From: Armatimonadota bacterium
GTDB lineage: Bacteria > Armatimonadota > Fimbriimonadia > Fimbriimonadales > Fimbriimonadaceae
Length of the DNA stretch: 64,000 bases
Direction: 5' to 3'
Assembly: GCA_025360125.1 (NCBI GenBank)
Contig: JANYCU010000033.1
Location: forward strand, 1 to 64,000
A program made the translations under genes and the position numbers. The notes beneath the pieces were generated by a model that was not told the DNA's origin, searched no databases, and saw nothing but the letters and a program-made list of their open reading frames with translations. Positions 1-64,000 of the stretch are shown here, piece after piece. The stretch's first letter is position 1. Every line of letters begins with the position of its first letter.

Positions 1-1
1 T

Positions 2-265
2 AGAATCCAACCCTATTGGCTTGCGACTGGCGAATCTTGGAACCCTCAACCATTCGACGAGTCGGAACTCGAAGCAGTTAGAAGGGAGATCGAGGAGCAG
101 GATGCAGTGGAGCGTTCACTAACCACGAAGCGATTTAACGATAAAGGTCGTGAAATCCATATGGCGAAGCTGGAGGACTTTCCCGCACAACCGAGTTGGA
201 CTTGCAAGAACTGTAAGTTCCGTACCTTATGTCCCGAGGGGAAGGCTCAAGAAAAAGCGCACTAA
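2..265 (+). CDS. C-terminal part of a PD-(D/E)XK-like nuclease with Fe-S cysteines (5' end outside window)
   Basis: The window opens inside this gene; the last 87 codons are visible and end in TAA at 263-265. The tail holds a C-x2-C-x5-C cluster (visible residues 68, 71 and 77) in the context W-T-C-K-N-C-K-F-R-T-L-C-P. This is the pattern of the C-terminal iron-sulfur cluster in Cas4/AddB/RecB-like nucleases, where a fourth cysteine lies further upstream. The catalytic nuclease motifs are not visible, so the family assignment rests on the tail alone. The gene converges on an AvcD-like defence gene, which makes a role in phage or plasmid defence or in recombination plausible. That role is inference. 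Confidence 0.6.
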   Translation, partial: RIQPYWLATGESWNPQPFDESELEAVRREIEEQDAVERSLTTKRFNDKGREIHMAKLEDFPAQPSWTCKNCKFRTLCPEGKAQEKAH

Positions 266-271
266 ACACCC

Positions 272-316
272 AAAAAACAGGCCGCAAGAAAAGGAAGGGC
301 TGACGGCCTGTTTTTT
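272..316. terminator. Bidirectional intrinsic terminator between convergent genes
   Basis: A perfect 13-base inverted repeat (272-284 against 304-316) encloses a 19-base loop. One arm begins with six A and the other ends with six T, so a U-run follows the stem in both directions. It sits between the nuclease tail on the plus strand and the deaminase gene on the minus strand. Its outer arm overlaps the deaminase stop codon at 315-317. Confidence 0.85.
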
Positions 317-1484
317 AACTTTGTAAAAGGACTGCATACCCAGATGGTTCTATATAAACTATCCTCGCAATTCCAGCACCTAACAAGTGCCTCGCGCAAT
401 TGTGACAAGGGTATGTAGTACAAGCTAAAGTTGCTCCCGTGACGCTGATTCCATTCCTGATACATGATAGGAGACAGGCCATTTCACCATGAACAGTCCG
501 GCCAAACTCAGTTATATCAAGGAGTCCCGATTTCTTTAAGATTTTGTCTATGTCTTCGCTGTGTGCAAGATCAAGTTGTTTTCCACCGCGAGTTGAAAGC
601 TGCTTCCCAAGCAGACGAAGGAATTCATCCACGATGCGCGTTCGTTCCACGATATTTGGATCATGACCGTGCAATGAAAAGTCGCGAATGTCAACTTGAT
701 CATCGGGCCATGGCTGTCCTCCGCCAAACTTTGGCACTTCATTTGCACCAACAGCGACAATTTCATCTGTCGTGGCCATGATTGAAGCACCTACTTGTCG
801 CGAGAGATCAGCAGATCTCAATGAGGCCGCATGAGCCATAAACATCGCGACCTCCTCCTTTGTTGGCGTTGTAAATACAGAGCCAAAAAATAAGTCTAGC
901 GCCCTGGAAAGTCCCGCATATTCTGTTTCAATTCCTTTAATAAAGAAATCACAAAACTCAAATGTATCGCGTGTCCTTTGACCAAAATCGTCCTCATCGT
1001 TCTCGTCGCATTTTATAGTGGATTCAGCTTCGCCATCTCCTTTCGCATCGATAAGGTAATGAAGCCTTTTTGATCTTGGCGTATGCACGCCGATAGCCAA
1101 GAATGCCTCTCCATAGATTGTTCGAAGTGCTTCAACCTCCTCTGGCCTCTTTAATGATCGAATTACGAAAGCCTGACGTGGTTTGTCCGAATTACTTCTA
1201 TGGTTATATATTTCAGCGACCGCACATAATGCCAAAGAATGCTGGCACTTCGTTGACTTCCTAAATGAGGTTCCTTGCTGTTGCTTTTCGTTTGTGCTAC
1301 TCCCCTTGCCTTCAAGATATTTACTTAACTGTACAATATGCGTTTCATATCCTCTTGTGCTGAGCCTGTTTTCGATGGCATCGGTTAGGTCATCAAGGTT
1401 GGTGCCAACTTGGGCAACAATCCCAATCACTAGCAACCCATCTCTTGGATATACAGCATCGAATAAAGCTTCTGTTGAATTCAT
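315..1484 (-). CDS. AvcD-like anti-phage dCTP/dCMP deaminase, apparently short at the C-terminus
   Basis: The 389-residue protein has an N-terminal P-loop-like segment (about residues 18-30, G-I-V-A-Q-V-G-T-N) without the usual GK[ST] lysine. A C-terminal zinc cytidine/deoxycytidylate deaminase domain carries H332-G-E334 and P359-C360-x2-C363, the zinc ligands and catalytic glutamate. This two-part design matches the AvcD family, which depletes deoxycytidine nucleotides during phage infection. Known AvcD proteins are clearly longer after the PCxxC helix. Here the match stops after the Y-I-E-P strand and the protein ends about 15 residues later against a terminator. It is either a truncated gene or a short variant. 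AvcD in Vibrio is restrained by an adjacent RNA, AvcI; I could not recognise one here. Confidence 0.75.
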   Translation of the reverse strand: MNSTEALFDAVYPRDGLLVIGIVAQVGTNLDDLTDAIENRLSTRGYETHIVQLSKYLEGKGSSTNEKQQQGTSFRKSTKCQHSLALCAVAEIYNHRSNSDKPRQAFVIRSLKRPEEVEALRTIYGEAFLAIGVHTPRSKRLHYLIDAKGDGEAESTIKCDENDEDDFGQRTRDTFEFCDFFIKGIETEYAGLSRALDLFFGSVFTTPTKEEVAMFMAHAASLRSADLSRQVGASIMATTDEIVAVGANEVPKFGGGQPWPDDQVDIRDFSLHGHDPNIVERTRIVDEFLRLLGKQLSTRGGKQLDLAHSEDIDKILKKSGLLDITEFGRTVHGEMACLLSCIRNGISVTGATLACTTYPCHNCARHLLGAGIARIVYIEPSGYAVLLQS

Positions 1485-1577
1485 ATAACTGTATTCAATT
1501 TATCTGATTTGAATGGAAAATTGCGGTTTTCTTAGCTTGTTAGGTGCCTGATTCGATTTTGTATGATTCATTCCTTG

Positions 1578-1583
1578 TATAAT
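1578..1583 (+). promoter_or_regulatory. -10 box for the orf57-rsgA transcript (leaderless geometry)
   Basis: A perfect TATAAT ends six bases before the GTG at 1589, so the predicted transcript begins at or next to the start codon. A 5-bp stem with 4-base loop (1591-1604) would form at the very 5' end of the RNA. The -35 region is weak. Confidence 0.65.
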
Positions 1584-1588
1584 TCGGA

Positions 1589-1762
1589 GTGTCGCTGACG
1601 CGACAAAACTATCCGGAGGTCTCAATAAATAATGTCTGCAATCAACCAATCTTCACGCCTGAGCTCCTCCACGTTCTCGAACTGATCGAATTGGAGCCCG
1701 TCTCCGACTCCCGAAGCATTTCCTTCGCTTCGCCCGATCCGAACCTCCGAACAAAACAGTGA
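1589..1762 (+). CDS. Small conserved-looking protein coupled to rsgA (57 aa)
   Basis: This unlisted short ORF starts with GTG directly after a TATAAT box and encodes 57 residues with protein-like composition (central I-F-T-P-E-L-L-H-V-L-E-L-I-E-L-E-P-V segment, probably helical). Its TGA stop overlaps the GTG start of rsgA in the sequence GTGA (1759-1762), a classic translational-coupling junction. The rsgA start has no Shine-Dalgarno sequence of its own, which fits coupling. Function unknown; I recognise no family. A competing 17-codon ORF at 1632 has an SD-like GGAGG but poor coding character. Confidence 0.6.
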   Translation: MSLTRQNYPEVSINNVCNQPIFTPELLHVLELIELEPVSDSRSISFASPDPNLRTKQ

Positions 1763-2805
1763 AAGATTTAATTTCTCCTAAACTTAGCAACAAACTTGCT
1801 CATCTTGATGCCGAGCAACTTAACAACCTCATCCAACGCGCAAAGGCCCTCCGCAAGAGGTCCGGTAATCGAGCCGACACGTTTGATCAGTGGATCGAAC
1901 GAGCAATGCGCCGCGAAGAGCGCGCCATGCAAGGGGCTACCGATCAACGCGATGGCGTCGTTACGAGCGCCTTCGCCCACGACATCGACGTCGAAACCGA
2001 ATCGGGCATCGTGCGAGCCCATCGCATGAATCATAACTTGGTCGTCGGTGACGCAGTTACGGTTGGCCAGATCGGCGACCAGACGTGCGTGATTTCGGTT
2101 CAACCGAGGCGGACGAAGCTGAGCCGCCCCGATGTGAACGATAAGAACATCGAAAAGTTGATCGTGGCTAATGTTGACAGTGTCCTCATTGTCGTTTCGG
2201 TGGTTAGTCCGCCATTGCATCCGCGTTTGATCGATCGATATTTGATTGCAATTCAGAATGGCGGAGCCCGGCCCCTGATTTGCGTCAATAAGATCGATCT
2301 CCTCGAAGACTTGATTGAATTAGAAGTGCTGGAGCCATACCGAAAGATCGGAATCCCAGTGATTCAATGCTCCACCCGAGACACTCTCGGCATCGACGAG
2401 TTACGAAATCTGTTACAGGGGCAAATGGTGGTTTTCGTTGGGCACTCGGGAGTTGGTAAATCGTCTTTGATCAATGCTTTTGCACCAGAGCTGAACCTCA
2501 TAACTGGCAGTGTCAGCGAAGGATACGGACGTGGCACCCATACGACGACGGTGAGTTCGCTTCACCGCTTGCCGCACGGAACGACTCTCATTGATACCCC
2601 AGGGATTCGATCATTTGGTCTGTGGTCAGTCACTCAGAATGAAATCGAGCGCTCCTTCCCCGAGTTCGTGGGGTTGCAGTGCAAGTTTAACGACTGCACT
2701 CATACGAAGGAACCTGGTTGCGGGGTGTTGGCTGCGGTTGAGAGCGGTGCAGTCTCCGGCGATCGATACAGCACCTTCTTGCGCTTGAGAGATGAGTTGA
2801 CCTAG
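1759..2805 (+). CDS. rsgA: Small ribosomal subunit biogenesis GTPase RsgA
   Basis: This circularly permuted GTPase matures the 30S subunit by releasing late assembly factors. In order it has a helical N-terminal extension (1-60), an OB-fold (about 66-125), G4 N-K-I-D at 177-180, the P-loop G-H-S-G-V-G-K-S-S at 228-236, the switch threonines near 260-263, G3 D-T-P-G at 279-282, and a zinc knuckle with C308, C313, H315 and C321. The length of 348 is normal for the family with a slightly long N-terminus. Start GTG overlaps the upstream small ORF. Its stop TAG interlocks with the stop of the convergent oxidoreductase in the tetranucleotide CTAG. Confidence 0.95.
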   Translation: MKDLISPKLSNKLAHLDAEQLNNLIQRAKALRKRSGNRADTFDQWIERAMRREERAMQGATDQRDGVVTSAFAHDIDVETESGIVRAHRMNHNLVVGDAVTVGQIGDQTCVISVQPRRTKLSRPDVNDKNIEKLIVANVDSVLIVVSVVSPPLHPRLIDRYLIAIQNGGARPLICVNKIDLLEDLIELEVLEPYRKIGIPVIQCSTRDTLGIDELRNLLQGQMVVFVGHSGVGKSSLINAFAPELNLITGSVSEGYGRGTHTTTVSSLHRLPHGTTLIDTPGIRSFGLWSVTQNEIERSFPEFVGLQCKFNDCTHTKEPGCGVLAAVESGAVSGDRYSTFLRLRDELT

Positions 2806-3953
2806 AGTCCAGCTTCGTTTCTTAGGTCAGCCAATTCCACCGCATGTCCCGAATTGGCTGATCGGCGTACTGCCTCCATCAGCAGGACGACATCGACTCC
2901 TTCTTCCAGCTCTGGGGAAGCTTTTGAACCTTCGATGAGAGCTTTCGCAAAAGCGTCGGCGTAACGTGCGAATTCTCCATAGTGCATGCCGTGAACCTCG
3001 TTGTTGAAGAAGTAGCCGCGTTTCTCATAAAGCCAATCCTCGGTGATCTCTGCTCCGTCTTCACCAGTTCGTTTCAACTTCATGTCGTGATATTGGGCGA
3101 GGCTCGTCCCTTTCGAACCGTACACCATCAATTCGATTGCGTTTCGGGCGGTGGGGAGTTCGACCAAACCATAATGCCCAAGGGCACGCCCGGTGCGCCC
3201 ATCTTCGGATTCGATGTTGACCGAATAGATGTCGGGGCCTGAGATTCCCACATCTCGGCCGAGCTTTGAAATCGAACCCGTAGCCGAGACGCGCTTAATC
3301 GGGCCGAGATACCAACGCAGCAAATCGAGTGGATGGCTCATTCCCAGAAACGCCCAGTCGGTTTCGGCGATCGACCACGGGCTTTTGGCGTAAAACCAGT
3401 CCATTCGGTGGTTGTATTGCGCATCGACAAATTCGACGTCGCCAAACTCACCCGCTTCGGTTCGTTTTCGCTGTTGTAAAAATGGTTCGAAGAACCGCGT
3501 ACTTTGCCCAACGAGGAGTCGCCTACCTGTTGCCTTGCTCGCGGCGACTATCTGACCAAGCTGCTTTAAATCGGTTACTAGCGGCTTGGTGCAAATGACG
3601 TGTTTGCCTGCTTCAAATGCCCGAATGATGAGCTCGGCGTGGGTTGGGTCGGGGGTGTAAATCGCCACGATGTCAATCTCGGGGTTCGCAAAAAACTCGT
3701 CAAGTGAGTCGGGATAGAAAAGGCCCGGTACCATTTCCGCCGCAGAAAGACGCTTCGCGGGGTCGAGATCGAAGCCACCAATTGCTCGACAATATTGGCT
3801 CCGTCTCGGTTCATCGCCGATGAGCAAGTGCCCTTGGCTCACCGAGTCCGGAATCGAATAGGTGAGGGCCTTCAGGAGGGATTTCCCCTCATGAAGACCC
3901 AGGACTCCGATGCCGAGATGATTCGCCATTGGCTTATTATGGTCCGTCATGTC
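2802..3953 (-). CDS. Gfo/Idh/MocA family NAD(P)-dependent oxidoreductase
   Basis: The protein has an N-terminal Rossmann fold (G-I-G-V-L-G-L), a C-T-K-P motif in place of the usual E-K-P with the conserved catalytic lysine (about residue 123), and the C-terminal alpha/beta domain of sugar or cyclitol dehydrogenases. I chose the ATG at 3953 because GGAAG lies about 8 bases upstream on the coding strand; an in-frame ATG at 3971 lacks such a site and one at 3929 is possible. The gene starts inside the end of the acetyltransferase gene and is probably co-transcribed with it. Substrate cannot be read from sequence. Confidence 0.85.
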   Translation of the reverse strand, partial: DMTDHNKPMANHLGIGVLGLHEGKSLLKALTYSIPDSVSQGHLLIGDEPRRSQYCRAIGGFDLDPAKRLSAAEMVPGLFYPDSLDEFFANPEIDIVAIYTPDPTHAELIIRAFEAGKHVICTKPLVTDLKQLGQIVAASKATGRRLLVGQSTRFFEPFLQQRKRTEAGEFGDVEFVDAQYNHRMDWFYAKSPWSIAETDWAFLGMSHPLDLLRWYLGPIKRVSATGSISKLGRDVGISGPDIYSVNIESEDGRTGRALGHYGLVELPTARNAIELMVYGSKGTSLAQYHDMKLKRTGEDGAEITEDWLYEKRGYFFNNEVHGMHYGEFARYADAFAKALIEGSKASPELEEGVDVVLLMEAVRRSANSGHAVELADLRNEAGL

Positions 3954-4771
3954 GATTGCTTCCACGGGCAACCAATCGTCCCCATGTCCGTTCCTGCCGG
4001 GAAGTTCAAGCCGAATTCGGTGGCCAAGATGTGAAGCAACTCCTCATCGTTGGAAATCGTGACCTCTCGAAGGATTTCCGAACCTCGTCGGTGGGTGAAG
4101 GTGCCGTTGAGATATCCGTATCGTTCGCCGTTGGGACGCCCCAGAGCCAAAAACATATTCTGCTTAAATTTTGCTTTGGCACAGGTGCTTACCCACCAAT
4201 TTGAAACTTCCCGATCGATCTCAGGCATTTCGCGTCCGCTGAATTCGTACACATCCTCCCACTTCTCGCCCAGATTAATTTGGTGAAAATAAACCCCTTC
4301 TTCGAAGACGATTCGGCGAGGTTCATGGGGAGTTTCCTGCTCGATATCCAATTCAAACTTGATCGGCGAAGTGAGGGACATTCCGCCAACGCCAGCATCG
4401 ACAATCCATTTTGTGTTGTCCAACTCGACCATCACGAAGAGATGAGTGCGAGGAGGGAGGAAATCTCGTGGATTTCCGATTCTGACTCTCGCCTCCATTG
4501 GTTTTGCGTCAAATCCAATCTGGGTGAGAACGGCAAGGAGTAAGCCGTTTTGTTCAAAGCAGTAGCCACCTCGTTGCCGATGGATCATCTTATCCTCGAG
4601 GCGTTCGGGCTCGATATGGATGGGCAGATCGCGAATTACATCCAAATTTTCGAATGGAATGCTGCACGTATGAGCGTGTTGAATTGCCTCCAACGTCCGT
4701 AAATCGGGCTTGAAGTCGCCAGGCAAGCCGATTCGGCGAGCGTATTGCGCGAGGTCAATCTGATGCGACAT
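3947..4771 (-). CDS. Arylamine N-acetyltransferase
   Basis: This cytoplasmic enzyme transfers acetyl from acetyl-CoA to arylamines or hydrazines. The cysteine-protease-like triad is visible: C71 in R-G-G-Y-C-F-E, H110 in T-H-L-F and D125 in V-D-A-G-V-G-G, numbered from the ATG at 4771. Length of 274 is typical. I prefer this ATG over the TTG two codons upstream because a TAGACT -10 box (4778-4783) ends seven bases before it, the same leaderless spacing seen at other genes here. It is the first gene of a two-gene unit with the downstream oxidoreductase. Confidence 0.9.
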   Translation of the reverse strand: MSHQIDLAQYARRIGLPGDFKPDLRTLEAIQHAHTCSIPFENLDVIRDLPIHIEPERLEDKMIHRQRGGYCFEQNGLLLAVLTQIGFDAKPMEARVRIGNPRDFLPPRTHLFVMVELDNTKWIVDAGVGGMSLTSPIKFELDIEQETPHEPRRIVFEEGVYFHQINLGEKWEDVYEFSGREMPEIDREVSNWWVSTCAKAKFKQNMFLALGRPNGERYGYLNGTFTHRRGSEILREVTISNDEELLHILATEFGLNFPAGTDMGTIGCPWKQST

Positions 4772-4812
4772 GGTCAAAGTCTACCGATTTCAAAACGTGA
4801 TAATCTGATGAG

Positions 4813-5250
4813 GTGACGATTCGAGAAATGCTGCCGAAAGATGCTCACGCGGTATCGGGATTATCGGCTCAACTTGGCTATCCGATGCCGGAATCGACGG
4901 TTCGTGATCGCATCAATACCGTTCTGAATCAGCCAGGTCACGAGGCGTTTGTGGCCGAAAGTGACGGGAAAATCGTCGGCTGGATCCACGTTTATGTGGC
5001 GCACATCATCGAAGCCCCACACTCGTATACGGAAATTGGCGGACTTGTGGTTGACGAGAATATTCGAGGAAAAGGAGTTGGTCGCGAGCTCGTAAAAGCG
5101 GTCGAACAATGGTCGTTGGCAAACGGATTCGATGACATCCGAGTGCGTTCGGCGAGCAAGCGAACCGATGCCCACGCGTTTTACGCCAAATTGGGCTACA
5201 AGTTAGTCAAAACTCAGATGCGATTTGAAAAGTCGCTCAATAGTTCTTGA
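4813..5250 (+). CDS. GNAT family N-acetyltransferase
   Basis: A 145-residue single-domain GNAT protein. Motif A (L-V-V-D-E-N-I-R-G-K-G-V-G, with the acetyl-CoA pyrophosphate loop R-G-K-G-V-G at 85-90) and motif B (H-A-F-Y-x-K-L-G-Y) are clear. The start is GTG; TAATCT (4801-4806) lies six bases upstream, so the mRNA is probably leaderless. It diverges from the arylamine acetyltransferase with only 41 bases between start codons. The acceptor substrate is unknown. Confidence 0.85.
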   Translation: MTIREMLPKDAHAVSGLSAQLGYPMPESTVRDRINTVLNQPGHEAFVAESDGKIVGWIHVYVAHIIEAPHSYTEIGGLVVDENIRGKGVGRELVKAVEQWSLANGFDDIRVRSASKRTDAHAFYAKLGYKLVKTQMRFEKSLNSS

Positions 5251-5274
5251 CATTTCCGGGGAATTCAGTAAAAT
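5247..5274 (+). promoter_or_regulatory. recQ promoter, TTGACA-N16-TAAAAT
   Basis: A consensus -35 (5247-5252) and -10 (5269-5274) are separated by 16 bases. The -10 ends nine bases before the recQ ATG, placing the expected transcription start within about three bases of the start codon. The promoter overlaps the stop of the upstream acetyltransferase gene. Confidence 0.8.
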
Positions 5275-5283
5275 AGTAGACGA

Positions 5284-7230
5284 ATGACTACTTCCAGCAT
5301 CCCGACGGCAGAATTGCTGGAACGATTTGGGTTCTCCGAATTTCGACCTGGACAAGCTGCGGTTATCGAGAGCCTTTTGACAACAGGTAGGGCGCTTGCG
5401 GTCTTTCCAACGGGGGCGGGGAAATCGCTGTGTTATCAATTTCCTGCCCTACAGATCGAAGGTTTGACGCTGGTTGTGAGTCCGCTCATCGCCCTCATGA
5501 AGGATCAAATCGACTTTTTAACGAGCCGAGGAATTCCTGCCGCAAGGCTCGACTCGTCGCTAACCCAGGATGAACTCTTTGCCATTAATCAACAAGTCGA
5601 ATCCGGCGAAGTCAAACTACTTTACGTTGCTCCAGAGCGATTTAACAACGAACGATTTCTGGCCCAAATGAAGCGAACTCGGATCGGTCTCTTTGCCATC
5701 GACGAAGCCCACTGCATTTCAGAATGGGGGCATAACTTCCGACCCGACTACCTGAAGCTCGCCGAAACCGCCAAGGAATTGGGTGTCGAGCGGATTCTCG
5801 CCCTGACCGCAACTGCGACTCCCGCCGTCGTTAAAGACATCTGCGAAGCGTTCAATATTCCCGTCAACGACGCCACCGTCACCGGCTTTTATCGACCAAA
5901 CCTCACGATGCTGATGACGTCATGCGCGACCGAAGATCGTCGGGCAAAGCTCCTCTCGATGTTGAAAGACCGACCGCTTGGTTCCACCATCGTCTATGTC
6001 ACCCTCCAGAAAACCGCAGAAACGGTAGCTAGTTTCCTCGCTGAAAACGGCATTTCGGCCCGAGCGTATCATGCTGGACTGGCAGCCGAAGAGCGAACCG
6101 AGATTCAGGACTGGTGGATGGGAAGTCCTGACCGAGTTGTAGTTGCGACGATTGCCTTCGGAATGGGGATCGACAAATCGGACGTTCGGTACGTCTACCA
6201 CTGGAATCTGCCCAAGAGCCTCGAATCCTACAGCCAAGAAATTGGTCGAGCTGGCCGAGATGGCGAGCCGTCCACCGTCGAAGTATTGGCATGTGAAGCT
6301 GATCTTCCCGTCCTCGAAAACTTCATTTTTGGTGATACCCCCGATCCGTCCTCTCTCATATCGCTTGTGACCGAAGTTCTCAGCGGAGACGAGGTTTTCG
6401 ACGTTTCAACCTACGACCTCTCCGGTCGCCACGACCTGCGCCAGCTGGTTCTGCGAACCGCACTAACCTATCTCGAATTGGAAGGAGCGATCAAAAAAGG
6501 CACACCATTTTATGCCGAATATGAGTTCAAACCAACCAAAACGATGAACGATGTTCTCGATGCGTTCGAGGGGACTCCGGGCCAGTTTGTGAAGGATATT
6601 GTCCGCATTGCAAAGAAGGGGGTGACCTGGGTGAAGGTTGATCCCGAAAAGACTGCAAACTCACTTGAGGTCGAGCGTCGGCGAGTGGTCAAAGCTCTTG
6701 AAGTCCTGCAAGAGAAAGGCTTGATCGAGTTACGTGCGGCGGGTGTGCGCGACCGCTTTACCCGACTCGTGGGCCCCTCCGAAAGCAATCGGCTCGTAGC
6801 CAGCCTAGTCGAGAAATTTGAACGACGTGAGAAATCTGAAATTGATCGTCTTCAAATGGTGGTTGACCTGGTCGAGCATCCTGCCTGCCAAGTTAATGCT
6901 CTCGTCGGTTACTTTGGCGAAGACCGCGAGTTGGTTTGTGGGCATTGTAGCTTTTGTCTAACCAGTAAGGCGAACAAGATTGCCATTGGAAGCCCGCTGC
7001 CCGACATTGACATTTTGGTTTCACAAGATCAACTTCGAGAGCTGCGGCACCAGAATCCACTGGTGTTGTCGTCATCTCGAAACATCGCAAAGTTCCTTTG
7101 TGGCCTTGGTGGCCCGGCAATGACCAAAGCAAGGCTGGGTCGAAATCCGCTGTTTGGCATCTTGTCCAGCTACCGCTTTCGGGATGTTGAAGCCTACGCC
7201 GAGTTGGAAACGGTGGGAAGAAAGTCTTAA
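5284..7230 (+). CDS. recQ: RecQ-family ATP-dependent DNA helicase
   Basis: A 3'-5' superfamily 2 helicase for recombination repair. Motif I P-T-G-A-G-K-S is at 42-48, DEAH at 140-143, motif III A-L-T-A-T-A-T near 173-179, and motif VI Q-E-I-G-R-A-G-R-D-G at 318-327. A winged-helix RQC-like segment follows. The zinc cysteines seem displaced to the C-terminal third (C at about 538, then C-G-H-C-x2-C near 555-561), as in the short RecQ-like group. No HRDC domain is evident in the 648 residues. The ATG start fits the strong promoter immediately upstream. Confidence 0.92.
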   Translation: MTTSSIPTAELLERFGFSEFRPGQAAVIESLLTTGRALAVFPTGAGKSLCYQFPALQIEGLTLVVSPLIALMKDQIDFLTSRGIPAARLDSSLTQDELFAINQQVESGEVKLLYVAPERFNNERFLAQMKRTRIGLFAIDEAHCISEWGHNFRPDYLKLAETAKELGVERILALTATATPAVVKDICEAFNIPVNDATVTGFYRPNLTMLMTSCATEDRRAKLLSMLKDRPLGSTIVYVTLQKTAETVASFLAENGISARAYHAGLAAEERTEIQDWWMGSPDRVVVATIAFGMGIDKSDVRYVYHWNLPKSLESYSQEIGRAGRDGEPSTVEVLACEADLPVLENFIFGDTPDPSSLISLVTEVLSGDEVFDVSTYDLSGRHDLRQLVLRTALTYLELEGAIKKGTPFYAEYEFKPTKTMNDVLDAFEGTPGQFVKDIVRIAKKGVTWVKVDPEKTANSLEVERRRVVKALEVLQEKGLIELRAAGVRDRFTRLVGPSESNRLVASLVEKFERREKSEIDRLQMVVDLVEHPACQVNALVGYFGEDRELVCGHCSFCLTSKANKIAIGSPLPDIDILVSQDQLRELRHQNPLVLSSSRNIAKFLCGLGGPAMTKARLGRNPLFGILSSYRFRDVEAYAELETVGRKS

Positions 7231-7281
7231 CGTTTGACAAGCATCCCTGCGACAACGCAAACTGGTAGGGTTTCGAACATC

Positions 7282-8100
7282 ATGACTCCTAACGATCCTG
7301 CGTCCGAACAAGCCACTAAGATTCGAACGTTGATCATCACTCTTTTGCCAGAAACTCTCCGCAGCTCCGTTTTGCTTGACGCCCATCAAACGGCGGATTG
7401 GATGGATTCTTCGATTTGCCTCGGGATTCCGAAGGGAGATTCACGGGATGACCTTGAGGCGGAAATCGACAAAGCTGGGCTACCAAAGCCACCTGAACAT
7501 GTTTTTGACATCCTCTCTCGTAGCGAAGTTGGATGTATTTATGCTCATCTACGAGCCCTTGCCATCGCCTCGAAAAGCGATTCACCAACGCTCATTTTGG
7601 AGGACGATGCGTGGTTTGAGCCAGCCACGCTGAAAGAAATTGTCACTAAACTTGACTGGATGCCGGATGATGCGATCCTTAAGCTCGAAGGAGACGATAA
7701 ACCTGGAGGACGAATCGTTTTCGGCCCTAAGCATAAAAATTTTCGCTTTGCCCTTTCAATGCGTCCATCCAACGGAAGTGCAGGATATATTGTTACTTCG
7801 ATTTCAGCTTCTCGGCTGCTGGCTGCAGGATATGGTTACGGCCATGCCTACGACATGCTTCTGAATGATCCGACTCTTCATGGCTGTCTCCTCCTCGATG
7901 CGGTCCCGTTTCCAATCCGCCCATCAATTCAGGCTGTCTCGACCATAAGTCGGGGCAAAAAACGACCCGGTTTCCTCAACAAGATGGCTCGCCATTCGGA
8001 AAAATTGAAGCGTCGGGTTGGACGATATAGAATGCAGGTGTTAAGAGCTCAAAGGCAAAGATACTTTCGGGTTCGTTTTGCTAAGTTCTACGAAAACTGA
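7282..8100 (+). CDS. Glycosyltransferase family 25 protein
   Basis: The protein resembles LPS-type GT25 galactosyltransferases: S-E-V-G-C-I-Y-A-H-L-R-A (about 81-92) followed by L-I-L-E-D-D-A (about 104-110), whose acidic pair binds metal and nucleotide sugar. The C-terminus is very basic and arginine-rich, which may hold it at the membrane face. The ATG at 7282 is preferred; an upstream in-frame TTG at 7234 would add 16 poorly conserved-looking residues. It follows recQ by 51 bases. A role in surface polysaccharide assembly is consistent with waaA in the same window. Confidence 0.8.
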   Translation: MTPNDPASEQATKIRTLIITLLPETLRSSVLLDAHQTADWMDSSICLGIPKGDSRDDLEAEIDKAGLPKPPEHVFDILSRSEVGCIYAHLRALAIASKSDSPTLILEDDAWFEPATLKEIVTKLDWMPDDAILKLEGDDKPGGRIVFGPKHKNFRFALSMRPSNGSAGYIVTSISASRLLAAGYGYGHAYDMLLNDPTLHGCLLLDAVPFPIRPSIQAVSTISRGKKRPGFLNKMARHSEKLKRRVGRYRMQVLRAQRQRYFRVRFAKFYEN

Positions 8101-8168
8101 ACGCGAAGTCGCTTTGACCGAAAAATTCCTCACTGGGTTGTTAAGGCTTGGTAAACTCTGCCCACCCC

Positions 8169-9200
8169 ATGTCTAACGGCCAAACCATTGTCAAAGTCTT
8201 TGCCACAACTGGTTCTGCCGCCATCGGTGCCCAAGTCGAAGCGGAAATCCGAACTCGAATCGCTACTCGGGGAGACGACTATAGAGTTAAGCATGGCGGT
8301 CACACCGTCAGCCACTTCTCAAACGAGAATATCGAAGTTCAGATCGACAATGTGCGAGACCAGATCGCACTGGTTGTTCACACCCAAAACCCACCAGTAA
8401 ACGATGGTGTTATCGAGCTTTTGGCGATGCTTGACGCGATCAACAATGCCCATCCTCGTAAGACATTTGTCGTCTTCCCCTATATGCCGTACAGCCGATC
8501 GGATCGGAAAAATAAGCCACGCATCTCGGTCATGGGACAGCGGTTACCGGAGATTCTGAACAAGGTTATGCGAGTCCAGCGCGTCATGCTTTTGGAGCCC
8601 CATAACGGACACATCAAGCAGTATTTCACTCCGACCGCCGACGAGGTACCAGTCGTACCATTGCTGGTTCGTCACATTCGCAATGTCTTTCTTAAGAACC
8701 ATGACCCAAAGGACTGTACGCTAGTTTTTGCCGACGCCGGAGCGGCAAAACGGTTCGAAGATGTCCCCGCTCAACTTGGCCTCGATCCGACTTACATTTA
8801 CAAAACTCGGTCTGATAATTCTGAATCTCCAACCATTAAGGCGATTGCCGGAGTGGTGAAGGATAGGCACTGCTTTATTCTAGACGACGAAATTTTGACG
8901 GGTAACACGGTATTTAAGGACGCCGATTTGCTCAAGTCAGCTGGTGCTGCATCGGTACGCGTATTGGCGGTTCACGGAATCATTGCCGACCAAAAACTCT
9001 CCATTCAGGAATTGATGAACAAATTTGACCAATCATCGGTTGACGAATTTGTATTGACAGATTCGATTCCGCTCGCCGATAAGATCGCGTTGGCTCCAAA
9101 GAAGTTCACGATCTTACCGATCGCGCCCCTCGTTGGCGAGGCCTGCACAAGGCTCATCCTCGGAGAGTCGCTAAGTGAACTCCACCGTATCGATATTTAG
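8169..9200 (+). CDS. Divergent ribose-phosphate pyrophosphokinase (PRPP synthetase-like)
   Basis: The 343-residue protein keeps the two-lobed PRPP synthetase plan. Y-S-R-S-D-R-K (108-114) matches the ATP-loop motif and K-T-R (212-214) the flexible-loop lysine-arginine. The ribose-5-phosphate loop reads D-D-E-I-L-T-G-N-T (239-247), where the family consensus is D-D-x-x-D-T-G-G-T, so the second acidic residue and one glycine are replaced. It may be a true but divergent Prs or a paralogue with altered activity. ATG at 8169 is chosen over the upstream GTG because TAAACT (8152-8157) sits 11 bases before it. Its stop interlocks with the convergent nucleoside hydrolase stop in TTAG. Confidence 0.8.
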   Translation: MSNGQTIVKVFATTGSAAIGAQVEAEIRTRIATRGDDYRVKHGGHTVSHFSNENIEVQIDNVRDQIALVVHTQNPPVNDGVIELLAMLDAINNAHPRKTFVVFPYMPYSRSDRKNKPRISVMGQRLPEILNKVMRVQRVMLLEPHNGHIKQYFTPTADEVPVVPLLVRHIRNVFLKNHDPKDCTLVFADAGAAKRFEDVPAQLGLDPTYIYKTRSDNSESPTIKAIAGVVKDRHCFILDDEILTGNTVFKDADLLKSAGAASVRVLAVHGIIADQKLSIQELMNKFDQSSVDEFVLTDSIPLADKIALAPKKFTILPIAPLVGEACTRLILGESLSELHRIDI

Positions 9201-10132
9201 TTCGCTTGACGTTTCGCGATTGCCAACCGATATTCGGCGCTGCCTTTCGGGGCAAACATTGCTTCATACCATTCCAAAAACTCTTTTCGTTGCGGTTTGA
9301 CCAGAATAGTCACGGACGGAGATCCCGGTGTTATGTGGGTGACTCCTTTTTCATCCACCGTCAGGTGGACTTTCTCCTCTGTTGAAAATTTGAATCTCGT
9401 ACCGTATGCAACGGCGACCGGGTCATAAAGTGTTGGCGTATCCTTTGCCCCCCACAGCTGCTTAAGCTCAGCGATAGCGCTCGTCCCTTTGGTGTTGTAT
9501 GCGGTCAACTTTGTTTGCATCGAGTCGTCGAACTGCATCATTGTGGTTACGTCGAGACCCGCTGCTGTCACCGAGACCCCGCTATCGAAGACGGTTTGAG
9601 CTGCTTTGGTATCGCAATAGATGTTCCACTCGCCGCTGGCAGGAGCCTGGTTGTTGTATCCAACGTAAAACGAGCCCCCCATGATGACGATCTTTCCGAT
9701 CTTGGTTTTTACTTCGGGATATTTGGTGATGAGGTCTGAGACGTTCGTGAGCGGACCAACCGCGATGATCGTGATTTGACCAGGAGACCGCTCGATCTCT
9801 CGCTTCATGAAGTCAATCGCTGGCTCTGGCTTAATCGATTTGGCGGAGAATTCTTTGGCCCATTCAAATTGAGGACGATGGGGCACCGCTGATGAACGTC
9901 CTGGATAAATGGGAATATCCCCGCGATCAAATGACTGGAGTAGCTTGGCCGCAACTTTTGCCCGACCGGCCGTATCGCCGAACACCGTTGTTACACCAAG
10001 GATCTTGATGTTTGGAACCCTGGTCAACAACGCCATCGCATAGGTATCGTCGATATCGTCGGCAATATCGCAGTCGAAGATAACCTTTTGAGGTGTAAGG
10101 GCGACTGTAAGAGCAAAAGACAGACCAACCAT
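9197..10132 (-). CDS. Nucleoside hydrolase, probably exported
   Basis: An IU-nucleoside hydrolase fold protein that cleaves the N-glycosidic bond of ribonucleosides. The calcium-binding N-terminal cluster is D20-C-D22-x5-D28-D29, and A-V-G-P-L-T-N follows in the middle. The first 14 residues are hydrophobic (M-V-G-L-S-F-A-L-T-V-A-L-T), suggesting a short signal peptide and an extracytoplasmic role in nucleoside scavenging. A TAAAAT box at 10141-10146 ends nine bases before the ATG. It converges on the PRPP synthetase-like gene, an apt metabolic neighbour, but shared control is not implied. Confidence 0.88.
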   Translation of the reverse strand: MVGLSFALTVALTPQKVIFDCDIADDIDDTYAMALLTRVPNIKILGVTTVFGDTAGRAKVAAKLLQSFDRGDIPIYPGRSSAVPHRPQFEWAKEFSAKSIKPEPAIDFMKREIERSPGQITIIAVGPLTNVSDLITKYPEVKTKIGKIVIMGGSFYVGYNNQAPASGEWNIYCDTKAAQTVFDSGVSVTAAGLDVTTMMQFDDSMQTKLTAYNTKGTSAIAELKQLWGAKDTPTLYDPVAVAYGTRFKFSTEEKVHLTVDEKGVTHITPGSPSVTILVKPQRKEFLEWYEAMFAPKGSAEYRLAIAKRQAN

Positions 10133-10266
10133 ATGGCGGGATTTTACTTGGTAAGGCTTTAGCGACTATTCAACAATTTTTCTGGAAATTATGAGTAAGC
10201 GGAACGCAGAGGACTAAAATATCGCTTAAGCTCATTGAAAGACCTCATAAGAGTGGTGGAATTCAA

Positions 10267-10383
10267 ATGAAAGTGAAACGCATCGTCCTCATCGTCGTGG
10301 TACTCCTTGGCCTAACCGCCCTCGCGGTTGCTGTCGCCGTTCCGGCGGTCTTTGGCAGTGGTGGCTCGGTCGCCGGATATTGA
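10267..10383 (+). CDS. 38-residue single-span membrane peptide
   Basis: This short gene encodes M-K-V-K-R followed by about 20 aliphatic residues and a small glycine/serine tail. The N-terminal positive charge predicts a signal anchor or a cleavable signal. The TGA stop overlaps the TTG start of the hydroxylase gene in TTGA (10380-10383), so the two are likely translationally coupled. A TAAAAT box at 10214-10219 could drive both. Function unknown; a small partner of the membrane hydroxylase is a reasonable inference. Confidence 0.65.
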   Translation: MKVKRIVLIVVVLLGLTALAVAVAVPAVFGSGGSVAGY

Positions 10384-11108
10384 GCGATCTCAAGAACGCC
10401 CAATTCTTTTCCACGGTGCCCCAGATATTTTTTGCGGGCATCATCTTCGTTGCGCTTAGCGCCCTTATTTTCTGGCCGCTTGAAGAGTTGTTAGAAGATC
10501 AGGGTGCGGCGCGGCCCAAATTTATAGACCTCGCGGCCCTCTGGTTTTTCCAGTCATACGGATTGTGGATCTCCGCCGGCATCATCTACGAAATTGCCTA
10601 TCTTATTCGGCAACATCTGCCATCCACATGGACCCAGGTGGTCACCCATCAGCCATATTGGCTGCAAGCTGTTGTCGCCCTTGTCTTGGCCGAAATTTGG
10701 GTCTATTCGCTCCATCGACTTGCCCACAAATGGGAGTTCCTTTGGAAGTTCCACAAGGTCCATCACACGTTGGTCGATATGACTTGGAGCGCCAGCTCTC
10801 GCCAACATCCGGTTGACTTTTTGCTGATTATCGTCGGAGCAAATCTACCCGCGATGATCTTGGGCATCGATCTGCGATCGATTGCGGCGTTCATCATCTT
10901 AGAGCGGTTCTATACTGTTCTGCTTCACTCGAACCTTAAACTTGATTGGGGTTGGTTTTCGAAGGTGATCGCGAGCCCTCGATTGCACGCCCTTCATCAC
11001 GACCCGAAGTGTCGAGGCAATTACGCTGGCATTCTAAGTCTCCTCGATGTACTCGGAAGGACGTATCAACCGCCAAACGCCGATTCATCGGAGTCCGAAG
11101 CCCAGTAG
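10380..11108 (+). CDS. Sterol desaturase / fatty acid hydroxylase family membrane protein
   Basis: A di-iron integral membrane oxygenase. Histidine clusters are H112-x3-H116, H125-x2-H128-H129, H143, and H203-x2-H206-H207, in the order and spacing expected for the family, with several hydrophobic spans between. It probably hydroxylates or desaturates a lipid in the cytoplasmic membrane. The TTG start is supported by the 4-base overlap with the upstream peptide gene. It converges on an exported hypothetical protein nine bases downstream. Confidence 0.9.
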   Translation: MSDLKNAQFFSTVPQIFFAGIIFVALSALIFWPLEELLEDQGAARPKFIDLAALWFFQSYGLWISAGIIYEIAYLIRQHLPSTWTQVVTHQPYWLQAVVALVLAEIWVYSLHRLAHKWEFLWKFHKVHHTLVDMTWSASSRQHPVDFLLIIVGANLPAMILGIDLRSIAAFIILERFYTVLLHSNLKLDWGWFSKVIASPRLHALHHDPKCRGNYAGILSLLDVLGRTYQPPNADSSESEAQ

Positions 11109-11117
11109 TCGTATGTA

Positions 11118-12011
11118 TCAGATCGCAATTGCATATCCCAAGGCAATAGACAAATATAGGTAAGCCATCCCAATCTGCTTAGGATCTTTGTCGATCAAGA
11201 TTTCGTTTGCCGTCTTCGTCAGCGAAGTGAAAATCGGTTTCAACTGGTCGCCGCCCCAAAATTCCTTCGCAATTTCGCTAGCGTGCGGGTTATCTGAGAC
11301 ATTAACAACTCTAAAACTCCCATCCGTTCGCATCGAAATGCCAAATCCGCGAATTTGTTTGTCGTGCATGTCCAGGCCCCACATTTTCAATTGAGTTGCC
11401 GGATTAACATGCCTTATCGCCCAAAATGGCCCGTTCCTTTCGACGTATTTCCACTCTTCGAGCCAGTCGGGAAAAGGGCGATCGGTTGGCTCGGCGGCCT
11501 TGCGTTTTAGCAAAGCCTCCAGGTAGCCAGTGTTCGTCGCAACGATCAGCGTATGATCCTCAATCACTACGTAAAAGTGCCGAATCTCCTTCGCGTTGAA
11601 ATTTTCCGCGCAGCTCAGTGCATTTCGCCCAGCCACCTTTGACGAATTGAATTTGTTTTTCGCGAGGATTGCCCTTGCCTTCTCTAAAGTCGCATCTGGC
11701 ATTGTAGCGATCCAAGCTCCTTCAAAGGCTCCGACACCAATTTCGTCCGGATATTGAAATTTCCGGGCGCCAAACACGACCGAGGTCATCGGCAGTTCGG
11801 CCAAGGCTTTGAGTTTATCTTGGGAAAAACACACTGGCCAGCCTAAGATCGATGCTCCTGTTACTTTTTTCCCGTCCAGGTTGAGAATGGAATCGTTGAT
11901 TACAACGGCCGTTTCGGTATCGGTCGGAAGCGACCGCAAGATTTGGTCAATTGAATCTGGGTTCGATTGAGGACTGAGGCCAATTGCAACCAACAGCGAA
12001 AGGGCGAACAT
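11118..12011 (-). CDS. Exported protein of unknown function
   Basis: I do not recognise this 297-residue protein. It begins with a short hydrophobic segment (M-F-A-L-S-L-L-V-A-I-G-L) that looks like a signal peptide, then a mixed alpha/beta region resembling proteins that compare repeated substructures, and ends in a hydrophobic stretch (Y-L-Y-L-S-I-A-L-G-Y-A). TAAACT at 12021-12026 ends ten bases before the ATG. It is divergent from a lipoprotein gene with 72 bases between starts. Confidence 0.7.
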   Translation of the reverse strand: MFALSLLVAIGLSPQSNPDSIDQILRSLPTDTETAVVINDSILNLDGKKVTGASILGWPVCFSQDKLKALAELPMTSVVFGARKFQYPDEIGVGAFEGAWIATMPDATLEKARAILAKNKFNSSKVAGRNALSCAENFNAKEIRHFYVVIEDHTLIVATNTGYLEALLKRKAAEPTDRPFPDWLEEWKYVERNGPFWAIRHVNPATQLKMWGLDMHDKQIRGFGISMRTDGSFRVVNVSDNPHASEIAKEFWGGDQLKPIFTSLTKTANEILIDKDPKQIGMAYLYLSIALGYAIAI

Positions 12012-12083
12012 GCTGAGAGCAGTTTACTCATCAATGACAGAATTATCAGGAACCGATAGTCGGTCGTCGTCGTTTATTGACCT

Positions 12084-12917
12084 ATGCGGGTGGTGCCAGT
12101 CCTCTTTTTTGTCGGAACCTGTTTGGTTTTCGCTGGATGTGCGGTTTCTCATCAACACCCGGTTTCGATACCACCTCTAACCATTCGAGGCAATGCCGCG
12201 CCGATTCTGAACCGTGTGCCCGTCATCCATGTCGTCGTTGCGCTGTGCGACAATAAGTACCAAGGCATCATCCCGGTACCAGCCCGCATCGGCAACGGCG
12301 ACGATTTGGTCGACAACCTCTATTGGGGAGCCGACTATGGGGTCAAGTCATACTTCCGGCATCGAAGCGATTGGAAGCTCGTGCAATCAATCAAGAATCC
12401 AAGCCCAGTAATTCTCGAGCGGATCGTATTTACAAACGGAAAATCCCATGCCGTCCTCGTGGCCGACGCCTATCGCGGTCGCGAGATCAAACGTGCGACG
12501 GAAGATTTTCTCTCCTTTGCGGGAGGCAACCAACCGTCCGCATTGAAAGTCGATAAATACAACCTAACCGTCGGCGGAGGTGCCGACTACCTCATCTACG
12601 TTGGTCACGATGGCCTTATGAATTTCGCCGTCGCTCCTCCTCGTCCCTCGATCCAAAACCAACCAAAGAAGATCGCCGTTCTGTGCTGCAAGAGCCAACA
12701 GTTCTTTGCTCCAGCCATCAAGTCGGTCAACGCGGTACCTGTCTTGTGGACCAAAAGCCTCATGGCTCCCGAAGCCTACGTCGTCGAGGCCGCTACTCAA
12801 AGCTTTTTAAAGAAGGAGCGTGGCACCAAGGCCACCGAGCGAGCGTCGGCGGCTTACGCGAAGTATCAGCATATAAGTGTGAAAGCGGCCCGAACTGTAT
12901 TCGCTTCCGGATTCTAG
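12084..12917 (+). CDS. Lipoprotein of an uncharacterised family
   Basis: The N-terminus is a lipoprotein signal with lipobox L-V-F-A-G-C (cysteine 19). The mature part contains V-V-A-L-C-D-N-K-Y-Q-G-I-I-P-V-P followed by I-G-N-G-D-D and N-L-Y-W-G-A-D-Y-G-V-K. I recall this block as recurring in uncharacterised proteins of several diderm phyla, but I cannot name a function. A second A-V-L-C-C-K-S segment lies near residue 200. It probably sits on the periplasmic side of a membrane. Nothing in its neighbourhood suggests a pathway. Confidence 0.7.
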   Translation: MRVVPVLFFVGTCLVFAGCAVSHQHPVSIPPLTIRGNAAPILNRVPVIHVVVALCDNKYQGIIPVPARIGNGDDLVDNLYWGADYGVKSYFRHRSDWKLVQSIKNPSPVILERIVFTNGKSHAVLVADAYRGREIKRATEDFLSFAGGNQPSALKVDKYNLTVGGGADYLIYVGHDGLMNFAVAPPRPSIQNQPKKIAVLCCKSQQFFAPAIKSVNAVPVLWTKSLMAPEAYVVEAATQSFLKKERGTKATERASAAYAKYQHISVKAARTVFASGF

Positions 12918-12976
12918 GCACGGCACTCGCGATCCGAACCTGGAGTGGCTTATTTGTAAGGGGTAAACGGACACCG

Positions 12977-13096
12977 ATGAAGCGCATCACGAAAGTCATG
13001 ACGATAGAAGAAGCTGATGCGCTAAATCGTTCAGAGAATTTAAAAAGGACGCCCTCGGAGCGAGTTGAGGCGCTCCTCGAACTTAGAAATGCCTGA
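12977..13096 (+). CDS. Possible small antitoxin-like ORF (39 aa)
   Basis: An ATG ORF encoding a charged helical peptide (M-K-R-I-T-K-V-M-T-I-E-E-A-D then E-R-V-E-A-L-L-E-L-R). The style resembles the short first gene of toxin-antitoxin or nucleotidyltransferase pairs. Its end overlaps the next ORF by 8 bases (13089-13096). No strong SD is seen. It could be a truncated remnant. Confidence 0.4.
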   Translation: MKRITKVMTIEEADALNRSENLKRTPSERVEALLELRNA

Positions 13097-13214
13097 ATAC
13101 CTGCCGATCAGTGAAGAATTGCACGAGCCTGTGAGTTTGTTGAACTTCCACCACGACCAGAGTGATCTGATTCTATTACGAGAAATATATCCCGACTTAG
13201 GTAATTCGCTCTAA
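13089..13214 (+). CDS. Possible small ORF or remnant overlapping the previous one (41 aa)
   Basis: An acidic 41-residue reading frame overlapping the end of the 39-residue ORF. Its TAA stop interlocks with the convergent acetyltransferase stop in CTAA (13211-13214), the same arrangement seen at rsgA and the PRPP synthetase gene. That gives mild support to its being translated. No family is recognised. Confidence 0.3.
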   Translation: MPEYLPISEELHEPVSLLNFHHDQSDLILLREIYPDLGNSL

Positions 13215-13984
13215 AACTGGTCGGTCATAAAAAACTGAGGGATGCCGGGGAAGTTGTGTCCCATTAAGTACATCGGAACGGAGATAGTTCCAAGCGGGAT
13301 TTCTAAAAGGTCAGTCATCGACGACAGGCCAAACCACTCGGTCCCCGCCGGAACGGGTAGCTTCTTTTCCGACGGATCAACTAATATCTCCCTCATCTGG
13401 CCGTTTTCTAAGCAAAGGTATCCAGATTTATAGGCAAAGGACTCTCGGAATTGCCACTTCCAATACGACCATCGTTGTTTATTCCGACGAATTCTGTCCT
13501 GATGGCCAGCCGACCATTCCTCATACTTCGCTTCTACCTGCGGAAGGGATATCGGATCGAGATCAATTTCGAGGGGGAGCGAAACGATTGGACCACGAAC
13601 CACACGATCAATTCCCTCGAACCCGATGGAATCGTATACACGGGTATCGGCGGCAAACAGGAGAGCGGCTCCTTCTCCCCTCTTCTCGGATTCAATGAGC
13701 ACTTGCCGGATTAGCTTGCTCGCAAGCCCCTCGCGCTGTCGCGAAGGTTTAGTGGCGACACCCGCAATGCCGACCGCATTCCCCCAACCGAAAATAAGGG
13801 GAGTGGTGGTCAAGATACTGATCATCTCGCCGCCTTCGTAAAGGGCCCATTTTCGGTTGATGTCAAAAAATGGTTCTTCTCGAAAGAGGCTTTGAGCCCG
13901 AAAGAAATCTAGCTCGAAAACGTCACAAAGGATCCGCAAGAAAGTGTCGGTTTCTTCAAGCCGGATAGTTCGAATTTCGGTCAT
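13211..13984 (-). CDS. GNAT family N-acetyltransferase (two-domain, Eis-like)
   Basis: The 257-residue protein has a GNAT core with V-G-I-A-G-V-A-T-K-P-S-R-Q-R-E-G-L-A as motif A (acetyl-CoA loop around residues 78-86) and Y-D-S-I-G-F as motif B. The C-terminal half extends beyond a minimal GNAT domain. Its start overlaps the stop of cdaR by four bases, so it is the third gene of the cdaA-cdaR unit. A link to c-di-AMP signalling is possible through that position only; the acceptor is unknown. Confidence 0.8.
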   Translation of the reverse strand: MTEIRTIRLEETDTFLRILCDVFELDFFRAQSLFREEPFFDINRKWALYEGGEMISILTTTPLIFGWGNAVGIAGVATKPSRQREGLASKLIRQVLIESEKRGEGAALLFAADTRVYDSIGFEGIDRVVRGPIVSLPLEIDLDPISLPQVEAKYEEWSAGHQDRIRRNKQRWSYWKWQFRESFAYKSGYLCLENGQMREILVDPSEKKLPVPAGTEWFGLSSMTDLLEIPLGTISVPMYLMGHNFPGIPQFFMTDQF

Positions 13985-14706
13985 TTCTTGGGTGGCGGAA
14001 CCGCCGAAGGCGGCATGTCTTTTGCAAATCGAACCGATACATGAATCTTGAGCGGCTCGTTGATTTGCTCTTCTTTGTACTCAGGGTGGTCATCAATGCT
14101 GTGCAGAATTACCCTCGAAATGGTGCTGCCATTGGCATCGACGGCTTTGGATTCCACGTCGTCGTCGTGGGGAGTTTGGGTGATCGAAGTCAGATTGATC
14201 GCGACCTGAACTTTGGATACTTTTTGAATCGTTTCTGATGGACCAGTTACATAGACAAATCGAAGTGATGGCTCAATCGCGTCCTCATGAAATCCAGCCG
14301 GAAGGCTTCCAGTTCTGGCAACCGTAACTTCGACGCGCTTGGTGACCAAGGCTTCGATCTTGATGGCTACGGGAGGAGTGTTACCAATCAATTCGCGGGA
14401 GGTGGCGGGGAAAACAATGATAGGATAGCTTTTTGTTCCTGGATTGGCATTGCTTAGATCAACGAGGGCAGTCGTTGTTTGTCGCATCGCCCGTCGTAAC
14501 TGGTCACGGTAACCAACGAGCGGTAAGGAAACACTGGGCGGAATCTCGGTGATGACATACTTGGATGCGTCCAAGTTTTGGGTCGTCAACGAAGCCATGA
14601 CTTTTTCATTTTCCGGCTCTTTTTTACTATCGTTATAAACACTGGCCCACAGCAAAATTGATGTTGCAAGTGAGAGGATTGCGAAAGGAATGTTGACTTT
14701 GCTCAC
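13981..14706 (-). CDS. cdaR: YbbR-domain regulator CdaR
   Basis: An N-terminal membrane anchor (about 7-24) is followed by extracytoplasmic beta-rich YbbR-like repeats and a proline-rich tail. In Firmicutes CdaR binds and tunes the diadenylate cyclase CdaA. The gene order cdaA-cdaR with a 4-base overlap (14703-14706) is the conserved arrangement, and it is the main reason for the name. The protein at 241 residues is shorter than many CdaR and seems to have fewer YbbR repeats. Confidence 0.8.
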   Translation of the reverse strand: MSKVNIPFAILSLATSILLWASVYNDSKKEPENEKVMASLTTQNLDASKYVITEIPPSVSLPLVGYRDQLRRAMRQTTTALVDLSNANPGTKSYPIIVFPATSRELIGNTPPVAIKIEALVTKRVEVTVARTGSLPAGFHEDAIEPSLRFVYVTGPSETIQKVSKVQVAINLTSITQTPHDDDVESKAVDANGSTISRVILHSIDDHPEYKEEQINEPLKIHVSVRFAKDMPPSAVPPPKK

Positions 14707-15455
14707 TTTGTCACCGCCTCCTTTCGATCTTTCTTGCGGGTTCGACGAGGCGTTGGTTCGCTCTGTTCATTTTGTGTTGTGTTGGCGATGAGGAATTCTC
14801 GAAGCTCCGTGCTACTCGAAATAACGATCAACTTTCCTTCGGCCGAAACGCGAATACTGCCTTTTTCTTCGCTGACCACGATCGCAATAACGTCATTTTG
14901 CTCGGTTACACCGAGAGCGGCTCGGTGGCGCATGTGCAGGTTGCGCTCGAGTTTGGATTCGCTCAGAGGAAGCCGGCAGGCGGCGGCGAGGATATTATTT
15001 CCTCGTATTAACACGGCTCCGTCGTGGAGCGGATTTTGACCAAAAAAGATCGAGCCAAGCAGAGAAGTAGTGATCTTCGCGTTGAGCATCACTCCGTTTG
15101 AAGCAATTTCATCAAGGTGGCCACCTGTTTCGATGACGATGATGGCACCAATTCGATCTCTCGCCATTTCGGCGACCGCACCGACAATTTCTTCGACCGA
15201 TCCTCGATCCAGGTTTTTCTCGTGACCAACTTCAGTGACGCTGTCCGGAAACCAACTCACTTTGGTCAGTCCTTCGATGGCTTGGCGAAGCTCAGGTAGG
15301 AAGAGAATAGCGAGGGCAACTGGCCCCAGAAGGCTGGCTTGACTCAATATCCAGTTGACGGTCGTGAGGTGAAGGGCACCGCTGATGAACAGAAGGGCGC
15401 CAAAAACGAGCAGGCCGAGAAGTATTCGCCATCCTCGAGTACCGCGAACCAACAT
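14703..15455 (-). CDS. cdaA: Diadenylate cyclase CdaA (true start probably upstream, near 15632)
   Basis: The membrane enzyme makes cyclic di-AMP from two ATP. Catalytic motifs D-G-A (145-147) and R-H-R-A-A (176-180) are intact, numbered from the first ATG at 15455. That ATG lies inside the protein: upstream in frame the sequence continues with a perfect first membrane helix (15515-15456, D-L-A-V-A-A-L-D-V-L-I-V-A-F) leading into R-L-L-M-L-V-R-G-T-R-G as in known CdaA. The open frame reaches back to a TAG at 15642-15644 without any ATG, GTG or TTG. ATT at 15632, seven bases after a TAGAAT box, is the best candidate and would give 309 residues. Confidence 0.9.
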   Translation of the reverse strand: MLVRGTRGWRILLGLLVFGALLFISGALHLTTVNWILSQASLLGPVALAILFLPELRQAIEGLTKVSWFPDSVTEVGHEKNLDRGSVEEIVGAVAEMARDRIGAIIVIETGGHLDEIASNGVMLNAKITTSLLGSIFFGQNPLHDGAVLIRGNNILAAACRLPLSESKLERNLHMRHRAALGVTEQNDVIAIVVSEEKGSIRVSAEGKLIVISSSTELREFLIANTTQNEQSEPTPRRTRKKDRKEAVTK

Positions 15456-15638
15456 CAGCAGGCGGTAAATAATGAACGCGACAATCAGGACATCTAGAGC
15501 TGCTACCGCGAGGTCAGTTGGGCCAAGGTCTTTAAATACATGAAAAACGGGTGATTCAATCGCCGAGAACCCAAGTCCTTGACGACCAAGGGGTTGAAAA
15601 ACATAGAAAACAGGCGAATCTATAAAAGGAATATTACG

Positions 15639-15644
15639 ATTCTA
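15639..15644 (-). promoter_or_regulatory. Candidate -10 box of cdaA
   Basis: On the minus strand TAGAAT is followed after six bases by ATT, in frame with cdaA. The same -10 to start spacing occurs at many other genes in this window. It is divergent from the pheA promoter 35 bases away. Confidence 0.5.
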
Positions 15645-15678
15645 TCTGTATTTGAATCCAAAAGGCACCAGACATTTC

Positions 15679-15684
15679 TATAAT
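15679..15684 (+). promoter_or_regulatory. -10 box of pheA
   Basis: A perfect TATAAT ends eleven bases before the ATG at 15695. A GTG at 15689 would be too close to be inside the transcript, so this box helps choose the ATG start. Confidence 0.65.
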
Positions 15685-15694
15685 CTAGGTGTCC

Positions 15695-16804
15695 ATGTTA
15701 CGCGGCGACCACTCCGACTCCGAAAATTTGCGTCCTTTGGACGAAATTCGAAAAGATATTGACCTCATTGACCAAGAGTTAGTGACCCTACTCTCACGTC
15801 GAACTGACCTCGCAATTGAAGTTGGCAAGATCAAAGGAAGAGACGGAAAACCATTTTTTACGCCTGAGCGCGAGCGAGCCATTTATGAGCGGTTGTCAGC
15901 CATCAATCCTGGCCCACTCCTGCCAAAACAACTGAAATCTATTTACCGCGAAATCATTTCTGCCGCAATTGCCGCCGAAAAGCCATTGACGGTCGCCTAC
16001 TGGGGGCCACCCGGAACCTTTACCAACATGGCGGCCCTCCAGACATTTGGCGGAAGTACTAATTTGGCGGCAGAAGACTCCATTTCGGATGTCTTCAAAG
16101 CGGTCGAAAACAACAAAGCCGACTATGGCGTCGTCCCGGTCGAGAATTCGGTCGCTGGTGTCGTTCCCGAGACTCTGGACATGTTTCCGCAGACCAACGT
16201 TAAGATTTGCGCGGAGACGTACGTAGCGATCGATCACCATTTGGTGAGCACGCTTACGGACATGAATCAGATCAAAACTGTTTACGCGGGTCCTCAACCT
16301 AGCGCTCAATGTAAGCGTTGGCTGAAGATGAATATTCCAGCGGCAGAAATCGTCGAAGTGGTCCCCACCGCAAAGGCTGCTCAAGCTGCGCTCGACGATC
16401 CAACTGGGGCCGCCATTGCCAATGTGCTGGGAGCCGAAATGGTGGGAATTCCAATTCTTCAGGAACACATCGCGGATAATCCTCAAAATCGAACCCGTTT
16501 CTTGGTGATCGGCTACAACGAGCCAGTAAAGACCGGGCGCGATAAGACGAGCATCATGTTTAACCTTCGAAATCGACCGGGCGAACTGTACCGAGCTCTC
16601 GAAGCATTATATGAACACGGGGTCAACCTGATGATGATTGAAAGCCGACCCGCACCTCGGGCATCATTTGAATACATTTTTTACACCGACTGTGCCGGGC
16701 ACAGAACAGACGACAACCTTGTGGCTGCGATTAATCGGCTGAAAGGGCAAGCACTCGAAACAACGGTGCTCGGCAGCTATCCAATGGCCGAATCCAACGG
16801 TTGA
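15695..16804 (+). CDS. pheA: Bifunctional chorismate mutase / prephenate dehydratase
   Basis: Converts chorismate to prephenate and then phenylpyruvate in phenylalanine synthesis. An AroQ-type chorismate mutase occupies about 13-95. The prephenate dehydratase domain starts at V-A-Y-W-G-P-P-G-T-F (about 105), and a C-terminal ACT domain starts near 285, with the phenylalanine-binding E-S-R-P signature. The length of 369 is normal. Feedback inhibition by phenylalanine is expected from the ACT domain. The stop overlaps the TTG start of the next gene in TTGA. Confidence 0.93.
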   Translation: MLRGDHSDSENLRPLDEIRKDIDLIDQELVTLLSRRTDLAIEVGKIKGRDGKPFFTPERERAIYERLSAINPGPLLPKQLKSIYREIISAAIAAEKPLTVAYWGPPGTFTNMAALQTFGGSTNLAAEDSISDVFKAVENNKADYGVVPVENSVAGVVPETLDMFPQTNVKICAETYVAIDHHLVSTLTDMNQIKTVYAGPQPSAQCKRWLKMNIPAAEIVEVVPTAKAAQAALDDPTGAAIANVLGAEMVGIPILQEHIADNPQNRTRFLVIGYNEPVKTGRDKTSIMFNLRNRPGELYRALEALYEHGVNLMMIESRPAPRASFEYIFYTDCAGHRTDDNLVAAINRLKGQALETTVLGSYPMAESNG

Positions 16805-17370
16805 ACTTACTCGCCCACGCTGTTTTGTCACCTGACCAGGACTTGGTTAAGGTTGGCAATGTGCTGGCGGACTTCATTCATCGAAATGAAGTCACCGACC
16901 TTCACTCCAAAATTCAAGTCGGGATCCAACTCCACAAGAGCATCGACGCTTTTACCGACAACCACCCGGCGGTTGCCAATTCAAAGTCCAAAATGGTCGC
17001 ATTTCAGCGATTTGCCAATCCGCTCATCGACGTCTTCTACGATCATTTTTTGACGAAGCATTGGGATAAGGCGATGACCGTTCGTGAATATACGAACCAA
17101 CTCTACTCCCTCGTTACGGCCACCCATTCGCAGTTGCCCGATAACTGTGTTCGCATCTCAATTCGAATGATCGAACAGGATTGGTTGAATCAATACGGGG
17201 AGTTCGAAGGGTTGGCAATCAACCTCGAACGTATGGCTCGACGCATCGAATTTACGACCGGAAGAACGGTGGATTTAGTCTCGTCTCTCCAAATATTGGA
17301 GGGACGGTACGATGAATTCCAAGCAGACTTTCTCGAATTTTGGCCCCAGCTTGTTGGTCATGTAAGCTGA
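16801..17370 (+). CDS. Acyl carrier protein phosphodiesterase (AcpH-like)
   Basis: Matches the AcpH family along its length of 189: M-N-L-L-A-H-A at the N-terminus, G-N-V-L-A-D-F near 22-28, H-K-S-I-D-A-F-T-D near 47-55, and Y-D-H-F-L-T-K-H-W in the middle. These carry the histidine and aspartate metal ligands of an HD-like fold. AcpH removes the 4'-phosphopantetheine arm from acyl carrier protein. The TTG start overlaps the pheA stop, so it is translated by coupling. Confidence 0.88.
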   Translation: MNLLAHAVLSPDQDLVKVGNVLADFIHRNEVTDLHSKIQVGIQLHKSIDAFTDNHPAVANSKSKMVAFQRFANPLIDVFYDHFLTKHWDKAMTVREYTNQLYSLVTATHSQLPDNCVRISIRMIEQDWLNQYGEFEGLAINLERMARRIEFTTGRTVDLVSSLQILEGRYDEFQADFLEFWPQLVGHVS

Positions 17371-17378
17371 TCGAGAAA

Positions 17379-17466
17379 TGGCGGACAGGGAGGGATTCGA
17401 ACCCTCGGAGGCTTGCACCTCACCGCATTTCGAGTGCGGCGCACTAGACCACTATGCGACCTATCC
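17379..17466 (-). tRNA. tRNA-Ser (CGA)
   Basis: The 88-base cloverleaf has an acceptor stem G-G-A-T-A-G-G pairing with C-C-T-G-T-C-C (one G-U), an anticodon stem C-C-G-C-A/T-G-C-G-G with loop C-T-C-G-A-A-A (anticodon CGA, reading UCG), a long class II variable arm, the T-loop G-G-G-T-T-C-G-A-A-T-C-C-C, and an encoded 3' CCA. All point to serine. Confidence 0.95.
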
Positions 17467-17491
17467 GAGAGAAATTATGACGCAATTTGCG

Positions 17492-19543
17492 CTATTCAGG
17501 ATAGGATCGGCTGGCGGCAATCATCTTTTTCTGGATTTCCGCTTCGTTAAAGGGACCTTCCAGCACTTCACCACGCCGAATATAAAGATGGTCCTCGTTT
17601 AGAGAATTTGCAACGGACATCGGATAAATCACGCTTAGAGGAAGGATTTTTGCAAGTTTTAGGCAAATTTCGACTCGATTGGGTCCAACCACCATGACGG
17701 CCGAGTTTTGGGTGACATCGAAAGCCGCATCGAAATAGCCCGCCGCCAATAAGCTTGACTTGCTCATGACTGAATTCAGTTTTGCCAGCATGCCTTGGGC
17801 GAAGTTTTTAAACTCGCCGCGTGAGATTGGGCTTTCGGCTGAAACTGAATAGTGGTAGGCCAGGCGAATGGCCTGAGCGTTTGAAGATTCCCGCTCTGCA
17901 TCGACTAAATTTGGCGTTGCTGGAGTCAAAGAGAACCCGTTGAGGGCCGACGCAGGGACGTTGTCAAGGAGTCCGGTTTGGTTATCTCTAAATTTGAAAA
18001 TAGCCTGTTGAAGCGCAATCTCACCAGTGCGAAGGGGATAGATGTTGCCAGTCGCCGCGTATTCTGCCAAGCCGCAATCGGCAACCGCAAGATAGCTGCC
18101 TAGCCAACCAGGACCAAGTTGACGATTGCCATAAATCTTTCCAATACTAGTGCCGTTCACCGACGAATAGACGAGTTGTGAGATTTGTTGGGCTTTGCTC
18201 AAAAATCTTTGGTCGTTCGTATATCGATAAAGCCCGAAAAGCCTTGCCGCCAAATAGCCGTCGATCGCAATGTGGTCAGGCTCGGATAAACCCGGGGCGT
18301 AGGGCAATTTTTCGTGGATGGTTTGCCGAATGCGAAGAAAATCAGGATTGGAAAGGGCGGATAAGCTTGTCAGCGCGAATAGATCTTGATCAGGAGATTG
18401 CGACTTCGAAGCAAACTTTAGAAGCTGGCTCGAATCAATCGATGACAAAATAGAACCGAGTCGCCCATTGGTGAGGCTTGAACGCTTGCTGCGATTGTCA
18501 ACGCCCTGATCGTTAAGCCGAGAAGTACTGAGCCCGTCGCCATCTAGGAAGTCGGAGATAACGTCGTTGCCAATGTCTAGCGCAAGTGTTTTAAGGTCTG
18601 ACCGGTGGGTGGTGCACGCTAATTGCGCGACGACTTCGGCGCAAAGCGCATTTTGGAGGGATGACTTTCCGGTGTCAATTAAGAGAGATGAGTTGGTCGC
18701 TCGAGCCTCTCGGAAGTAGCCACCATCAAGGGCATCATACAAGGGAGTCAACGTAGCAGACTGAACCGCATTCGCGGCGAGTTTTGTCTGACCAAGTTTA
18801 GCAAGGACTCGCCAGCTCATCGGCGAGATTCTGGTTGATCCGTATCGAAATTGACCTGTTTCGTCGGGGCTAATGCTTTTTTGAAGGGCTTGGCTGAATT
18901 CCGAATATGCTGGAATTGGGTCAACTGTATTCGCCGCGAGTAATTGGATATCGGTGCTTTGCTGGGCAGGTAGCTTCGGATCAAGATCGCGGCTCGAAGG
19001 CTCTTGCCTCAATAAACCTTTGGAGAGAATGAGAAACGGAAGTATGGCTTGGGAACCAATGTACTGGAAAGGGCTATCGATGACGTATTGATTGACAAGA
19101 GTTCCATCTTGCCGCGTAACAACTAATTCGGCACCAGGTTCAAAATATCGTCGCAGCCGTTGAAAAGGCAAGATGATCTGTCGCCACTCTGGATATTGGT
19201 CCAAATTGATCTTTACTGGAATGAAATTTCGATTCACAAATCGCGCCATCTCAGGGTCTCGAAACACTCTAATTTCGAGCTGTTTGGCGTAAGCATTGGA
19301 TGGATCGACAAAGAAGATCAGCAGACCGGACCTCTTTCGCTTGGCCTCTTTTACCCCAAGCTCCATAGTCTGCCTCCAATCAATTTCGACAATGGGGGCG
19401 GGCATTGGCTCTGTCGAGGGGACCGTGATGAGATGCTCGGTTGGCGATGCCGGAAGAAGTGGCTCGTAAAGCACTCGAAGAGCACCAATGATGCTCAGCG
19501 TCACTATAGCAAGCGAAGTTACTCCAAATGACGGCTTTCTCAT
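17492..19543 (-). CDS. Membrane-anchored thioredoxin-like / six-hairpin protein (DUF255-like, no CxxC)
   Basis: An N-terminal membrane segment (about 8-28) precedes a thioredoxin-fold domain (about 53-150) like that of YyaL/SPATA20 proteins. The usual C-H-W-C active site is replaced by D-P-S-N-A-Y-A, so redox activity is unlikely. A long helical region resembling a six-hairpin glycosidase toroid follows. The last 30 residues (L-Y-I-R-R-G-E-V-L-E-G-P-F-N-E-A-E-I) look like the start of a GYF_2-type domain. Start ATG lies ten bases after a perfect TATAAT (19553-19558). Function unknown. Confidence 0.75.
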   Translation of the reverse strand: MRKPSFGVTSLAIVTLSIIGALRVLYEPLLPASPTEHLITVPSTEPMPAPIVEIDWRQTMELGVKEAKRKRSGLLIFFVDPSNAYAKQLEIRVFRDPEMARFVNRNFIPVKINLDQYPEWRQIILPFQRLRRYFEPGAELVVTRQDGTLVNQYVIDSPFQYIGSQAILPFLILSKGLLRQEPSSRDLDPKLPAQQSTDIQLLAANTVDPIPAYSEFSQALQKSISPDETGQFRYGSTRISPMSWRVLAKLGQTKLAANAVQSATLTPLYDALDGGYFREARATNSSLLIDTGKSSLQNALCAEVVAQLACTTHRSDLKTLALDIGNDVISDFLDGDGLSTSRLNDQGVDNRSKRSSLTNGRLGSILSSIDSSQLLKFASKSQSPDQDLFALTSLSALSNPDFLRIRQTIHEKLPYAPGLSEPDHIAIDGYLAARLFGLYRYTNDQRFLSKAQQISQLVYSSVNGTSIGKIYGNRQLGPGWLGSYLAVADCGLAEYAATGNIYPLRTGEIALQQAIFKFRDNQTGLLDNVPASALNGFSLTPATPNLVDAERESSNAQAIRLAYHYSVSAESPISRGEFKNFAQGMLAKLNSVMSKSSLLAAGYFDAAFDVTQNSAVMVVGPNRVEICLKLAKILPLSVIYPMSVANSLNEDHLYIRRGEVLEGPFNEAEIQKKMIAASRSYPE

Positions 19544-19552
19544 TCCCTTTGA

Positions 19553-19558
19553 ATTATA
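19553..19558 (-). promoter_or_regulatory. -10 box of the thioredoxin-like gene
   Basis: TATAAT on the minus strand with nine bases to the ATG at 19543. The intervening A-A-A-G-G-G-A abuts the ATG and is too close to act as an SD. Confidence 0.6.
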
Positions 19559-19618
19559 AGCTTATTCAGACCCCCGGCTTCCAGAACCTCGAGAGCGTTG
19601 TGCTAAACTCTTGGTCTA

Positions 19619-19909
19619 ATGGCGATCTCGCTTGATGAAGTACGGCATGTGGCAAAGCTAGCACGTTTGGACCTCCAAGAGTCTGAAGTTATGTCGCTTC
19701 AAACGGAATTAAATGCTCTGCTTGGCCACTTTAGCGACATTCAAGCCTTAAGCCTCCACGACCTCGAGCCAATCCTTCACGCTTCGAACTTGGTCAACGT
19801 TTGGTCAGATGATTTTGTTGCCCCATCATTGAGAAGAGAATCGGCCCTCAAGAACGCTCCAGTGAGTAAAGCAGGTCTCTTCCTCGTCCCTATGATTATC
19901 GAGGACTAG
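19619..19909 (+). CDS. gatC: Asp/Glu-tRNA amidotransferase subunit C
   Basis: The 96-residue protein shows the GatC pattern: V-R-H-V-A-K-L-A-R-L near the N-terminus, E-L-N-A-L-L near 30, and a C-terminal V-P-M-I-I-E-D. GatC stabilises the GatCAB complex that converts Glu-tRNA(Gln) and Asp-tRNA(Asn) to the amidated forms. TAAACT at 19604-19609 ends ten bases before the ATG. gatA follows after seven bases; gatB is not adjacent. Confidence 0.93.
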   Translation: MAISLDEVRHVAKLARLDLQESEVMSLQTELNALLGHFSDIQALSLHDLEPILHASNLVNVWSDDFVAPSLRRESALKNAPVSKAGLFLVPMIIED

Positions 19910-19916
19910 GGGAGCA

Positions 19917-21368
19917 ATGATTACTTCCCTCACTGCGGCAGAGATCGCGACAAAACTTCGCACAAAGGAACTTTCCGCGCCGGAAGTCACTCAGGCCTAC
20001 CTTGACCGCATCGCAAGCGAAGACGAAAAGTATGGTGCCTTTCTGGCCATTGATGGCGAGCGAGCCATGGCTCAGGCCAACGAAGCCCAAAAACAACTTG
20101 ACGCTGGAACCGCTACCGCTCTAACTGGAGTTCCAGTTGCGATCAAGGACAACATTTCGACTGAAGGGATCGAAACCACTTGTGCCTCAAAAATCCTGAA
20201 AGGATACATCCCCCCGTACGACGCCACGGTAATCCGAAAACTGAGTGAAGCTGGGGCGATTACCATTGGTAAAACAAACCTCGACGAGTTTGCCATGGGG
20301 TCGTCAACCGAAACTTCGGCTTTTAAATTATCGCGAAACCCCTGGGACACATCACGAACTCCAGGTGGATCGTCGGGTGGTTCAACCGTTGCCGTTGCGG
20401 CCAATATGGCCCCCGTCAGCCTTGGATCTGACACTGGTGGTTCCATCCGTTTGCCCGCCTCATTTTGCGGCGTGGTAGGGTTTAAACCCACCTATGGTCG
20501 CTGCAGTCGATTTGGACTGGTTGCCTTTGCATCGAGCTTGGACCAAATTGGACCACTCGCCAAAACGGTCGAAGACGCGGCGATCATTTCGAATGTAATC
20601 ACCGGGCATTGCAGCCAAGATTCGACGTCGATTCCAGACTCGCAAATTTCGATTTCAGATTTAAAGAAGGGATCGCTTAAGGGAATGAAATTGGCGTTTC
20701 CCAAGGAGATGTACGGCGACGGAACCGATCCTGCGGTTCGAGAAGCAACCGAGTTTGCATTGGATGAACTCCGACGGGAAGGCGTGGAGATTACCGAAAT
20801 ATCGATCCCAACCATTCCGCTTGGCGTCACGACTTACTACATCATTGCTCCCGCCGAGGCCAGTTCAAACCTTGGAAGATTTGACGGCGTTCGATACGGT
20901 CCCCGGTCCGAAGGGCAAGGTCACATCGACGTGGTCGCCAAGACTCGTGCCGATGGATTTGGCCACGAAGTCAAGGCGCGAATCATGATCGGCACCTACG
21001 CTCTTAGTGCGGGCTACTACGACGCTTTTTATCTTCGCGCTCAACAGGTCCGGGCCATGATGACCCAGCAGTTTAACGACGCATTTAAGGAATTTGACTT
21101 AGTCGTTTCTCCAACCGCACCTGTTGTCGCGTTTCCGCTTGGCGCGATGAGTCAAGATCCGATGCAGTTGAAGTTATTGGACTACTGTACGATTCCCGCG
21201 AACATGGGCGGATTCCCCGCCATCTCGCTTCAGGCAGGCTTTGCCCACGGACTTCCGGTTGGTTTGCAACTCATGGGACCTCAAATGGGAGACGAAAAGT
21301 TGCTTCAAGCGGCTTTTGCTGTAGAAAGGGTCTTCGAAACACAACGAAAGAGCCCTCCAATCCCGTAA
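19917..21368 (+). CDS. gatA: Glutamyl-tRNA(Gln) amidotransferase subunit A
   Basis: An amidase-signature enzyme that frees ammonia from glutamine for tRNA transamidation. The catalytic triad is K77 (V-A-I-K-D-N), cis-S152 in the G-G-S-S-G-G-S loop and S176 in D-T-G-G-S-I-R, matching the known B. subtilis positions minus two. Length of 483 is typical. It is in an operon with gatC and is followed within ten bases by a membrane protein gene and then ispE. Confidence 0.96.
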   Translation: MITSLTAAEIATKLRTKELSAPEVTQAYLDRIASEDEKYGAFLAIDGERAMAQANEAQKQLDAGTATALTGVPVAIKDNISTEGIETTCASKILKGYIPPYDATVIRKLSEAGAITIGKTNLDEFAMGSSTETSAFKLSRNPWDTSRTPGGSSGGSTVAVAANMAPVSLGSDTGGSIRLPASFCGVVGFKPTYGRCSRFGLVAFASSLDQIGPLAKTVEDAAIISNVITGHCSQDSTSIPDSQISISDLKKGSLKGMKLAFPKEMYGDGTDPAVREATEFALDELRREGVEITEISIPTIPLGVTTYYIIAPAEASSNLGRFDGVRYGPRSEGQGHIDVVAKTRADGFGHEVKARIMIGTYALSAGYYDAFYLRAQQVRAMMTQQFNDAFKEFDLVVSPTAPVVAFPLGAMSQDPMQLKLLDYCTIPANMGGFPAISLQAGFAHGLPVGLQLMGPQMGDEKLLQAAFAVERVFETQRKSPPIP

Positions 21369-21377
21369 AGTTAAAAG

Positions 21378-22244
21378 ATGATCAGCGAGGAGATTCGAAA
21401 AGCGGATCAGCGCATATTTGTGCGCGAAGCTTTTCGCGCGAATCGCCTTGTACTCCAATTCCTTTACCTGCTCGTTTGTTTGCCGATTATTGTCTCGGCC
21501 GGGAATTTCGCAGCCCTATTGGTTGCTGTCGGTATCGGTGTCAGCGTTCATGGGATTATGAGCTTTGCTGCGGCAAAACGAAAGCGATTTATTAACTCCC
21601 GATTTACCAGTCTTTGGAACGGATGTCGCGAACGGTTTGAAAGTTTTGAGGAAGGAATCAAAAAGCTGAAACGAGCCGATATCGCCCAGTTCCAAGAGTT
21701 GCCCGATACCGTTCGCGGTCTCGCAATGACCATTTATAACGCCCTGCGGCGAGCAGACATCCTATTTCAAGAGGTTTTGCAGTCCGAAGGGGTTGAAAGA
21801 GTTCGGCCGGGAGTTCCGATGTTCAAGCCGACCGACCCACAAGCTCAGGAACTTTATCGAATCGCCGAAAAAAATCTTGGCGAGTATCGGGGACACTACA
21901 ACGAGCTGATGGCCGGGATCCAGCGAACCGAGGCCCAAGCGACAGTGTTTATGACGACGCTGGATAACCTTCGCGTCAAGATGCTGGGTTACCGTCTGAT
22001 CGGCAAAAATCCATCGCTGAATTCTGAGGAGTTCTTATCCGTCTTAGCCGAGGCTCGGGCACAATTGAGCGCGATCGACAAAGCGCTCGAAGATCTAGAC
22101 TTGTCGCACTATCCGACCACGATTGCCGTCATTCCTCCCCAGACACCGCAGCAAGACTATCATGCCGAAGTAACGGCGATGGAATCCCTCCGAACTTCCA
22201 CTAAGGAGCCAGATCATGCCGAAGAATTGGAAGGGTCGAATTGA
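21378..22244 (+). CDS. Membrane protein with coiled-coil domain, unknown function
   Basis: I do not recognise this 288-residue protein. Two adjacent membrane segments (about 24-64, F-L-Y-L-L-V-C-L-P-I-I-V then A-A-L-L-V-A-V-G-I-G-V) are followed by about 200 residues of charged helix, probably cytoplasmic, and an acidic tail. The layout recalls small structural or scaffold membrane proteins. It lies between gatA and ispE and its TGA overlaps the ispE TTG start (22241-22244), so its production is tied to that of IspE. Confidence 0.75.
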   Translation: MISEEIRKADQRIFVREAFRANRLVLQFLYLLVCLPIIVSAGNFAALLVAVGIGVSVHGIMSFAAAKRKRFINSRFTSLWNGCRERFESFEEGIKKLKRADIAQFQELPDTVRGLAMTIYNALRRADILFQEVLQSEGVERVRPGVPMFKPTDPQAQELYRIAEKNLGEYRGHYNELMAGIQRTEAQATVFMTTLDNLRVKMLGYRLIGKNPSLNSEEFLSVLAEARAQLSAIDKALEDLDLSHYPTTIAVIPPQTPQQDYHAEVTAMESLRTSTKEPDHAEELEGSN

Positions 22245-23029
22245 GCTTGATCATTCAATGTCCGGCAAAACTGAACCTATTCTTGAGTGTCGGGCGGAAG
22301 GATCATCGGGGCTACCATCCCCTCCGCTCGGTTTTTCAAGCGGTCAGTCTGTACGACGAATTGCACATCGAGCGAGCGAGCGAACTGAGTTTTACGTGTG
22401 ATGACCCTGGTGTTCCGCCCGACAACACCGTGATTCGCGCCGCTCGACTCATGATGGAGGTCGCTGATTTCCCTCCCGTTGCAATCAAATTAGTGAAACG
22501 AATTCCCAGTGAAGCTGGCCTCGGAGGAGGAAGCAGTGATGCCGCGGGAATCATCCGAGCCTCCAAATCGCTCATGTCGGCACAGTTGCCTGATTACGAG
22601 CGCAAAGCAATCGCCAAATCGATTGGTGCCGATGTCTCCTTTTTCCTTCTCGGCGGTCGCGCGAAAGCCGAAGGATACGGCGAGAAACTGACAAAAGTCG
22701 ATTCACCGAACCCGGTCGAGTGGTACGTGATTGCCCAACCCGAAGACCGTTGCAGCACCAAAGATGCCTACGATCGGTTGGACGAAATGGACTTCGAATG
22801 GCAGGATTTCCCTGCAGAGGACATCCTCTACAACGACTTCGAGCGCGTCGCGCCTTGCGGATCACTTGATCTCATCGAAAGGCTCCAAGTTCATGGAGCC
22901 AAGGACGCCGGACTAACTGGTTCAGGCTCGGCTGTATTTGGTCGATTCCACACCGAAGATGACGCCCACAAGGCGGTAACAAAGATGCAGGCCGAAGCCC
23001 CATTCGTCACCGTGGCGCATAGCACCTAA
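22241..23029 (+). CDS. ispE: 4-diphosphocytidyl-2-C-methyl-D-erythritol kinase
   Basis: A GHMP kinase of the MEP isoprenoid pathway. P-A-K-L-N-L-F-L at 8-15 carries the catalytic lysine. The ATP loop P-S-E-A-G-L-G-G-G-S-S-D-A is at 89-101, and the C-terminal A-G-L-T-G-S-G-S-A-V-F-G completes the fold. The 262 residues are slightly short but complete. The TTG start overlaps the upstream stop. Confidence 0.94.
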   Translation: MSLIIQCPAKLNLFLSVGRKDHRGYHPLRSVFQAVSLYDELHIERASELSFTCDDPGVPPDNTVIRAARLMMEVADFPPVAIKLVKRIPSEAGLGGGSSDAAGIIRASKSLMSAQLPDYERKAIAKSIGADVSFFLLGGRAKAEGYGEKLTKVDSPNPVEWYVIAQPEDRCSTKDAYDRLDEMDFEWQDFPAEDILYNDFERVAPCGSLDLIERLQVHGAKDAGLTGSGSAVFGRFHTEDDAHKAVTKMQAEAPFVTVAHST

Positions 23030-23182
23030 AAGAATGTTGCTCGGATACGGGAGCCCCGGAACCGCTGCCTCAACTGCAAAAGAGTCGAGGAATTCTAGAC
23101 TCACGCACTTGCTCTCATGAACCTAAGGCTTTGCTATTGAGGCTCAAAAAAGTAGAAGTGGAATCATCCTGCAACACTCTCG

Positions 23183-24361
23183 CTATCTTCGTGCTGCGGC
23201 TAGTTTCGTCTCAATTCCGCTTGCGCGCAACTCTTTGATTGGATCAACTGGCACGCCCATTCGACTTCGAACTTCAGCGAGCAAAGGACGGACATCAGTT
23301 TCGAAAGCATCCATCATCAAACGGTGGGATCCCAGCACGTCTCCATCAGCCTGCAAAGTCTCCAAACCTTTGTAATCGACAATTAACGCCTTCGCCAAAG
23401 CCGTCTGGCAATTCAAAACACTCAGCAGCATCGCCTCAAGTTTCGGCTCAATGTTGTGGCTTTGATCAATCATGTAAGCCACATCCGCAGCAAGATCGCC
23501 CGCCGAAACCAACTCCGTGAAGATCGTAAATAGTTCGAATGGATTGGTGCTGCCTACGATGAGATCGTCGTCGGCATAGTTGCGTGAATTAAAGTGGAAA
23601 CCACCCAGTCGTCCTTCATCCAACAACTGAGCGACGATGTAGGCAATATTTGTTCCTGGCGCATGATGCCCCGTATCGACTAAGACTTGAGCTTGATCGC
23701 CGAGCCTTTGGCAAAGGGCAAACGAAGTCCCCCAATCGGCGATGTCGGTGTGGTAGAACGCAGGCTCAAAGAACTTGTACTCAAGCAACATGCGAGAGTC
23801 AGCGGGAAGGTTGGCGTAAATCTTCTTCAGCGAATCGAGCAGGAGCGCCTTGCGGTTCCGAATCGAGTCCTGCCCGGCGTAGTTAGTGCCATCGGCCAGC
23901 CAAATCGAGAGCAGATCGCTTCCCGTGGCGGACATGATTTCGCAGCACTCAACCATGTGCTCAATCGCTTTGTTTCGGACGTCTACTTTCGCGTGGCAGA
24001 GGCTGCCCAGCATGTAAATTTCGTCCTGAAAAACGTTAGGATTGATTGCTCCAATCTTGATCCCTTTGTCGGTCGCATAAGAGCCTAGTGCTTTCCAATC
24101 TGAAACGTAGTCCCACGGAATATGGAGGGCGACACTTGGCGCAATGCCTGAAAGCTTGTGAATCAGCGCAGCGTCGTCGATTTTTTCGTGAACATTTCGC
24201 GCAGCGGCGGAATTGGGAAAGACCCGAAATCGTGTGCCACTATTGCCATAACCCCAACTGGGAGTCTCGATGTGCTGTTTCTTGAGCGAGGCAATAACCC
24301 CTTCAACATCAATCCCCTTACTGGACAGCTCATCCGACAACCTTACAAACGACTCACTCAT
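23183..24361 (-). CDS. rhaI: L-rhamnose isomerase, Pseudomonas RhaI type
   Basis: A TIM-barrel sugar isomerase of 392 residues. [20 protein letters not shown] and L-V-D-T-G-H-H-A are recognisable blocks carrying metal ligands, and [12 protein letters not shown] follows. It interconverts L-rhamnose and L-rhamnulose. No other rhamnose genes (kinase, aldolase) lie next to it, so the pathway partners must be elsewhere. TATACT at 24374-24379 is 12 bases upstream of the ATG. The 153 bases between it and ispE hold no convincing gene or terminator. Confidence 0.85.
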
Positions 24362-24419
24362 AGTTCTAAAGGGAGTATAGTCGGGATCAATTCATAGCTT
24401 TCGTTTGCCCCAAGGAAAT

Positions 24420-25031
24420 ATGATATTTATTATGGGTGCCGAAGCAAATTGTCGAGTCCGATTGAACCAAACCGAGTCCGGTGGCAAGGCCCATTGTGGC
24501 GACGGCGAGATTGACTTTCGCGGTGACTTCCGCTTCCTATGGAAATGGACCGATCTATCGTCGGTTGAAGCGAACGATGGGAAATTGACGATTCGAAAAG
24601 GCGGCGACGAAGCCGTATTTGAGCTTGGACCCGCCGCCGAAAAGTGGTGCTTCGCGATTTTGAACCCGAAAACCCGATTGGATAAGTTGGGTTTAAAACC
24701 AAGCCACTCCTACCAAATGTGGGGAGATTTTGATGACTCATTTCCGGGCGAGTTGGAGAAAGTAAGTGGAGCGCCGGGCTCGGCACCGCTAGACGCCGTC
24801 TTTATCCGATTGGATCATGTCGATGATCTGCCAAAAATGAATACGGCGCGGGAACTGATCGCCCGAAACGGGATGATCTGGGCGGTGTGGCCCAAGGGGC
24901 GAAAGGAATTTGGCGAGAACCACATTCGCGACTTTGCCCTACAAAATGGACTGGTTGACGTAAAAGTCGCCAAGTTTTCCGAGACGCTCAGTACCCTTAA
25001 AATGGTGATTCGAGTGAAGGATCGGAAATAG
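24420..25031 (+). CDS. DUF3052-like protein
   Basis: A cytoplasmic protein of about 200 residues. The C-terminal two-thirds matches the DUF3052 plan: L-D-K-L-G-L-K-P near 85, I-W-A-V-W-P-K-G-R-K near 155, and G-L-V-D-V-K-V-A-K-F-S near the end. The N-terminal 60 residues form a separate beta-rich segment (G-E-I-D-F-R-G-D-F-R-F) resembling proteins that report on a bound small molecule. AAGGA lies just before the ATG at 24420; an ATG at 24432 is an alternative. Function unknown. Confidence 0.7.
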   Translation: MIFIMGAEANCRVRLNQTESGGKAHCGDGEIDFRGDFRFLWKWTDLSSVEANDGKLTIRKGGDEAVFELGPAAEKWCFAILNPKTRLDKLGLKPSHSYQMWGDFDDSFPGELEKVSGAPGSAPLDAVFIRLDHVDDLPKMNTARELIARNGMIWAVWPKGRKEFGENHIRDFALQNGLVDVKVAKFSETLSTLKMVIRVKDRK

Positions 25032-25070
25032 GTTTTTTGCCGGACCTGGCCGTTAGGGTAGAACGAGCGC

Positions 25071-26063
25071 ATGAGGAAATTTGTGGCCTACATCCTTTGC
25101 GCACTACTTGGCGCCACGTCAATGTTGGCGATCTCTCGAAACCAACAGCGGGCAAATCCAGACTCGCAATACCGACTTGGACCGGATTCGATGGTTCATG
25201 ATGGGGTTCCCAAAGGCGAGATCAAGGGTCCTTTTGTCGTCAAAAGCAATGTCTATCCTGGCACTCAGCACACCTACTGGGTATACGTTCCCGCGCAATA
25301 TGACCCGAAGATTCCCGCTGCCCTCATGGTCTACCAAGACGGCCAGGCGTTTAAAGATGAGAACGCCGATATGCGCGCTCAAAACGTGATGGACAACCTG
25401 ATATACCGCCGCGAAATTCCCGTCATGCTGGGGGTGTTCATCAATCCGGGGCGGACACCAGAGCAAAAAGAACCTTCACCACAGAATGGCTGGGGCGATG
25501 GATTTACCAACCGAGGGATTGAATACAACACGCCCGACGACAAGTACGCCCGGGTCATCACCGAAGAGCTGATGCCCGAGCTGGATAAGGATTACAACAT
25601 CTCGAAAGACCCTAATATGCGCGGAATCGGCGGCTCCAGCTCAGGCGCAATTGCGGCGTTTATGGTGGCCTGGGAACGACCAAACGCCTTCCGGAAAGTG
25701 CTTTCGAACGTCGGCAGCTTTACCAACATTCATGGTGGCGATATCTATCCCGAGCGCATCCTTCAAAGCAAAAAGAAGCCGATTCGAATCTACTTGTGTG
25801 ATGGCCGGAATGACCTTCGTGGTGTACGAAACGGCAAATATGACCAGCGGTGGGACTGGTTCTACCAAAACGTGCGCATGAAGGACGCCCTCGAAAAGAA
25901 GGGTTACGACATGACTTATGCGTGGGGAATGAATAACCACGGACAGCGATTTGGCGGAGCCATCTTCCCCGATATGATGCGATGGCTCTGGCGAGATGGC
26001 CCGGTTTCAACCGACCCGAACGATATGATCGAGCGTGACTTCCGGCAGCCTGCGGGCCGCTAA
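25071..26063 (+). CDS. Secreted esterase of the enterochelin-esterase-like family
   Basis: An alpha/beta hydrolase with a signal peptide (first 20-25 residues, [10 protein letters not shown]). The nucleophile elbow G-G-S-S-S-G is at 187-192 (Ser190), a likely acid lies in C-D-G-R-N-D near 243-248, and the histidine is H290 in N-N-H-G-Q. The family includes esterase D, Fes and feruloyl esterases. Two metal- or sulfatase-related exported proteins follow, which suggests a periplasmic degradative setting. It converges on the FGE gene with a seven-base gap. Confidence 0.87.
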
Positions 26064-26070
26064 CTCCAAA

Positions 26071-26985
26071 CTATTTCGAGTTGATGACGCACCGAAATCC
26101 GGTGTGGCATAAGCCAGTGTCGGCTGAGGATTTCATCCGCGCAGTGACGCGATAGCCTTTGCAATAGCAGTCGGCGCACAAAAAGCTTCCGCCCCGAACC
26201 ACGTGTTTCTTGGCGCCGGGTTCGTCAGGATCATACGAGTCCTTCGGTCCGGTAGGATTGAGTTTGGCCGAGTGGGCATAGGCGTCTGGTCGATACCAAT
26301 CGAGGCACCATTGCCAAACATTGCCACTCATGTCGAACAGACCATAACCGTTGGCCGGAAAAGACCCCACGGGCGACGTGAGCGCATATCCATCCGTATT
26401 GTCATTGTGCTGAGGAAAGTTGCCTTGGTAGGTGTTGGCCTGGGGCAACTTTGTGCGAAGCGCCGCGTAGCCCCAGGCGTACTTCGCTTTGGTCTTCCCG
26501 CCGCGAGCCGCGTATTCGAATTGGGCCTCGGTCGGCAGGGATTTCCCCGCCCATTTTGCGTACGCGACTGCGTCGTCCCATGCGACCTGAACCACCGGGT
26601 GGTTCATCTTAGCCTTGATCGACGAATTCGGACCTTGGGGGTGTCGCCATGATGCACCGGGAACATAGTCCCACCCTTTGCCATCGGTAAAAACGAGCGC
26701 ACCAGGGACAAGTTTCGACTTGGGAACTCCGGGGAAATTTTTGGGGTTGAGTGGGCGCTCGGCGATAGTTTTGTAGTGGGTAGCGGAGACGAACGATTCA
26801 AATTGTTGGTTCGTCACATCGTGACGATCCATCCAAAATCCCGAAACTCGAACCTGATGAACAGGTTGCTCATCGGGCAGCCCCGAACTGGAACCCATCT
26901 GGAATGTTCCTGAAGGAATGAGGACCATGTCCATATGGCTCCCGGCCACGAGAGTCAAGTTGAGAATAAGTGCGATCGCGGCCAT
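26071..26985 (-). CDS. Formylglycine-generating enzyme (SUMF1/FGE family), exported
   Basis: The fold markers are present: M-V-L-I-P-S-G-T-F-Q-M-G at 20-31, G-N-V-W-Q-W-C near 221-227, R-G-G-S-F-L at 264-269, and G-F-R-C at the end. Cysteines 270 and 275 sit exactly five apart after G-G-S-F-L, as do the two copper-binding catalytic cysteines of genuine FGE. So this is probably an active enzyme that converts a sulfatase cysteine to formylglycine, not merely a structural homologue. The first 17 residues look like a signal peptide. No sulfatase gene is in the window. Confidence 0.85.
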   Translation of the reverse strand: MAAIALILNLTLVAGSHMDMVLIPSGTFQMGSSSGLPDEQPVHQVRVSGFWMDRHDVTNQQFESFVSATHYKTIAERPLNPKNFPGVPKSKLVPGALVFTDGKGWDYVPGASWRHPQGPNSSIKAKMNHPVVQVAWDDAVAYAKWAGKSLPTEAQFEYAARGGKTKAKYAWGYAALRTKLPQANTYQGNFPQHNDNTDGYALTSPVGSFPANGYGLFDMSGNVWQWCLDWYRPDAYAHSAKLNPTGPKDSYDPDEPGAKKHVVRGGSFLCADCYCKGYRVTARMKSSADTGLCHTGFRCVINSK

Positions 26986-27023
26986 GGGACGATTGAGATT
27001 ATTGTCGAACCGTTAAGAAGTCC

Positions 27024-27051
27024 GTGACAATTTTGTTCATCGTACTATAAT
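27024..27051 (+). promoter_or_regulatory. Promoter of the metallophosphoesterase gene
   Basis: GTGACA and TATAAT are separated by 16 bases. The -10 ends seven bases before the ATG at 27058, a clear leaderless configuration. Confidence 0.75.
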
Positions 27052-27057
27052 CAATAA

Positions 27058-28014
27058 ATGGTTTCCGTCGCGGTTGCTCTTGCAATTCTTCATTCTCATG
27101 GTCAAACACCGAAATGGTGTTTCGTGGTTGCGGGCGATGGCCGAGCTGACCCCAAGGCCAACAGACCAGAAGACAAAAACGGCGTCAATACGCTCATCAC
27201 GGGCGAAATTGCGAAGGCGGTCGTTCAAGAAAAAGCAAAGTTCTTAATGTGGACAGGCGACCTCGTTTATGGCTATACAAAAACTCCTGAAGAGTTTGAG
27301 ACTCAACTCGTAACGTGGCGAGATCTGATGAAGCCCGTATATAACAGCAAAATCCCGGTTCTCGCGTGCCGAGGAAACCATGAAGCAGGCGCACGCGACA
27401 GTGAAAAGGTCTGGAATAAGGTGTTTTCTGGTCGATATTCGATGCCCGGAAATGGTCCCTCTACCGAAAAGAACCTGAGCTACTATTATGGTAAAGGCGA
27501 TGTTTTAGCGATTGGGTTGGACCAATACACATTTGGCAAAGAAGAAGTGAACCAGCCTTGGCTCGATGAAGTTTTGGCCAAATTTCCAAAGCCGTTTATC
27601 TTTGCTATGGGGCACGAACCCGCATTTATGGATGGTAGCCACAAGGATACGATGGACGCAGACCCAGAAAAGCGAAACGCTTTTTGGAGCAGCCTCATTA
27701 GTGCTGGTTCGCGAGTGTTTTTCTGCGGTCACGATCACCTTTACGACCACATGATGGTGACAAAAGCGGGTGACACACCGGGACCAGAAGTTCATCAGAT
27801 CGTGGCGGGTACCGCTGGTGCACCGTTCTATAAGCAAGGCGATTATTCGGGCAAGAACGACGGCTGGAATTTGACACGAATCAAACACATTGACAGTACG
27901 TACGGCTATTTGGTGGTAATGATAGATGGCAAGACGGCAACGGTGACCTTTAAGGGTCGCACCGCTCCAGGCAAGTACGAAGCCATGGATACCTTCTCCT
28001 ACTCGGTTAAGTAG
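27058..28014 (+). CDS. Calcineurin-like metallophosphoesterase
   Basis: The five metal-binding blocks are visible in order: G-D-G-R, W-T-G-D-L-V, R-G-N-H-E, A-M-G-H-E-P and C-G-H-D-H-L, so a two-metal phosphohydrolase is likely active. The N-terminus (M-V-S-V-A-V-A-L-A-I-L) could be a short signal peptide, making it a purple-acid-phosphatase-like exported enzyme. The methyltransferase gene starts two bases after its stop and shares the transcript. Substrate unknown. Confidence 0.88.
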   Translation: MVSVAVALAILHSHGQTPKWCFVVAGDGRADPKANRPEDKNGVNTLITGEIAKAVVQEKAKFLMWTGDLVYGYTKTPEEFETQLVTWRDLMKPVYNSKIPVLACRGNHEAGARDSEKVWNKVFSGRYSMPGNGPSTEKNLSYYYGKGDVLAIGLDQYTFGKEEVNQPWLDEVLAKFPKPFIFAMGHEPAFMDGSHKDTMDADPEKRNAFWSSLISAGSRVFFCGHDHLYDHMMVTKAGDTPGPEVHQIVAGTAGAPFYKQGDYSGKNDGWNLTRIKHIDSTYGYLVVMIDGKTATVTFKGRTAPGKYEAMDTFSYSVK

Positions 28015-28016
28015 TC

Positions 28017-29225
28017 ATGTCGGTCCTAGTTCGCGAGAAGGCAGAGTCTAGCGCGAGCAAGTTATATCGAGATTCCGGTTCGAATTTCACCTATATTGAG
28101 CCAGGCATTCTTTCGCGTTCCGGTACAGTGTTGAGCTTGTTTTCAGGCGCAGGTGGGTTCGACCTTGGTCTTGAACAAGCATGTTTTGAGACGGTCGGGT
28201 GCATCGAAATGGATCCAAACTGCCGCGCGACGCTCGCGTTCAATCGACCCCAGTGGAAACTGTTTGACGGCGACGGAGCAATTCCAGGCGATGTTCGATC
28301 AGTTGATCCAGCGCAAGTTTTAGCGAACTTGGGCATGAAGCGCGGCGTTCTCGATTTGGTGGTCGGCGGTCCGCCTTGTCAACCGTTCAGCAACTTAGGA
28401 AAGAAAACCGGAAGTGACGACGAACGAAATGGAGACTTATATGCCGAGTACGTTCGGATGGTTACCGGGTTCTTGCCGAAGGGATTCATTTTTGAGAACG
28501 TCGAGGGATTGGCCCAAGCTCGCCACAACCCTGTTCGAGAGTATTTGTTTCGCGAACTCTCTGGCCTCGGATATGGCCTGACGAGTCATGTGTTCACATC
28601 GGCGGACTATGGCGACCCGCAAATCCGAAAGCGATTTGTGATATTGGGCATTCTTAATGTCGAAACCGTCGCAATTCCGCTACCTCAGTACTTCGAATCA
28701 GAGTCGAAGCGGGATCAACTGTTTCGGCGGATTGGCAAGGATTTGCGGTCGCCAGTTCGCTTATGGCGGACCCTAGGCGATACTCTGGAAACGATTCCGA
28801 CCGAGCGTTTGCAACGCGCGGATTGTATTCAAATGGGAGTCTCTGAAATTGTCGAAAGGCGAATGAGATTCGTCAAGCCTGGAGAGAATTTTAGAGTTGT
28901 TCCGCACGACCAGTTGCCCGCTTGCTGGACGAGTGGAAAGCATCAAGGGCACGACACTTTTGGTCGCTTGAGGTCGGATCGGCCGTCGGTCACGATCCGA
29001 ACCTCGGCATACAATGCGTCAAAAGGGCGGTTTATTCATCCAACCGAGAATCGCGGATTGAACACCGCCGAGATGGCCGCCCTTCAATCGTTTCCCCATG
29101 ACTTTGAGTTTAAATGTGCCGGAAAGCCAACGCTGGTGGGCATTGGCCGAATGATTGGCAACGCAGTTCCTGTGAACCTCGCGCGCGCCCTGGGCGGGGC
29201 CATGATTGCGCAGTTACCTCGCTGA
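28017..29225 (+). CDS. DNA (cytosine-5) methyltransferase
   Basis: All the main C5-methylase motifs are present: motif I L-F-S-G-A-G-G-F-D at 41-49, motif IV P-P-C-Q-P-F at 119-124 with catalytic C121, motif VI E-N-V-E-G at 160-164, motif VIII Q-I-R-K-R-F, motif IX around P-S-V-T-I-R-T-S, and motif X I-G-N-A-V-P-V-N. The target-recognition region lies between VIII and IX. No restriction endonuclease gene is recognisable next to it, so it is an orphan methylase or its partner is the unrecognised downstream gene. It starts two bases after the phosphoesterase gene. Confidence 0.92.
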   Translation: MSVLVREKAESSASKLYRDSGSNFTYIEPGILSRSGTVLSLFSGAGGFDLGLEQACFETVGCIEMDPNCRATLAFNRPQWKLFDGDGAIPGDVRSVDPAQVLANLGMKRGVLDLVVGGPPCQPFSNLGKKTGSDDERNGDLYAEYVRMVTGFLPKGFIFENVEGLAQARHNPVREYLFRELSGLGYGLTSHVFTSADYGDPQIRKRFVILGILNVETVAIPLPQYFESESKRDQLFRRIGKDLRSPVRLWRTLGDTLETIPTERLQRADCIQMGVSEIVERRMRFVKPGENFRVVPHDQLPACWTSGKHQGHDTFGRLRSDRPSVTIRTSAYNASKGRFIHPTENRGLNTAEMAALQSFPHDFEFKCAGKPTLVGIGRMIGNAVPVNLARALGGAMIAQLPR

Positions 29226-29261
29226 TTTCGTTCTAATTGCATTAGTGAGTGAGGTGATACA

Positions 29262-29363
29262 ATGCCAGTGTGCGAGCTATCCAAAGCCTGTCGATACATG
29301 AATTTCAAGCACAGCACAGGGACAACTCCTTTTCCAACTGGAGTCCCATTTGAGAAAACTTAG
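29262..29363 (+). CDS. Possible 33-residue ORF with SD site
   Basis: GAGGT lies about seven bases before an ATG that opens a 33-codon frame overlapping the start of the next gene by 14 bases. TTGCAT-N15-TACAAT (29237-29263) could instead be a promoter whose leaderless start would be the in-frame GTG at 29268. The peptide holds two cysteines and a G-T-T-P-F-P-T-G-V-P-F segment. Function unknown; it may be only a leader. Confidence 0.35.
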   Translation: MPVCELSKACRYMNFKHSTGTTPFPTGVPFEKT

Positions 29364-29919
29364 ATCTCGAACTCTTGGCTGTATCATTCTGCTTTTGGTG
29401 GCCTTGGCCATTTGTTATACAATAGTGTTTTTTTCACGGTCCTTGGCCACAACTGAGACAAGCGGAATCAACTCCATTACCCAGAAATTGGCGGCCAACT
29501 GCAAGGGGAATATTATTCGCGACGAGTGGTATCTAGTCGAAACTCAGATCCTGAATGGTCACTGGCGAGGTTCCATCAAGATTGAATCGCGCGATCAATC
29601 TGTCCCCGAAATACTGGTTGAGCAAGTGACATCCAGGTCCATTGACGACACTGTGACTGTACTAAACCGAAGCGAGAAAAGACTGCCGAATATTTTGGCC
29701 GATGATTGCCTTGGCGAAGTCTTGTCGGAATGGACAAAAAGTCCAAAAGGAAGTAAGTTCAGGTTTAAAGTCAATAGGTATACAGGAGACGATGTGGTAC
29801 GTGTGGAGCAACCAGTCTATGAAGTTGAGGTCAGATTGGTTCCTGCCAAACCTGGTGGCGATGCTTCATATTTATTATCTCGCACTGGCAAGACCTTGAG
29901 GGTCTATCCGGGTGCATAG
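29350..29919 (+). CDS. Membrane-anchored hypothetical protein
   Basis: I do not recognise this 189-residue protein. It has one N-terminal membrane helix (about 9-29, L-G-C-I-I-L-L-L-V-A-L) and a soluble domain presumably outside the cytoplasm. The frame is open back to 29302 with no ATG, so TTG at 29350 is the probable start. It lies 124 bases after the DNA methyltransferase gene. Confidence 0.6.
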   Translation: MRKLRSRTLGCIILLLVALAICYTIVFFSRSLATTETSGINSITQKLAANCKGNIIRDEWYLVETQILNGHWRGSIKIESRDQSVPEILVEQVTSRSIDDTVTVLNRSEKRLPNILADDCLGEVLSEWTKSPKGSKFRFKVNRYTGDDVVRVEQPVYEVEVRLVPAKPGGDASYLLSRTGKTLRVYPGA

Positions 29920-29938
29920 GACCACGAGCCTTCCTTTG

Positions 29939-29968
29939 GGATATCCTTGCTGATTAACAAGGTTATCC
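29939..29968. terminator. Hairpin between convergent genes
   Basis: An 11-bp stem with one mismatch (29939-29949 against 29958-29968) and an eight-base loop lies between the hypothetical membrane protein and the beta-lactamase-family gene. There is no strong U-run, so it is a probable but not classical terminator. Confidence 0.5.
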
Positions 29969-29996
29969 TGGAAAGGTCTTTTCAATAAGCCAAACC

Positions 29997-31484
29997 CTAC
30001 GGCTTCTTCGCGTACTTGCCCGCAACCGCAAGGACGGCTTGAAGCGGTGGAGATGGCTCCGTTTCACCGCCCATATTGATGAATGAGGCCACCACCAGGT
30101 TTGACTCGGGGAAGATTGACAGTTGCGCCCGCATCGTTCCGTTCGAACCATTGTGCATGTGCATGATTTCAATTCCAGGATGCTCCTCAATTCCCCATCC
30201 GCAGGCATACTGGCGTCCACCCTGCCCCGCTTCGGCCATTCCTTGGTGCAGGCGTTTGATGGTCGCAGATTTCAGCAATCCGTCCTTGCCTCGGAGTCCG
30301 TCCATGTGGGCTTGACCAAACAAAGCGAGGTCGCCCGTCGACATGAACATCCCACCTCCAGCCGGGGCAAAGAGAATTTCTATTGGCCCAGTGAAGTTTG
30401 CTGGTTGAAGTCCCTCAGGAGTTTTGTCGTGCCCACTTGGTCGCTCGGTTGGCAATTTGTCCAGCAGAGTATAGCTGTGTTTGAGGTTCAGTTGGTCAAA
30501 AATCAACTCCTTGACAAGCTTTTCGTATTGCTTGCCGCTGACCTTTTCTGCAATGGCCCCGAGCAGAGCATAGCCCGCATTTGAATAGGCAAATCGCTGT
30601 CCGGGCTTTGCGATGAGGTCTCGCCCCAGGATGTCCTTCGCGTAGTTCTGCCGAATCTTAATCGGGTCCGTTTCGCCCGCGACGATTCTTATGACATCAG
30701 GTCTACGCATGCCCGGATCTTCCGGAATGCCGCCCCGGTGATGCATGATTTGCTCGATCGTAACTGCTTTGTAGCCATCCTTCATCGGCACATTGCCAAG
30801 GACTTCGCCCAAGGTTGTGTCCCACTTCAATTTGCCTGATTCGATGAGGCTGCCGATCACGGTTGAACACAGAGGTTTTCCGATTGATCCGATACTCCAT
30901 GGTTCATTAAGGGTGACCTTGTCGTCCTTGCCTTGTTCGCGCAGGCCGGATACGGATTTCTCCATCTTGCCGTCACGAATAACGGCGATTCCCATCGCGG
31001 GGCTTTTCACATCACCACAAATGGAGTCGGCAAGGGACTGCAGTGATGACCAGTTTGTGTAACTTTTCGTAGGAGCTGATTCGAGGAGGTCAGGTGGACC
31101 CGCCAACAGTCGATCCATTTTGGGCTCGGTGTCTTTGGTGAGCGTCATTTTCAATCCAAGTTCCATTCCGCCTTTGTCCGTGATGAGTGCCTTCAATTCA
31201 CCGGGGCCAGAGGGGATCATTTTCACGATTTTGAATGGGGCGCCCTGCTCTGCAAGACCCTTCATCCGTTCGAGGCGGTCTGCGATGGGTACGGCACTAC
31301 TGGCATGTTCTTTCAAGAAAGGTTCCAACCCAGAGCCATCCTTCGAGTTTAAGGCGGCAACGAGTTGTTCGATTAAGTTTGCTGCGGCTGGCACCGAATG
31401 CCTTGGGGAAGCCGTAGGGCTTGCACATGATGTGGCAGAACCAAGCAAGAGGGCCGTAATGAGGAGAGAATTGAAAGTTTTCAT
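29997..31484 (-). CDS. Serine beta-lactamase-family (class C-like) lipoprotein hydrolase
   Basis: A lipobox cysteine at residue 20 (A-T-S-C) predicts membrane anchoring. Residues 35-130 form a small beta-rich DUF or NTF2-like domain. The penicillin-binding fold follows, with S200-I-G-K203, Y300-S-N302 and a late H-N-G-S-N-G motif in place of K-T-G. Such proteins are esterases, D-aminopeptidases or peptidases more often than antibiotic-destroying enzymes. It is divergent from a winged-helix regulator, which may control it. Confidence 0.87.
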   Translation of the reverse strand: MKTFNSLLITALLLGSATSCASPTASPRHSVPAAANLIEQLVAALNSKDGSGLEPFLKEHASSAVPIADRLERMKGLAEQGAPFKIVKMIPSGPGELKALITDKGGMELGLKMTLTKDTEPKMDRLLAGPPDLLESAPTKSYTNWSSLQSLADSICGDVKSPAMGIAVIRDGKMEKSVSGLREQGKDDKVTLNEPWSIGSIGKPLCSTVIGSLIESGKLKWDTTLGEVLGNVPMKDGYKAVTIEQIMHHRGGIPEDPGMRRPDVIRIVAGETDPIKIRQNYAKDILGRDLIAKPGQRFAYSNAGYALLGAIAEKVSGKQYEKLVKELIFDQLNLKHSYTLLDKLPTERPSGHDKTPEGLQPANFTGPIEILFAPAGGGMFMSTGDLALFGQAHMDGLRGKDGLLKSATIKRLHQGMAEAGQGGRQYACGWGIEEHPGIEIMHMHNGSNGTMRAQLSIFPESNLVVASFINMGGETEPSPPLQAVLAVAGKYAKKP

Positions 31485-31563
31485 CGGAAGAATTCGAAAT
31501 GGTGATTTCTACAATTAATAGAAGCACATAATAACTAAAAAAGTTGAATGAATTTTAATTATT

Positions 31564-32118
31564 ATGTCTGATTCTGCTGTTCTGACCGCCGATCAACTCA
31601 AATGCCTGGCTTCCCCTGTTCGAAACGACGTTTTTGCTACGATCAGGATGCTTGGGCAAGCGTCGGCAGCCGATGTGGCCGAGGCAAGAGGATTATCGCC
31701 AGAGACCGTCCATTTTCACTTGAAGGCCCTGGCAAAAGCAAATCTCATTAAGCCATGTGGACAGCGAGCAACGGCTCGCCGACCCGAGGGGTTATACAAG
31801 ACAACTGCGCTCTCCTATCGGCTACCTGATACGACGGGTGATCCTGACCTTGCGTCGATCGTTCGTCACGCGGTTTCATCTGGGTTTCGCCGCGCCATAA
31901 GAGGATATGAAAAAGCAGCTAGGTCGGTTGAAGGAAAGACAAAAGCGAACGAGGGCTTTCACGTCATTCAAGCCCGCCTACGATTAAATCCTGACGATCA
32001 AAGAGAATTTATGGCCCTTATCGAACGCGCCGTCCAATTTGCGAAAGAGAGGGAAAATCCAGACGGAGTCCCGTTGAACTGGACTTCATTGGTGTTCCCA
32101 GAAGGAGCCAAAAAGTAA
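31564..32118 (+). CDS. Winged-helix (ArsR-like) transcriptional regulator
   Basis: The N-terminal 80 residues form a winged helix: L-K-C-L-A-S-P-V-R-N-D-V-F is typical of ArsR-type helix 1-2, and L-S-P-E-T-V-H-F-H-L-K-A-L is the recognition helix. The C-terminal 100 residues are helical and could bind an effector or dimerise; no cysteine metal site is seen. TTTAAT lies four bases before the ATG. Divergent orientation suggests control of the beta-lactamase-family gene through the shared 79-base region. Confidence 0.8.
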   Translation: MSDSAVLTADQLKCLASPVRNDVFATIRMLGQASAADVAEARGLSPETVHFHLKALAKANLIKPCGQRATARRPEGLYKTTALSYRLPDTTGDPDLASIVRHAVSSGFRRAIRGYEKAARSVEGKTKANEGFHVIQARLRLNPDDQREFMALIERAVQFAKERENPDGVPLNWTSLVFPEGAKK

Positions 32119-32126
32119 TTGGCTCC
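32104..32126. terminator. Hairpin overlapping the regulator stop codon
   Basis: A perfect 8-bp stem (32104-32111 against 32119-32126) with a seven-base loop contains the TAA stop of the regulator and sits between two convergent genes. The U-run is absent, so termination efficiency is uncertain. Confidence 0.45.
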
Positions 32127-32139
32127 CCCAAAAGAATAA

Positions 32140-33987
32140 TTAGGCCATTACTGTTGGTGTGGCTGGAGTGCGCAGCTTCTCGAGGCGCTCCATATCCAAC
32201 ACTACTTGGCTCCTCCGGCGAGGATCGACCGAGGTTAGACCGACCCCTTCTTGGTACCAACCGACATGTACATGCTGGTCGGGATAAGCGCAAGCCATTC
32301 CGAGGAAGCGTGCGTTGGGAAGTGCCTCGCCCTCAACCCACCCTTCGGTCAGCATGGCTTCAAGGACATCGACGCCAGATCGAAACATGGCTTCGTATTC
32401 GATCGATAAGCCCCTCTTTTGAGCGGCGAACATGTATTTCTCCATCAGCGGTTCCAACTCGCTTTCACTCTTCAGCGCCTCGTACATGGCCCCATAGGCA
32501 CGGTGATTGGGAAGGACTTTGCCGTCCCGCTCAAAGCACTGAACTTTGTAGACTTTGCCTTCGTGGTACGAAGCGAGGTCAATCAGTTTTGCCCCTTCAG
32601 TGTTGAGCTTAAACGAGTTAACTCGTTCGATTTCCCATCGAGGATAGACCCCGGACATCGCCCGAATATTGTGCTTGACCGCCGACAGCGAGAAGGCTCC
32701 CGCACCGGGAACCCCAAGGGTGTCACTGGCAAACCCTCCGGTACCCATCCAGCGGAATGCATCGTCTGGTCGAAGGCCAATCCCCTCTGCATCCGCAATG
32801 ACCGCGCAATATTTTTTGAGGTCGCTAAAGTGGGCGTTGGTTGAGTACCAGTAGTCGGCAAAGCGGATGTGATTTCGAATTCGGCGAGTCTGAATTTGAT
32901 CGTACGATTCTTTAAGGAAACCAGCGTCGAGTTCACCGCGGTTCAGTTCCAACAGCGTGTAGGTTAGGTTTCGGGCCCCTGCTTGGGCTAAGGTTAAACC
33001 AGCCGAAAGGATGGGGTCGGCAAAGCCAGCTGCGTCGCCAGAAAGGAACCAGTTTTCGCCATAAAGACGGCTTGCCACAAAACTCCAATCCTTGGTGGTC
33101 TCAAGTTTGCCTTCCCGACTAGCCTTCTCGACTAACTTTGAAATCGTCGGTTCGGATCGAATGGCCTCCATGTATAGCTCTTCAGGTGTCTTTCCGCTTT
33201 GTTTGAGGTACTCGGCCGGGGTTACCAGCCCGAGTGACGTTCGAGTTGGGCCAAGGGGGATGAACCAAAGCCAGCCCCATTCGACGCTAAGAACAAGGAT
33301 TTCGGTTCCACCAATGCCAACACGAGTTGCCCAGTCGGTATTTTGCCAATAATCCCAAACGGCAATGTTCCGCAGCTTGGTTGGGGCGTCGATTTCGACG
33401 TCCATTTTGCGGCGCATAATTCCCGAGTTACCCGAAGCATCGATGTACCACTTCGCGGTGACTTCGGTTTCGCCGTTAAGAGTGTCGCCCCCAGGCTTAT
33501 TCATTTCTTGCAACTCAAACCCAAGAACCTTATCTCCGTCACGGCGAACATCTAAAACACGAACGCCCTCATAAACCGTACACCCAGCTTCTTTGGCATG
33601 GTCAAGCAGGATTTCATCATAGATAGAACGGTCAACTTGAAATGCAGTGTGTTCTCGTTGTCCCGCAAAAGGCGAAGGTCGAGGGATATCTTTGAACTTT
33701 TCATTTCGAAGAAAGTCGAGTTCCCAAAGGTCCGTAGAATTGCCCCAACGGTAAAGGCCACCGACTTTGACGGGGAAATTTGCCGCCTCAACTTTGTCCC
33801 ACACGTCCATCTCTCGGAGGACGGACATGAGGTGGGGAATCTGGCTTTCTCCGATATGGTCTCGGGGAAAAACTTCTCGCTCAAATAAAACAATATTCAA
33901 TGACGGGTCATATTTTCGAAGGAGAGTGCCGAGCGTTGCCGCCGCAGGTCCTCCGCCAATAATCGCCACATCGCATGTAATCGCCAT
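32140..33987 (-). CDS. Flavin-dependent halogenase-like / FAD monooxygenase, copy 1
   Basis: The 615-residue protein opens with the FAD-binding G-G-G-P-A-A at 11-16. It has the W-L-W-F-I-P block at 239-244 that matches the W-x-W-x-I-P signature separating halogenases from plain monooxygenases. K74 in F-P-V-K-V-G-G-L-Y-R-W-G lies where the catalytic lysine that forms the chloramine is expected. The FAD-binding G-D-A-A-G-F-A-D-P follows near 320. It probably chlorinates or brominates a phenolic or pyrrolic compound using FADH2 from an unlinked reductase. It is a close paralogue of the next gene. Confidence 0.8.
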   Translation of the reverse strand: MAITCDVAIIGGGPAAATLGTLLRKYDPSLNIVLFEREVFPRDHIGESQIPHLMSVLREMDVWDKVEAANFPVKVGGLYRWGNSTDLWELDFLRNEKFKDIPRPSPFAGQREHTAFQVDRSIYDEILLDHAKEAGCTVYEGVRVLDVRRDGDKVLGFELQEMNKPGGDTLNGETEVTAKWYIDASGNSGIMRRKMDVEIDAPTKLRNIAVWDYWQNTDWATRVGIGGTEILVLSVEWGWLWFIPLGPTRTSLGLVTPAEYLKQSGKTPEELYMEAIRSEPTISKLVEKASREGKLETTKDWSFVASRLYGENWFLSGDAAGFADPILSAGLTLAQAGARNLTYTLLELNRGELDAGFLKESYDQIQTRRIRNHIRFADYWYSTNAHFSDLKKYCAVIADAEGIGLRPDDAFRWMGTGGFASDTLGVPGAGAFSLSAVKHNIRAMSGVYPRWEIERVNSFKLNTEGAKLIDLASYHEGKVYKVQCFERDGKVLPNHRAYGAMYEALKSESELEPLMEKYMFAAQKRGLSIEYEAMFRSGVDVLEAMLTEGWVEGEALPNARFLGMACAYPDQHVHVGWYQEGVGLTSVDPRRRSQVVLDMERLEKLRTPATPTVMA

Positions 33988-34046
33988 GGCAGCATGGTAT
34001 CAAGAATCTCGATTTTACGCAAGCGTCGATCTGACGGTGGTGATTG

Positions 34047-35900
34047 TCATGCCAGGCTGATTTCCTCTTTAGGTCGGACCATTCTGCGCCGTTCGACTTC
34101 CGCCATTTCCATGATGACTTGATCTCTTTGTCGAGGGTCTATCGAAGTTAGTCCTACACCGTCAAGTACCCAACCCATATGTACATGTTGCTCTGGATAA
34201 GATGTAGCTAATCCAAGAAACCGGCAGCCTGGCTTAATTTCACCTGTGACCCATCCTTCGCCAGTCATAGCCTCCAGAATGTCGATGCCTGAGCGGAAAA
34301 CTCCCTCGAAATTCAGGGTGAATCCCCTTAATCTGGCTTCAAACATATAGCGCTCCATGAGGGGTTCAAGCTCACTTTCATGCTTAAGCGCAGCGTACAT
34401 CGCTCCATAAGAGAGCTGGTTCGGCAACAATTTGCCATCCCTCTCGAAACATTGCACTTTTGTGACTCTGCCCTCGTTGTACGAAGCAAGTTCAGTCATT
34501 TCGGCGCCTTCAATATTGAGCTTAAAGACGTTGTATTTTTCGACTTCCCATTTGGGATAGACCCCCGTCATCGAACAGATATTGTATTTGACCGCCGGAA
34601 TCGTAAACGTTCCTGCGCTCGGAACGCCAAGGGTGTCGCTGGCAAACCCACCGGAACCCATCCAAACGAAGGCATCCTCGGGGCGTAGCTTTATTCCCGA
34701 TGAGTCTGCAATCTCGGCGCAATAGCCCTTCAACTCGGTAAAGTGACCGTTGGCGGAATACCAATAGTCGGCAAAGCGGATGTGATTACGAATGCGGCGC
34801 GATTGAACGCTTTCGTACGACCTCTTTAAGAAATCAGCATCCATTTCCCCTTTATTGAGTTCAAGAATGGTGTAGGCGAGATTTCGTGAACCTGTCTGTG
34901 CCAGGGTCAAACCTGCTGACAAAATTGGGTCAGCAAATCCTGCTGCATCGCCCGCCAAAAACCAATTTTCGCCGTAAAGCCGATCGGCAACAAAGCTCCA
35001 GTCTTTCGTAGTCTCAAACTTGTTTTCCCGAGTTGCGTTCTCGACCAATTTTGAAATTGTTGGTTCCGACCGGATGGCTTCCATATACAGTTCTTCCGGA
35101 GTCTTTCCGCTCTTCTTAAGGTATTCCGCCGGAGTGACGAGACCGAGCGAAGTCCGGGTTGGACCAAGTGGAATGAACCAGAGCCAACCCCAATCAAGGC
35201 TGAGAACAAGGATTTGGGTTCCTCCGATGCCGACCCGCACGGCCCAGTCGGTGTTTTGCCAATAATCCCACACCGCAATGTTGCGTAGTTTCGTTGGAGC
35301 GTCGATTTCGACGCCCATTTTTCGGCGCAGGATTCCCGAGTTACCGGAAGCATCGACGTACCATTTCGCTTTGACCTCAGTCTCGCCGTTGAGAGGAGTG
35401 GCACCGGGCTTATCAGACTCCACAAGTTCAAGACCCGTAACTCGGTCGCCTTCATGGGTGACGTTGAGGATTTTTACGCCTTCGTATACTTGACAACCCG
35501 ATTCTTTCGCATGGTCAAGCAGAATTTTGTCGTACTTAGAACGATCAACCTGAAAGGCTGTGCGAGTCCGTTGGCCGGCATAGGCCGAAGGCCGAGGGAT
35601 GTCTTGAAACGACCCAATGTTGAGGAAGTCAAGAGCCCATAAATCGGCAGTACTTCCCCAACGGTAAAGTCCGCCAATCTTGACCGGAAAATCTGCCGCC
35701 TCAACTTTGTCCCACACTCCCATCTCTTGCAAAATTGGCATCAAGTGGGGCAACTGACTTTCTCCGATATGGTCTCGGGGAAAGACTTCTCGCTCAAACA
35801 AAACAATATTTAGTGACGGATCATATTTTCGGAGAAGGGTCCCAAGTGTCGCAGCGGCTGGCCCTCCACCAATTACCGCCACGTCGCAGGTAATTGCCAT
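34047..35900 (-). CDS. Flavin-dependent halogenase-like / FAD monooxygenase, copy 2
   Basis: A 617-residue tandem paralogue of the preceding gene. The first 60 residues differ at only about seven places and G-G-G-P-A-A, the lysine in F-P-V-K-I-G-G and W-L-W-F-I-P are all kept. The C-terminal 150 residues diverge more, which is where substrate contacts lie in this family. The two genes have matching sequences just upstream of their ATG codons (T-G-A-T-A-C-[CG]-A-T-G-C), suggesting that a promoter was duplicated with each. It may be transcribed alone or together with copy 1 across the 59-base gap. Confidence 0.8.
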   Translation of the reverse strand: MAITCDVAVIGGGPAAATLGTLLRKYDPSLNIVLFEREVFPRDHIGESQLPHLMPILQEMGVWDKVEAADFPVKIGGLYRWGSTADLWALDFLNIGSFQDIPRPSAYAGQRTRTAFQVDRSKYDKILLDHAKESGCQVYEGVKILNVTHEGDRVTGLELVESDKPGATPLNGETEVKAKWYVDASGNSGILRRKMGVEIDAPTKLRNIAVWDYWQNTDWAVRVGIGGTQILVLSLDWGWLWFIPLGPTRTSLGLVTPAEYLKKSGKTPEELYMEAIRSEPTISKLVENATRENKFETTKDWSFVADRLYGENWFLAGDAAGFADPILSAGLTLAQTGSRNLAYTILELNKGEMDADFLKRSYESVQSRRIRNHIRFADYWYSANGHFTELKGYCAEIADSSGIKLRPEDAFVWMGSGGFASDTLGVPSAGTFTIPAVKYNICSMTGVYPKWEVEKYNVFKLNIEGAEMTELASYNEGRVTKVQCFERDGKLLPNQLSYGAMYAALKHESELEPLMERYMFEARLRGFTLNFEGVFRSGIDILEAMTGEGWVTGEIKPGCRFLGLATSYPEQHVHMGWVLDGVGLTSIDPRQRDQVIMEMAEVERRRMVRPKEEISLA

Positions 35901-35969
35901 ACTGCATCGTATCAGAATTGTATAAGAAGAGCAAGTTGGTCGCTATTTTGTTCAGGCAAACCTTAGTAG

Positions 35970-36554
35970 TTATCGCTTGTCAAGCAACATATTTAGCCGA
36001 AGGACGTTCACGGAAGGATCGCCAAAGATCCCGGCAAATCGAGGCTGAATGGTTTGAGCAAGCATTGCTTGAATACTGTCTTCAGAGATCTTTCGAGCTC
36101 GGGCAATTCTAGGAATTTGCAGCCGCGCATTTTCGACCGAAATGTCGGGGTCGAGGCCAGAAGCTGACCGGGTCACTGCGTCGACCGGAATCACCTGGGA
36201 TTGCGATAATTGGTTTTCAAGTCGGTACTTTGCCGCCAATTGCTGAATGCCTTCAAACCCCTCGACACCGACCAGTAGTTTTGGATTGGTGGGACCAAGG
36301 TTTGTACCGGACGAGTTGTTCGCGTCATAGCCGTTTCCCGCGGCCGATGGTCGAGAATGAAAATAATTCGAGCCTGAGAATGTTTGACCGATCAACTCGC
36401 TTCCAACGACTTTTCCGGATTGAACGACGAAGGATCCGTTGGCCCGATAGGACATGGATGATTGGGCGATCGCAGTCACCGCGGCGGGGAACACGAAACC
36501 AGTCAAAAGGACAAAGAACAGAGTGAGAACGAGGGCGGGGCGAATGTTTTTCAT
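35970..36554 (-). CDS. kdpC: Potassium-transporting ATPase KdpC subunit
   Basis: An N-terminal membrane helix (about 8-28, [16 protein letters not shown]) precedes a periplasmic domain with the characteristic G-Q[15 protein letters not shown] and [11 protein letters not shown]. KdpC assists ATP binding in the high-affinity potassium pump. ATG overlaps the kdpB stop in ATGA. It is the last gene of the operon. Confidence 0.96.
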
Positions 36555-38593
36555 GCGAGTTTCAGAAGGACGAGGGCCTTATCAATGATCCAAATGAATG
36601 GAAAAGGAATGATGACTCCGACGATCCCATAAAGGAAGAGATTGCGGCGAAGTACCTTTGCCGCGCTCATTGGGCGATAGGGAACGCCCTTGAGGGCGAG
36701 GGGGATGAGAGCAATGATGATCAGTGCATTAAAGATCACAGCGGCCAGAACCGCAGACTTGGGGTTGCTGAGGAAGTTCATCTTTTGAAGCTCGGGATAC
36801 GTAACAATGAACATCGCCGGGATGATGGCAAAGTACTTTGCGACATCGTTCGCGATGCTGAACGTTGTGAGCGCACCTCGGGTCATGAGGAGCTGCTTTC
36901 CAATTTCAACGATCTCGATGAGTTTGGTCGGGTTGCTGTCAAGGTCAACCATGTTGCCAGCCTCTTTGGCGGCTTGAGTTCCGGTGTTCATTGCCACGCC
37001 AACGTCGGCTTGGGCCAAGGCAGGTGCGTCGTTGGTGCCGTCACCCGTCATCGCCACCAGCCGACCACCAGCTTGTTCTTGGCGAATATAGGCGAGCTTT
37101 TGTTCAGGAGTTGCTTCGGCGATGAAATCATCGACCCCTGCTTCTGCGGCGATAGCCGCCGCAGTTAATGGGTTGTCTCCAGTGATCATCACGGTTTTGA
37201 TTCCCATTTCGCGCATCTGACCGAATCGCTCTTTCATGCCACCCTTGACAATGTCTTTTAGCTGGACCACTCCCATAATTCGGGAGCCATCGGCGACAAC
37301 GAGCGGAGTTGAACCAGCTTTTGCCACTTGATCTGCGCTTTGCAAAACTTCGATCGGAACCGTGCCCCCGTTGGCTTCAATGAACTTCTTGACCGACTCG
37401 GTAGCGCCTTTGCGAATTTGCCGATTGCCGATGTTAATCCCGCTCATACGGGTTTGGGCGGTGAAAGCAACAAATTCAACTTTCTCACGATCCATGTCGT
37501 GTTCACGAATGTCAAATAGATTCTTCGCAAGGACTACGATGCTACGTCCTTCAGGGGTTTCGTCGGCCAGCGATGACAGTTGGGCGGCCTCGGCAAGTTC
37601 CCTTTCGGTCACACCCGGCGCGGGGTAAAAGGTGGTGGCTTCCCGGTTACCGAGGGTAATTGTTCCAGTCTTGTCAAGTAAAAGGGTGCTGACGTCCCCC
37701 GCCGCTTCCACGGCACGACCAGACATCGCTAGGACGTTTCGCTGCATGACCCGGTCCATGCCTGCAATCCCAATTGCGCTCAAAAGTCCGCCAATGGTGG
37801 TGGGAATAAGGCAAACAAGGAGAGCAGCTAAGACTGGTACCGCTGGTAACGTTCCGTGGCCGGACTGATCGACGGCATACTGAGCAAACGGAAGCAGAGT
37901 TACCGTGGCAAAGAGAAACACAAGTGTCAATCCACTGAGGAGGATCGAAAGCGCAATCTCGTTCGGGGTTTTTTGGCGCTTGGCGCCTTCAACCAAAGCG
38001 ATCATTCGGTCGAGGAACGAGTTACCCGGATCCTGGGTTACTTGGATGACGATGCGATCGCTGAGGACTTTGGTTCCACCCGTAACTGCGCTGCGGTCTC
38101 CGCCCGACTCGCGAATGACTGGGGCCGATTCGCCCGTGATCGCACTTTCGTCGACACTAGCAATTCCTTCAATGACTTCGCCGTCGGCAGGAATGACGTC
38201 ACCAGCTTCGCATACGACGTGATTACCTTTGGCCAGAAGCGGGGCGGCAACTAGCTCTTCTTTGCCATTCCCGAGTGCTCGTCGGGCCATCATGGTTGTC
38301 CGGGATTTGCGGAGCGAATCGGCCTGGGCCTTGCCTCGACCTTCCGCCATTGCTTCGGCAAAGTTTGCAAAAAGGACAGTAAACCAAAGCCATAACGCGA
38401 GTTGACCTGTGAACAGAGCGTCTCCATGTTGGGCCAAATCTCGCATCCAGAAAACGCTGGTGACGATGCTGCCAACAAGGACGACAAACATCACCGGATT
38501 CTTGGCGACCAATTTGGGGTTCAGTTTTACGAATGCGTCCTTGAGGGCGCGGCCAATGAGAGCAGGCTGAAAGAGCGAGGTTGATTGATTCAT
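36551..38593 (-). CDS. kdpB: Potassium-transporting P-type ATPase KdpB subunit
   Basis: The catalytic ATPase of Kdp. T-G-E-S, the phosphorylation motif D-K-T-G-T, and [10 protein letters not shown] are present. With the ATG at 38593 as start the phosphorylated aspartate is residue 307, identical to E. coli, and the length is 680. I chose this ATG because GGAGG lies eight bases upstream; the ATG five codons earlier would place the SD inside the gene. It begins two bases after the kdpA stop. Confidence 0.97.
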
Positions 38594-38594
38594 T

Positions 38595-40352
38595 TCATTT
38601 GCCTCCAATCATTTGGAGGTGTTCGACAATTGGGCCAAGGGCCAAAGCGGGGAAGAATGTCAAAGCGCCAACAATGACCACCACACCCACGAGCAACAGC
38701 GTAAAGGTTCCGGAATCGGTGGGGAAAGTCCCCTTCGATGCCGGAGCGATTTTCTTCTTGGCCATATTCCCTGCAATAGCGAGGACCGGAAGAATTACGA
38801 AGAAGCGACCAATGATCATGGCGAGGCCGATCAACGTGTTGTAGATCGGAGTATTTGCCGTGATTCCTGCGAACGCCGAGCCGTTGTTTCCCGTGGCCGA
38901 AGCAAATGTATACAGAGTTTCGGAAAAACCGTGAGCACCGGGGTTGTTCAGGTTGCCCGACAGCGGTCCATAGCCCGTATCGGTTGCCCCATAGGATGAG
39001 CCCTTGTAGGTGTTGAGTGGATCGTTTGGTGGGAGTTTGCCCAAGCTTGCGTAAGCAGTCATGAAGAGGATGCTAGCCGCCATCGCCAGAACCGACACCA
39101 TCGCCATTTGAACTTCAAATCTTCCGATTTTCTTTCCAAGGTATTCCGGAGTTCGGCCTACCATGAGTCCCGCTATGAAGACGGCGAGGATGGCGATGAT
39201 CAACATTCCGTAAAGTCCGGCACCGACGCCACCGAAGATGACTTCACCAGACAGGATATTGAAGAGGGGAACGAGACCCCCTATAGGAGTGTAAGAGTCG
39301 TGCATCGAGTTGACGGCTCCGCAACTTGCCCCCGTCGTAACCGAGGCAAAGAGCGTCGATCCTGCAATGCCGAATCGGGTTTCTTTGCCTTCCATGTTCG
39401 CGGTCTGAACGCCATACTTGGCAAAGGCCGGATTGCCGGATTGCTCTGCCGCGGTCGAAATAAACGCACCGGACAAAAAGAGTACGGACATGGCGGCGAA
39501 AACTGCCCAGCCCTGACGTTGGTTGCCAAACATCCGGCCAAACATGTTGGTTAAGCCAGCCGGAATGAGAAAGATCAAAACCTTGGTGAAAAGGTCAGCC
39601 AAGGCGGACGGGTTCTCAAAGGGGTGTGCCGAGTTGGCATTAAAGAATCCTCCACCATTGGTTCCCAACTGCTTGATGATTTCTTGCGAGGCAACTGGGC
39701 CAAGAGCAATGGTTTGCTTAATCCCTTCAAGGGTGGTGATCAATTTTGGCCCCGCGAACGTTTGGGGAACGCCCATCGCAACATATATGAAAGCTCCGAT
39801 GAAGCAAATGGGAAGGAAAATGTAAAGGGTGCCGCGAACGACATCCCTCCAGAAATTGCCAATTCCATTCGCAGACTTTTGAGAAAGTCCTCGGACCAAA
39901 GCGACGGCAACGGCAAGCCCGACTGCAGCCGAAGCCCAGTTATGAATTGATAGGGCGACCATGTTGCTGAAGTAGCTGACCGATAACTCGGGAGAATAGG
40001 ACTGCCAATTGGTGTTCGTCATGAACGAAACCGCCGTATTGAACGCCAAATGCGCAGGCATCTGTGCCGATCCAAACCCTTGAGGGTTGAGCGGAAGCGA
40101 GCCTTGGAACCGAAGCAACACGTAGGTCACCACCATCGAGATCAAGCTGAACATCAACAGACTGCCGGCATACTGTCGCCAGGTCTGGACTTCGTCTTTG
40201 CGGATTCCGAGGGCCCTGTAGGTAAGTCGCTCTAGCCAGCCAAGCGGTCTGTCGAGCAGGAGCGGTTTGCCGTCAAACACCCGAAATAAGTAGCCGCCAA
40301 CTGGTTTAGTTATCGCGAGAATGATAAGGAAGTAAAGAACAATTTGAAGCAT
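38595..40352 (-). CDS. kdpA: Potassium-transporting ATPase KdpA subunit
   Basis: The potassium-selecting subunit, 585 residues with about ten membrane spans. Filter-loop motif [15 protein letters not shown] lies near the middle. The start ATG shares its A with the kdpF stop (TAATG) and is preceded by GGAGA about nine bases away, so it uses SD-led internal initiation, unlike operon heads in this window. Confidence 0.97.
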
Positions 40353-40438
40353 TAAAATTTCTCCGGTTTAAGGAGGGCATAAACCAAATAGAACATGAGA
40401 AGTAGACAAAGGACTCCGAGGATTAAGAGCTCACTCAT
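40352..40438 (-). CDS. kdpF: KdpF, 28-residue pump-stabilising peptide
   Basis: Too short for routine gene calling. It encodes M-S-E-L-L-I-L-G-V-L-C-L-L-L-M-F-Y-L-V-Y and ends A-L-L-K-P-E-K-F. This is a single membrane helix with the typical KdpF L-V-Y-A-L-L-x-P-E-x-F ending. Position directly before kdpA with a TAATG junction confirms it. KdpF lies between KdpA and KdpB and stabilises the complex. Confidence 0.92.
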   Translation of the reverse strand: MSELLILGVLCLLLMFYLVYALLKPEKF

Positions 40439-40535
40439 CGTCAACACCCTTGAGAAGTCGCTCGAAACCTACCGTGCAGGCGGCCAATATGAGGAAGGTA
40501 GCGATTGCCAGTCCAAGGAACAGCAGATCGGTCAT
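40431..40535 (-). CDS. 34-residue membrane peptide heading the kdp structural operon
   Basis: A single-helix peptide (M-T-D-L-L-F-L-G-L-A-I-A-T-F-L then A-A-C-T-V-G-F-E-R-L-L) whose TGA overlaps the kdpF ATG by eight bases. Similar small ORFs with an [AG]-C-x-x-[GF]-x-E-R-L ending precede kdpF in other phyla, by recollection. Its place at the head of kdpFABC suggests a role in the pump or its expression; none is proven. Confidence 0.7.
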   Translation of the reverse strand: MTDLLFLGLAIATFLILAACTVGFERLLKGVDDE

Positions 40536-40615
40536 TTGTTCCGTCCTTCAGATTTCGCTTCGGAATCACCATGTGAATCGAATTTGTCCATACCTTGATG
40601 GTTGTCCACCGCGCG

Positions 40616-40666
40616 GTCAATGTCGCGTCAAGATTGGGGTCCTGAGCATCAAGAAGATGTCAAGAT
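40616..40666 (-). promoter_or_regulatory. Candidate KdpE operator region before kdpFABC
   Basis: Between kdpE and the structural genes the minus strand reads ATCTTGAC twice (plus-strand GTCAAGAT at 40627-40634 and 40659-40666), 32 bases apart or about three helical turns. A third GTCAA is at 40616-40620. Direct repeats with near-integral helical spacing upstream of the regulated genes fit a response-regulator dimer site. Confidence 0.45.
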
Positions 40667-40670
40667 GGCG

Positions 40671-41348
40671 TTATTCACCGCGGAGGCGGTAGCCAATTCC
40701 GGTTTCAGTGATGAGAAGTTTTGGCCGTGATGGGTCGTCTTCCAGCTTGGTGCGAAGCTGCTGCGAGTAGACGCGCAGGTAGTGCAGTTCCTCTTCGTAT
40801 TCGGGCCCCCACACCTCACGGAGAATGTGGGTGTGAGTCAGGACTTTGCCCAAATTGCGGGCCAGGAGGGCAAGGAATTTGAACTCGGTTGGTGTCAAAT
40901 GGACTTCTTCCCCTCGTTTCGTAACCACATGAGCGGCGAGATCGATTTTGATGTCGGCGATCGTGATTGCGGCTAAAGTCTCTAGAGGTTGGGCCGACCG
41001 AAGGGCGACTCGGATTCGGGCAAATAGCTCAGGAAGACTAAACGGTTTTGTAAGGTAGTCGTTCGCACCTGCATCCAGGGCGTTGACTTTGTCATCATCC
41101 TCGCCGCGAGCCGAAAGGATGATGATCGGAATTTGGGTCCATTCGCGAATCCGACGCGTTACTTCAACTCCATCGATATCGGGAAGGCCGAGATCGAGCA
41201 GGATGACGTCGGGCGAGCTCGTGGCGGCGAGCCGAATCCCCGTAGCCCCATCGCTGGCTTCAATCACCTGATGGTCGGCCGGGTCAACGCTGGCGGCGAG
41301 AAACCGTCGGATCGAGAGTTCGTCGTCAATGACCAAGATCTTAGCCAA
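40671..41348 (-). CDS. kdpE: Response regulator KdpE
   Basis: An OmpR-family regulator of 225 residues. The receiver domain has the phosphorylated aspartate in V-I-L-L-D-L-G-L-P-D near 51 and the lysine in T-K-P-F-S near 101. The winged helix with R-V-Y-S-Q-Q-L-R-T-K-L forms the C-terminus. It overlaps the end of kdpD by eight bases, so sensor and regulator are coupled. Confidence 0.95.
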   Translation of the reverse strand: MAKILVIDDELSIRRFLAASVDPADHQVIEASDGATGIRLAATSSPDVILLDLGLPDIDGVEVTRRIREWTQIPIIILSARGEDDDKVNALDAGANDYLTKPFSLPELFARIRVALRSAQPLETLAAITIADIKIDLAAHVVTKRGEEVHLTPTEFKFLALLARNLGKVLTHTHILREVWGPEYEEELHYLRVYSQQLRTKLEDDPSRPKLLITETGIGYRLRGE

Positions 41349-43986
41349 CGGGCACCTCGGGCTGCTTTTCGGGCAGCGGAAATTCTAGTCGGAACATGGC
41401 ACCGCCCTCGGGTGCGTTAGTCGCGTTGACCCGGCCTCCATGGAGTTTCACAATTGCTTCAACAATAGCCAATCCTAGCCCGAAACCGCCCGTATCCGTT
41501 CGGAAACCTGGCTTGAACAATTTCCCGAGAGCGTCGGCGGGAATTCCTGGCCCAGAATCCGAAATGAGAAAGATCACCCGTCCAATCTCCGAAAATACTT
41601 TGATCGTGATGGAGTCGCCAGAACGAGTAAATCGCCCCGCGTTTTCGATCAGATTGATTAGGGCTTTTTCAACAAGGAGTCCATCGGCCTCAAAAAGGGC
41701 GGATTGGCTAGCGATATTGACCGTCACAACTCGATCTTCGAGGGCAAGTTTGCATTTTTCGAGGGCTCCCGAAATCAGTTCTTGGGGCGATTGCCACGTC
41801 CGTTTGATTTCCACATTCCCGGCTTGGAGGCGGGTCATGTCCAGCAGGTTTTGGATTTGGTGATTAAGGCGAACCGATTCGGAAAAGATGGTCGCGGACA
41901 GTTCTGTCACGTCGCCATGACCTTGCATGAGCGAACTCGCGGCGCCCGTAATGCTGGTGAGCGGGGTGCGAAGGTCGTGCGAAATGGAGCTGAGCAGGGT
42001 GCTTCGGAGCTTTTCCGATTCCGCGTCGATCCGAGCATCGTTGGACTGTTTGGCTAAAATCGTTCGTTCCAGGGCGAGACCGAGACCGTTGGCAAAGGTT
42101 TCTAAGAATTGGGGTTGCGGAATTCGGTCGACGGTTTCACGGGGTTTGAAACAGAGCACGCCGATGACACTTTCGCTTCCACGAAGCGGAATGCTCAGGG
42201 CAGACGAGCCGGGGAGCGTCGCAGTGCCCAGGCCTGCAGGTTCGCCGTGGTCTGCGACCCACCGCGCAACCGCCAACTCATTGGATAGTTTTTCGAATTG
42301 GGTGTCTGATGGAATGAGAATTGTCAGTTGGCCATCATCAACGAGAAAAACGGCTGCGTCTCCGTCAAAAACTGAGCTTATTTCTTGGACTGCGGACCTG
42401 GCAACTTCGCGCTTCCCTTTGCCCTGGGCGAGTTGACGACTAAGCGCATACAAACTCGCCGTTCTTCGCTCACGCTCACTTGAACTCTTGAGTTGGGACC
42501 GAAGACGATCCGTTAATGTGCTGATCACGAGGCCAACCGTGACCATGACTCCGAACAGAAATAGGTAGCGAGCATCGCTGACGGCAAACGAGAATCGCGG
42601 TTCGACAAAACAGAAGTTAAACGTGACAACGCTAACGAGGGAAAGGGACGCAGATTCGGTGCGGTTGAGTTTGGTTGCGGATACCACGACACCGAGGACG
42701 TACAACATGGCGACGTTCGCCAGTCCAAATGTTCGGAACATGGTAAAGCTGACCAAGGTCGCTAAGCTAACTGTCGAAAGGGCAATGATCGCTCCGTAAA
42801 TGGTGATGGGGGGTTGCGTGGATCGGGAAGCAACTGTTCGATTGGTTTCTTCCGGCCTGGCAGTGATGACATGAACATCGATATCGCCACTTCGCCGAAC
42901 AAGTTCATCAACCACGGACCCAAACAGGATTTCTCGCCACCGAGGGCGGATCGGCTTTCCGACGACGATCAATGTGCAATTTCTGCGAGTGGCGAAAGCT
43001 ACGATTTCGGCGACAATATCGTGGCCGTGAAGGTTGACGACTTCGATCCCTAACCCCTCGGCAATTTCGAGGGCCTCTCGTGCGTGCTCATGTTCAGAGT
43101 GACCACGCGATGTTTGGCGATCACTCTCCACCGTTAGGGCAATAAGTTCAGCATGAGACGACGCGGCGAGCCTCGCCGCGGCCCGAACAACCCGAGTGCC
43201 AAGCTGATTGGGGGCCACGCAAACGATGATTCGTTCTTTGGTTGCCCACGTGCCCCGAGTGCCTTCCTGGGTGCGCAGCCGCTGCATTTCGGCGTCAACC
43301 GAGTCGGCGGTTCGACGAAGGGCGATTTCACGAAGTGCCGTGAGGTTGCTCGTTTTGAAGAAGCCCTCGAGCGCATGTTCGACCCTTTCTGGTATGTAAA
43401 CTTTGCCTTCTTTGAGCCGCTTCTGAAGCTCGGCGGGGGGAAGATCAATCAGTTCGATTTCGTCGGCTTGATCGAAAAAGGAGTCCGGAATGGTTTCTTG
43501 AACTCGGATGCCAGAGACTTGGGCTACAACATCGTTCAGGCTCTCCAAGTGTTGGATATTGACCGCAGTGAAGACGTTAATTCCTGCGTCGAGAATGTCG
43601 TTGATGTCTTGCCATCGTTTGGCATGAATCGACCCGGGCGTGTTGGTGTGGGCAAGTTCGTCAATGATGACGATCTGGGGACTTCGTTCGATAATGGCAG
43701 GAACGTCCACTTCGTTTATCGTTGAGCCTTTGTAATAAATGCCCTTAAGAGGAATCAGTTCTAACCCTTCGAGAAGGGCGCGAGTTTCTTGGCGTTGATG
43801 GGTTTCGACGTAGCCACCGACAATGTCGGTGCCGCGTTTGAGCTGCTCGTGAGCTTCGCTGAGCATCGCGAATGTCTTGCCGACGCCTGCCGACGCACCG
43901 AGAAAGATTTTGAGCCGCCCGCGATGATCCGTCCGGTGCTGAACCGCCTTCAATAAATCATCAGGATCGGGACGTACGAAATCCAA
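41341..43986 (-). CDS. kdpD: Sensor histidine kinase KdpD
   Basis: Domains in order: the KdpD N-terminal Walker A (G-A-S-A-G-V-G-K-T, 30-38) and D-E-L-A-H-T, a universal-stress-like domain (about 245-370), a short four-helix membrane unit (about 395-500), a GAF-like segment, the phospho-acceptor H in S-I-S-H-D-L-R-T-P-L (about 670), and an HATPase domain with D-S-G-P-G-I-P and G-F-G-L-G-L-A. It senses potassium limitation and phosphorylates KdpE. The start is TTG, eight bases after a TACACT box (43995-44000), so it is probably leaderless. Confidence 0.95.
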   Translation of the reverse strand: MDFVRPDPDDLLKAVQHRTDHRGRLKIFLGASAGVGKTFAMLSEAHEQLKRGTDIVGGYVETHQRQETRALLEGLELIPLKGIYYKGSTINEVDVPAIIERSPQIVIIDELAHTNTPGSIHAKRWQDINDILDAGINVFTAVNIQHLESLNDVVAQVSGIRVQETIPDSFFDQADEIELIDLPPAELQKRLKEGKVYIPERVEHALEGFFKTSNLTALREIALRRTADSVDAEMQRLRTQEGTRGTWATKERIIVCVAPNQLGTRVVRAAARLAASSHAELIALTVESDRQTSRGHSEHEHAREALEIAEGLGIEVVNLHGHDIVAEIVAFATRRNCTLIVVGKPIRPRWREILFGSVVDELVRRSGDIDVHVITARPEETNRTVASRSTQPPITIYGAIIALSTVSLATLVSFTMFRTFGLANVAMLYVLGVVVSATKLNRTESASLSLVSVVTFNFCFVEPRFSFAVSDARYLFLFGVMVTVGLVISTLTDRLRSQLKSSSERERRTASLYALSRQLAQGKGKREVARSAVQEISSVFDGDAAVFLVDDGQLTILIPSDTQFEKLSNELAVARWVADHGEPAGLGTATLPGSSALSIPLRGSESVIGVLCFKPRETVDRIPQPQFLETFANGLGLALERTILAKQSNDARIDAESEKLRSTLLSSISHDLRTPLTSITGAASSLMQGHGDVTELSATIFSESVRLNHQIQNLLDMTRLQAGNVEIKRTWQSPQELISGALEKCKLALEDRVVTVNIASQSALFEADGLLVEKALINLIENAGRFTRSGDSITIKVFSEIGRVIFLISDSGPGIPADALGKLFKPGFRTDTGGFGLGLAIVEAIVKLHGGRVNATNAPEGGAMFRLEFPLPEKQPEVPVG

Positions 43987-44137
43987 TTATTTTCAGTGTA
44001 CTAAGCTTCAGTAAGGTTCGATACCTTGTGTCCTATTCTTGATATATCCTTGAGGAAATAGGGCTCCCCTTGGCTGCTTCGCTGCTCCAGCGGAGCCTCT
44101 CGGGATGTCGCCGAAACAATAGCTCAATGGACATCCG

Positions 44138-44224
44138 TACCGCGAAGCGGTTACACACAGGTAGCCGTGGGTGCTTGCACCCACGGTAGGATCCATAAAG
44201 ACCCGACCCCGAAGTGGGTCGCAC
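44138..44224 (+). repeat. Left hairpin array of the transposase element
   Basis: Three palindromes follow one another. A is at 44139-44152 (accgc-gaa-gcggt type). B is at 44165-44186, a perfect 10-bp stem with a 2-base loop. C is at 44204-44221, a 6-bp stem. Each has an inverted counterpart after the gene. Confidence 0.8.
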
Positions 44225-44253
44225 AAGAGCACTTCTGATATGATTGTTCGAAA

Positions 44254-44691
44254 GTGTCCACCTACCTCGCTCTCAATATTCACATCATTTTCAGTACTAA
44301 GAACCGAACGCCGTTTCTAACCGATGAATTCTTGGAACCAATGCTGAGATACATCGTCGGCACCATTGAAGGATTGGGTGCAGTTTCCATCAAGGTTGGC
44401 GGCGTGGCCGATCATGTCCACATTTTGGTGAGGATCAAATCGACTCAGAGCGTGGCAAATTTCGTTCAGGAGCTAAAGAAAGCCAGCAGTCATTGGATGC
44501 GGGAAAGAGTTCCTTCGTTTGCTTGGCAAGACGGGTATGCGGCAATTGCGGTCAGCCCGAGCGACCTGCCCATGATGACAAACTACATTTTGAACCAAAC
44601 CGAACATCATCACAAAATAACGTTCGAGGAAGAACGATTAGAAATCCTGAAGATGGCATCCATTGCCCGTGATCCAAGGTATTTGGATTAG
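44254..44691 (+). mobile_element. REP-associated tyrosine (Y1 HUH, IS200-like) transposase
   Basis: The 145-residue transposase carries D-H-V-H at 53-56 (the HUH metal site) and Y111 in N-Y-I-L-N-Q, the nucleophile that cuts single-stranded DNA. F-S-T-K-N-R, G-G-V-A-D-H-V-H and F-x-W-Q-D-G-Y-A are the family landmarks. The start is GTG, nine bases after a TATGAT box. Flanking inverted hairpin arrays (44138-44224 and 44696-44783) point to a RAYT-type enzyme that recognises REP-like hairpins rather than a simple IS200. It looks intact. Confidence 0.88.
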
Positions 44692-44695
44692 AACG

Positions 44696-44783
44696 GTGCG
44701 ACCCGCTTCGGGGTCGGGTATTTGGATGGTCATTCCGTGGGAGCACGCACCCACGGCTACTTGGGTATAACCGCTTCGCGGTA
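44696..44783 (-). repeat. Right hairpin array of the transposase element
   Basis: This is the inverted copy of the left array in order C', B', A'. C' (44696-44719) differs from the left copy at one base in 24. B' spans 44735-44756, with its seven-base arms intact. A' (44769-44783) is identical over 15 bases. The linker between B and A is also partly conserved. The 186 bases after it, up to the next gene, hold no recognisable feature. Confidence 0.8.
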
Positions 44784-44969
44784 GGCAAGGGCAGGGCATT
44801 CAAAGAGTGGCTGGTCAAAGAAATTGAATGAAACTCCCTGCGGTTTTCCTCAGGGCACTTCGGCGGCAATGAGCGCCACACCAAGATAACCCCCGTCCAC
44901 GCCATCAGGCTTGAACCATGCCCAACCAGTTGAACACATTGTCCTATAAAGATTAACACTCATTCTCAA

Positions 44970-47498
44970 TTACTTGACAACGGCCGTCGAAACGAATCCA
45001 GCGTCGATGTACTTGTCGCCACCGTCGTCGTGGCAATGGATCGAAATCTGGTTCTTGCCCACTCGCAACGTTGCATGGACGGCTTTCGGAAGGTCATAGA
45101 CCTCGTATCCGCCCGCATTCGGGAGTCGAACCGCGAGTACGCCATTGATGTAAACCTCGGCTCCGTCGTCGTGTCCGGCGATGAGTTGAAGGTTCTTGAT
45201 CGTCGTCGCGGTGAGTTCGAAATTTCGGCGAATCCAAATGTCGCGACCTTGCCAAGGGGTGCGGATCACGCCTCCGCGCGACTCTCCCTCGCCAAAGCCC
45301 GCCAACCCTTTGCTCCAACCCGATGAGTCGAAGTTATTCTGGAACCAGCCGTCGGCGGGACGGGTGAATGTGTAGGACCATTCGAGGCCCTGGGTGACCG
45401 CGGTCGGTATCACGGTAGTGACGGTAGGCGGGGTTGGCAACCCGGCCCACGGTCCAAATTTCTCCCGGTCTCGCCCCGAATACTTGGCCCAAAGCGGCGT
45501 GTCGAGCATCTTGATGAATACTCCACCAACGACCGAGCGAGCTTGGAAGCCTTCATGTTGCGGTCGCGACGTGTAGTACCAGTCGGTCATCGGAATGCGA
45601 TCGGTGGTCTCGTTAAGGAACTTCGCGATCGGTTTGACGATCATGTCGAAGTCTTCACGCTTGCCGGTCAATGTTGCGGTCCAAATTTCCCAATCGAGCT
45701 TGGTATAGTCCTTGCGGCTGTCGAGCGGGAGGCCGAAAGGATTGATCTTCGTGAGGTAGTAATCCATCTCGGCTCGGGCGATCGAAGTCGGGAATAGATT
45801 GATGTCCAGGATGCGGTCCCAAACGAGGTTGTATTTCTGGCTCCAGGTGTTTGGTTGGTCGAATGCGAGTCGGTAGTGGTCGCCTTCACGCGCTTCCTTT
45901 TCCCATCGAACGGCAAACTCCTGCGCCATCTTGTGGAATTTCGAAGCTTCATTATGCTTACCAAGTCCATCAGCCAGTTGAGCGTATGCACCGAGCGCCT
46001 CGATCGCCTTGGCCGACAGATTCACGTTATGCGCCAGATGACCAGCAAAATCGTCGGTCGAAAGCTGACGAGCCGGATCGAAGCCCTCTTTGGCGAGGTA
46101 GTTCGCCCACTTTTGAATCTGCGGCCAATACTTAGCGCTGAAGTTCGCGTTGCCCTCTTGCTTGGCGAGGGCGGCCAAAAGGATGATCATGTTGCCGGAC
46201 TCTTCGACGGGCATCTGGTTATCCTCGGTGCGTTCGCCACCGCCGTAGACTTGACCATTGGCCTTTGGATATTGACCGAGATCGTGCGGGGCGAAAGGCC
46301 ATTTCCATCGACTCGAAGCGGCGTATTCCATAATCGGCACCAAACTCGCTTTGGTCAAGGCGGGGCTGAAAAGCAGGAGTTGTGGAGCGGCCGGGTAGAG
46401 GACGTCAACGGTTGAGATGCAGCCGTTGCTGAAGTTCTCTTTGCTGAACATGAGCGGTTGCCCCTGGCTGTCTGCGACGACCTTTTGGGCGGCAAAGCTC
46501 TGGCGATAGGCGAGGGCTCCGATATAGGCATAGTCGGCTCCGCCAACTTTGGTCATGTCGGCGGCGACTTCCCGGTCGAAGGCGGCGCACTTGATCGAGA
46601 GTCGGGCGTAGTCTTGTTCGGCAACACGCAGCAGTCCAGCGGCATCCATACCATTTCGTCGCCAATAAGGACGAAGCTTATGGCCCATAAACAGGATTGA
46701 ATATTCGTCGTCGTAGGCGAGCACCAAGTGCCGCGAAACCGGGGTGCTGCTCACTTTTCCGAACGGCATGACAAAGGCGGCGGCGATGTCGTTTCGGGCC
46801 GGAGTCGCGATGGAAGGTTCATCCTTTGGCAGAATCCCCTTCTCGACGAAGGCGGTGATGCCTCGGTCGCTGGCGCCCAGATAGTTGAGCCCCTGTCCTT
46901 GCACCAGCACGTGGCCCCAATCAATTCGGAGGTTGTCGCCTCGCTTCTGGAGCACGGGTTGGTCGTCGCCCGAGATGCTCAAAACGTTGTTGCTGACTCG
47001 TTTGGTGACGACGCTTTGACCTGGTTCATTGACGGCAAGACGTCCGTCAGCACTGAAGTAGACGCTGGCGTCGTGGGCTTTTCGATCGGTTGACCGGACG
47101 TCCCAGGTGATGTAGGTGGCAGGGCGACTCAAGGTCGCGATGTCATCAGGGAGACTTGGAGTGGTGAAGGTGAGGGTAACCGCTACTCCGGCCCCGGCGA
47201 AGGTGTAGATGGTGCGGGTTGCGCCGACTTTGAGCTCAGTTTGGGGCAGGACCGCGGGCACTTTGTCGCTTTTGCCCATGAGCCGAAATGCTCTGCCGTC
47301 GATTCTGGCGAAGCTGAGAAGGGGCTGCTCGGCTCCCGTCCAGTGGCGCGTATTGCTGTCGGCGAGGTTATTGGAATTCGACCAGATGCTGAAGTAAGGA
47401 TCGTGGGCAACCAGCGGAACGGATGGTGGCCGCATGTCGGCGGTGGCGATGCAACCTAGGGCAGTTGCGAAAACGAAAGAGGGTACGAGTCGTAGCAT
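44970..47498 (-). CDS. Secreted glutaminase-A-like protein (DUF5127/DUF4965/DUF1793) with C-terminal beta-sandwich
   Basis: A signal peptide (first 20 residues) is followed by a DUF5127-type beta domain, then DUF4965 (Y-R-Q-S-F-A-A-Q near 335) and the DUF1793 helical toroid, which ends at L-D-T-P-L-W-A-K-Y-S-G-R. Residues about 690-842 form a carbohydrate-binding-like beta-sandwich (W-F-Q-N-N-F-D-S-S-G-W to Q-L-I-A-G-H-D-D-G-A-E-V-Y-I-N-G). The GtaA-like name does not settle the substrate; the toroid and sandwich suggest polysaccharide or peptide breakdown outside the cell. Confidence 0.85.
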   Translation of the reverse strand: MLRLVPSFVFATALGCIATADMRPPSVPLVAHDPYFSIWSNSNNLADSNTRHWTGAEQPLLSFARIDGRAFRLMGKSDKVPAVLPQTELKVGATRTIYTFAGAGVAVTLTFTTPSLPDDIATLSRPATYITWDVRSTDRKAHDASVYFSADGRLAVNEPGQSVVTKRVSNNVLSISGDDQPVLQKRGDNLRIDWGHVLVQGQGLNYLGASDRGITAFVEKGILPKDEPSIATPARNDIAAAFVMPFGKVSSTPVSRHLVLAYDDEYSILFMGHKLRPYWRRNGMDAAGLLRVAEQDYARLSIKCAAFDREVAADMTKVGGADYAYIGALAYRQSFAAQKVVADSQGQPLMFSKENFSNGCISTVDVLYPAAPQLLLFSPALTKASLVPIMEYAASSRWKWPFAPHDLGQYPKANGQVYGGGERTEDNQMPVEESGNMIILLAALAKQEGNANFSAKYWPQIQKWANYLAKEGFDPARQLSTDDFAGHLAHNVNLSAKAIEALGAYAQLADGLGKHNEASKFHKMAQEFAVRWEKEAREGDHYRLAFDQPNTWSQKYNLVWDRILDINLFPTSIARAEMDYYLTKINPFGLPLDSRKDYTKLDWEIWTATLTGKREDFDMIVKPIAKFLNETTDRIPMTDWYYTSRPQHEGFQARSVVGGVFIKMLDTPLWAKYSGRDREKFGPWAGLPTPPTVTTVIPTAVTQGLEWSYTFTRPADGWFQNNFDSSGWSKGLAGFGEGESRGGVIRTPWQGRDIWIRRNFELTATTIKNLQLIAGHDDGAEVYINGVLAVRLPNAGGYEVYDLPKAVHATLRVGKNQISIHCHDDGGDKYIDAGFVSTAVVK

Positions 47499-47582
47499 GC
47501 AGAAATCCTGGTCGCCGTTGACCGTGGATTCTATTATGGTGCGGTTAGCGGTCGGCGGGCAATAGGCGGAAGGGAGAGTTGC

Positions 47583-48617
47583 CTAACTATGTGCCTCTTG
47601 AATTCGGCGTGCGAGGGTTGATGCAATGAGGGGGTTCGCCCATTCAGGATAGGGCGAGACGCAGCTGACATTGATTTCGCAGAGAACATAGGTGTCATTT
47701 CCGTCGGCATCCTTTGGTCCGAGCATGAAGTCTGCATCCCACAGAAGTGGCAGATCGGCAGTGGAAAGCCCAAGGCATGCCTGTAACTGAGCAATCCAAA
47801 CGGATTCCATCAATCGGCCAATCGCTTGAAATTGCGGTTCGTCGGGCGGAAAGTAAAGGCGCGGTCCTGGCTGGGGGGCATTCTTGGGATCCTCGCCCAC
47901 GGGAGCCGGAAAGAGGGCATTGATCGCCTGATGTCCAAAGCCACCAACTTGAGCCTCGACCATGTAGACCCGGGTAATTCCTTCGTCGAGCCGCGATTGA
48001 TACGCTTGGTCAATCATGGAGCCGTTTGATTCGAAATACGAACGCATGCGCTCGACTAGTTCGGTGAAAGAAACTACTTCCTCCACGCAACCTCGTTGGG
48101 CGTGTCGAAGCTTAATTTTGCCGCCATCCGCTCGTTCTACTTTCCAAATTCCGCCGCCACTGTGTCCTCGCAGTTGTTTGAGTACCCGGGGACCTTTATC
48201 GAGGCGACCTGGGAGCTCGTTTTCAAGTTGGTCGAGTGATGTAACGGCGCAAACGTCAGACCCCCAGCCCATCACTCGGGTCTGCACGAGAACCTGCTTG
48301 GTTCCCATTTTGAGGATGGTGTCCGGATGGGTGTTGACGAGGACTCCTGACGCCGCGACTTCTCGAAGAAGGGCATCAAGATGAGTCCGATCTCGTCCGC
48401 TTTCAAGTGGGTTTACCCAAACTTGAAGGGCATCTAGCCCCATCATTTGCCTGCGAATTTCGTCGATGAAGTCATCGTTATAGATTACGGGAACTGGCTT
48501 GAACCCCGCGTCTTTCATTGCTTGAGCGGCCTTTTCAAATCTGCTTCCAGCAATATTAGCCGAATCACGGGATTCGCGGTCTCCATGCCAAACTAGGCCG
48601 ACTCTAATGGTCTTCAC
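47583..48617 (-). CDS. ATP-grasp-like protein (Cj0069 type)
   Basis: The 344-residue protein begins with a Rossmann-like segment (I-R-V-G-L-V-W-H-G-D) and ends with an ATP-grasp-like metal loop (L-C-E-I-N-V-S-C-V-S-P-Y-P). In between, G-H-S-G-G-G-I-W-K-V resembles the flexible ATP lid. I associate this arrangement with the Cj0069 family, of unknown reaction. The start is GTG. It stands 84 bases upstream of the glutaminase-like gene on the same strand. Confidence 0.7.
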   Translation of the reverse strand: MKTIRVGLVWHGDRESRDSANIAGSRFEKAAQAMKDAGFKPVPVIYNDDFIDEIRRQMMGLDALQVWVNPLESGRDRTHLDALLREVAASGVLVNTHPDTILKMGTKQVLVQTRVMGWGSDVCAVTSLDQLENELPGRLDKGPRVLKQLRGHSGGGIWKVERADGGKIKLRHAQRGCVEEVVSFTELVERMRSYFESNGSMIDQAYQSRLDEGITRVYMVEAQVGGFGHQAINALFPAPVGEDPKNAPQPGPRLYFPPDEPQFQAIGRLMESVWIAQLQACLGLSTADLPLLWDADFMLGPKDADGNDTYVLCEINVSCVSPYPEWANPLIASTLARRIQEAHS

Positions 48618-48658
48618 TGGGTGAGCCTACCTGCACATGGTGGCTCGCGTGCAGAATT

Positions 48659-48734
48659 TGGCGTCCCGGACAGAATTCGAATCTGCGACCTATAGCTTAG
48701 GAGGCTATTGCTCTATCCACTGAGCTACCGGGAC
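48659..48734 (-). tRNA. tRNA-Arg (CCT)
   Basis: A 76-base cloverleaf with acceptor G-T-C-C-C-G-G/C-C-G-G-G-A-C, D-arm A-G-C-T-C-A-G-T-G-G-A-T-A-G-A-G-C, anticodon stem A-T-A-G-C/G-C-T-A-T with loop C-T-C-C-T-A-A (anticodon CCT, reading AGG), a T-loop with T-T-C-G-A-A-T, and an encoded CCA. The following 114 bases to the next gene are featureless. Confidence 0.95.
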
Positions 48735-48848
48735 ATGTTTAGTTCGCGTTGTCGTAGCATGAGATAGAGACTCCCCGAGTTTGAGGTGTACTCTCGTCCG
48801 TGGTACGAGGCCGCTTAGGTTCAGTTTACTTGAAGCGATGATTTGGGG

Positions 48849-49316
48849 TTACCGGACGATTGCGTGAATGAATGTTGCAAACGAGCCGAGTACAAGAACG
48901 AACGCGCTTGGCGCGAGAATCATGATCGGGAAATAGCGCATCCAAGGATGGTTGTCGTCCACATAGAACATGTCGCCGGGTTTGTAAACACCAAGCGGAT
49001 CATTGTTACGCCAAAACTTGTGGGTAACCACCAGTCCGCCTTCGACCGCTTCGCGGGTAATTCGCTTTTTGCCGAAGGTCTTGATGAGGAATTCGTTGCT
49101 GGAAATGAGCGAACTGAGGACATTGTCTTCGGGCCTAATTTCGGACAGGGTTCGGGCGACCAGCATTGGCATCAATTGAAAGCTTTCCGAAAAATGGCCA
49201 ATGTTCGACTTTGCGGGTTGATGCATCGGGGCAAGCATCAGTCGCTCGTGAATATAAGTGGCTTCGTCCGGAGTCAATTCGGTCGAAGCGATGAGGTCAT
49301 CGGCGGAATTCAGCAT
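48849..49316 (-). CDS. Tail-anchored hypothetical protein
   Basis: I do not recognise this 155-residue protein. The N-terminal 120 residues are soluble and mostly helical. One membrane helix near the C-terminus (P-I-M-I-L-A-P-S-A-F-V-L-V-L-G-S-F-A) would leave only a few residues outside, so it is tail-anchored. TATAGT at 49326-49331 ends ten bases before the ATG. Confidence 0.65.
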   Translation of the reverse strand: MLNSADDLIASTELTPDEATYIHERLMLAPMHQPAKSNIGHFSESFQLMPMLVARTLSEIRPEDNVLSSLISSNEFLIKTFGKKRITREAVEGGLVVTHKFWRNNDPLGVYKPGDMFYVDDNHPWMRYFPIMILAPSAFVLVLGSFATFIHAIVR

Positions 49317-49447
49317 GGTTCATTTACTATAAACGAAAACTTGCACGAAGATTGCGCCAATTTTTGTTGCGTTATTCATCATCTCTGCCGACCAATCGTT
49401 ACATTTGTAAAACTCTGCCGTACTTAAGTTCGGTTTACTCAACAGAG

Positions 49448-50563
49448 ATGTTTCTAGCTTTGTCCCTCGGCCTATCCGTGTCGCTCCCACCAGCGCATAA
49501 GTTTTATGATACGGATTCATTGGTGCCCGCAATGAGTCAAGAAGCGGCTCAGGCATCAATGCCGATGAAGGATTGGCCCAAGTCGAAGGTGGTCGAGTTG
49601 ATTCCCGAAGAGACGCACTTTACCCACGTCACCCAATTGACGTTTGGCGGCCAAAACGCCGAAGCATATTGGAGCAAGAACGGCAAACATATCGTCTACC
49701 AAACGTTGCAGCCAACCTACCCCGACGAGCAAATCTTCACGATGGATGTTAATGGCGGCAAGAAAAAACTGATGTCGACAGGCCTCGGACGATGCACTTG
49801 CAGTTACTATTCGCCCGACCAGAAATATGTCTATTTCAGCTCAACCCACGAGCGAAACGCTGGCCCACAAAAGAAGCTCGATCGCAGCAAAGGTTATGTC
49901 TGGATGGTCAATCCCGACTTCATCATGTACCGCCGGAACTTGGCGACGAACAAGCTCGAAACCGTCTTCAAAACGAAAGGTTATGTGGCCGAAACCACGA
50001 TCGACCCGAACGGCAAATACCTAACCTTCACCAGCGACATGCAAGGCGACCTCGAAATCTATCGAGCTGACCTCCACGGCAAGAACGTGAAGCGGTTGAC
50101 CCACCACGATGGATATGACGGCGGACCATTTGTGAGCTGGGACGGCAAGAAGATTGCGTACCGCAGAGACATTGACGGCACTCCCGACCAACTGAAAGAC
50201 TACAAAGACCTGCTCAAGGACCACATGGTTCGCCCAACCAAGCTGGAAATCTGGCTCATGAACGCCGACGGAACGGGCAACAAGCAGATCACTCAACTCA
50301 AAAAGGCATCATTTGCGCCGTTCTTGCATCCTGACGGCAAGCGCATCATTTTCTGCTCGAACTGGGAAGATCCAAAAGGCCGAGAATTTGATCTGTACAT
50401 GATTAATACCGACGGCTCTCACCTCGAGCGAATCACCTACTCGGGCGGCTTCGACGGATTCCCAATGTTTACTAAAGATGGCAAAAAGCTCGTGTTTTCA
50501 TCGAACCGATACCACGGTGCTCCGAACGAAACGAACATCTTCGTTGCCGATTGGAAAGACTGA
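49448..50563 (+). CDS. TolB-like beta-propeller (PD40 repeat) protein, exported
   Basis: At least six PD40/WD40-like repeats are visible, for example S-P-D-Q-K-Y-V-Y-F-S-S, D-P-N-G-K-Y-L-T-F-T-S-D, H-P-D-G-K-R-I-I-F-C-S-N-W and T-K-D-G-K-K-L-V-F-S-S-N-R, giving a propeller of about 300 residues. The ATG at 49448 is chosen because it begins a signal peptide (M-F-L-A-L-S-L-G-L-S-V-S-L) and follows a TTTACT box by eight bases; the longer frame from 49352 adds unlikely sequence. It probably binds peptides or carbohydrates in the periplasm. Its stop abuts the convergent STN gene. Confidence 0.85.
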   Translation: MFLALSLGLSVSLPPAHKFYDTDSLVPAMSQEAAQASMPMKDWPKSKVVELIPEETHFTHVTQLTFGGQNAEAYWSKNGKHIVYQTLQPTYPDEQIFTMDVNGGKKKLMSTGLGRCTCSYYSPDQKYVYFSSTHERNAGPQKKLDRSKGYVWMVNPDFIMYRRNLATNKLETVFKTKGYVAETTIDPNGKYLTFTSDMQGDLEIYRADLHGKNVKRLTHHDGYDGGPFVSWDGKKIAYRRDIDGTPDQLKDYKDLLKDHMVRPTKLEIWLMNADGTGNKQITQLKKASFAPFLHPDGKRIIFCSNWEDPKGREFDLYMINTDGSHLERITYSGGFDGFPMFTKDGKKLVFSSNRYHGAPNETNIFVADWKD

Positions 50564-52471
50564 TTATTTAATTGGCTTCTTCATGGCCAAAAGGACTTGT
50601 TGACGAACCTCTTCGGGAAGGGTGTTCCAGGTATACGTTGGTAAATCCTTTTGGACAATGGGTTCGCTGATCTCTTGACTCTTTGACTTTGAACCGAGGT
50701 AAGCCGTTGCGACGAGTGCGCGTTTCGTGCCAAGTTTGAACTTCATTTCGGTTAGACCGGAATCTTTTTTGGCATCCTTTAAGAGGGAAGCAAATGTTTC
50801 AAGATCAAGGGTTGTGCCGTAGTATTCCACTGGCTCCGAATCAAATTGAAATTCCGGTTCAATCCTTATCGATGCCCCGATCCTGATTCCGGTAACGCCA
50901 TTTGGCAGGCAGTAATAAGGAGAATGCTGACCTGGCTCATTCAAATTGAGCGGAGTGAGTTCATTAAATCCCCCTGCTGCGGCATTCAGATTTACAAGCT
51001 CTTGCGCAAAGGTTGAAAGTTCAGACATGGACACAGTGGCACCAGCAAGACACCGATTGAGTTGGTCTTCGGTCAAAGTGCCGACTATGGCGGGGAGGGT
51101 CCCAATATCATTCTGATCGTCAAGCAAAAAAGGCGCATTAGGAACGCCGCCCGAATGAAGGTTGATTTTGTTCACAATCGAGCATCGTTGGAGCAAAGGA
51201 TAGAAATTAGGTGTGTTGGCAACCCTTGTGATTCGGGCGTAGTCTTCAATCAATTTCCGATCGAGTCGCCAGCTACGATTGAATAGAGGGTTTATTGGAC
51301 GGCCTAATACCCAACCGTCAGCATCATCTCTCATCATCCCGATCACCAGCCCACTTTGCTTCACGGTTGGAACTTGAAGCTGCGGTCTAATGATCTGTTC
51401 GTCATCCTTTAAGTTAACGAGGAGCGGCTTGCCAACGGATCGAGCAAAATCCACCCAACATCGGCCTTGAATAATTCCCAAAGGATCCTTCTTTGTCGCC
51501 TCAAACATGGTCGAAACGGCTTCGTCAAAAACTGGATTGCCCCGAAGTCGTTCAAAAACTGGACCCGCTTTTGTGGCGCCAGAAATCTCTCGTTCATAGG
51601 CGAGAATTTCCTTCAAGGGAGGCGAAATAGGAAAAATTTCGCCCTGAACTTGGAGTGAGCTATTCGGCAAGTGGAGCGAAGGAATACCGTTCCCAAGGAC
51701 CTTCCATTCTTTGTTGAGCCAAGTGAAGAAAAGGAATTGTCCCTCACCTGAATAATAAGTGACCTCGAGATGGGCAGGCTTTTGGTCGGCGGTATCCGAA
51801 TCTTCTACGGTACTGACAGAGCGCAATAGTTCGCGTTCATTGGCATATTGCCTCAATGCGGGTCCCAAGTCTATTGGAAGTTCGATATGCCCTGGAAGTC
51901 CGTGGACCGAGTAGCGATTGACATTTAATTTTAGGGGGTCCTCGGTAAACATTTTGACGGTGAGTTGGGTTGCTACCTGAGCACAAAAGCGTGAATCGGG
52001 TGACTGAAGTCGCAAAGCCAATCGGCGAGCCCGGTTCCACACCCCTTCGCCCGTAATCTTGTGCGAGTTCTCGTAGTCAATCCAATATTTCTCGGCGTCT
52101 TTGATTGACCATTCACTTTTCGGAGCTAGCGCTTTCAATCCGTCGATTTGAGCTTGGAGCGTTTTGTTTCGACCATCCCACACCCATTGCTCCTCTTGTT
52201 TCTTTTGTTCTTTGGTTTGGACGAGCCACCAGCCGTCGTTCTTTTTCTCCCATGTTCCGTGAATTACTCGGGCGAGCTCTGTCTTGACCACGTCAATTGT
52301 CTGGTTATTGAAGGAAGCAGCGAGAACTTCATCTTTGAGATAGGGCGAGCAATGAAACGACTGCCCCGATTGAATGGAGAACTCTTTGAGAAATAATTCG
52401 AGGCGAATCCCAGGATTTTCGAATTGGATTGACTCGCTCAATCCGACGATAAATGCGATCTGAAATATCAT
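50564..52471 (-). CDS. Exported STN-domain paralogue 3 (last in tandem)
   Basis: A 635-residue exported protein whose residues 15-95 (E-N-P-G-I-R-L-E-L-F-L-K-E then V-I-H-G-T-W) resemble the secretin/TonB short N-terminal domain. A long region of unknown fold with I-D-P/D-P-L-G, V-L-G-R-P and P-F-L-L or similar blocks follows. The same blocks occur in the next two genes. It overlaps the upstream paralogue by one base, so the two are co-transcribed. Function unknown; STN domains often bind partners at the outer membrane. Confidence 0.65.
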   Translation of the reverse strand: MIFQIAFIVGLSESIQFENPGIRLELFLKEFSIQSGQSFHCSPYLKDEVLAASFNNQTIDVVKTELARVIHGTWEKKNDGWWLVQTKEQKKQEEQWVWDGRNKTLQAQIDGLKALAPKSEWSIKDAEKYWIDYENSHKITGEGVWNRARRLALRLQSPDSRFCAQVATQLTVKMFTEDPLKLNVNRYSVHGLPGHIELPIDLGPALRQYANERELLRSVSTVEDSDTADQKPAHLEVTYYSGEGQFLFFTWLNKEWKVLGNGIPSLHLPNSSLQVQGEIFPISPPLKEILAYEREISGATKAGPVFERLRGNPVFDEAVSTMFEATKKDPLGIIQGRCWVDFARSVGKPLLVNLKDDEQIIRPQLQVPTVKQSGLVIGMMRDDADGWVLGRPINPLFNRSWRLDRKLIEDYARITRVANTPNFYPLLQRCSIVNKINLHSGGVPNAPFLLDDQNDIGTLPAIVGTLTEDQLNRCLAGATVSMSELSTFAQELVNLNAAAGGFNELTPLNLNEPGQHSPYYCLPNGVTGIRIGASIRIEPEFQFDSEPVEYYGTTLDLETFASLLKDAKKDSGLTEMKFKLGTKRALVATAYLGSKSKSQEISEPIVQKDLPTYTWNTLPEEVRQQVLLAMKKPIK

Positions 52472-54366
52472 TACTTTGCTGGGGGATTCTCGTCTTCGAT
52501 TTCCTTCACCTTTTGCAAAACCTGCCGTTTGATCTCGGGGTCGAGGTTTACCCAGGTCATTGACTTCATTTCACCTTTCACCGGGTCATAAAGTTCGCCG
52601 GGCATGGATTGGCTGCCAAGACTAAGGGTCAAATCGACGTGGCGGCAGAACCCAAGCTTGAACGGCATCAGATCGAGCGGTGCTTTCTTGTCCAAAACAT
52701 CCTTCACCAGGTGCGCAAATCCATCAATCGGTGAACTGTATACATCCCCGTCGGAATCCTTAGCCTCAAACATCGGCACGGTCGAATAGAAAACCTTCAA
52801 CGTAATCTGCGGGATCTTGCCTGCCAATACGAATTGAGGGCAAAAATCCTGTTTGCTTTCCGGAATCAATCCCCCCAGTGACCCATCCAAATACTCTTGC
52901 CAAAGGTACTTTTGACCCCAGTCGGGCATCGATGCGAAGTTAATAATTCCGGTTCGCTCATTCGGCTTTACGCCAGCCCGGATGCAGGCACCAAAGACTT
53001 GAGTGATCACGCGACCCTCTCGATAGTTGTTATAAAGAAAGGATTCGTTAGGAATTCCTAAACAGCACTGATCGGCATATTTCGTAATATCTGCGATAAT
53101 TGCATCGTCCTCGATGAATCGATCCTCTGCAGGTATTTTGCTGAGTTTGGTGACCTGAACAATGAGATCACGGCTGATGCGGTGGGTCCGGTTCCAGAGG
53201 GGATTAGCAGGTCGACCCAGCACCCAGCCTCTATCATCAACGCGCATCATTCCGTAATTAACTTGGTTTTGCTCTACGGTTGGAACGTGGTATTTCGGGT
53301 CGTCAGTTTGGTCCTCGCCAAGACTGACGAGGAGCGGTTTAGTAACGGAGGCGGCAAAGTCAATCCAGCAACTCCCCTGTTCAATTCCTAACGGGTCAAT
53401 GTTCGTGGCATCCAGAAAGGTCTTGTCAATTTTGTCCCAGATTGATTTGAAAGGTGCCCTTGCTTTAGCCCGTTCTGGATCTCCGTCGTCAACTTGAGCC
53501 CCCAGCTTAATGGCTTCAAAATAGTCTTTTAGGGCTGGCGATAGCGGAAACGATTCCCCTTTAAACCGCACGAGTGGCGACAATACAAATGTGTCAGGCA
53601 AAGCGTTATATCGCCAGTAGCCATCGTAAATAACCACCGACGGATATATTGGATATTCGTGTGGCATCGTAAAGAGGATTCTTCGGCTTGCCGAGTCGGA
53701 GGCGGGCCGATTGGTCAGAAGAGCCGAAAGGCGCATTTCGCGATCCATCATCGCGAGGTTGTCCGCTAGGTTGAGCGGTAGGTTCTGCCCAAGCCCGTCC
53801 CCATTGACGGTGTAAAGCTGATAATCATCGGTCAATGAATCGAGCGGAAACATCTCAGGTTTTAGTTGAGATAAGAACGTCGCCGCGAATCGACTGTCGG
53901 CCGACTGGGCATTGATGGCGCGCCGTTCGGCTGCCGTGTATTTATGTTCGCCTTTGGGCTTTCTCAGGTCATCCAGAAGCCGCTGGTGTTTCTCTGCGTC
54001 GTTGATGGTCCACTCTTTTTGGGGAAGGTGGGCCTTGCCTGCGTCGATCATGGTTTGGATGAGGGATCGCCGAATCTCGCGATTCCAACCCAGCTCTTCT
54101 TTCTTCTGCTCCGAGGTTTGGGTCAACCACCAACCGTCAGGCTTTTGCTCCCATGTTCCGTGAATGACACGGGCAAGTTGAGATTTGACGATGTCGATTG
54201 ATTGGTCCTTAAATGATGCCGCCAAAACTTCGTCGTTTAGAAATGTTGGGCAATGGAACTGTTGCCCCGTTTGCTTCGAGATTTCCTTGAGAAATAGTTC
54301 GAGGCGAATGCCGGGATTCTCAAACGTGATCGTCCCAACCGAAAGGGCGAGAAAGGAAACGATCAT
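52471..54366 (-). CDS. Exported STN-domain paralogue 2
   Basis: A 631-residue paralogue with the same plan: signal peptide, E-N-P-G-I-R-L-E-L-F-L-K-E at about 16-28, Q-L-A/R-V-I-H-G-T-W near 70-75, and later D-P-L-G-I-E-Q-G-S-C-W-I-D-F and G-W-V-L-G-R-P-A-N-P-L-W-N-R. Those two blocks are the most constant parts across the three proteins outside the STN segment. It has its own leaderless-type -10 (TACAAT, 54373-54378), six bases before the ATG. Confidence 0.65.
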   Translation of the reverse strand: MIVSFLALSVGTITFENPGIRLELFLKEISKQTGQQFHCPTFLNDEVLAASFKDQSIDIVKSQLARVIHGTWEQKPDGWWLTQTSEQKKEELGWNREIRRSLIQTMIDAGKAHLPQKEWTINDAEKHQRLLDDLRKPKGEHKYTAAERRAINAQSADSRFAATFLSQLKPEMFPLDSLTDDYQLYTVNGDGLGQNLPLNLADNLAMMDREMRLSALLTNRPASDSASRRILFTMPHEYPIYPSVVIYDGYWRYNALPDTFVLSPLVRFKGESFPLSPALKDYFEAIKLGAQVDDGDPERAKARAPFKSIWDKIDKTFLDATNIDPLGIEQGSCWIDFAASVTKPLLVSLGEDQTDDPKYHVPTVEQNQVNYGMMRVDDRGWVLGRPANPLWNRTHRISRDLIVQVTKLSKIPAEDRFIEDDAIIADITKYADQCCLGIPNESFLYNNYREGRVITQVFGACIRAGVKPNERTGIINFASMPDWGQKYLWQEYLDGSLGGLIPESKQDFCPQFVLAGKIPQITLKVFYSTVPMFEAKDSDGDVYSSPIDGFAHLVKDVLDKKAPLDLMPFKLGFCRHVDLTLSLGSQSMPGELYDPVKGEMKSMTWVNLDPEIKRQVLQKVKEIEDENPPAK

Positions 54367-54386
54367 GAGTCTATTGTACGACCATC

Positions 54387-56270
54387 CTAGCCACCAATCC
54401 TTTCCAAAACTTCACGCCGAACGCTGTCCGGAAGGGTTTTCCACGTGCAGGCTTTTCGTTCTCCCTCGCCCGGCTGGTCAACGGTTTGAGTGACGACGCG
54501 TTCTCCGAGATGCACTTCAGCTGTGAGTGCCGTTCGATATGCCAATTGGATCGGCTCGTCGAGTTGACTCGAATTTGTCTGAATTGCCTTTCTTATTTTG
54601 TTTGCGTATGAGTAAAGGTGCATGCATTTGGCGTCTGGCTTGTCTCCCAATGCAATGACAGGAACCTGCGTTTCAGAAGCACCGATCGACATTCCCTGGA
54701 TACCGTTAGGCAAGCAGTACATCGGGGTCGACCACTCGTCTTTCTTGATCAGTGGGCAAAGCTCATCCAAGTTTCCGTGGGCAGCGAGTTGTTGAAGATA
54801 AATCCTGCCCCGTTCGGGCAGTTTCTCGGCCGGGATTCTGTCACCCTGAATGCAACTTTGAAGCTGCTCAGAACTGAGGGTACCAAGTATACAAAATGGT
54901 CCGTTACCGCGGCCCTCGAATCCGATGAGGAATTCCGCATTCGGAAATCCATGGGCGAAAGACCATGCGAAGCGACTAATGTCGTCAATCCGTAGTTGGT
55001 TTTCAAGGGTAAGAAACTTTGGTGATTCAACAATCTTAGCGAACGTCTCGACAACCGACCGATCAAGGCGCCAAGTTCGGTTATAAAGGGGATTCTTGGG
55101 CCGACCCAGAATCCAACCGTCTTCATCGACGCGTTGCATTCCCACGCGCATCGGTAACTGTTCAACTTTCGGTACAAACCTGGCAGGTCGCATTTGGTAG
55201 ACGTCTTCTTCGAGGCTAACCAAAAGAGGCTTATGCTGGCTTTTCGCAAAATCGACCCAACAGATTCCTTGCAGAAGCCCAAGTGGGTCCGTCTGACTTG
55301 CCTGTCTCATCACTCGGGCACAAGTTTCATATTCGTGGTTTGCCTTCAATGATGCATCCTGAGAGTGGTCATAGCGAGCCTCGTTAACGAGGTTTAAATA
55401 GTCGAACCTACGTCGAGATTCTGGCGATAGCGGGAACTCCTCGCCTTCAGCGATCAAGTCCTCAGCACCAAGTTCGATAGAAGCCCAACAGGAATCAACG
55501 TATCGCCACAGATGATTGTATAGAGTGATGTGAAGTCCAGGAACTTCACCCGAATCGACCAGGATTTCGAAATTTGTTACTGTGCTTACTTGTCGGGCTT
55601 CAGTGACGCCGATGTCTACTGCGAGTCGAGATTCACGAAGAAAACTCGCCAGCGGTTCCGCGCCGTTGATTGGTATTTTGATGTGTCCGGGTAGACCTTG
55701 AGACGTGTATCGATTCTCGCCCTTTGTCAAGCCTTCGAAATCAAAATAATCTGGCTTCAGTTGAGCCGCAATTCGGGTTTGAAATCGGTTCTCAGGCTCC
55801 ATGATATTGAGAACCTTGCGTCTTGGCACTGACGGGATTCCGCTGAGATTTGGTCCGTCAATTTCCTTGCCAGTAACTCGGTTCGCATAGTATTTTTGAA
55901 CTTCAGCTCGGGTTAATTCCTTTGTGGGTGCATATCCCTTGAGTCGATTGATCTCCCATTGATAGAGTTCGTAGCGTTGGTCGTGATTCCACTTTTGCTC
56001 TTCTTTCTTCTGAGCCGAAGTTTGGGTCAACCACCAGCCGTCCAGCTTTTGCTCCCATGTCCCGTGGATGACGCGGGCAAGTTGAGATTTGACAATGTCA
56101 ATGGATTGGTCTTTAAAGGATGCGGCGAGAACTTCATCCTTCAGGAATGTTGGGCAGTGGAGTTGCTGTCCGGTCTGCTTCGAGACTTCTTTCAGAAACA
56201 GCTCAAGTCGAATCCCCGGATTCTCGACGCTGATCATCGCACCAGCAAATGCAAGAAGCGAGAGGATCAT
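54387..56270 (-). CDS. Exported STN-domain paralogue 1 (first in tandem)
   Basis: The 627-residue first member. N-terminal E-N-P-G-I-R-L-E-L-F-L-K-E and V-I-H-G-T-W-E-Q-K-L-D-G-W-W-L are nearly identical to those of paralogue 2, while the rest is more divergent. D-P-L-G-L-L-Q-G-I-C-W-V-D-F and G-W-I-L-G-R-P-K-N-P-L-Y-N-R are kept. A TAGAAT box (56277-56282) lies six bases before the ATG. Twenty bases separate it from paralogue 2. Confidence 0.65.
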   Translation of the reverse strand: MILSLLAFAGAMISVENPGIRLELFLKEVSKQTGQQLHCPTFLKDEVLAASFKDQSIDIVKSQLARVIHGTWEQKLDGWWLTQTSAQKKEEQKWNHDQRYELYQWEINRLKGYAPTKELTRAEVQKYYANRVTGKEIDGPNLSGIPSVPRRKVLNIMEPENRFQTRIAAQLKPDYFDFEGLTKGENRYTSQGLPGHIKIPINGAEPLASFLRESRLAVDIGVTEARQVSTVTNFEILVDSGEVPGLHITLYNHLWRYVDSCWASIELGAEDLIAEGEEFPLSPESRRRFDYLNLVNEARYDHSQDASLKANHEYETCARVMRQASQTDPLGLLQGICWVDFAKSQHKPLLVSLEEDVYQMRPARFVPKVEQLPMRVGMQRVDEDGWILGRPKNPLYNRTWRLDRSVVETFAKIVESPKFLTLENQLRIDDISRFAWSFAHGFPNAEFLIGFEGRGNGPFCILGTLSSEQLQSCIQGDRIPAEKLPERGRIYLQQLAAHGNLDELCPLIKKDEWSTPMYCLPNGIQGMSIGASETQVPVIALGDKPDAKCMHLYSYANKIRKAIQTNSSQLDEPIQLAYRTALTAEVHLGERVVTQTVDQPGEGERKACTWKTLPDSVRREVLERIGG

Positions 56271-56313
56271 GGATTCATTCTAACTCTTATCGAGTTCAAG
56301 TTTGGTTGGAAAA

Positions 56314-57045
56314 CTACAAGAAGAGTCCGCCGTCAACCGTCAAACACTGGCCAGTCATGTACGCGGCTTCGCTCGAAGCCAAGAATAGAACCGCAGGAGA
56401 AATGTCCTCCGGAGTTCCGAGGCGCCCGGCCGGAGCCTGCTTGATTACGTAATCCTTAAACTCTTGGGGCAACGCTTCGGTCATATCGCTGTCGATAAAT
56501 CCCGGAGCAACTGCGTTGCAGGTAATTCCTCGCGAACCCAGTTCTTTGGCGACCGACATCGTGATTCCGAGGAGGCCCGCTTTCGAGGCGGAATAGTTCA
56601 CTTGTCCGGCCGCGCCATGTAAGCCGACGACGCTCGTGATGTTCACAATCCGACCGTATCGGGCCTTCATCATGGACTTGGCGACCGCGCGGATGCAGTT
56701 AAATGTGCCTTTGAGGTTGACGTCGATAACGCGATCCCAGTCTTCGTCTTTCATGCGGAGCATCAGAGTGTCTTTCGTAATTCCGGCGTTGTTGACCAAC
56801 ACGCTTGGCGTCCCCATGTCCGTCATTACCGCAGTGAAAAGAGCTTCAACCGACTCCGAAGAACTGACATCGCAGGCGTACCCTTTGGCTCCGCCGCCCA
56901 GCTCGCTGGCTGTCGCACTCGCGCCAGCTTCGGTCGTCGCAACGCAGGCCACTCGCGCACCTTCGGCGGCAAAAGCCGCGGCGAGAGACTTCCCAATCCC
57001 TCGACTGGCACCGGTGACAACAACAACCTGATCCTGAAAACGCAT
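56314..57045 (-). CDS. fabG: 3-oxoacyl-[acyl carrier protein] reductase
   Basis: A short-chain dehydrogenase of 243 residues with T-G-A-S-R-G-I-G at 11-18, N-N-A-G at 85-88, and the catalytic S138, Y151 and K155 (Y-S-A-S-K). It reduces 3-oxoacyl-ACP with NADPH in fatty acid elongation. The closeness to FabG consensus (P-G-F-I-D-S-D-M-T, L-T-V-D-G-G) supports that role over a generic SDR, though fab neighbours are absent. TAACAT (57053-57058) lies seven bases before the ATG. Confidence 0.9.
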   Translation of the reverse strand: MRFQDQVVVVTGASRGIGKSLAAAFAAEGARVACVATTEAGASATASELGGGAKGYACDVSSSESVEALFTAVMTDMGTPSVLVNNAGITKDTLMLRMKDEDWDRVIDVNLKGTFNCIRAVAKSMMKARYGRIVNITSVVGLHGAAGQVNYSASKAGLLGITMSVAKELGSRGITCNAVAPGFIDSDMTEALPQEFKDYVIKQAPAGRLGTPEDISPAVLFLASSEAAYMTGQCLTVDGGLFL

Positions 57046-57089
57046 GACGGAAATGTTACCGTCCCGTAAAGCAAGCTAGATGAAAGTTC

Positions 57090-57413
57090 TTAATCAATGA
57101 CGTAGTCCTTGCCATTTTCGATACCAGATGAAAGGAGTGCTAAGACTTTAGGAGATAAAGGTTGAATGTGGTCTAAACCTGTGAATAATGACGCCAGCGT
57201 GATGACCGCAAGGTTCCTTTTTGAAATATTTTGCTGGAATCGAAGATTCTTGTCGACGGTCAAGAAAACTTCAAATGAATTCTCTTCCGCTGAAGACCGC
57301 AATTTTCCGTTTGATAATTCCTCCCAACCCATTTCCTTGGTATGTGAAACATCATGACCTGACAGTTCGTTCTTAAATCGAATATCGACGCAATGATCCA
57401 GCAGGATTTTCAT
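57090..57413 (-). CDS. DUF5615 PIN-like toxin
   Basis: A 107-residue PIN-like protein: M-K-I-L-L-D-H-C-V with the first acidic residue, E-M-G-W-E-E-L in the middle, and F-L-T-V-D-K-N-L-R-F-Q-Q-N with the conserved late aspartate. DUF5615 proteins are predicted ribonuclease toxins paired with DUF433 antitoxins. The start shares one base with the antitoxin stop at 57413. Confidence 0.85.
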   Translation of the reverse strand: MKILLDHCVDIRFKNELSGHDVSHTKEMGWEELSNGKLRSSAEENSFEVFLTVDKNLRFQQNISKRNLAVITLASLFTGLDHIQPLSPKVLALLSSGIENGKDYVID

Positions 57414-57673
57414 TAGCTGGCAAGTTCCAATCCGAATAATTGCCTGACGTGATTTTGCTCGAACTTTAGCACCGCTTCGGCCTGTTCCTTGGTAACCCCA
57501 GGAAACCCTTCGAGAAAATATTCGATAGTATGATTACATATCAATGTATCGAGTAAGGCCTGGACCGGAACTCGGGTTCCCACAAACCGAACAGCACCGC
57601 TCAGAGTGTCAGGAGTGCTTACTAAAATGCCTTGAAGTTGAAACGGGATTTCAACGGTTTTTTCAACTTTCAT
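57413..57673 (-). CDS. DUF433 antitoxin
   Basis: An 86-residue helix-turn-helix antitoxin with the DUF433 core: P-D-T-L-S-G-A-V-R-F-V-G-T-R-V-P-V, L-L-D-T-L, and F-L-E-G-F-P-G-V-T-K-E-Q-A. It is the first gene of the pair, with a TAGAAT box (57680-57685) six bases upstream. It probably represses its own promoter and neutralises the adjacent PIN-like toxin. Confidence 0.85.
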   Translation of the reverse strand: MKVEKTVEIPFQLQGILVSTPDTLSGAVRFVGTRVPVQALLDTLICNHTIEYFLEGFPGVTKEQAEAVLKFEQNHVRQLFGLELAS

Positions 57674-57694
57674 ACCTTCATTCTACGCCAGAAT

Positions 57695-58966
57695 TCATTT
57701 CTTGGGAATCGCAGCAATCACCGCTTCTGCGTAGCGCTTACTCGCTCCAACATTATCTGCAATGAGTTTAATTGCAGCTGATGCCATTGACTCTCTTCGG
57801 GTTGGATCGCCTAACAGCCCCCGAATCTCTTTCGCGACACCCTCCGCATCTTCGCAAATTACCGACGCACCCGCCCGAACCGAGGCCGCTGCCACATCGC
57901 GGAAGTTGAACATGTTCGGTCCATGAATCACGGGCTTCGAAAGGGCCAAAGGCTGGATCAAGTTCTGTCCGCCAAGGTTGTCAAACCCACCGCCGATCAC
58001 CACAACATCGGCCACCGAGTAGACCGAGCCAAGTTCGCCAAAAGTGTCAAGCACGATGTAGTCTCCGGACTCCCCTTTCGACCGTCGTCCAATCGTCTTT
58101 CCAGCGGACGAAGCCTTCTTCTGGAATAACTCAACGATCCGACCCGCCGACTCGATATGCCTTGGCGCGTGAACAAAAACGACGTCCGGCAGGGCAAGAA
58201 AAGCATCGATAACCAACGCTTCTTCCATCTCGGATCGCGTCGAACCGACTACAACCACTGACTTCCCGGCCGGAACACCCAGCTTTTCGCGCCAAACCGA
58301 TGGCTCAACCGAAACGACGGATGAGGCCTCATCGAACTTGGTATTGCCAAAAACTTCGACCCCAGTGGCGCCAAGTGACTCAAATCGCTCCTTGTCTGTC
58401 GTAGTTTGAACGAGGCAACCCTTAACGAATTTAAACAATGCTCGGAAGAAGAAGCCAACCTTAAGGTCTGTCTTGTATGCCTTGTCGCTGATCCGCCCAT
58501 TGACGATGATACAAGGAACCCGGAAAACATCCGCCGAATACAAAAAGTTGTACCAAAGCTCGGTCTCCATGATCACCATCACATCCGGACGAACCCACTG
58601 CATGGCCCGTAAAGTGAACTTGAAAACATCAATCGGGAAATAGACCAGCGAGTCATAAAGGGGCATTTCCATCTCGCGTGCGGTTTGGTGTCCGCTGCTC
58701 GTGGTCACACTCAAAACGATCTCGCAATCAGGCGCCAATAAGCGTAATTGCTGTAGAAATGGCTTGGCCGCAATGACCTCACCAACTGAGACGGCATGAA
58801 CCCAAACTCGTTGCTTGGTTTTGTCACGCCTGGTAACGATATCTTGGTAATTTCCGCTCCGCTCCCGCCAATTGGGAGCTTCTTGCCGCTTACGGGCTCG
58901 CAACATCATCCAAGGCACCCAAATGGGGCTAAGGAGAGTAAGGACGAGGTTGTAAAGAAAGAACAT
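57695..58966 (-). CDS. waaA: 3-deoxy-D-manno-octulosonic acid (Kdo) transferase
   Basis: A GT30 enzyme of 423 residues with an N-terminal membrane anchor and the W-V-H-A-V-S-V-G-E motif near 55-63 containing the catalytic glutamate. The C-terminal half has V-V-G-S-T-R and G-G-G-F-D-N-L-G-G-Q-N-L-I-Q-P. It adds Kdo from CMP-Kdo to lipid A, which implies a lipopolysaccharide outer membrane. Its start shares one base with the purC stop, so both are in one transcript. Confidence 0.93.
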   Translation of the reverse strand: MFFLYNLVLTLLSPIWVPWMMLRARKRQEAPNWRERSGNYQDIVTRRDKTKQRVWVHAVSVGEVIAAKPFLQQLRLLAPDCEIVLSVTTSSGHQTAREMEMPLYDSLVYFPIDVFKFTLRAMQWVRPDVMVIMETELWYNFLYSADVFRVPCIIVNGRISDKAYKTDLKVGFFFRALFKFVKGCLVQTTTDKERFESLGATGVEVFGNTKFDEASSVVSVEPSVWREKLGVPAGKSVVVVGSTRSEMEEALVIDAFLALPDVVFVHAPRHIESAGRIVELFQKKASSAGKTIGRRSKGESGDYIVLDTFGELGSVYSVADVVVIGGGFDNLGGQNLIQPLALSKPVIHGPNMFNFRDVAAASVRAGASVICEDAEGVAKEIRGLLGDPTRRESMASAAIKLIADNVGASKRYAEAVIAAIPKK

Positions 58967-59862
58967 TAGTCGAGATTCGGAGCGTGTCCCACGATCTTCA
59001 CGAAAGCATCGATGTACTTCTCGCGAGTTCGGTGAACGACTTCAGGGGGAAGCTTCGGCCCCGGCGGATTCTTGTCCCATCCCGACGTTTCGAGGTAGTC
59101 ACGAACAAACTGCTTGTCAAAGCTGGCCTGGCTCTTGCCCGGCGAATACAAGGCTGCGTCCCAATATCGCGAGCTGTCCGGGGTGAGAATCTCATCGATG
59201 AGGATGATTCCTTCGTCCGACTCGCCAAATTCGAATTTAGTGTCGGCAAGGATGATCCCTTTGGTCGCTGCATGGGCGGCAGCTTCGGTGTAAAGTTGCA
59301 TCGTCCAATCGCGAAGTATATTCGCAACTTCCGAACCAAGTCGGTTCACCATTTCGGCAAAGCTGATGTTCTCATCATGTCCCTCGTCAGCTTTGGTGGC
59401 GGGTGAGAAGATGGGCTCGGGTAGACGGGAAGAATCGAGCAGACCATCGGGCATCTGGAATCCGTGAACTGCCCCCCCCTGAGCTTTGTATTCCTTGTAG
59501 AGCGATCCGGCCAGATAGCCGCGGGCAACGCACTCAACCGGAATGGTTTTCGCCTTTTTCGCCAGCGTCGTTCGGCCGTTGAGGGCAAATATGGGTGATG
59601 GTAACCGACTCTGGATGTCGTGGGACGCAATCGAAATCAAGTGGTTTGGACAAACGTGAGTAAGCTTATTGAACCAAAAGGCGCTCATTTGAGTCAAGAT
59701 GCATCCTTTCTCGGGAATGCCGTTCGCCATCACCGCATCAAAAGCAGAAATTCGGTCCGTGGCAACAATCAGCACCTCAGAGCCGAGGTCGTACACGTCG
59801 CGAACCTTGCCCGAGCGTGGAGCGGGGAGACCAGGAATGGAGGAATGAAGGAGTTCGCTCAT
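58966..59862 (-). CDS. purC: Phosphoribosylaminoimidazole-succinocarboxamide synthase
   Basis: A 298-residue SAICAR synthetase of the longer type. G-K-V-R-D-V-Y-D-L near the N-terminus binds ATP. P-V-E-C-V-A-R-G-Y-L-A-G-S near 90 is the family signature and D-T-K-F-E-F-G is in the middle. It makes purine intermediate SAICAR from CAIR, aspartate and ATP. It lies in the coaD-purC-waaA string with two-base and one-base junctions. Confidence 0.95.
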   Translation of the reverse strand: MSELLHSSIPGLPAPRSGKVRDVYDLGSEVLIVATDRISAFDAVMANGIPEKGCILTQMSAFWFNKLTHVCPNHLISIASHDIQSRLPSPIFALNGRTTLAKKAKTIPVECVARGYLAGSLYKEYKAQGGAVHGFQMPDGLLDSSRLPEPIFSPATKADEGHDENISFAEMVNRLGSEVANILRDWTMQLYTEAAAHAATKGIILADTKFEFGESDEGIILIDEILTPDSSRYWDAALYSPGKSQASFDKQFVRDYLETSGWDKNPPGPKLPPEVVHRTREKYIDAFVKIVGHAPNLD

Positions 59863-59864
59863 AA

Positions 59865-60356
59865 TTAACTCTTGCCCCGCTTAACCGCCCCGGCGAGGAC
59901 AGGTCGAACGGCTTCGGGGACCAAGTCGGTCACGTCACCGCCAAGCTTGGCCACTTCGCGGACGATCGAGGAACTCAGATAACTATATTCCCAGCGGGTC
60001 ATCAGGAAGACCGAATCAACGTCAGGATTGAGCTTCCGGTTAACCATCGCAATTTGAAATTCGTAGTCAAAATCGGCAACCGCTCGGAGTCCACGAACAA
60101 TTGATTTCGCGCTTTTTTCTCTCGCGTAATCCATCAGCAGGCCATCGAACGACTCAACCGAAACATTAGCGTACGGCTTAGAAATCTCTTGCAAGACCTG
60201 TATGCGCTCTTCAACCGTGAGCAACGGCGCCTTGGATGAATTTGCTCCGACGGCAACGATGACGTGATCAAACAGCTCATGAGCTCGCTCGATCAAGTCG
60301 GCGTGCCCGTAGGTCGGAGGGTCAAACGTGCCGGGGTAGATTGCAAGCAACTTCAT
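59865..60356 (-). CDS. coaD: Phosphopantetheine adenylyltransferase
   Basis: The 163-residue nucleotidyltransferase has P-G-T-F-D-P-P-T-Y-G-H (8-18), the T/HxGH ATP site, and Y-L-S-S-S-I-V-R-E-V near the C-terminus, which replaces the usual I-S-S-T-x-V-R. It makes dephospho-CoA from phosphopantetheine and ATP. ATGA overlap with the upstream substrate-binding-protein gene indicates co-translation. Confidence 0.96.
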   Translation of the reverse strand: MKLLAIYPGTFDPPTYGHADLIERAHELFDHVIVAVGANSSKAPLLTVEERIQVLQEISKPYANVSVESFDGLLMDYAREKSAKSIVRGLRAVADFDYEFQIAMVNRKLNPDVDSVFLMTRWEYSYLSSSIVREVAKLGGDVTDLVPEAVRPVLAGAVKRGKS

Positions 60357-61939
60357 TTGAGGGCAACTTTATTATGAGGCACCATGTTCAATAAGTTTGA
60401 TCGGAAGCCGGAAACTTTTGGACTGACGAGGATGCCATCAACCGCAAAATAGAGTGGAATTCGAGGTGCCTCTTGGAGCATTAAACTCTCCGCCTTCAAA
60501 TATAAGGCGTCCCGTTTTGCTTGGTCTTGCTCGACATCCGCCGTTCTACATAACTGATCAAACTCGGGGTTGCTCCAACCATCGTGGTTCGATGGCGCAT
60601 CCGACATCAAGAGAATGCTCAAGAAGTTCTGGGCGTCCAAGTAGTCGGCCCCCCAAGATATAAAGACACTGGCCAGTTCGCCTCGGTTTCGAGCTTTCAA
60701 CAAGGTGCCCTCCTCGGTCAATTTTGGTTTAACTGTCAGTCCCAGGTTTTTCTTCAGGTCGTTCGTTACTTGCTCGGCAATGAATTTCGCATCAGAATTG
60801 TCTGACCGTATCGTTAATTCGAGATCAGGCAAATCGGCTCCAGTTTTGAACGGAGACATTGCTAACTCCTTTTTTGCTTCCTCTGGATTGTAATCCAAGG
60901 TTCCGGTTGCAGGCTTTGCATCAATGATGCCCGGTGGAAGCCATCGGTTGGCGATCGGCACTCCCTGAAGAATCTCATCGGTGATGCGATGTCGATCGAT
61001 CGCCATCATGACCGCCCGTCGAACATGTCGGTCTTTAAACGGCGCATAAGCCTTTCCTCCGAGCAACAAGTAGTAAACCGTGGCGCGCGGCAGCATCTTG
61101 AATTGGGCCTTAAGCTTAGGATCACTATTGATCGCCTTCCAATCCTGCTTTTCGACCGCGCAAATGTCGGTTTCGCCGTTTCGATACATCGTCAATCGAG
61201 TCGAAGGATCCTTCACGATCTTTCGCTCAATGCCATCAATCTGAGCCTTGCCGCCATGGTAGTCGTCAAATCGCTTGAGCGTGACCATTTGGTCAGATTT
61301 GTATTCAGAGAGTCTAAATGGCCCCGTTCCCATCGCATCGGCGGCACCTGAAATCTCTTTGAGCCCTTGCTTAGCAGGCAAGACATCACAGCAAGAATAA
61401 CAAAGCTTGCCAAGGAAGTAGGACCGCGGCTTATCGATGGTGACTTGCACGGTGGAATCGTCGATAACTTTGACTCCTGGCAAATCTTTGCCCGTCCCGT
61501 TCGCAAGTTCCTTTGCTCCAACGATGTCACCCAGGTAGGTATCGGCAATCGGCGAGGCGATTTCTCGGCTAAGGGCTCGCTCCCAAGACGCTTTGACGTC
61601 CTTGGCGGTAACGGCGGTGCCGTCGTGAAACTTTGCCGAGATGAGCTTGAAAGTGTAAACCGTTCCGTCTGGCGATATCTTCCATTCGGAAGCCAGATTC
61701 CCGACGATCTTGTTGTTCTCGTCGTAGTTAACGAGCGGTTCGTAGATATTGTTCAGCAGATCTATAGTGTCCGGATCTTGAACTTTAGCCGGATCGAGGG
61801 TCGTTGGATTGATGCCTAAGCAATACTTCAAGACATTTTGCGAACCCTCATTTTGACGACCCGAAAATCCGCCAGAACTCGAGTTTTTGCTACAGCCCGC
61901 AAGGCCCATCGCCACGATGATCCAGACTCCAACTTTCAT
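60353..61939 (-). CDS. Peptide ABC transporter substrate-binding lipoprotein
   Basis: An SBP_bac_5 (OppA/DppA-like) protein. From the ATG at 61939 the signal ends in the lipobox M-G-L-A-G-C (cysteine 16). N-P-T-T-L-D-P-A-K and Y-E-P-L-V follow, typical of the fold, and the protein is about 528 residues. GGAGA lies just before this ATG, so it is preferred over the ATG four codons earlier. TACAAT at 61964-61969 provides a short leader. No permease or ATPase genes are adjacent. Confidence 0.88.
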   Translation of the reverse strand: MKVGVWIIVAMGLAGCSKNSSSGGFSGRQNEGSQNVLKYCLGINPTTLDPAKVQDPDTIDLLNNIYEPLVNYDENNKIVGNLASEWKISPDGTVYTFKLISAKFHDGTAVTAKDVKASWERALSREIASPIADTYLGDIVGAKELANGTGKDLPGVKVIDDSTVQVTIDKPRSYFLGKLCYSCCDVLPAKQGLKEISGAADAMGTGPFRLSEYKSDQMVTLKRFDDYHGGKAQIDGIERKIVKDPSTRLTMYRNGETDICAVEKQDWKAINSDPKLKAQFKMLPRATVYYLLLGGKAYAPFKDRHVRRAVMMAIDRHRITDEILQGVPIANRWLPPGIIDAKPATGTLDYNPEEAKKELAMSPFKTGADLPDLELTIRSDNSDAKFIAEQVTNDLKKNLGLTVKPKLTEEGTLLKARNRGELASVFISWGADYLDAQNFLSILLMSDAPSNHDGWSNPEFDQLCRTADVEQDQAKRDALYLKAESLMLQEAPRIPLYFAVDGILVSPKVSGFRSNLLNMVPHNKVALK

Positions 61940-61997
61940 ACACTTCTCCATTTGCTCTTACCTATTGTAACGAATCTGACCATAATAGTATTGAACC

Positions 61998-62510
61998 ATG
62001 CGGATACTCGTAAATTTACTGGCGTTGACGGTTGCGGGACTGGCTAGTGCCGACATGGTTGGCCGATGGCAGGGCATTGCGACGCTTGGCCCAAGCACGG
62101 TTGCTCAAGGTATGGACGGCGACAGTCTGTTGAAGCTCCAACTCAGCAAAGCATTCTTGAAAACGGTTAACTACACCTTCGATTTTAAGGCCGACAAAAC
62201 TTTTGCGAGCTTGGTCACTGGCCAAGACGTACCGCGCCGAAATGGAAAAGGAACATGGTCCGCCACCGGAAACATGGTCACGATCGTATTCGCTGAGGAA
62301 AACGGGAATAAGCGTAGCCAGACGCTGAACGGAACCCTGAGCCCAGACGGGAAAAAGATGGTCATTTCCATCAATAGCAAACCCGGCTTACCTCAAACCA
62401 AACTGGTTTTCAAGAAAGTTGAACCTGCGGTTTCCGGTAAGAAAACAGCTGACACTAAGAAGCCTGGTGATTCTAAGAAACCACCTGCGGCGAAAAGCAC
62501 TGGACATTAA
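61998..62510 (+). CDS. Small exported G-x-W family protein with basic tail, copy 1
   Basis: A 170-residue secreted protein: signal peptide (to about residue 18, A-G-L-A-S-A), V-G-R-W-Q-G at the mature start, a beta-rich domain with G-K-G-T-W-S-A-T-G-N and L-N-G-T-L-S-P-D-G-K-K, and a low-complexity lysine/proline/threonine tail of about 30 residues. It shares its plan with the genes at 63287 and 63882. The final 38 bases overlap the convergent DUF2071 gene. Function unknown; it recalls lipocalin-like or META-like beta barrels. Confidence 0.65.
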   Translation: MRILVNLLALTVAGLASADMVGRWQGIATLGPSTVAQGMDGDSLLKLQLSKAFLKTVNYTFDFKADKTFASLVTGQDVPRRNGKGTWSATGNMVTIVFAEENGNKRSQTLNGTLSPDGKKMVISINSKPGLPQTKLVFKKVEPAVSGKKTADTKKPGDSKKPPAAKSTGH

Positions 62511-63252
62511 CTCGCTCTACGAACAAGGCATTCGTAAATTGCAGCTTTCCAAATTGGCCCTCAAGTCCGTCAATCGCAATTTCGTGCACTGTCGCACCTT
62601 GGACTTTATACGGCTCGTGATAAACCCTCGCCGTCACGATTTCACCGTTGGCACCAACCGAATAGAGCCGATACCTCTCCAGTAACCAATATTCGAACTT
62701 CTTTGGTTTTGCTTTATGCCACATTCCTTCATTTGTCGCAGTGATTGAATAGCTCACCAAATTTGAGGCTTGTGCTCCAACTTGAGGAAGGACTTGCGTG
62801 GCATTCCTCCGACCACGAAAGTGAAGTTCTCGCCTGTCGGTTTTGATGGACAATCGACTGTGAAAATACGGCAACTTAAATGACTTTCGGGCGATAAGAC
62901 AACCGAGATATCGTGCGGCGTCGAGGGAAAAAAAACACACTCCGGGGCCATATTTGGGATGAGTTACATAAGTGCGAATGTTCGTTTCGTGGAAACTGCT
63001 CAGCCACGGTAAAGGTGGGAAACCTCGAGGACGGATTCCCGACATGCGAAATGGGACGAATCCTAGCCAGGCGCTTCCGCCATACTCTTCGACGGTCAAT
63101 TCGGGTGGCACCATTGCTTGCAAAAGCTCACGCGGCACCTTCGCATGGAGAAAGAGGAGATCATGCCAGGTCTGATGCATAATGGGCCGACCAGCGGGTT
63201 TCTCGCGGTTGCGATCAAGTCCCTCCCAATCTGGTACGCCACTTTGAAACAT
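62473..63252 (-). CDS. DUF2071 (YqjF-like) protein
   Basis: M-H-Q-T-W-H-D-L-L-F-L-H-A-K-V, V-P-P-E-L-T-V and W-L-G-F-V-P-F-R-M lead into F-H-E-T-N-I-R-T-Y-V and G-V-C-F-F-S-L-D-A-A-R. This is the complete DUF2071 pattern of a cytoplasmic protein of unknown biochemical role with an acetoacetate-decarboxylase-like fold. I place the start at the ATG at 63252 (259 residues, GAGGA upstream). An ATG at 63288 would overlap the start codon of the opposite gene in CATG, and the frame beyond that antisense to the neighbour is not credible. Confidence 0.8.
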   Translation of the reverse strand: MFQSGVPDWEGLDRNREKPAGRPIMHQTWHDLLFLHAKVPRELLQAMVPPELTVEEYGGSAWLGFVPFRMSGIRPRGFPPLPWLSSFHETNIRTYVTHPKYGPGVCFFSLDAARYLGCLIARKSFKLPYFHSRLSIKTDRRELHFRGRRNATQVLPQVGAQASNLVSYSITATNEGMWHKAKPKKFEYWLLERYRLYSVGANGEIVTARVYHEPYKVQGATVHEIAIDGLEGQFGKLQFTNALFVERVNVQCFSPQVVS

Positions 63253-63286
63253 TCTTCGGTTATCCTCTTCTAAGTATGAGTATCGC

Positions 63287-63802
63287 ATGAAAGGAGTCTT
63301 GACAAAATCCCTTTGGATCGTCGCTGCCAGCGCCCTATCCACCACCGCATTTTCAACCGACCTGTCCGGAAAATGGACGGGAAAGATGGCCCTGGACGGC
63401 ACTGCGCTCAAAAAGCAACTCAAGGAGCAAAGCGCAAATCTAACGGGCAAACCGAAACTACAAGTCGAAAATCGAATGAAAATCATCGACCAAAGTATTC
63501 AGTTTGTCGACAAAACGAAAATCAAGTTGGACCTCAAGAAAGGCGGAGTTGCGTTTGTCGAATTCAACCGAAACGGCAAATTAGAGCCCGAATGGTGCAA
63601 GTGGAAGTCGAAAGGCAAGAAAATTACTCTCTCTGGCTTTACGGGTGGCGGCGATTCCATGACCACCCTTCAAGGCACGATAGCCGCTGGCGCAAAGACT
63701 CTCGTTTTTGACATGAGCTATTTAATCGCACGTCAGATGAGTGTGCAAGGATTAAAGGCAAGCACAAAGCCAAAAATGACTCTCACGTTCAAGAAAAATT
63801 AG
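63287..63802 (+). CDS. Small exported G-x-W family protein, copy 2
   Basis: A 171-residue protein with a signal peptide (A-A-S-A-L-S-T-T-A-F-S) and mature start D-L-S-G-K-W-T-G-K-M-A-L-D-G. A charged helix follows (about 45-70), then beta segments with G-K-L-E-P-E-W-C-K-W, L-Q-G-T-I-A-A-G and a terminal L-T-F-K-K. The mature start is almost the same as in copy 3. It is divergent from the DUF2071 gene. Function unknown. Confidence 0.65.
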   Translation: MKGVLTKSLWIVAASALSTTAFSTDLSGKWTGKMALDGTALKKQLKEQSANLTGKPKLQVENRMKIIDQSIQFVDKTKIKLDLKKGGVAFVEFNRNGKLEPEWCKWKSKGKKITLSGFTGGGDSMTTLQGTIAAGAKTLVFDMSYLIARQMSVQGLKASTKPKMTLTFKKN

Positions 63803-63881
63803 TCCGTTGAACCTAATGGCAACTTTTGTGCATGCGAATCCGTTATCCTATTTCGTATCCAAACGGGGTATTTACTAGACC

Positions 63882-64000
63882 ATGAAAAAATTTATTCTTG
63901 CTTTGCTCGTCTCATCGCTTTCGCTCAGTGCATTTGCCGCATCGGCCGCTGGCAAGTGGAACGGAAAGGTGAAGCTCGACCTTTCGGCCGTCAAACAACG
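63882..64000 (+). CDS. Small exported G-x-W family protein, copy 3 (3' end outside window)
   Basis: The first 39 codons are visible: a signal peptide (M-K-K-F-I-L-A-L-L-V-S-S-L-S-L-S) ending near A-F-A-A-S-A, then A-G-K-W-N-G-K-V-K-L-D-L-S. The mature start parallels the G-K-W-T-G-K of the gene just upstream, which makes it a third tandem member. TATTTA (63871-63876 region) precedes the ATG by about seven bases. Confidence 0.65.
   Translation, partial: MKKFILALLVSSLSLSAFAASAAGKWNGKVKLDLSAVKQ

Follow-up and report, generated by a model that had tools for sequence, protein, structure and literature searches.

Few genes have been proven to start outside ATG, GTG or TTG, and these are often regulatory. 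A near-cognate start is the known arrangement of infC, the gene for IF3, which begins at AUU, AUA or AUC. In Streptomyces, the GTC start of sigR has been proven, and the gene is repressed by IF3 (PMC5472188). Here, we analyzed a window of 64,000 nt, the whole stretch of DNA under study, from the 4.13 Mb draft genome of a Fimbriimonadaceae bacterium (phylum Armatimonadota). Its cdaA gene resembles the CdaA/DacA diadenylate cyclases (TIGR00159) in encoding an N-terminal membrane domain and a DAC domain and in being followed by a YbbR-domain gene, but differs from them in having no canonical start codon and in carrying a 21-residue duplication ahead of the first transmembrane helix (TM1).

The cdaA locus and its missing start codon

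The cdaA frame is bounded by an upstream TAG (15644-15642) and a TGA stop (14705-14703) on the minus strand (Table 1). Its product scored 212.2 bits against the CdaA equivalog TIGR00159 (curated cut-off 188.8), and the best solved-structure match was 9g69 chain C. Judged by such matches, the product is a CdaA diadenylate cyclase and a predicted c-di-AMP synthase. cdaA was the only DAC gene in each of 20 genomes of the genus, which makes its loss unlikely, and no second diadenylate cyclase replacing it was found in the source genome or in these 20. On the divergent side (15679-15697, plus strand), ATG 15695 of the chorismate mutase gene is preceded by a TATAAT at a distance of 10 nt, and this ATG, not GTG 15689, is probably the true start of that gene.

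Table 1 Features of the cdaA locus, in coordinates of the window.
Feature	Position	Strand	Remarks
YbbR-domain protein gene (CdaR-like)	13981..14706	minus	start overlaps cdaA stop, 4 nt
cdaA open frame, stop to stop	14703..15641	minus	diadenylate cyclase; sole DAC-domain gene in genome
DAC catalytic domain PF02457	14832..15179	minus	127.8 bits, above cut-off
CdaA_N transmembrane domain PF19293	15294..15500	minus	26.9 bits, cut-off 23.8
ATG, first canonical codon	15453..15455	minus	inside TM1; not the start
TM1 Asp	15491-15489	minus	within CdaA_N
Duplication copy 2, 21 codons, IESPVFHVFKDLGPTDLAVAA	15498..15560	minus	14/21 match to single copy of L002; begins at second ATT (15560)
Duplication copy 1, 21 codons, IDSPVFYVFQPLGRQGLGFSA	15561..15623	minus
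ATA, near-cognate, directly after lost TTG	15621..15623	minus	15 nt past box; candidate start
TTT at place of conserved TTG start	15624..15626	minus	12 nt past box; 23 codons before TM1 Asp, duplication discounted
ATT put forward earlier as start	15630..15632	minus	6 nt past box; AAT in both closest relatives
TAGAAT, -10-like box	15639..15644	minus	first 3 bases are the in-frame upstream stop; kept in L002-L007 and many family members
Divergent chorismate mutase/prephenate dehydratase gene	15689..16804	plus	shares intergenic region with cdaA

A sequence-only reading of the window had held that the frame contains no ATG, GTG or TTG between the upstream TAG and ATG 15455, and that the conserved first membrane helix lies upstream of that ATG. 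Reading of the frame confirmed the former, and the latter was borne out by PF19293, which begins ~15 codons ahead of ATG 15455; a conserved coding N-terminus was found upstream of any in-frame ATG, GTG or TTG. Initiation far upstream of ATG 15455, as had also been proposed, is supported, since TM1, which is kept in relatives, would otherwise be deleted. Standard annotation would truncate CdaA within this helix.

A frameshift or an upstream start in another frame was considered and rejected, as the short ORF in that region (15675-15634) stops before the start site and lies mostly upstream of the box. This intergenic ORF (MSGAFWIQIQIES, 15634-15675, minus strand) is found in the same frame, with a length within ~1 codon, at L002 and L003, the cdaA loci of the two closest relatives, and its DNA is strongly conserved, perhaps owing to the overlap of two divergent promoters. 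A scan for sigma-70 -35/-10 promoters gave no site, and no Shine-Dalgarno (SD) sequence supporting ATA 15623 or ATT 15632 was found.

The start site in close relatives

The nearest genomes are G002 (79% identity) and G009 (76%), and their cdaA loci, L002 and L003, aligned with the window without gaps over the box and the start site. The region reads TAGAAT CCT ACT AAT CCC TTG in L002, TAGAAT CCT AGT AAT CCT TTG in L003 and TAGAAT CGT AAT ATT CCT TTT in the window. Hence, the TTG start of both relatives corresponds to the TTT of the window. By this alignment, the ancestral cdaA start is at 15626-15624, where the assembly has no canonical codon and the conserved TTG reads TTT.

The sequence-only reading had taken ATT 15632 for the start and had suggested that its conservation be checked in close relatives. 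The codon is AAT in L002 and L003, with TTG two codons downstream, so that the noncanonical codon is not kept in the closest relatives; the AAT-to-ATT change, two codons from the lost TTG, is private to the window genome among the three aligned. A search of genome contigs found no second genome of the species, and viral contigs gave nothing; the TTG-to-TTT change is known from one draft genome. In genome G001 (locus L005), two in-frame TAG codons stand just upstream of the cdaA GTG start, which indicates that nothing upstream of this GTG is coding there.

cdaA starts across the family and order

We read the 5′ regions of cdaA across the family and in part of the order, and tabulated 82 family genes. 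A canonical start was present in 79 of them (56 TTG, 21 GTG and 2 ATG). The canonical codon lies 20-26 residues before the TM1 Asp in 76 of the 82 (mode 23), and three further genes have a TTG 17-18 residues before it. Of these 76 genes, 69 carry a TAnAmT box, mostly 9-24 nt upstream of the start, most commonly at 11-15 and never at 6. Both positional measures, taken at the lost codon of the window, thus agree with the alignment. An SD-like match, even of four bases, preceded about a quarter of the family starts (20/79).

The family genes (77 non-ATG vs 2 ATG) also differ from G000/G002 orthologue pairs that share a start codon, among which ATG predominates (59 vs 9 non-ATG; Fisher p ~1e-28, with shared ancestry ignored). 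Among Armatimonadota outside the order, ATG stands near the corresponding place of cdaA (~9 readable genes, judged by eye). A literature search found no published report of a TTG-started cdaA.

Besides the window, only genus g9 (G027, G099 and G100) lacked a canonical cdaA start at the conserved place. Its three genomes (loci L020, L038 and L123) all read GTC GAG [CT]TC CT[CG] AAC CTG CCC, and the candidate starts are GTC or CTG, under a conserved GGGGGTAAAAC. Genus g9 thus shows that the absence of ATG, GTG and TTG from the conserved start site of cdaA need not reflect an error.

A sequencing error that removed an ATG had been named as the main alternative to a noncanonical start; it remains so in a sharper form, the lost codon being TTG and not ATG. 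A one-base consensus error, or a rare strain variant, would mean that the true codon at 15626-15624 is TTG and that cdaA starts as in its relatives, leaving the duplication as the only oddity. This explanation, to which we give somewhat less than an even chance, draws on the canonical start at the same place in 79 of the 82 family genes, on the TTG of both nearest species, on the draft state of the genome (58 contigs) and on the fact that a single G-to-T change suffices for the anomaly, while the real loss in genus g9 and the general rarity of consensus substitution errors in assembled contigs speak for a true change. Heavy assembly error was rejected, as ~81 genes compared showed no clear frameshift or internal stop, the apparent cases resembling shadow frames or gene ends, a comparison that barely bounds substitution errors. 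Set against a real change, a consensus error is nearly as likely.

Leaderless genes and the proposed leaderless start of cdaA

Leaderless genes exist in this genome and are common for ATG and GTG. Over 651 kb with 474 ORFs, 32 ATG (3.1 expected) and 12 GTG codons (1.6 expected) had a TAnAmT box 6-7 nt ahead of them, with no enrichment for TTG (2 vs 3.0 expected) or ATT (2 vs 4.4 expected). Within the window, TANAMT-N6-RTG occurred nine times (3.4 expected), a count reached by 0 of 100 shuffles, and TANAMT-N6-ATT once (2.2 in shuffles). Hence, when the sequence-only reading placed ATT 15632 six bases past TAGAAT, in the geometry of other gene heads, it was right about the spacing, and the geometry is real for ATG and GTG, but the match to ATT is not above chance. 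No published report of leaderless genes in Fimbriimonas was found in a literature search.

Strictly leaderless initiation, in which the mRNA begins exactly at ATT 15632 as the initiator, is a sub-case of the explanation that we prefer below, and we consider it unlikely. Although the spacing of six is the modal leaderless one for ATG and GTG in the genome, and the private change that created the ATT lies close to the lost TTG, ATT falls short of expectation at box + 6-7, family cdaA starts never lie at box + 6, and even GUG, UUG and CUG serve poorly as leaderless starts in E. coli (PMC9031893). Neither conservation of ATT 15632 nor its standing as a typical leaderless start is supported. In leaderless mRNAs, ATG or GTG follows a TAnnnT box after 6-7 nt; family cdaA, in contrast, has its TTG or GTG start mostly farther from the box and looks like a short-leader rather than a leaderless gene.

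The N-terminal tandem duplication

The tandem duplication of the window is absent from L002 and L003. Its two copies are identical at 11 of 21 residues and keep the reading frame, and their 25 nucleotide differences are distributed 6/5/14 over the codon positions (one-sided p = 0.016 for third-position bias). Copy 1 is probably translated, to judge from this bias, which is modest over 21 codons, and the start would then lie upstream of copy 1. A start inside the old frame, either at the second ATT (15560), which is present as earlier noted and would yield a product of near-ancestral length from copy 2 (MESPVFHVFKDL..., near MQDSPVFHVFKDL... of L002), or at ATG 15455, which would yield a truncated product without the TM1 that relatives keep, is improbable, given the apparent translation of copy 1, the lack of a box in reach and the lack of a suitably spaced SD (AAGGA is 15 nt off). 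Taken together, starts other than the near-cognate ATA or ATT or a restored TTG are very unlikely.

Proposed near-cognate initiation and comparison with known systems

The explanation that we prefer, with about an even chance of being right, is that the base change is real and that initiation of cdaA uses ATA 15623 or ATT 15632, both of them near-cognate codons. In the order, cdaA would be read from a short-leader mRNA beginning just below the TAnnnT box and translated from a weak, conserved start codon (TTG or GTG). In this species, whose N-terminus carries the 21-codon duplication, TTG would have become TTT (15624), while translation would still begin at the site, at one of the isoleucine codons alongside. 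The product would be a CdaA with ~20-24 extra N-terminal residues compared with its relatives, and its initiation would be weak and, we infer, probably sensitive to IF3.

Near-cognate initiation of cdaA is supported by the gap-free alignment, the modal spacings, the preserved frame of copy 1, the status of cdaA as the sole DAC gene, infC, genus g9 and the proven GTC start of Streptomyces sigR; it is weakened by the single draft genome, the lack of an SD for ATA or ATT, the absence of enrichment of near-cognate leaderless starts and the modest third-position bias. As for infC, all 20 genus genomes start this gene at ATA (most, including G000), ATT or ATC, and none at ATG, GTG or TTG, which indicates that this organism does initiate translation at isoleucine codons. 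An SD-like sequence stands ahead of several of these infC loci (L214, at G000:C22, ~70811-71005, and L195-L213).

A wider hypothesis, which we hold to be rather doubtful, is that throughout the Fimbriimonadales a weak TTG or GTG start, mostly without SD and behind a very short leader, holds down the sole c-di-AMP synthase, and that at least two lineages (the window species with ATA or ATT, and g9 with GTC or CTG) moved to a near-cognate codon, linking the output of c-di-AMP to the level of IF3. If true, a second-messenger synthase with a weak start over a whole order and a canonical codon lost in two lineages would be an example in which control of dose at the initiation step can be tested.

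Among the known systems, infC resembles cdaA of the window in that a near-cognate isoleucine codon replaces the canonical start. However, the infC start is kept as near-cognate across the genus, with an SD-like sequence in several genomes, whereas cdaA has TTG in the closest relatives and no SD. Streptomyces sigR has a strong ribosome-binding site and a start that is conserved and experimentally proven, neither of which holds for cdaA here; the likeness is that of a regulatory gene held low by a noncanonical start, and GTC is also the codon found at a candidate cdaA start of genus g9.
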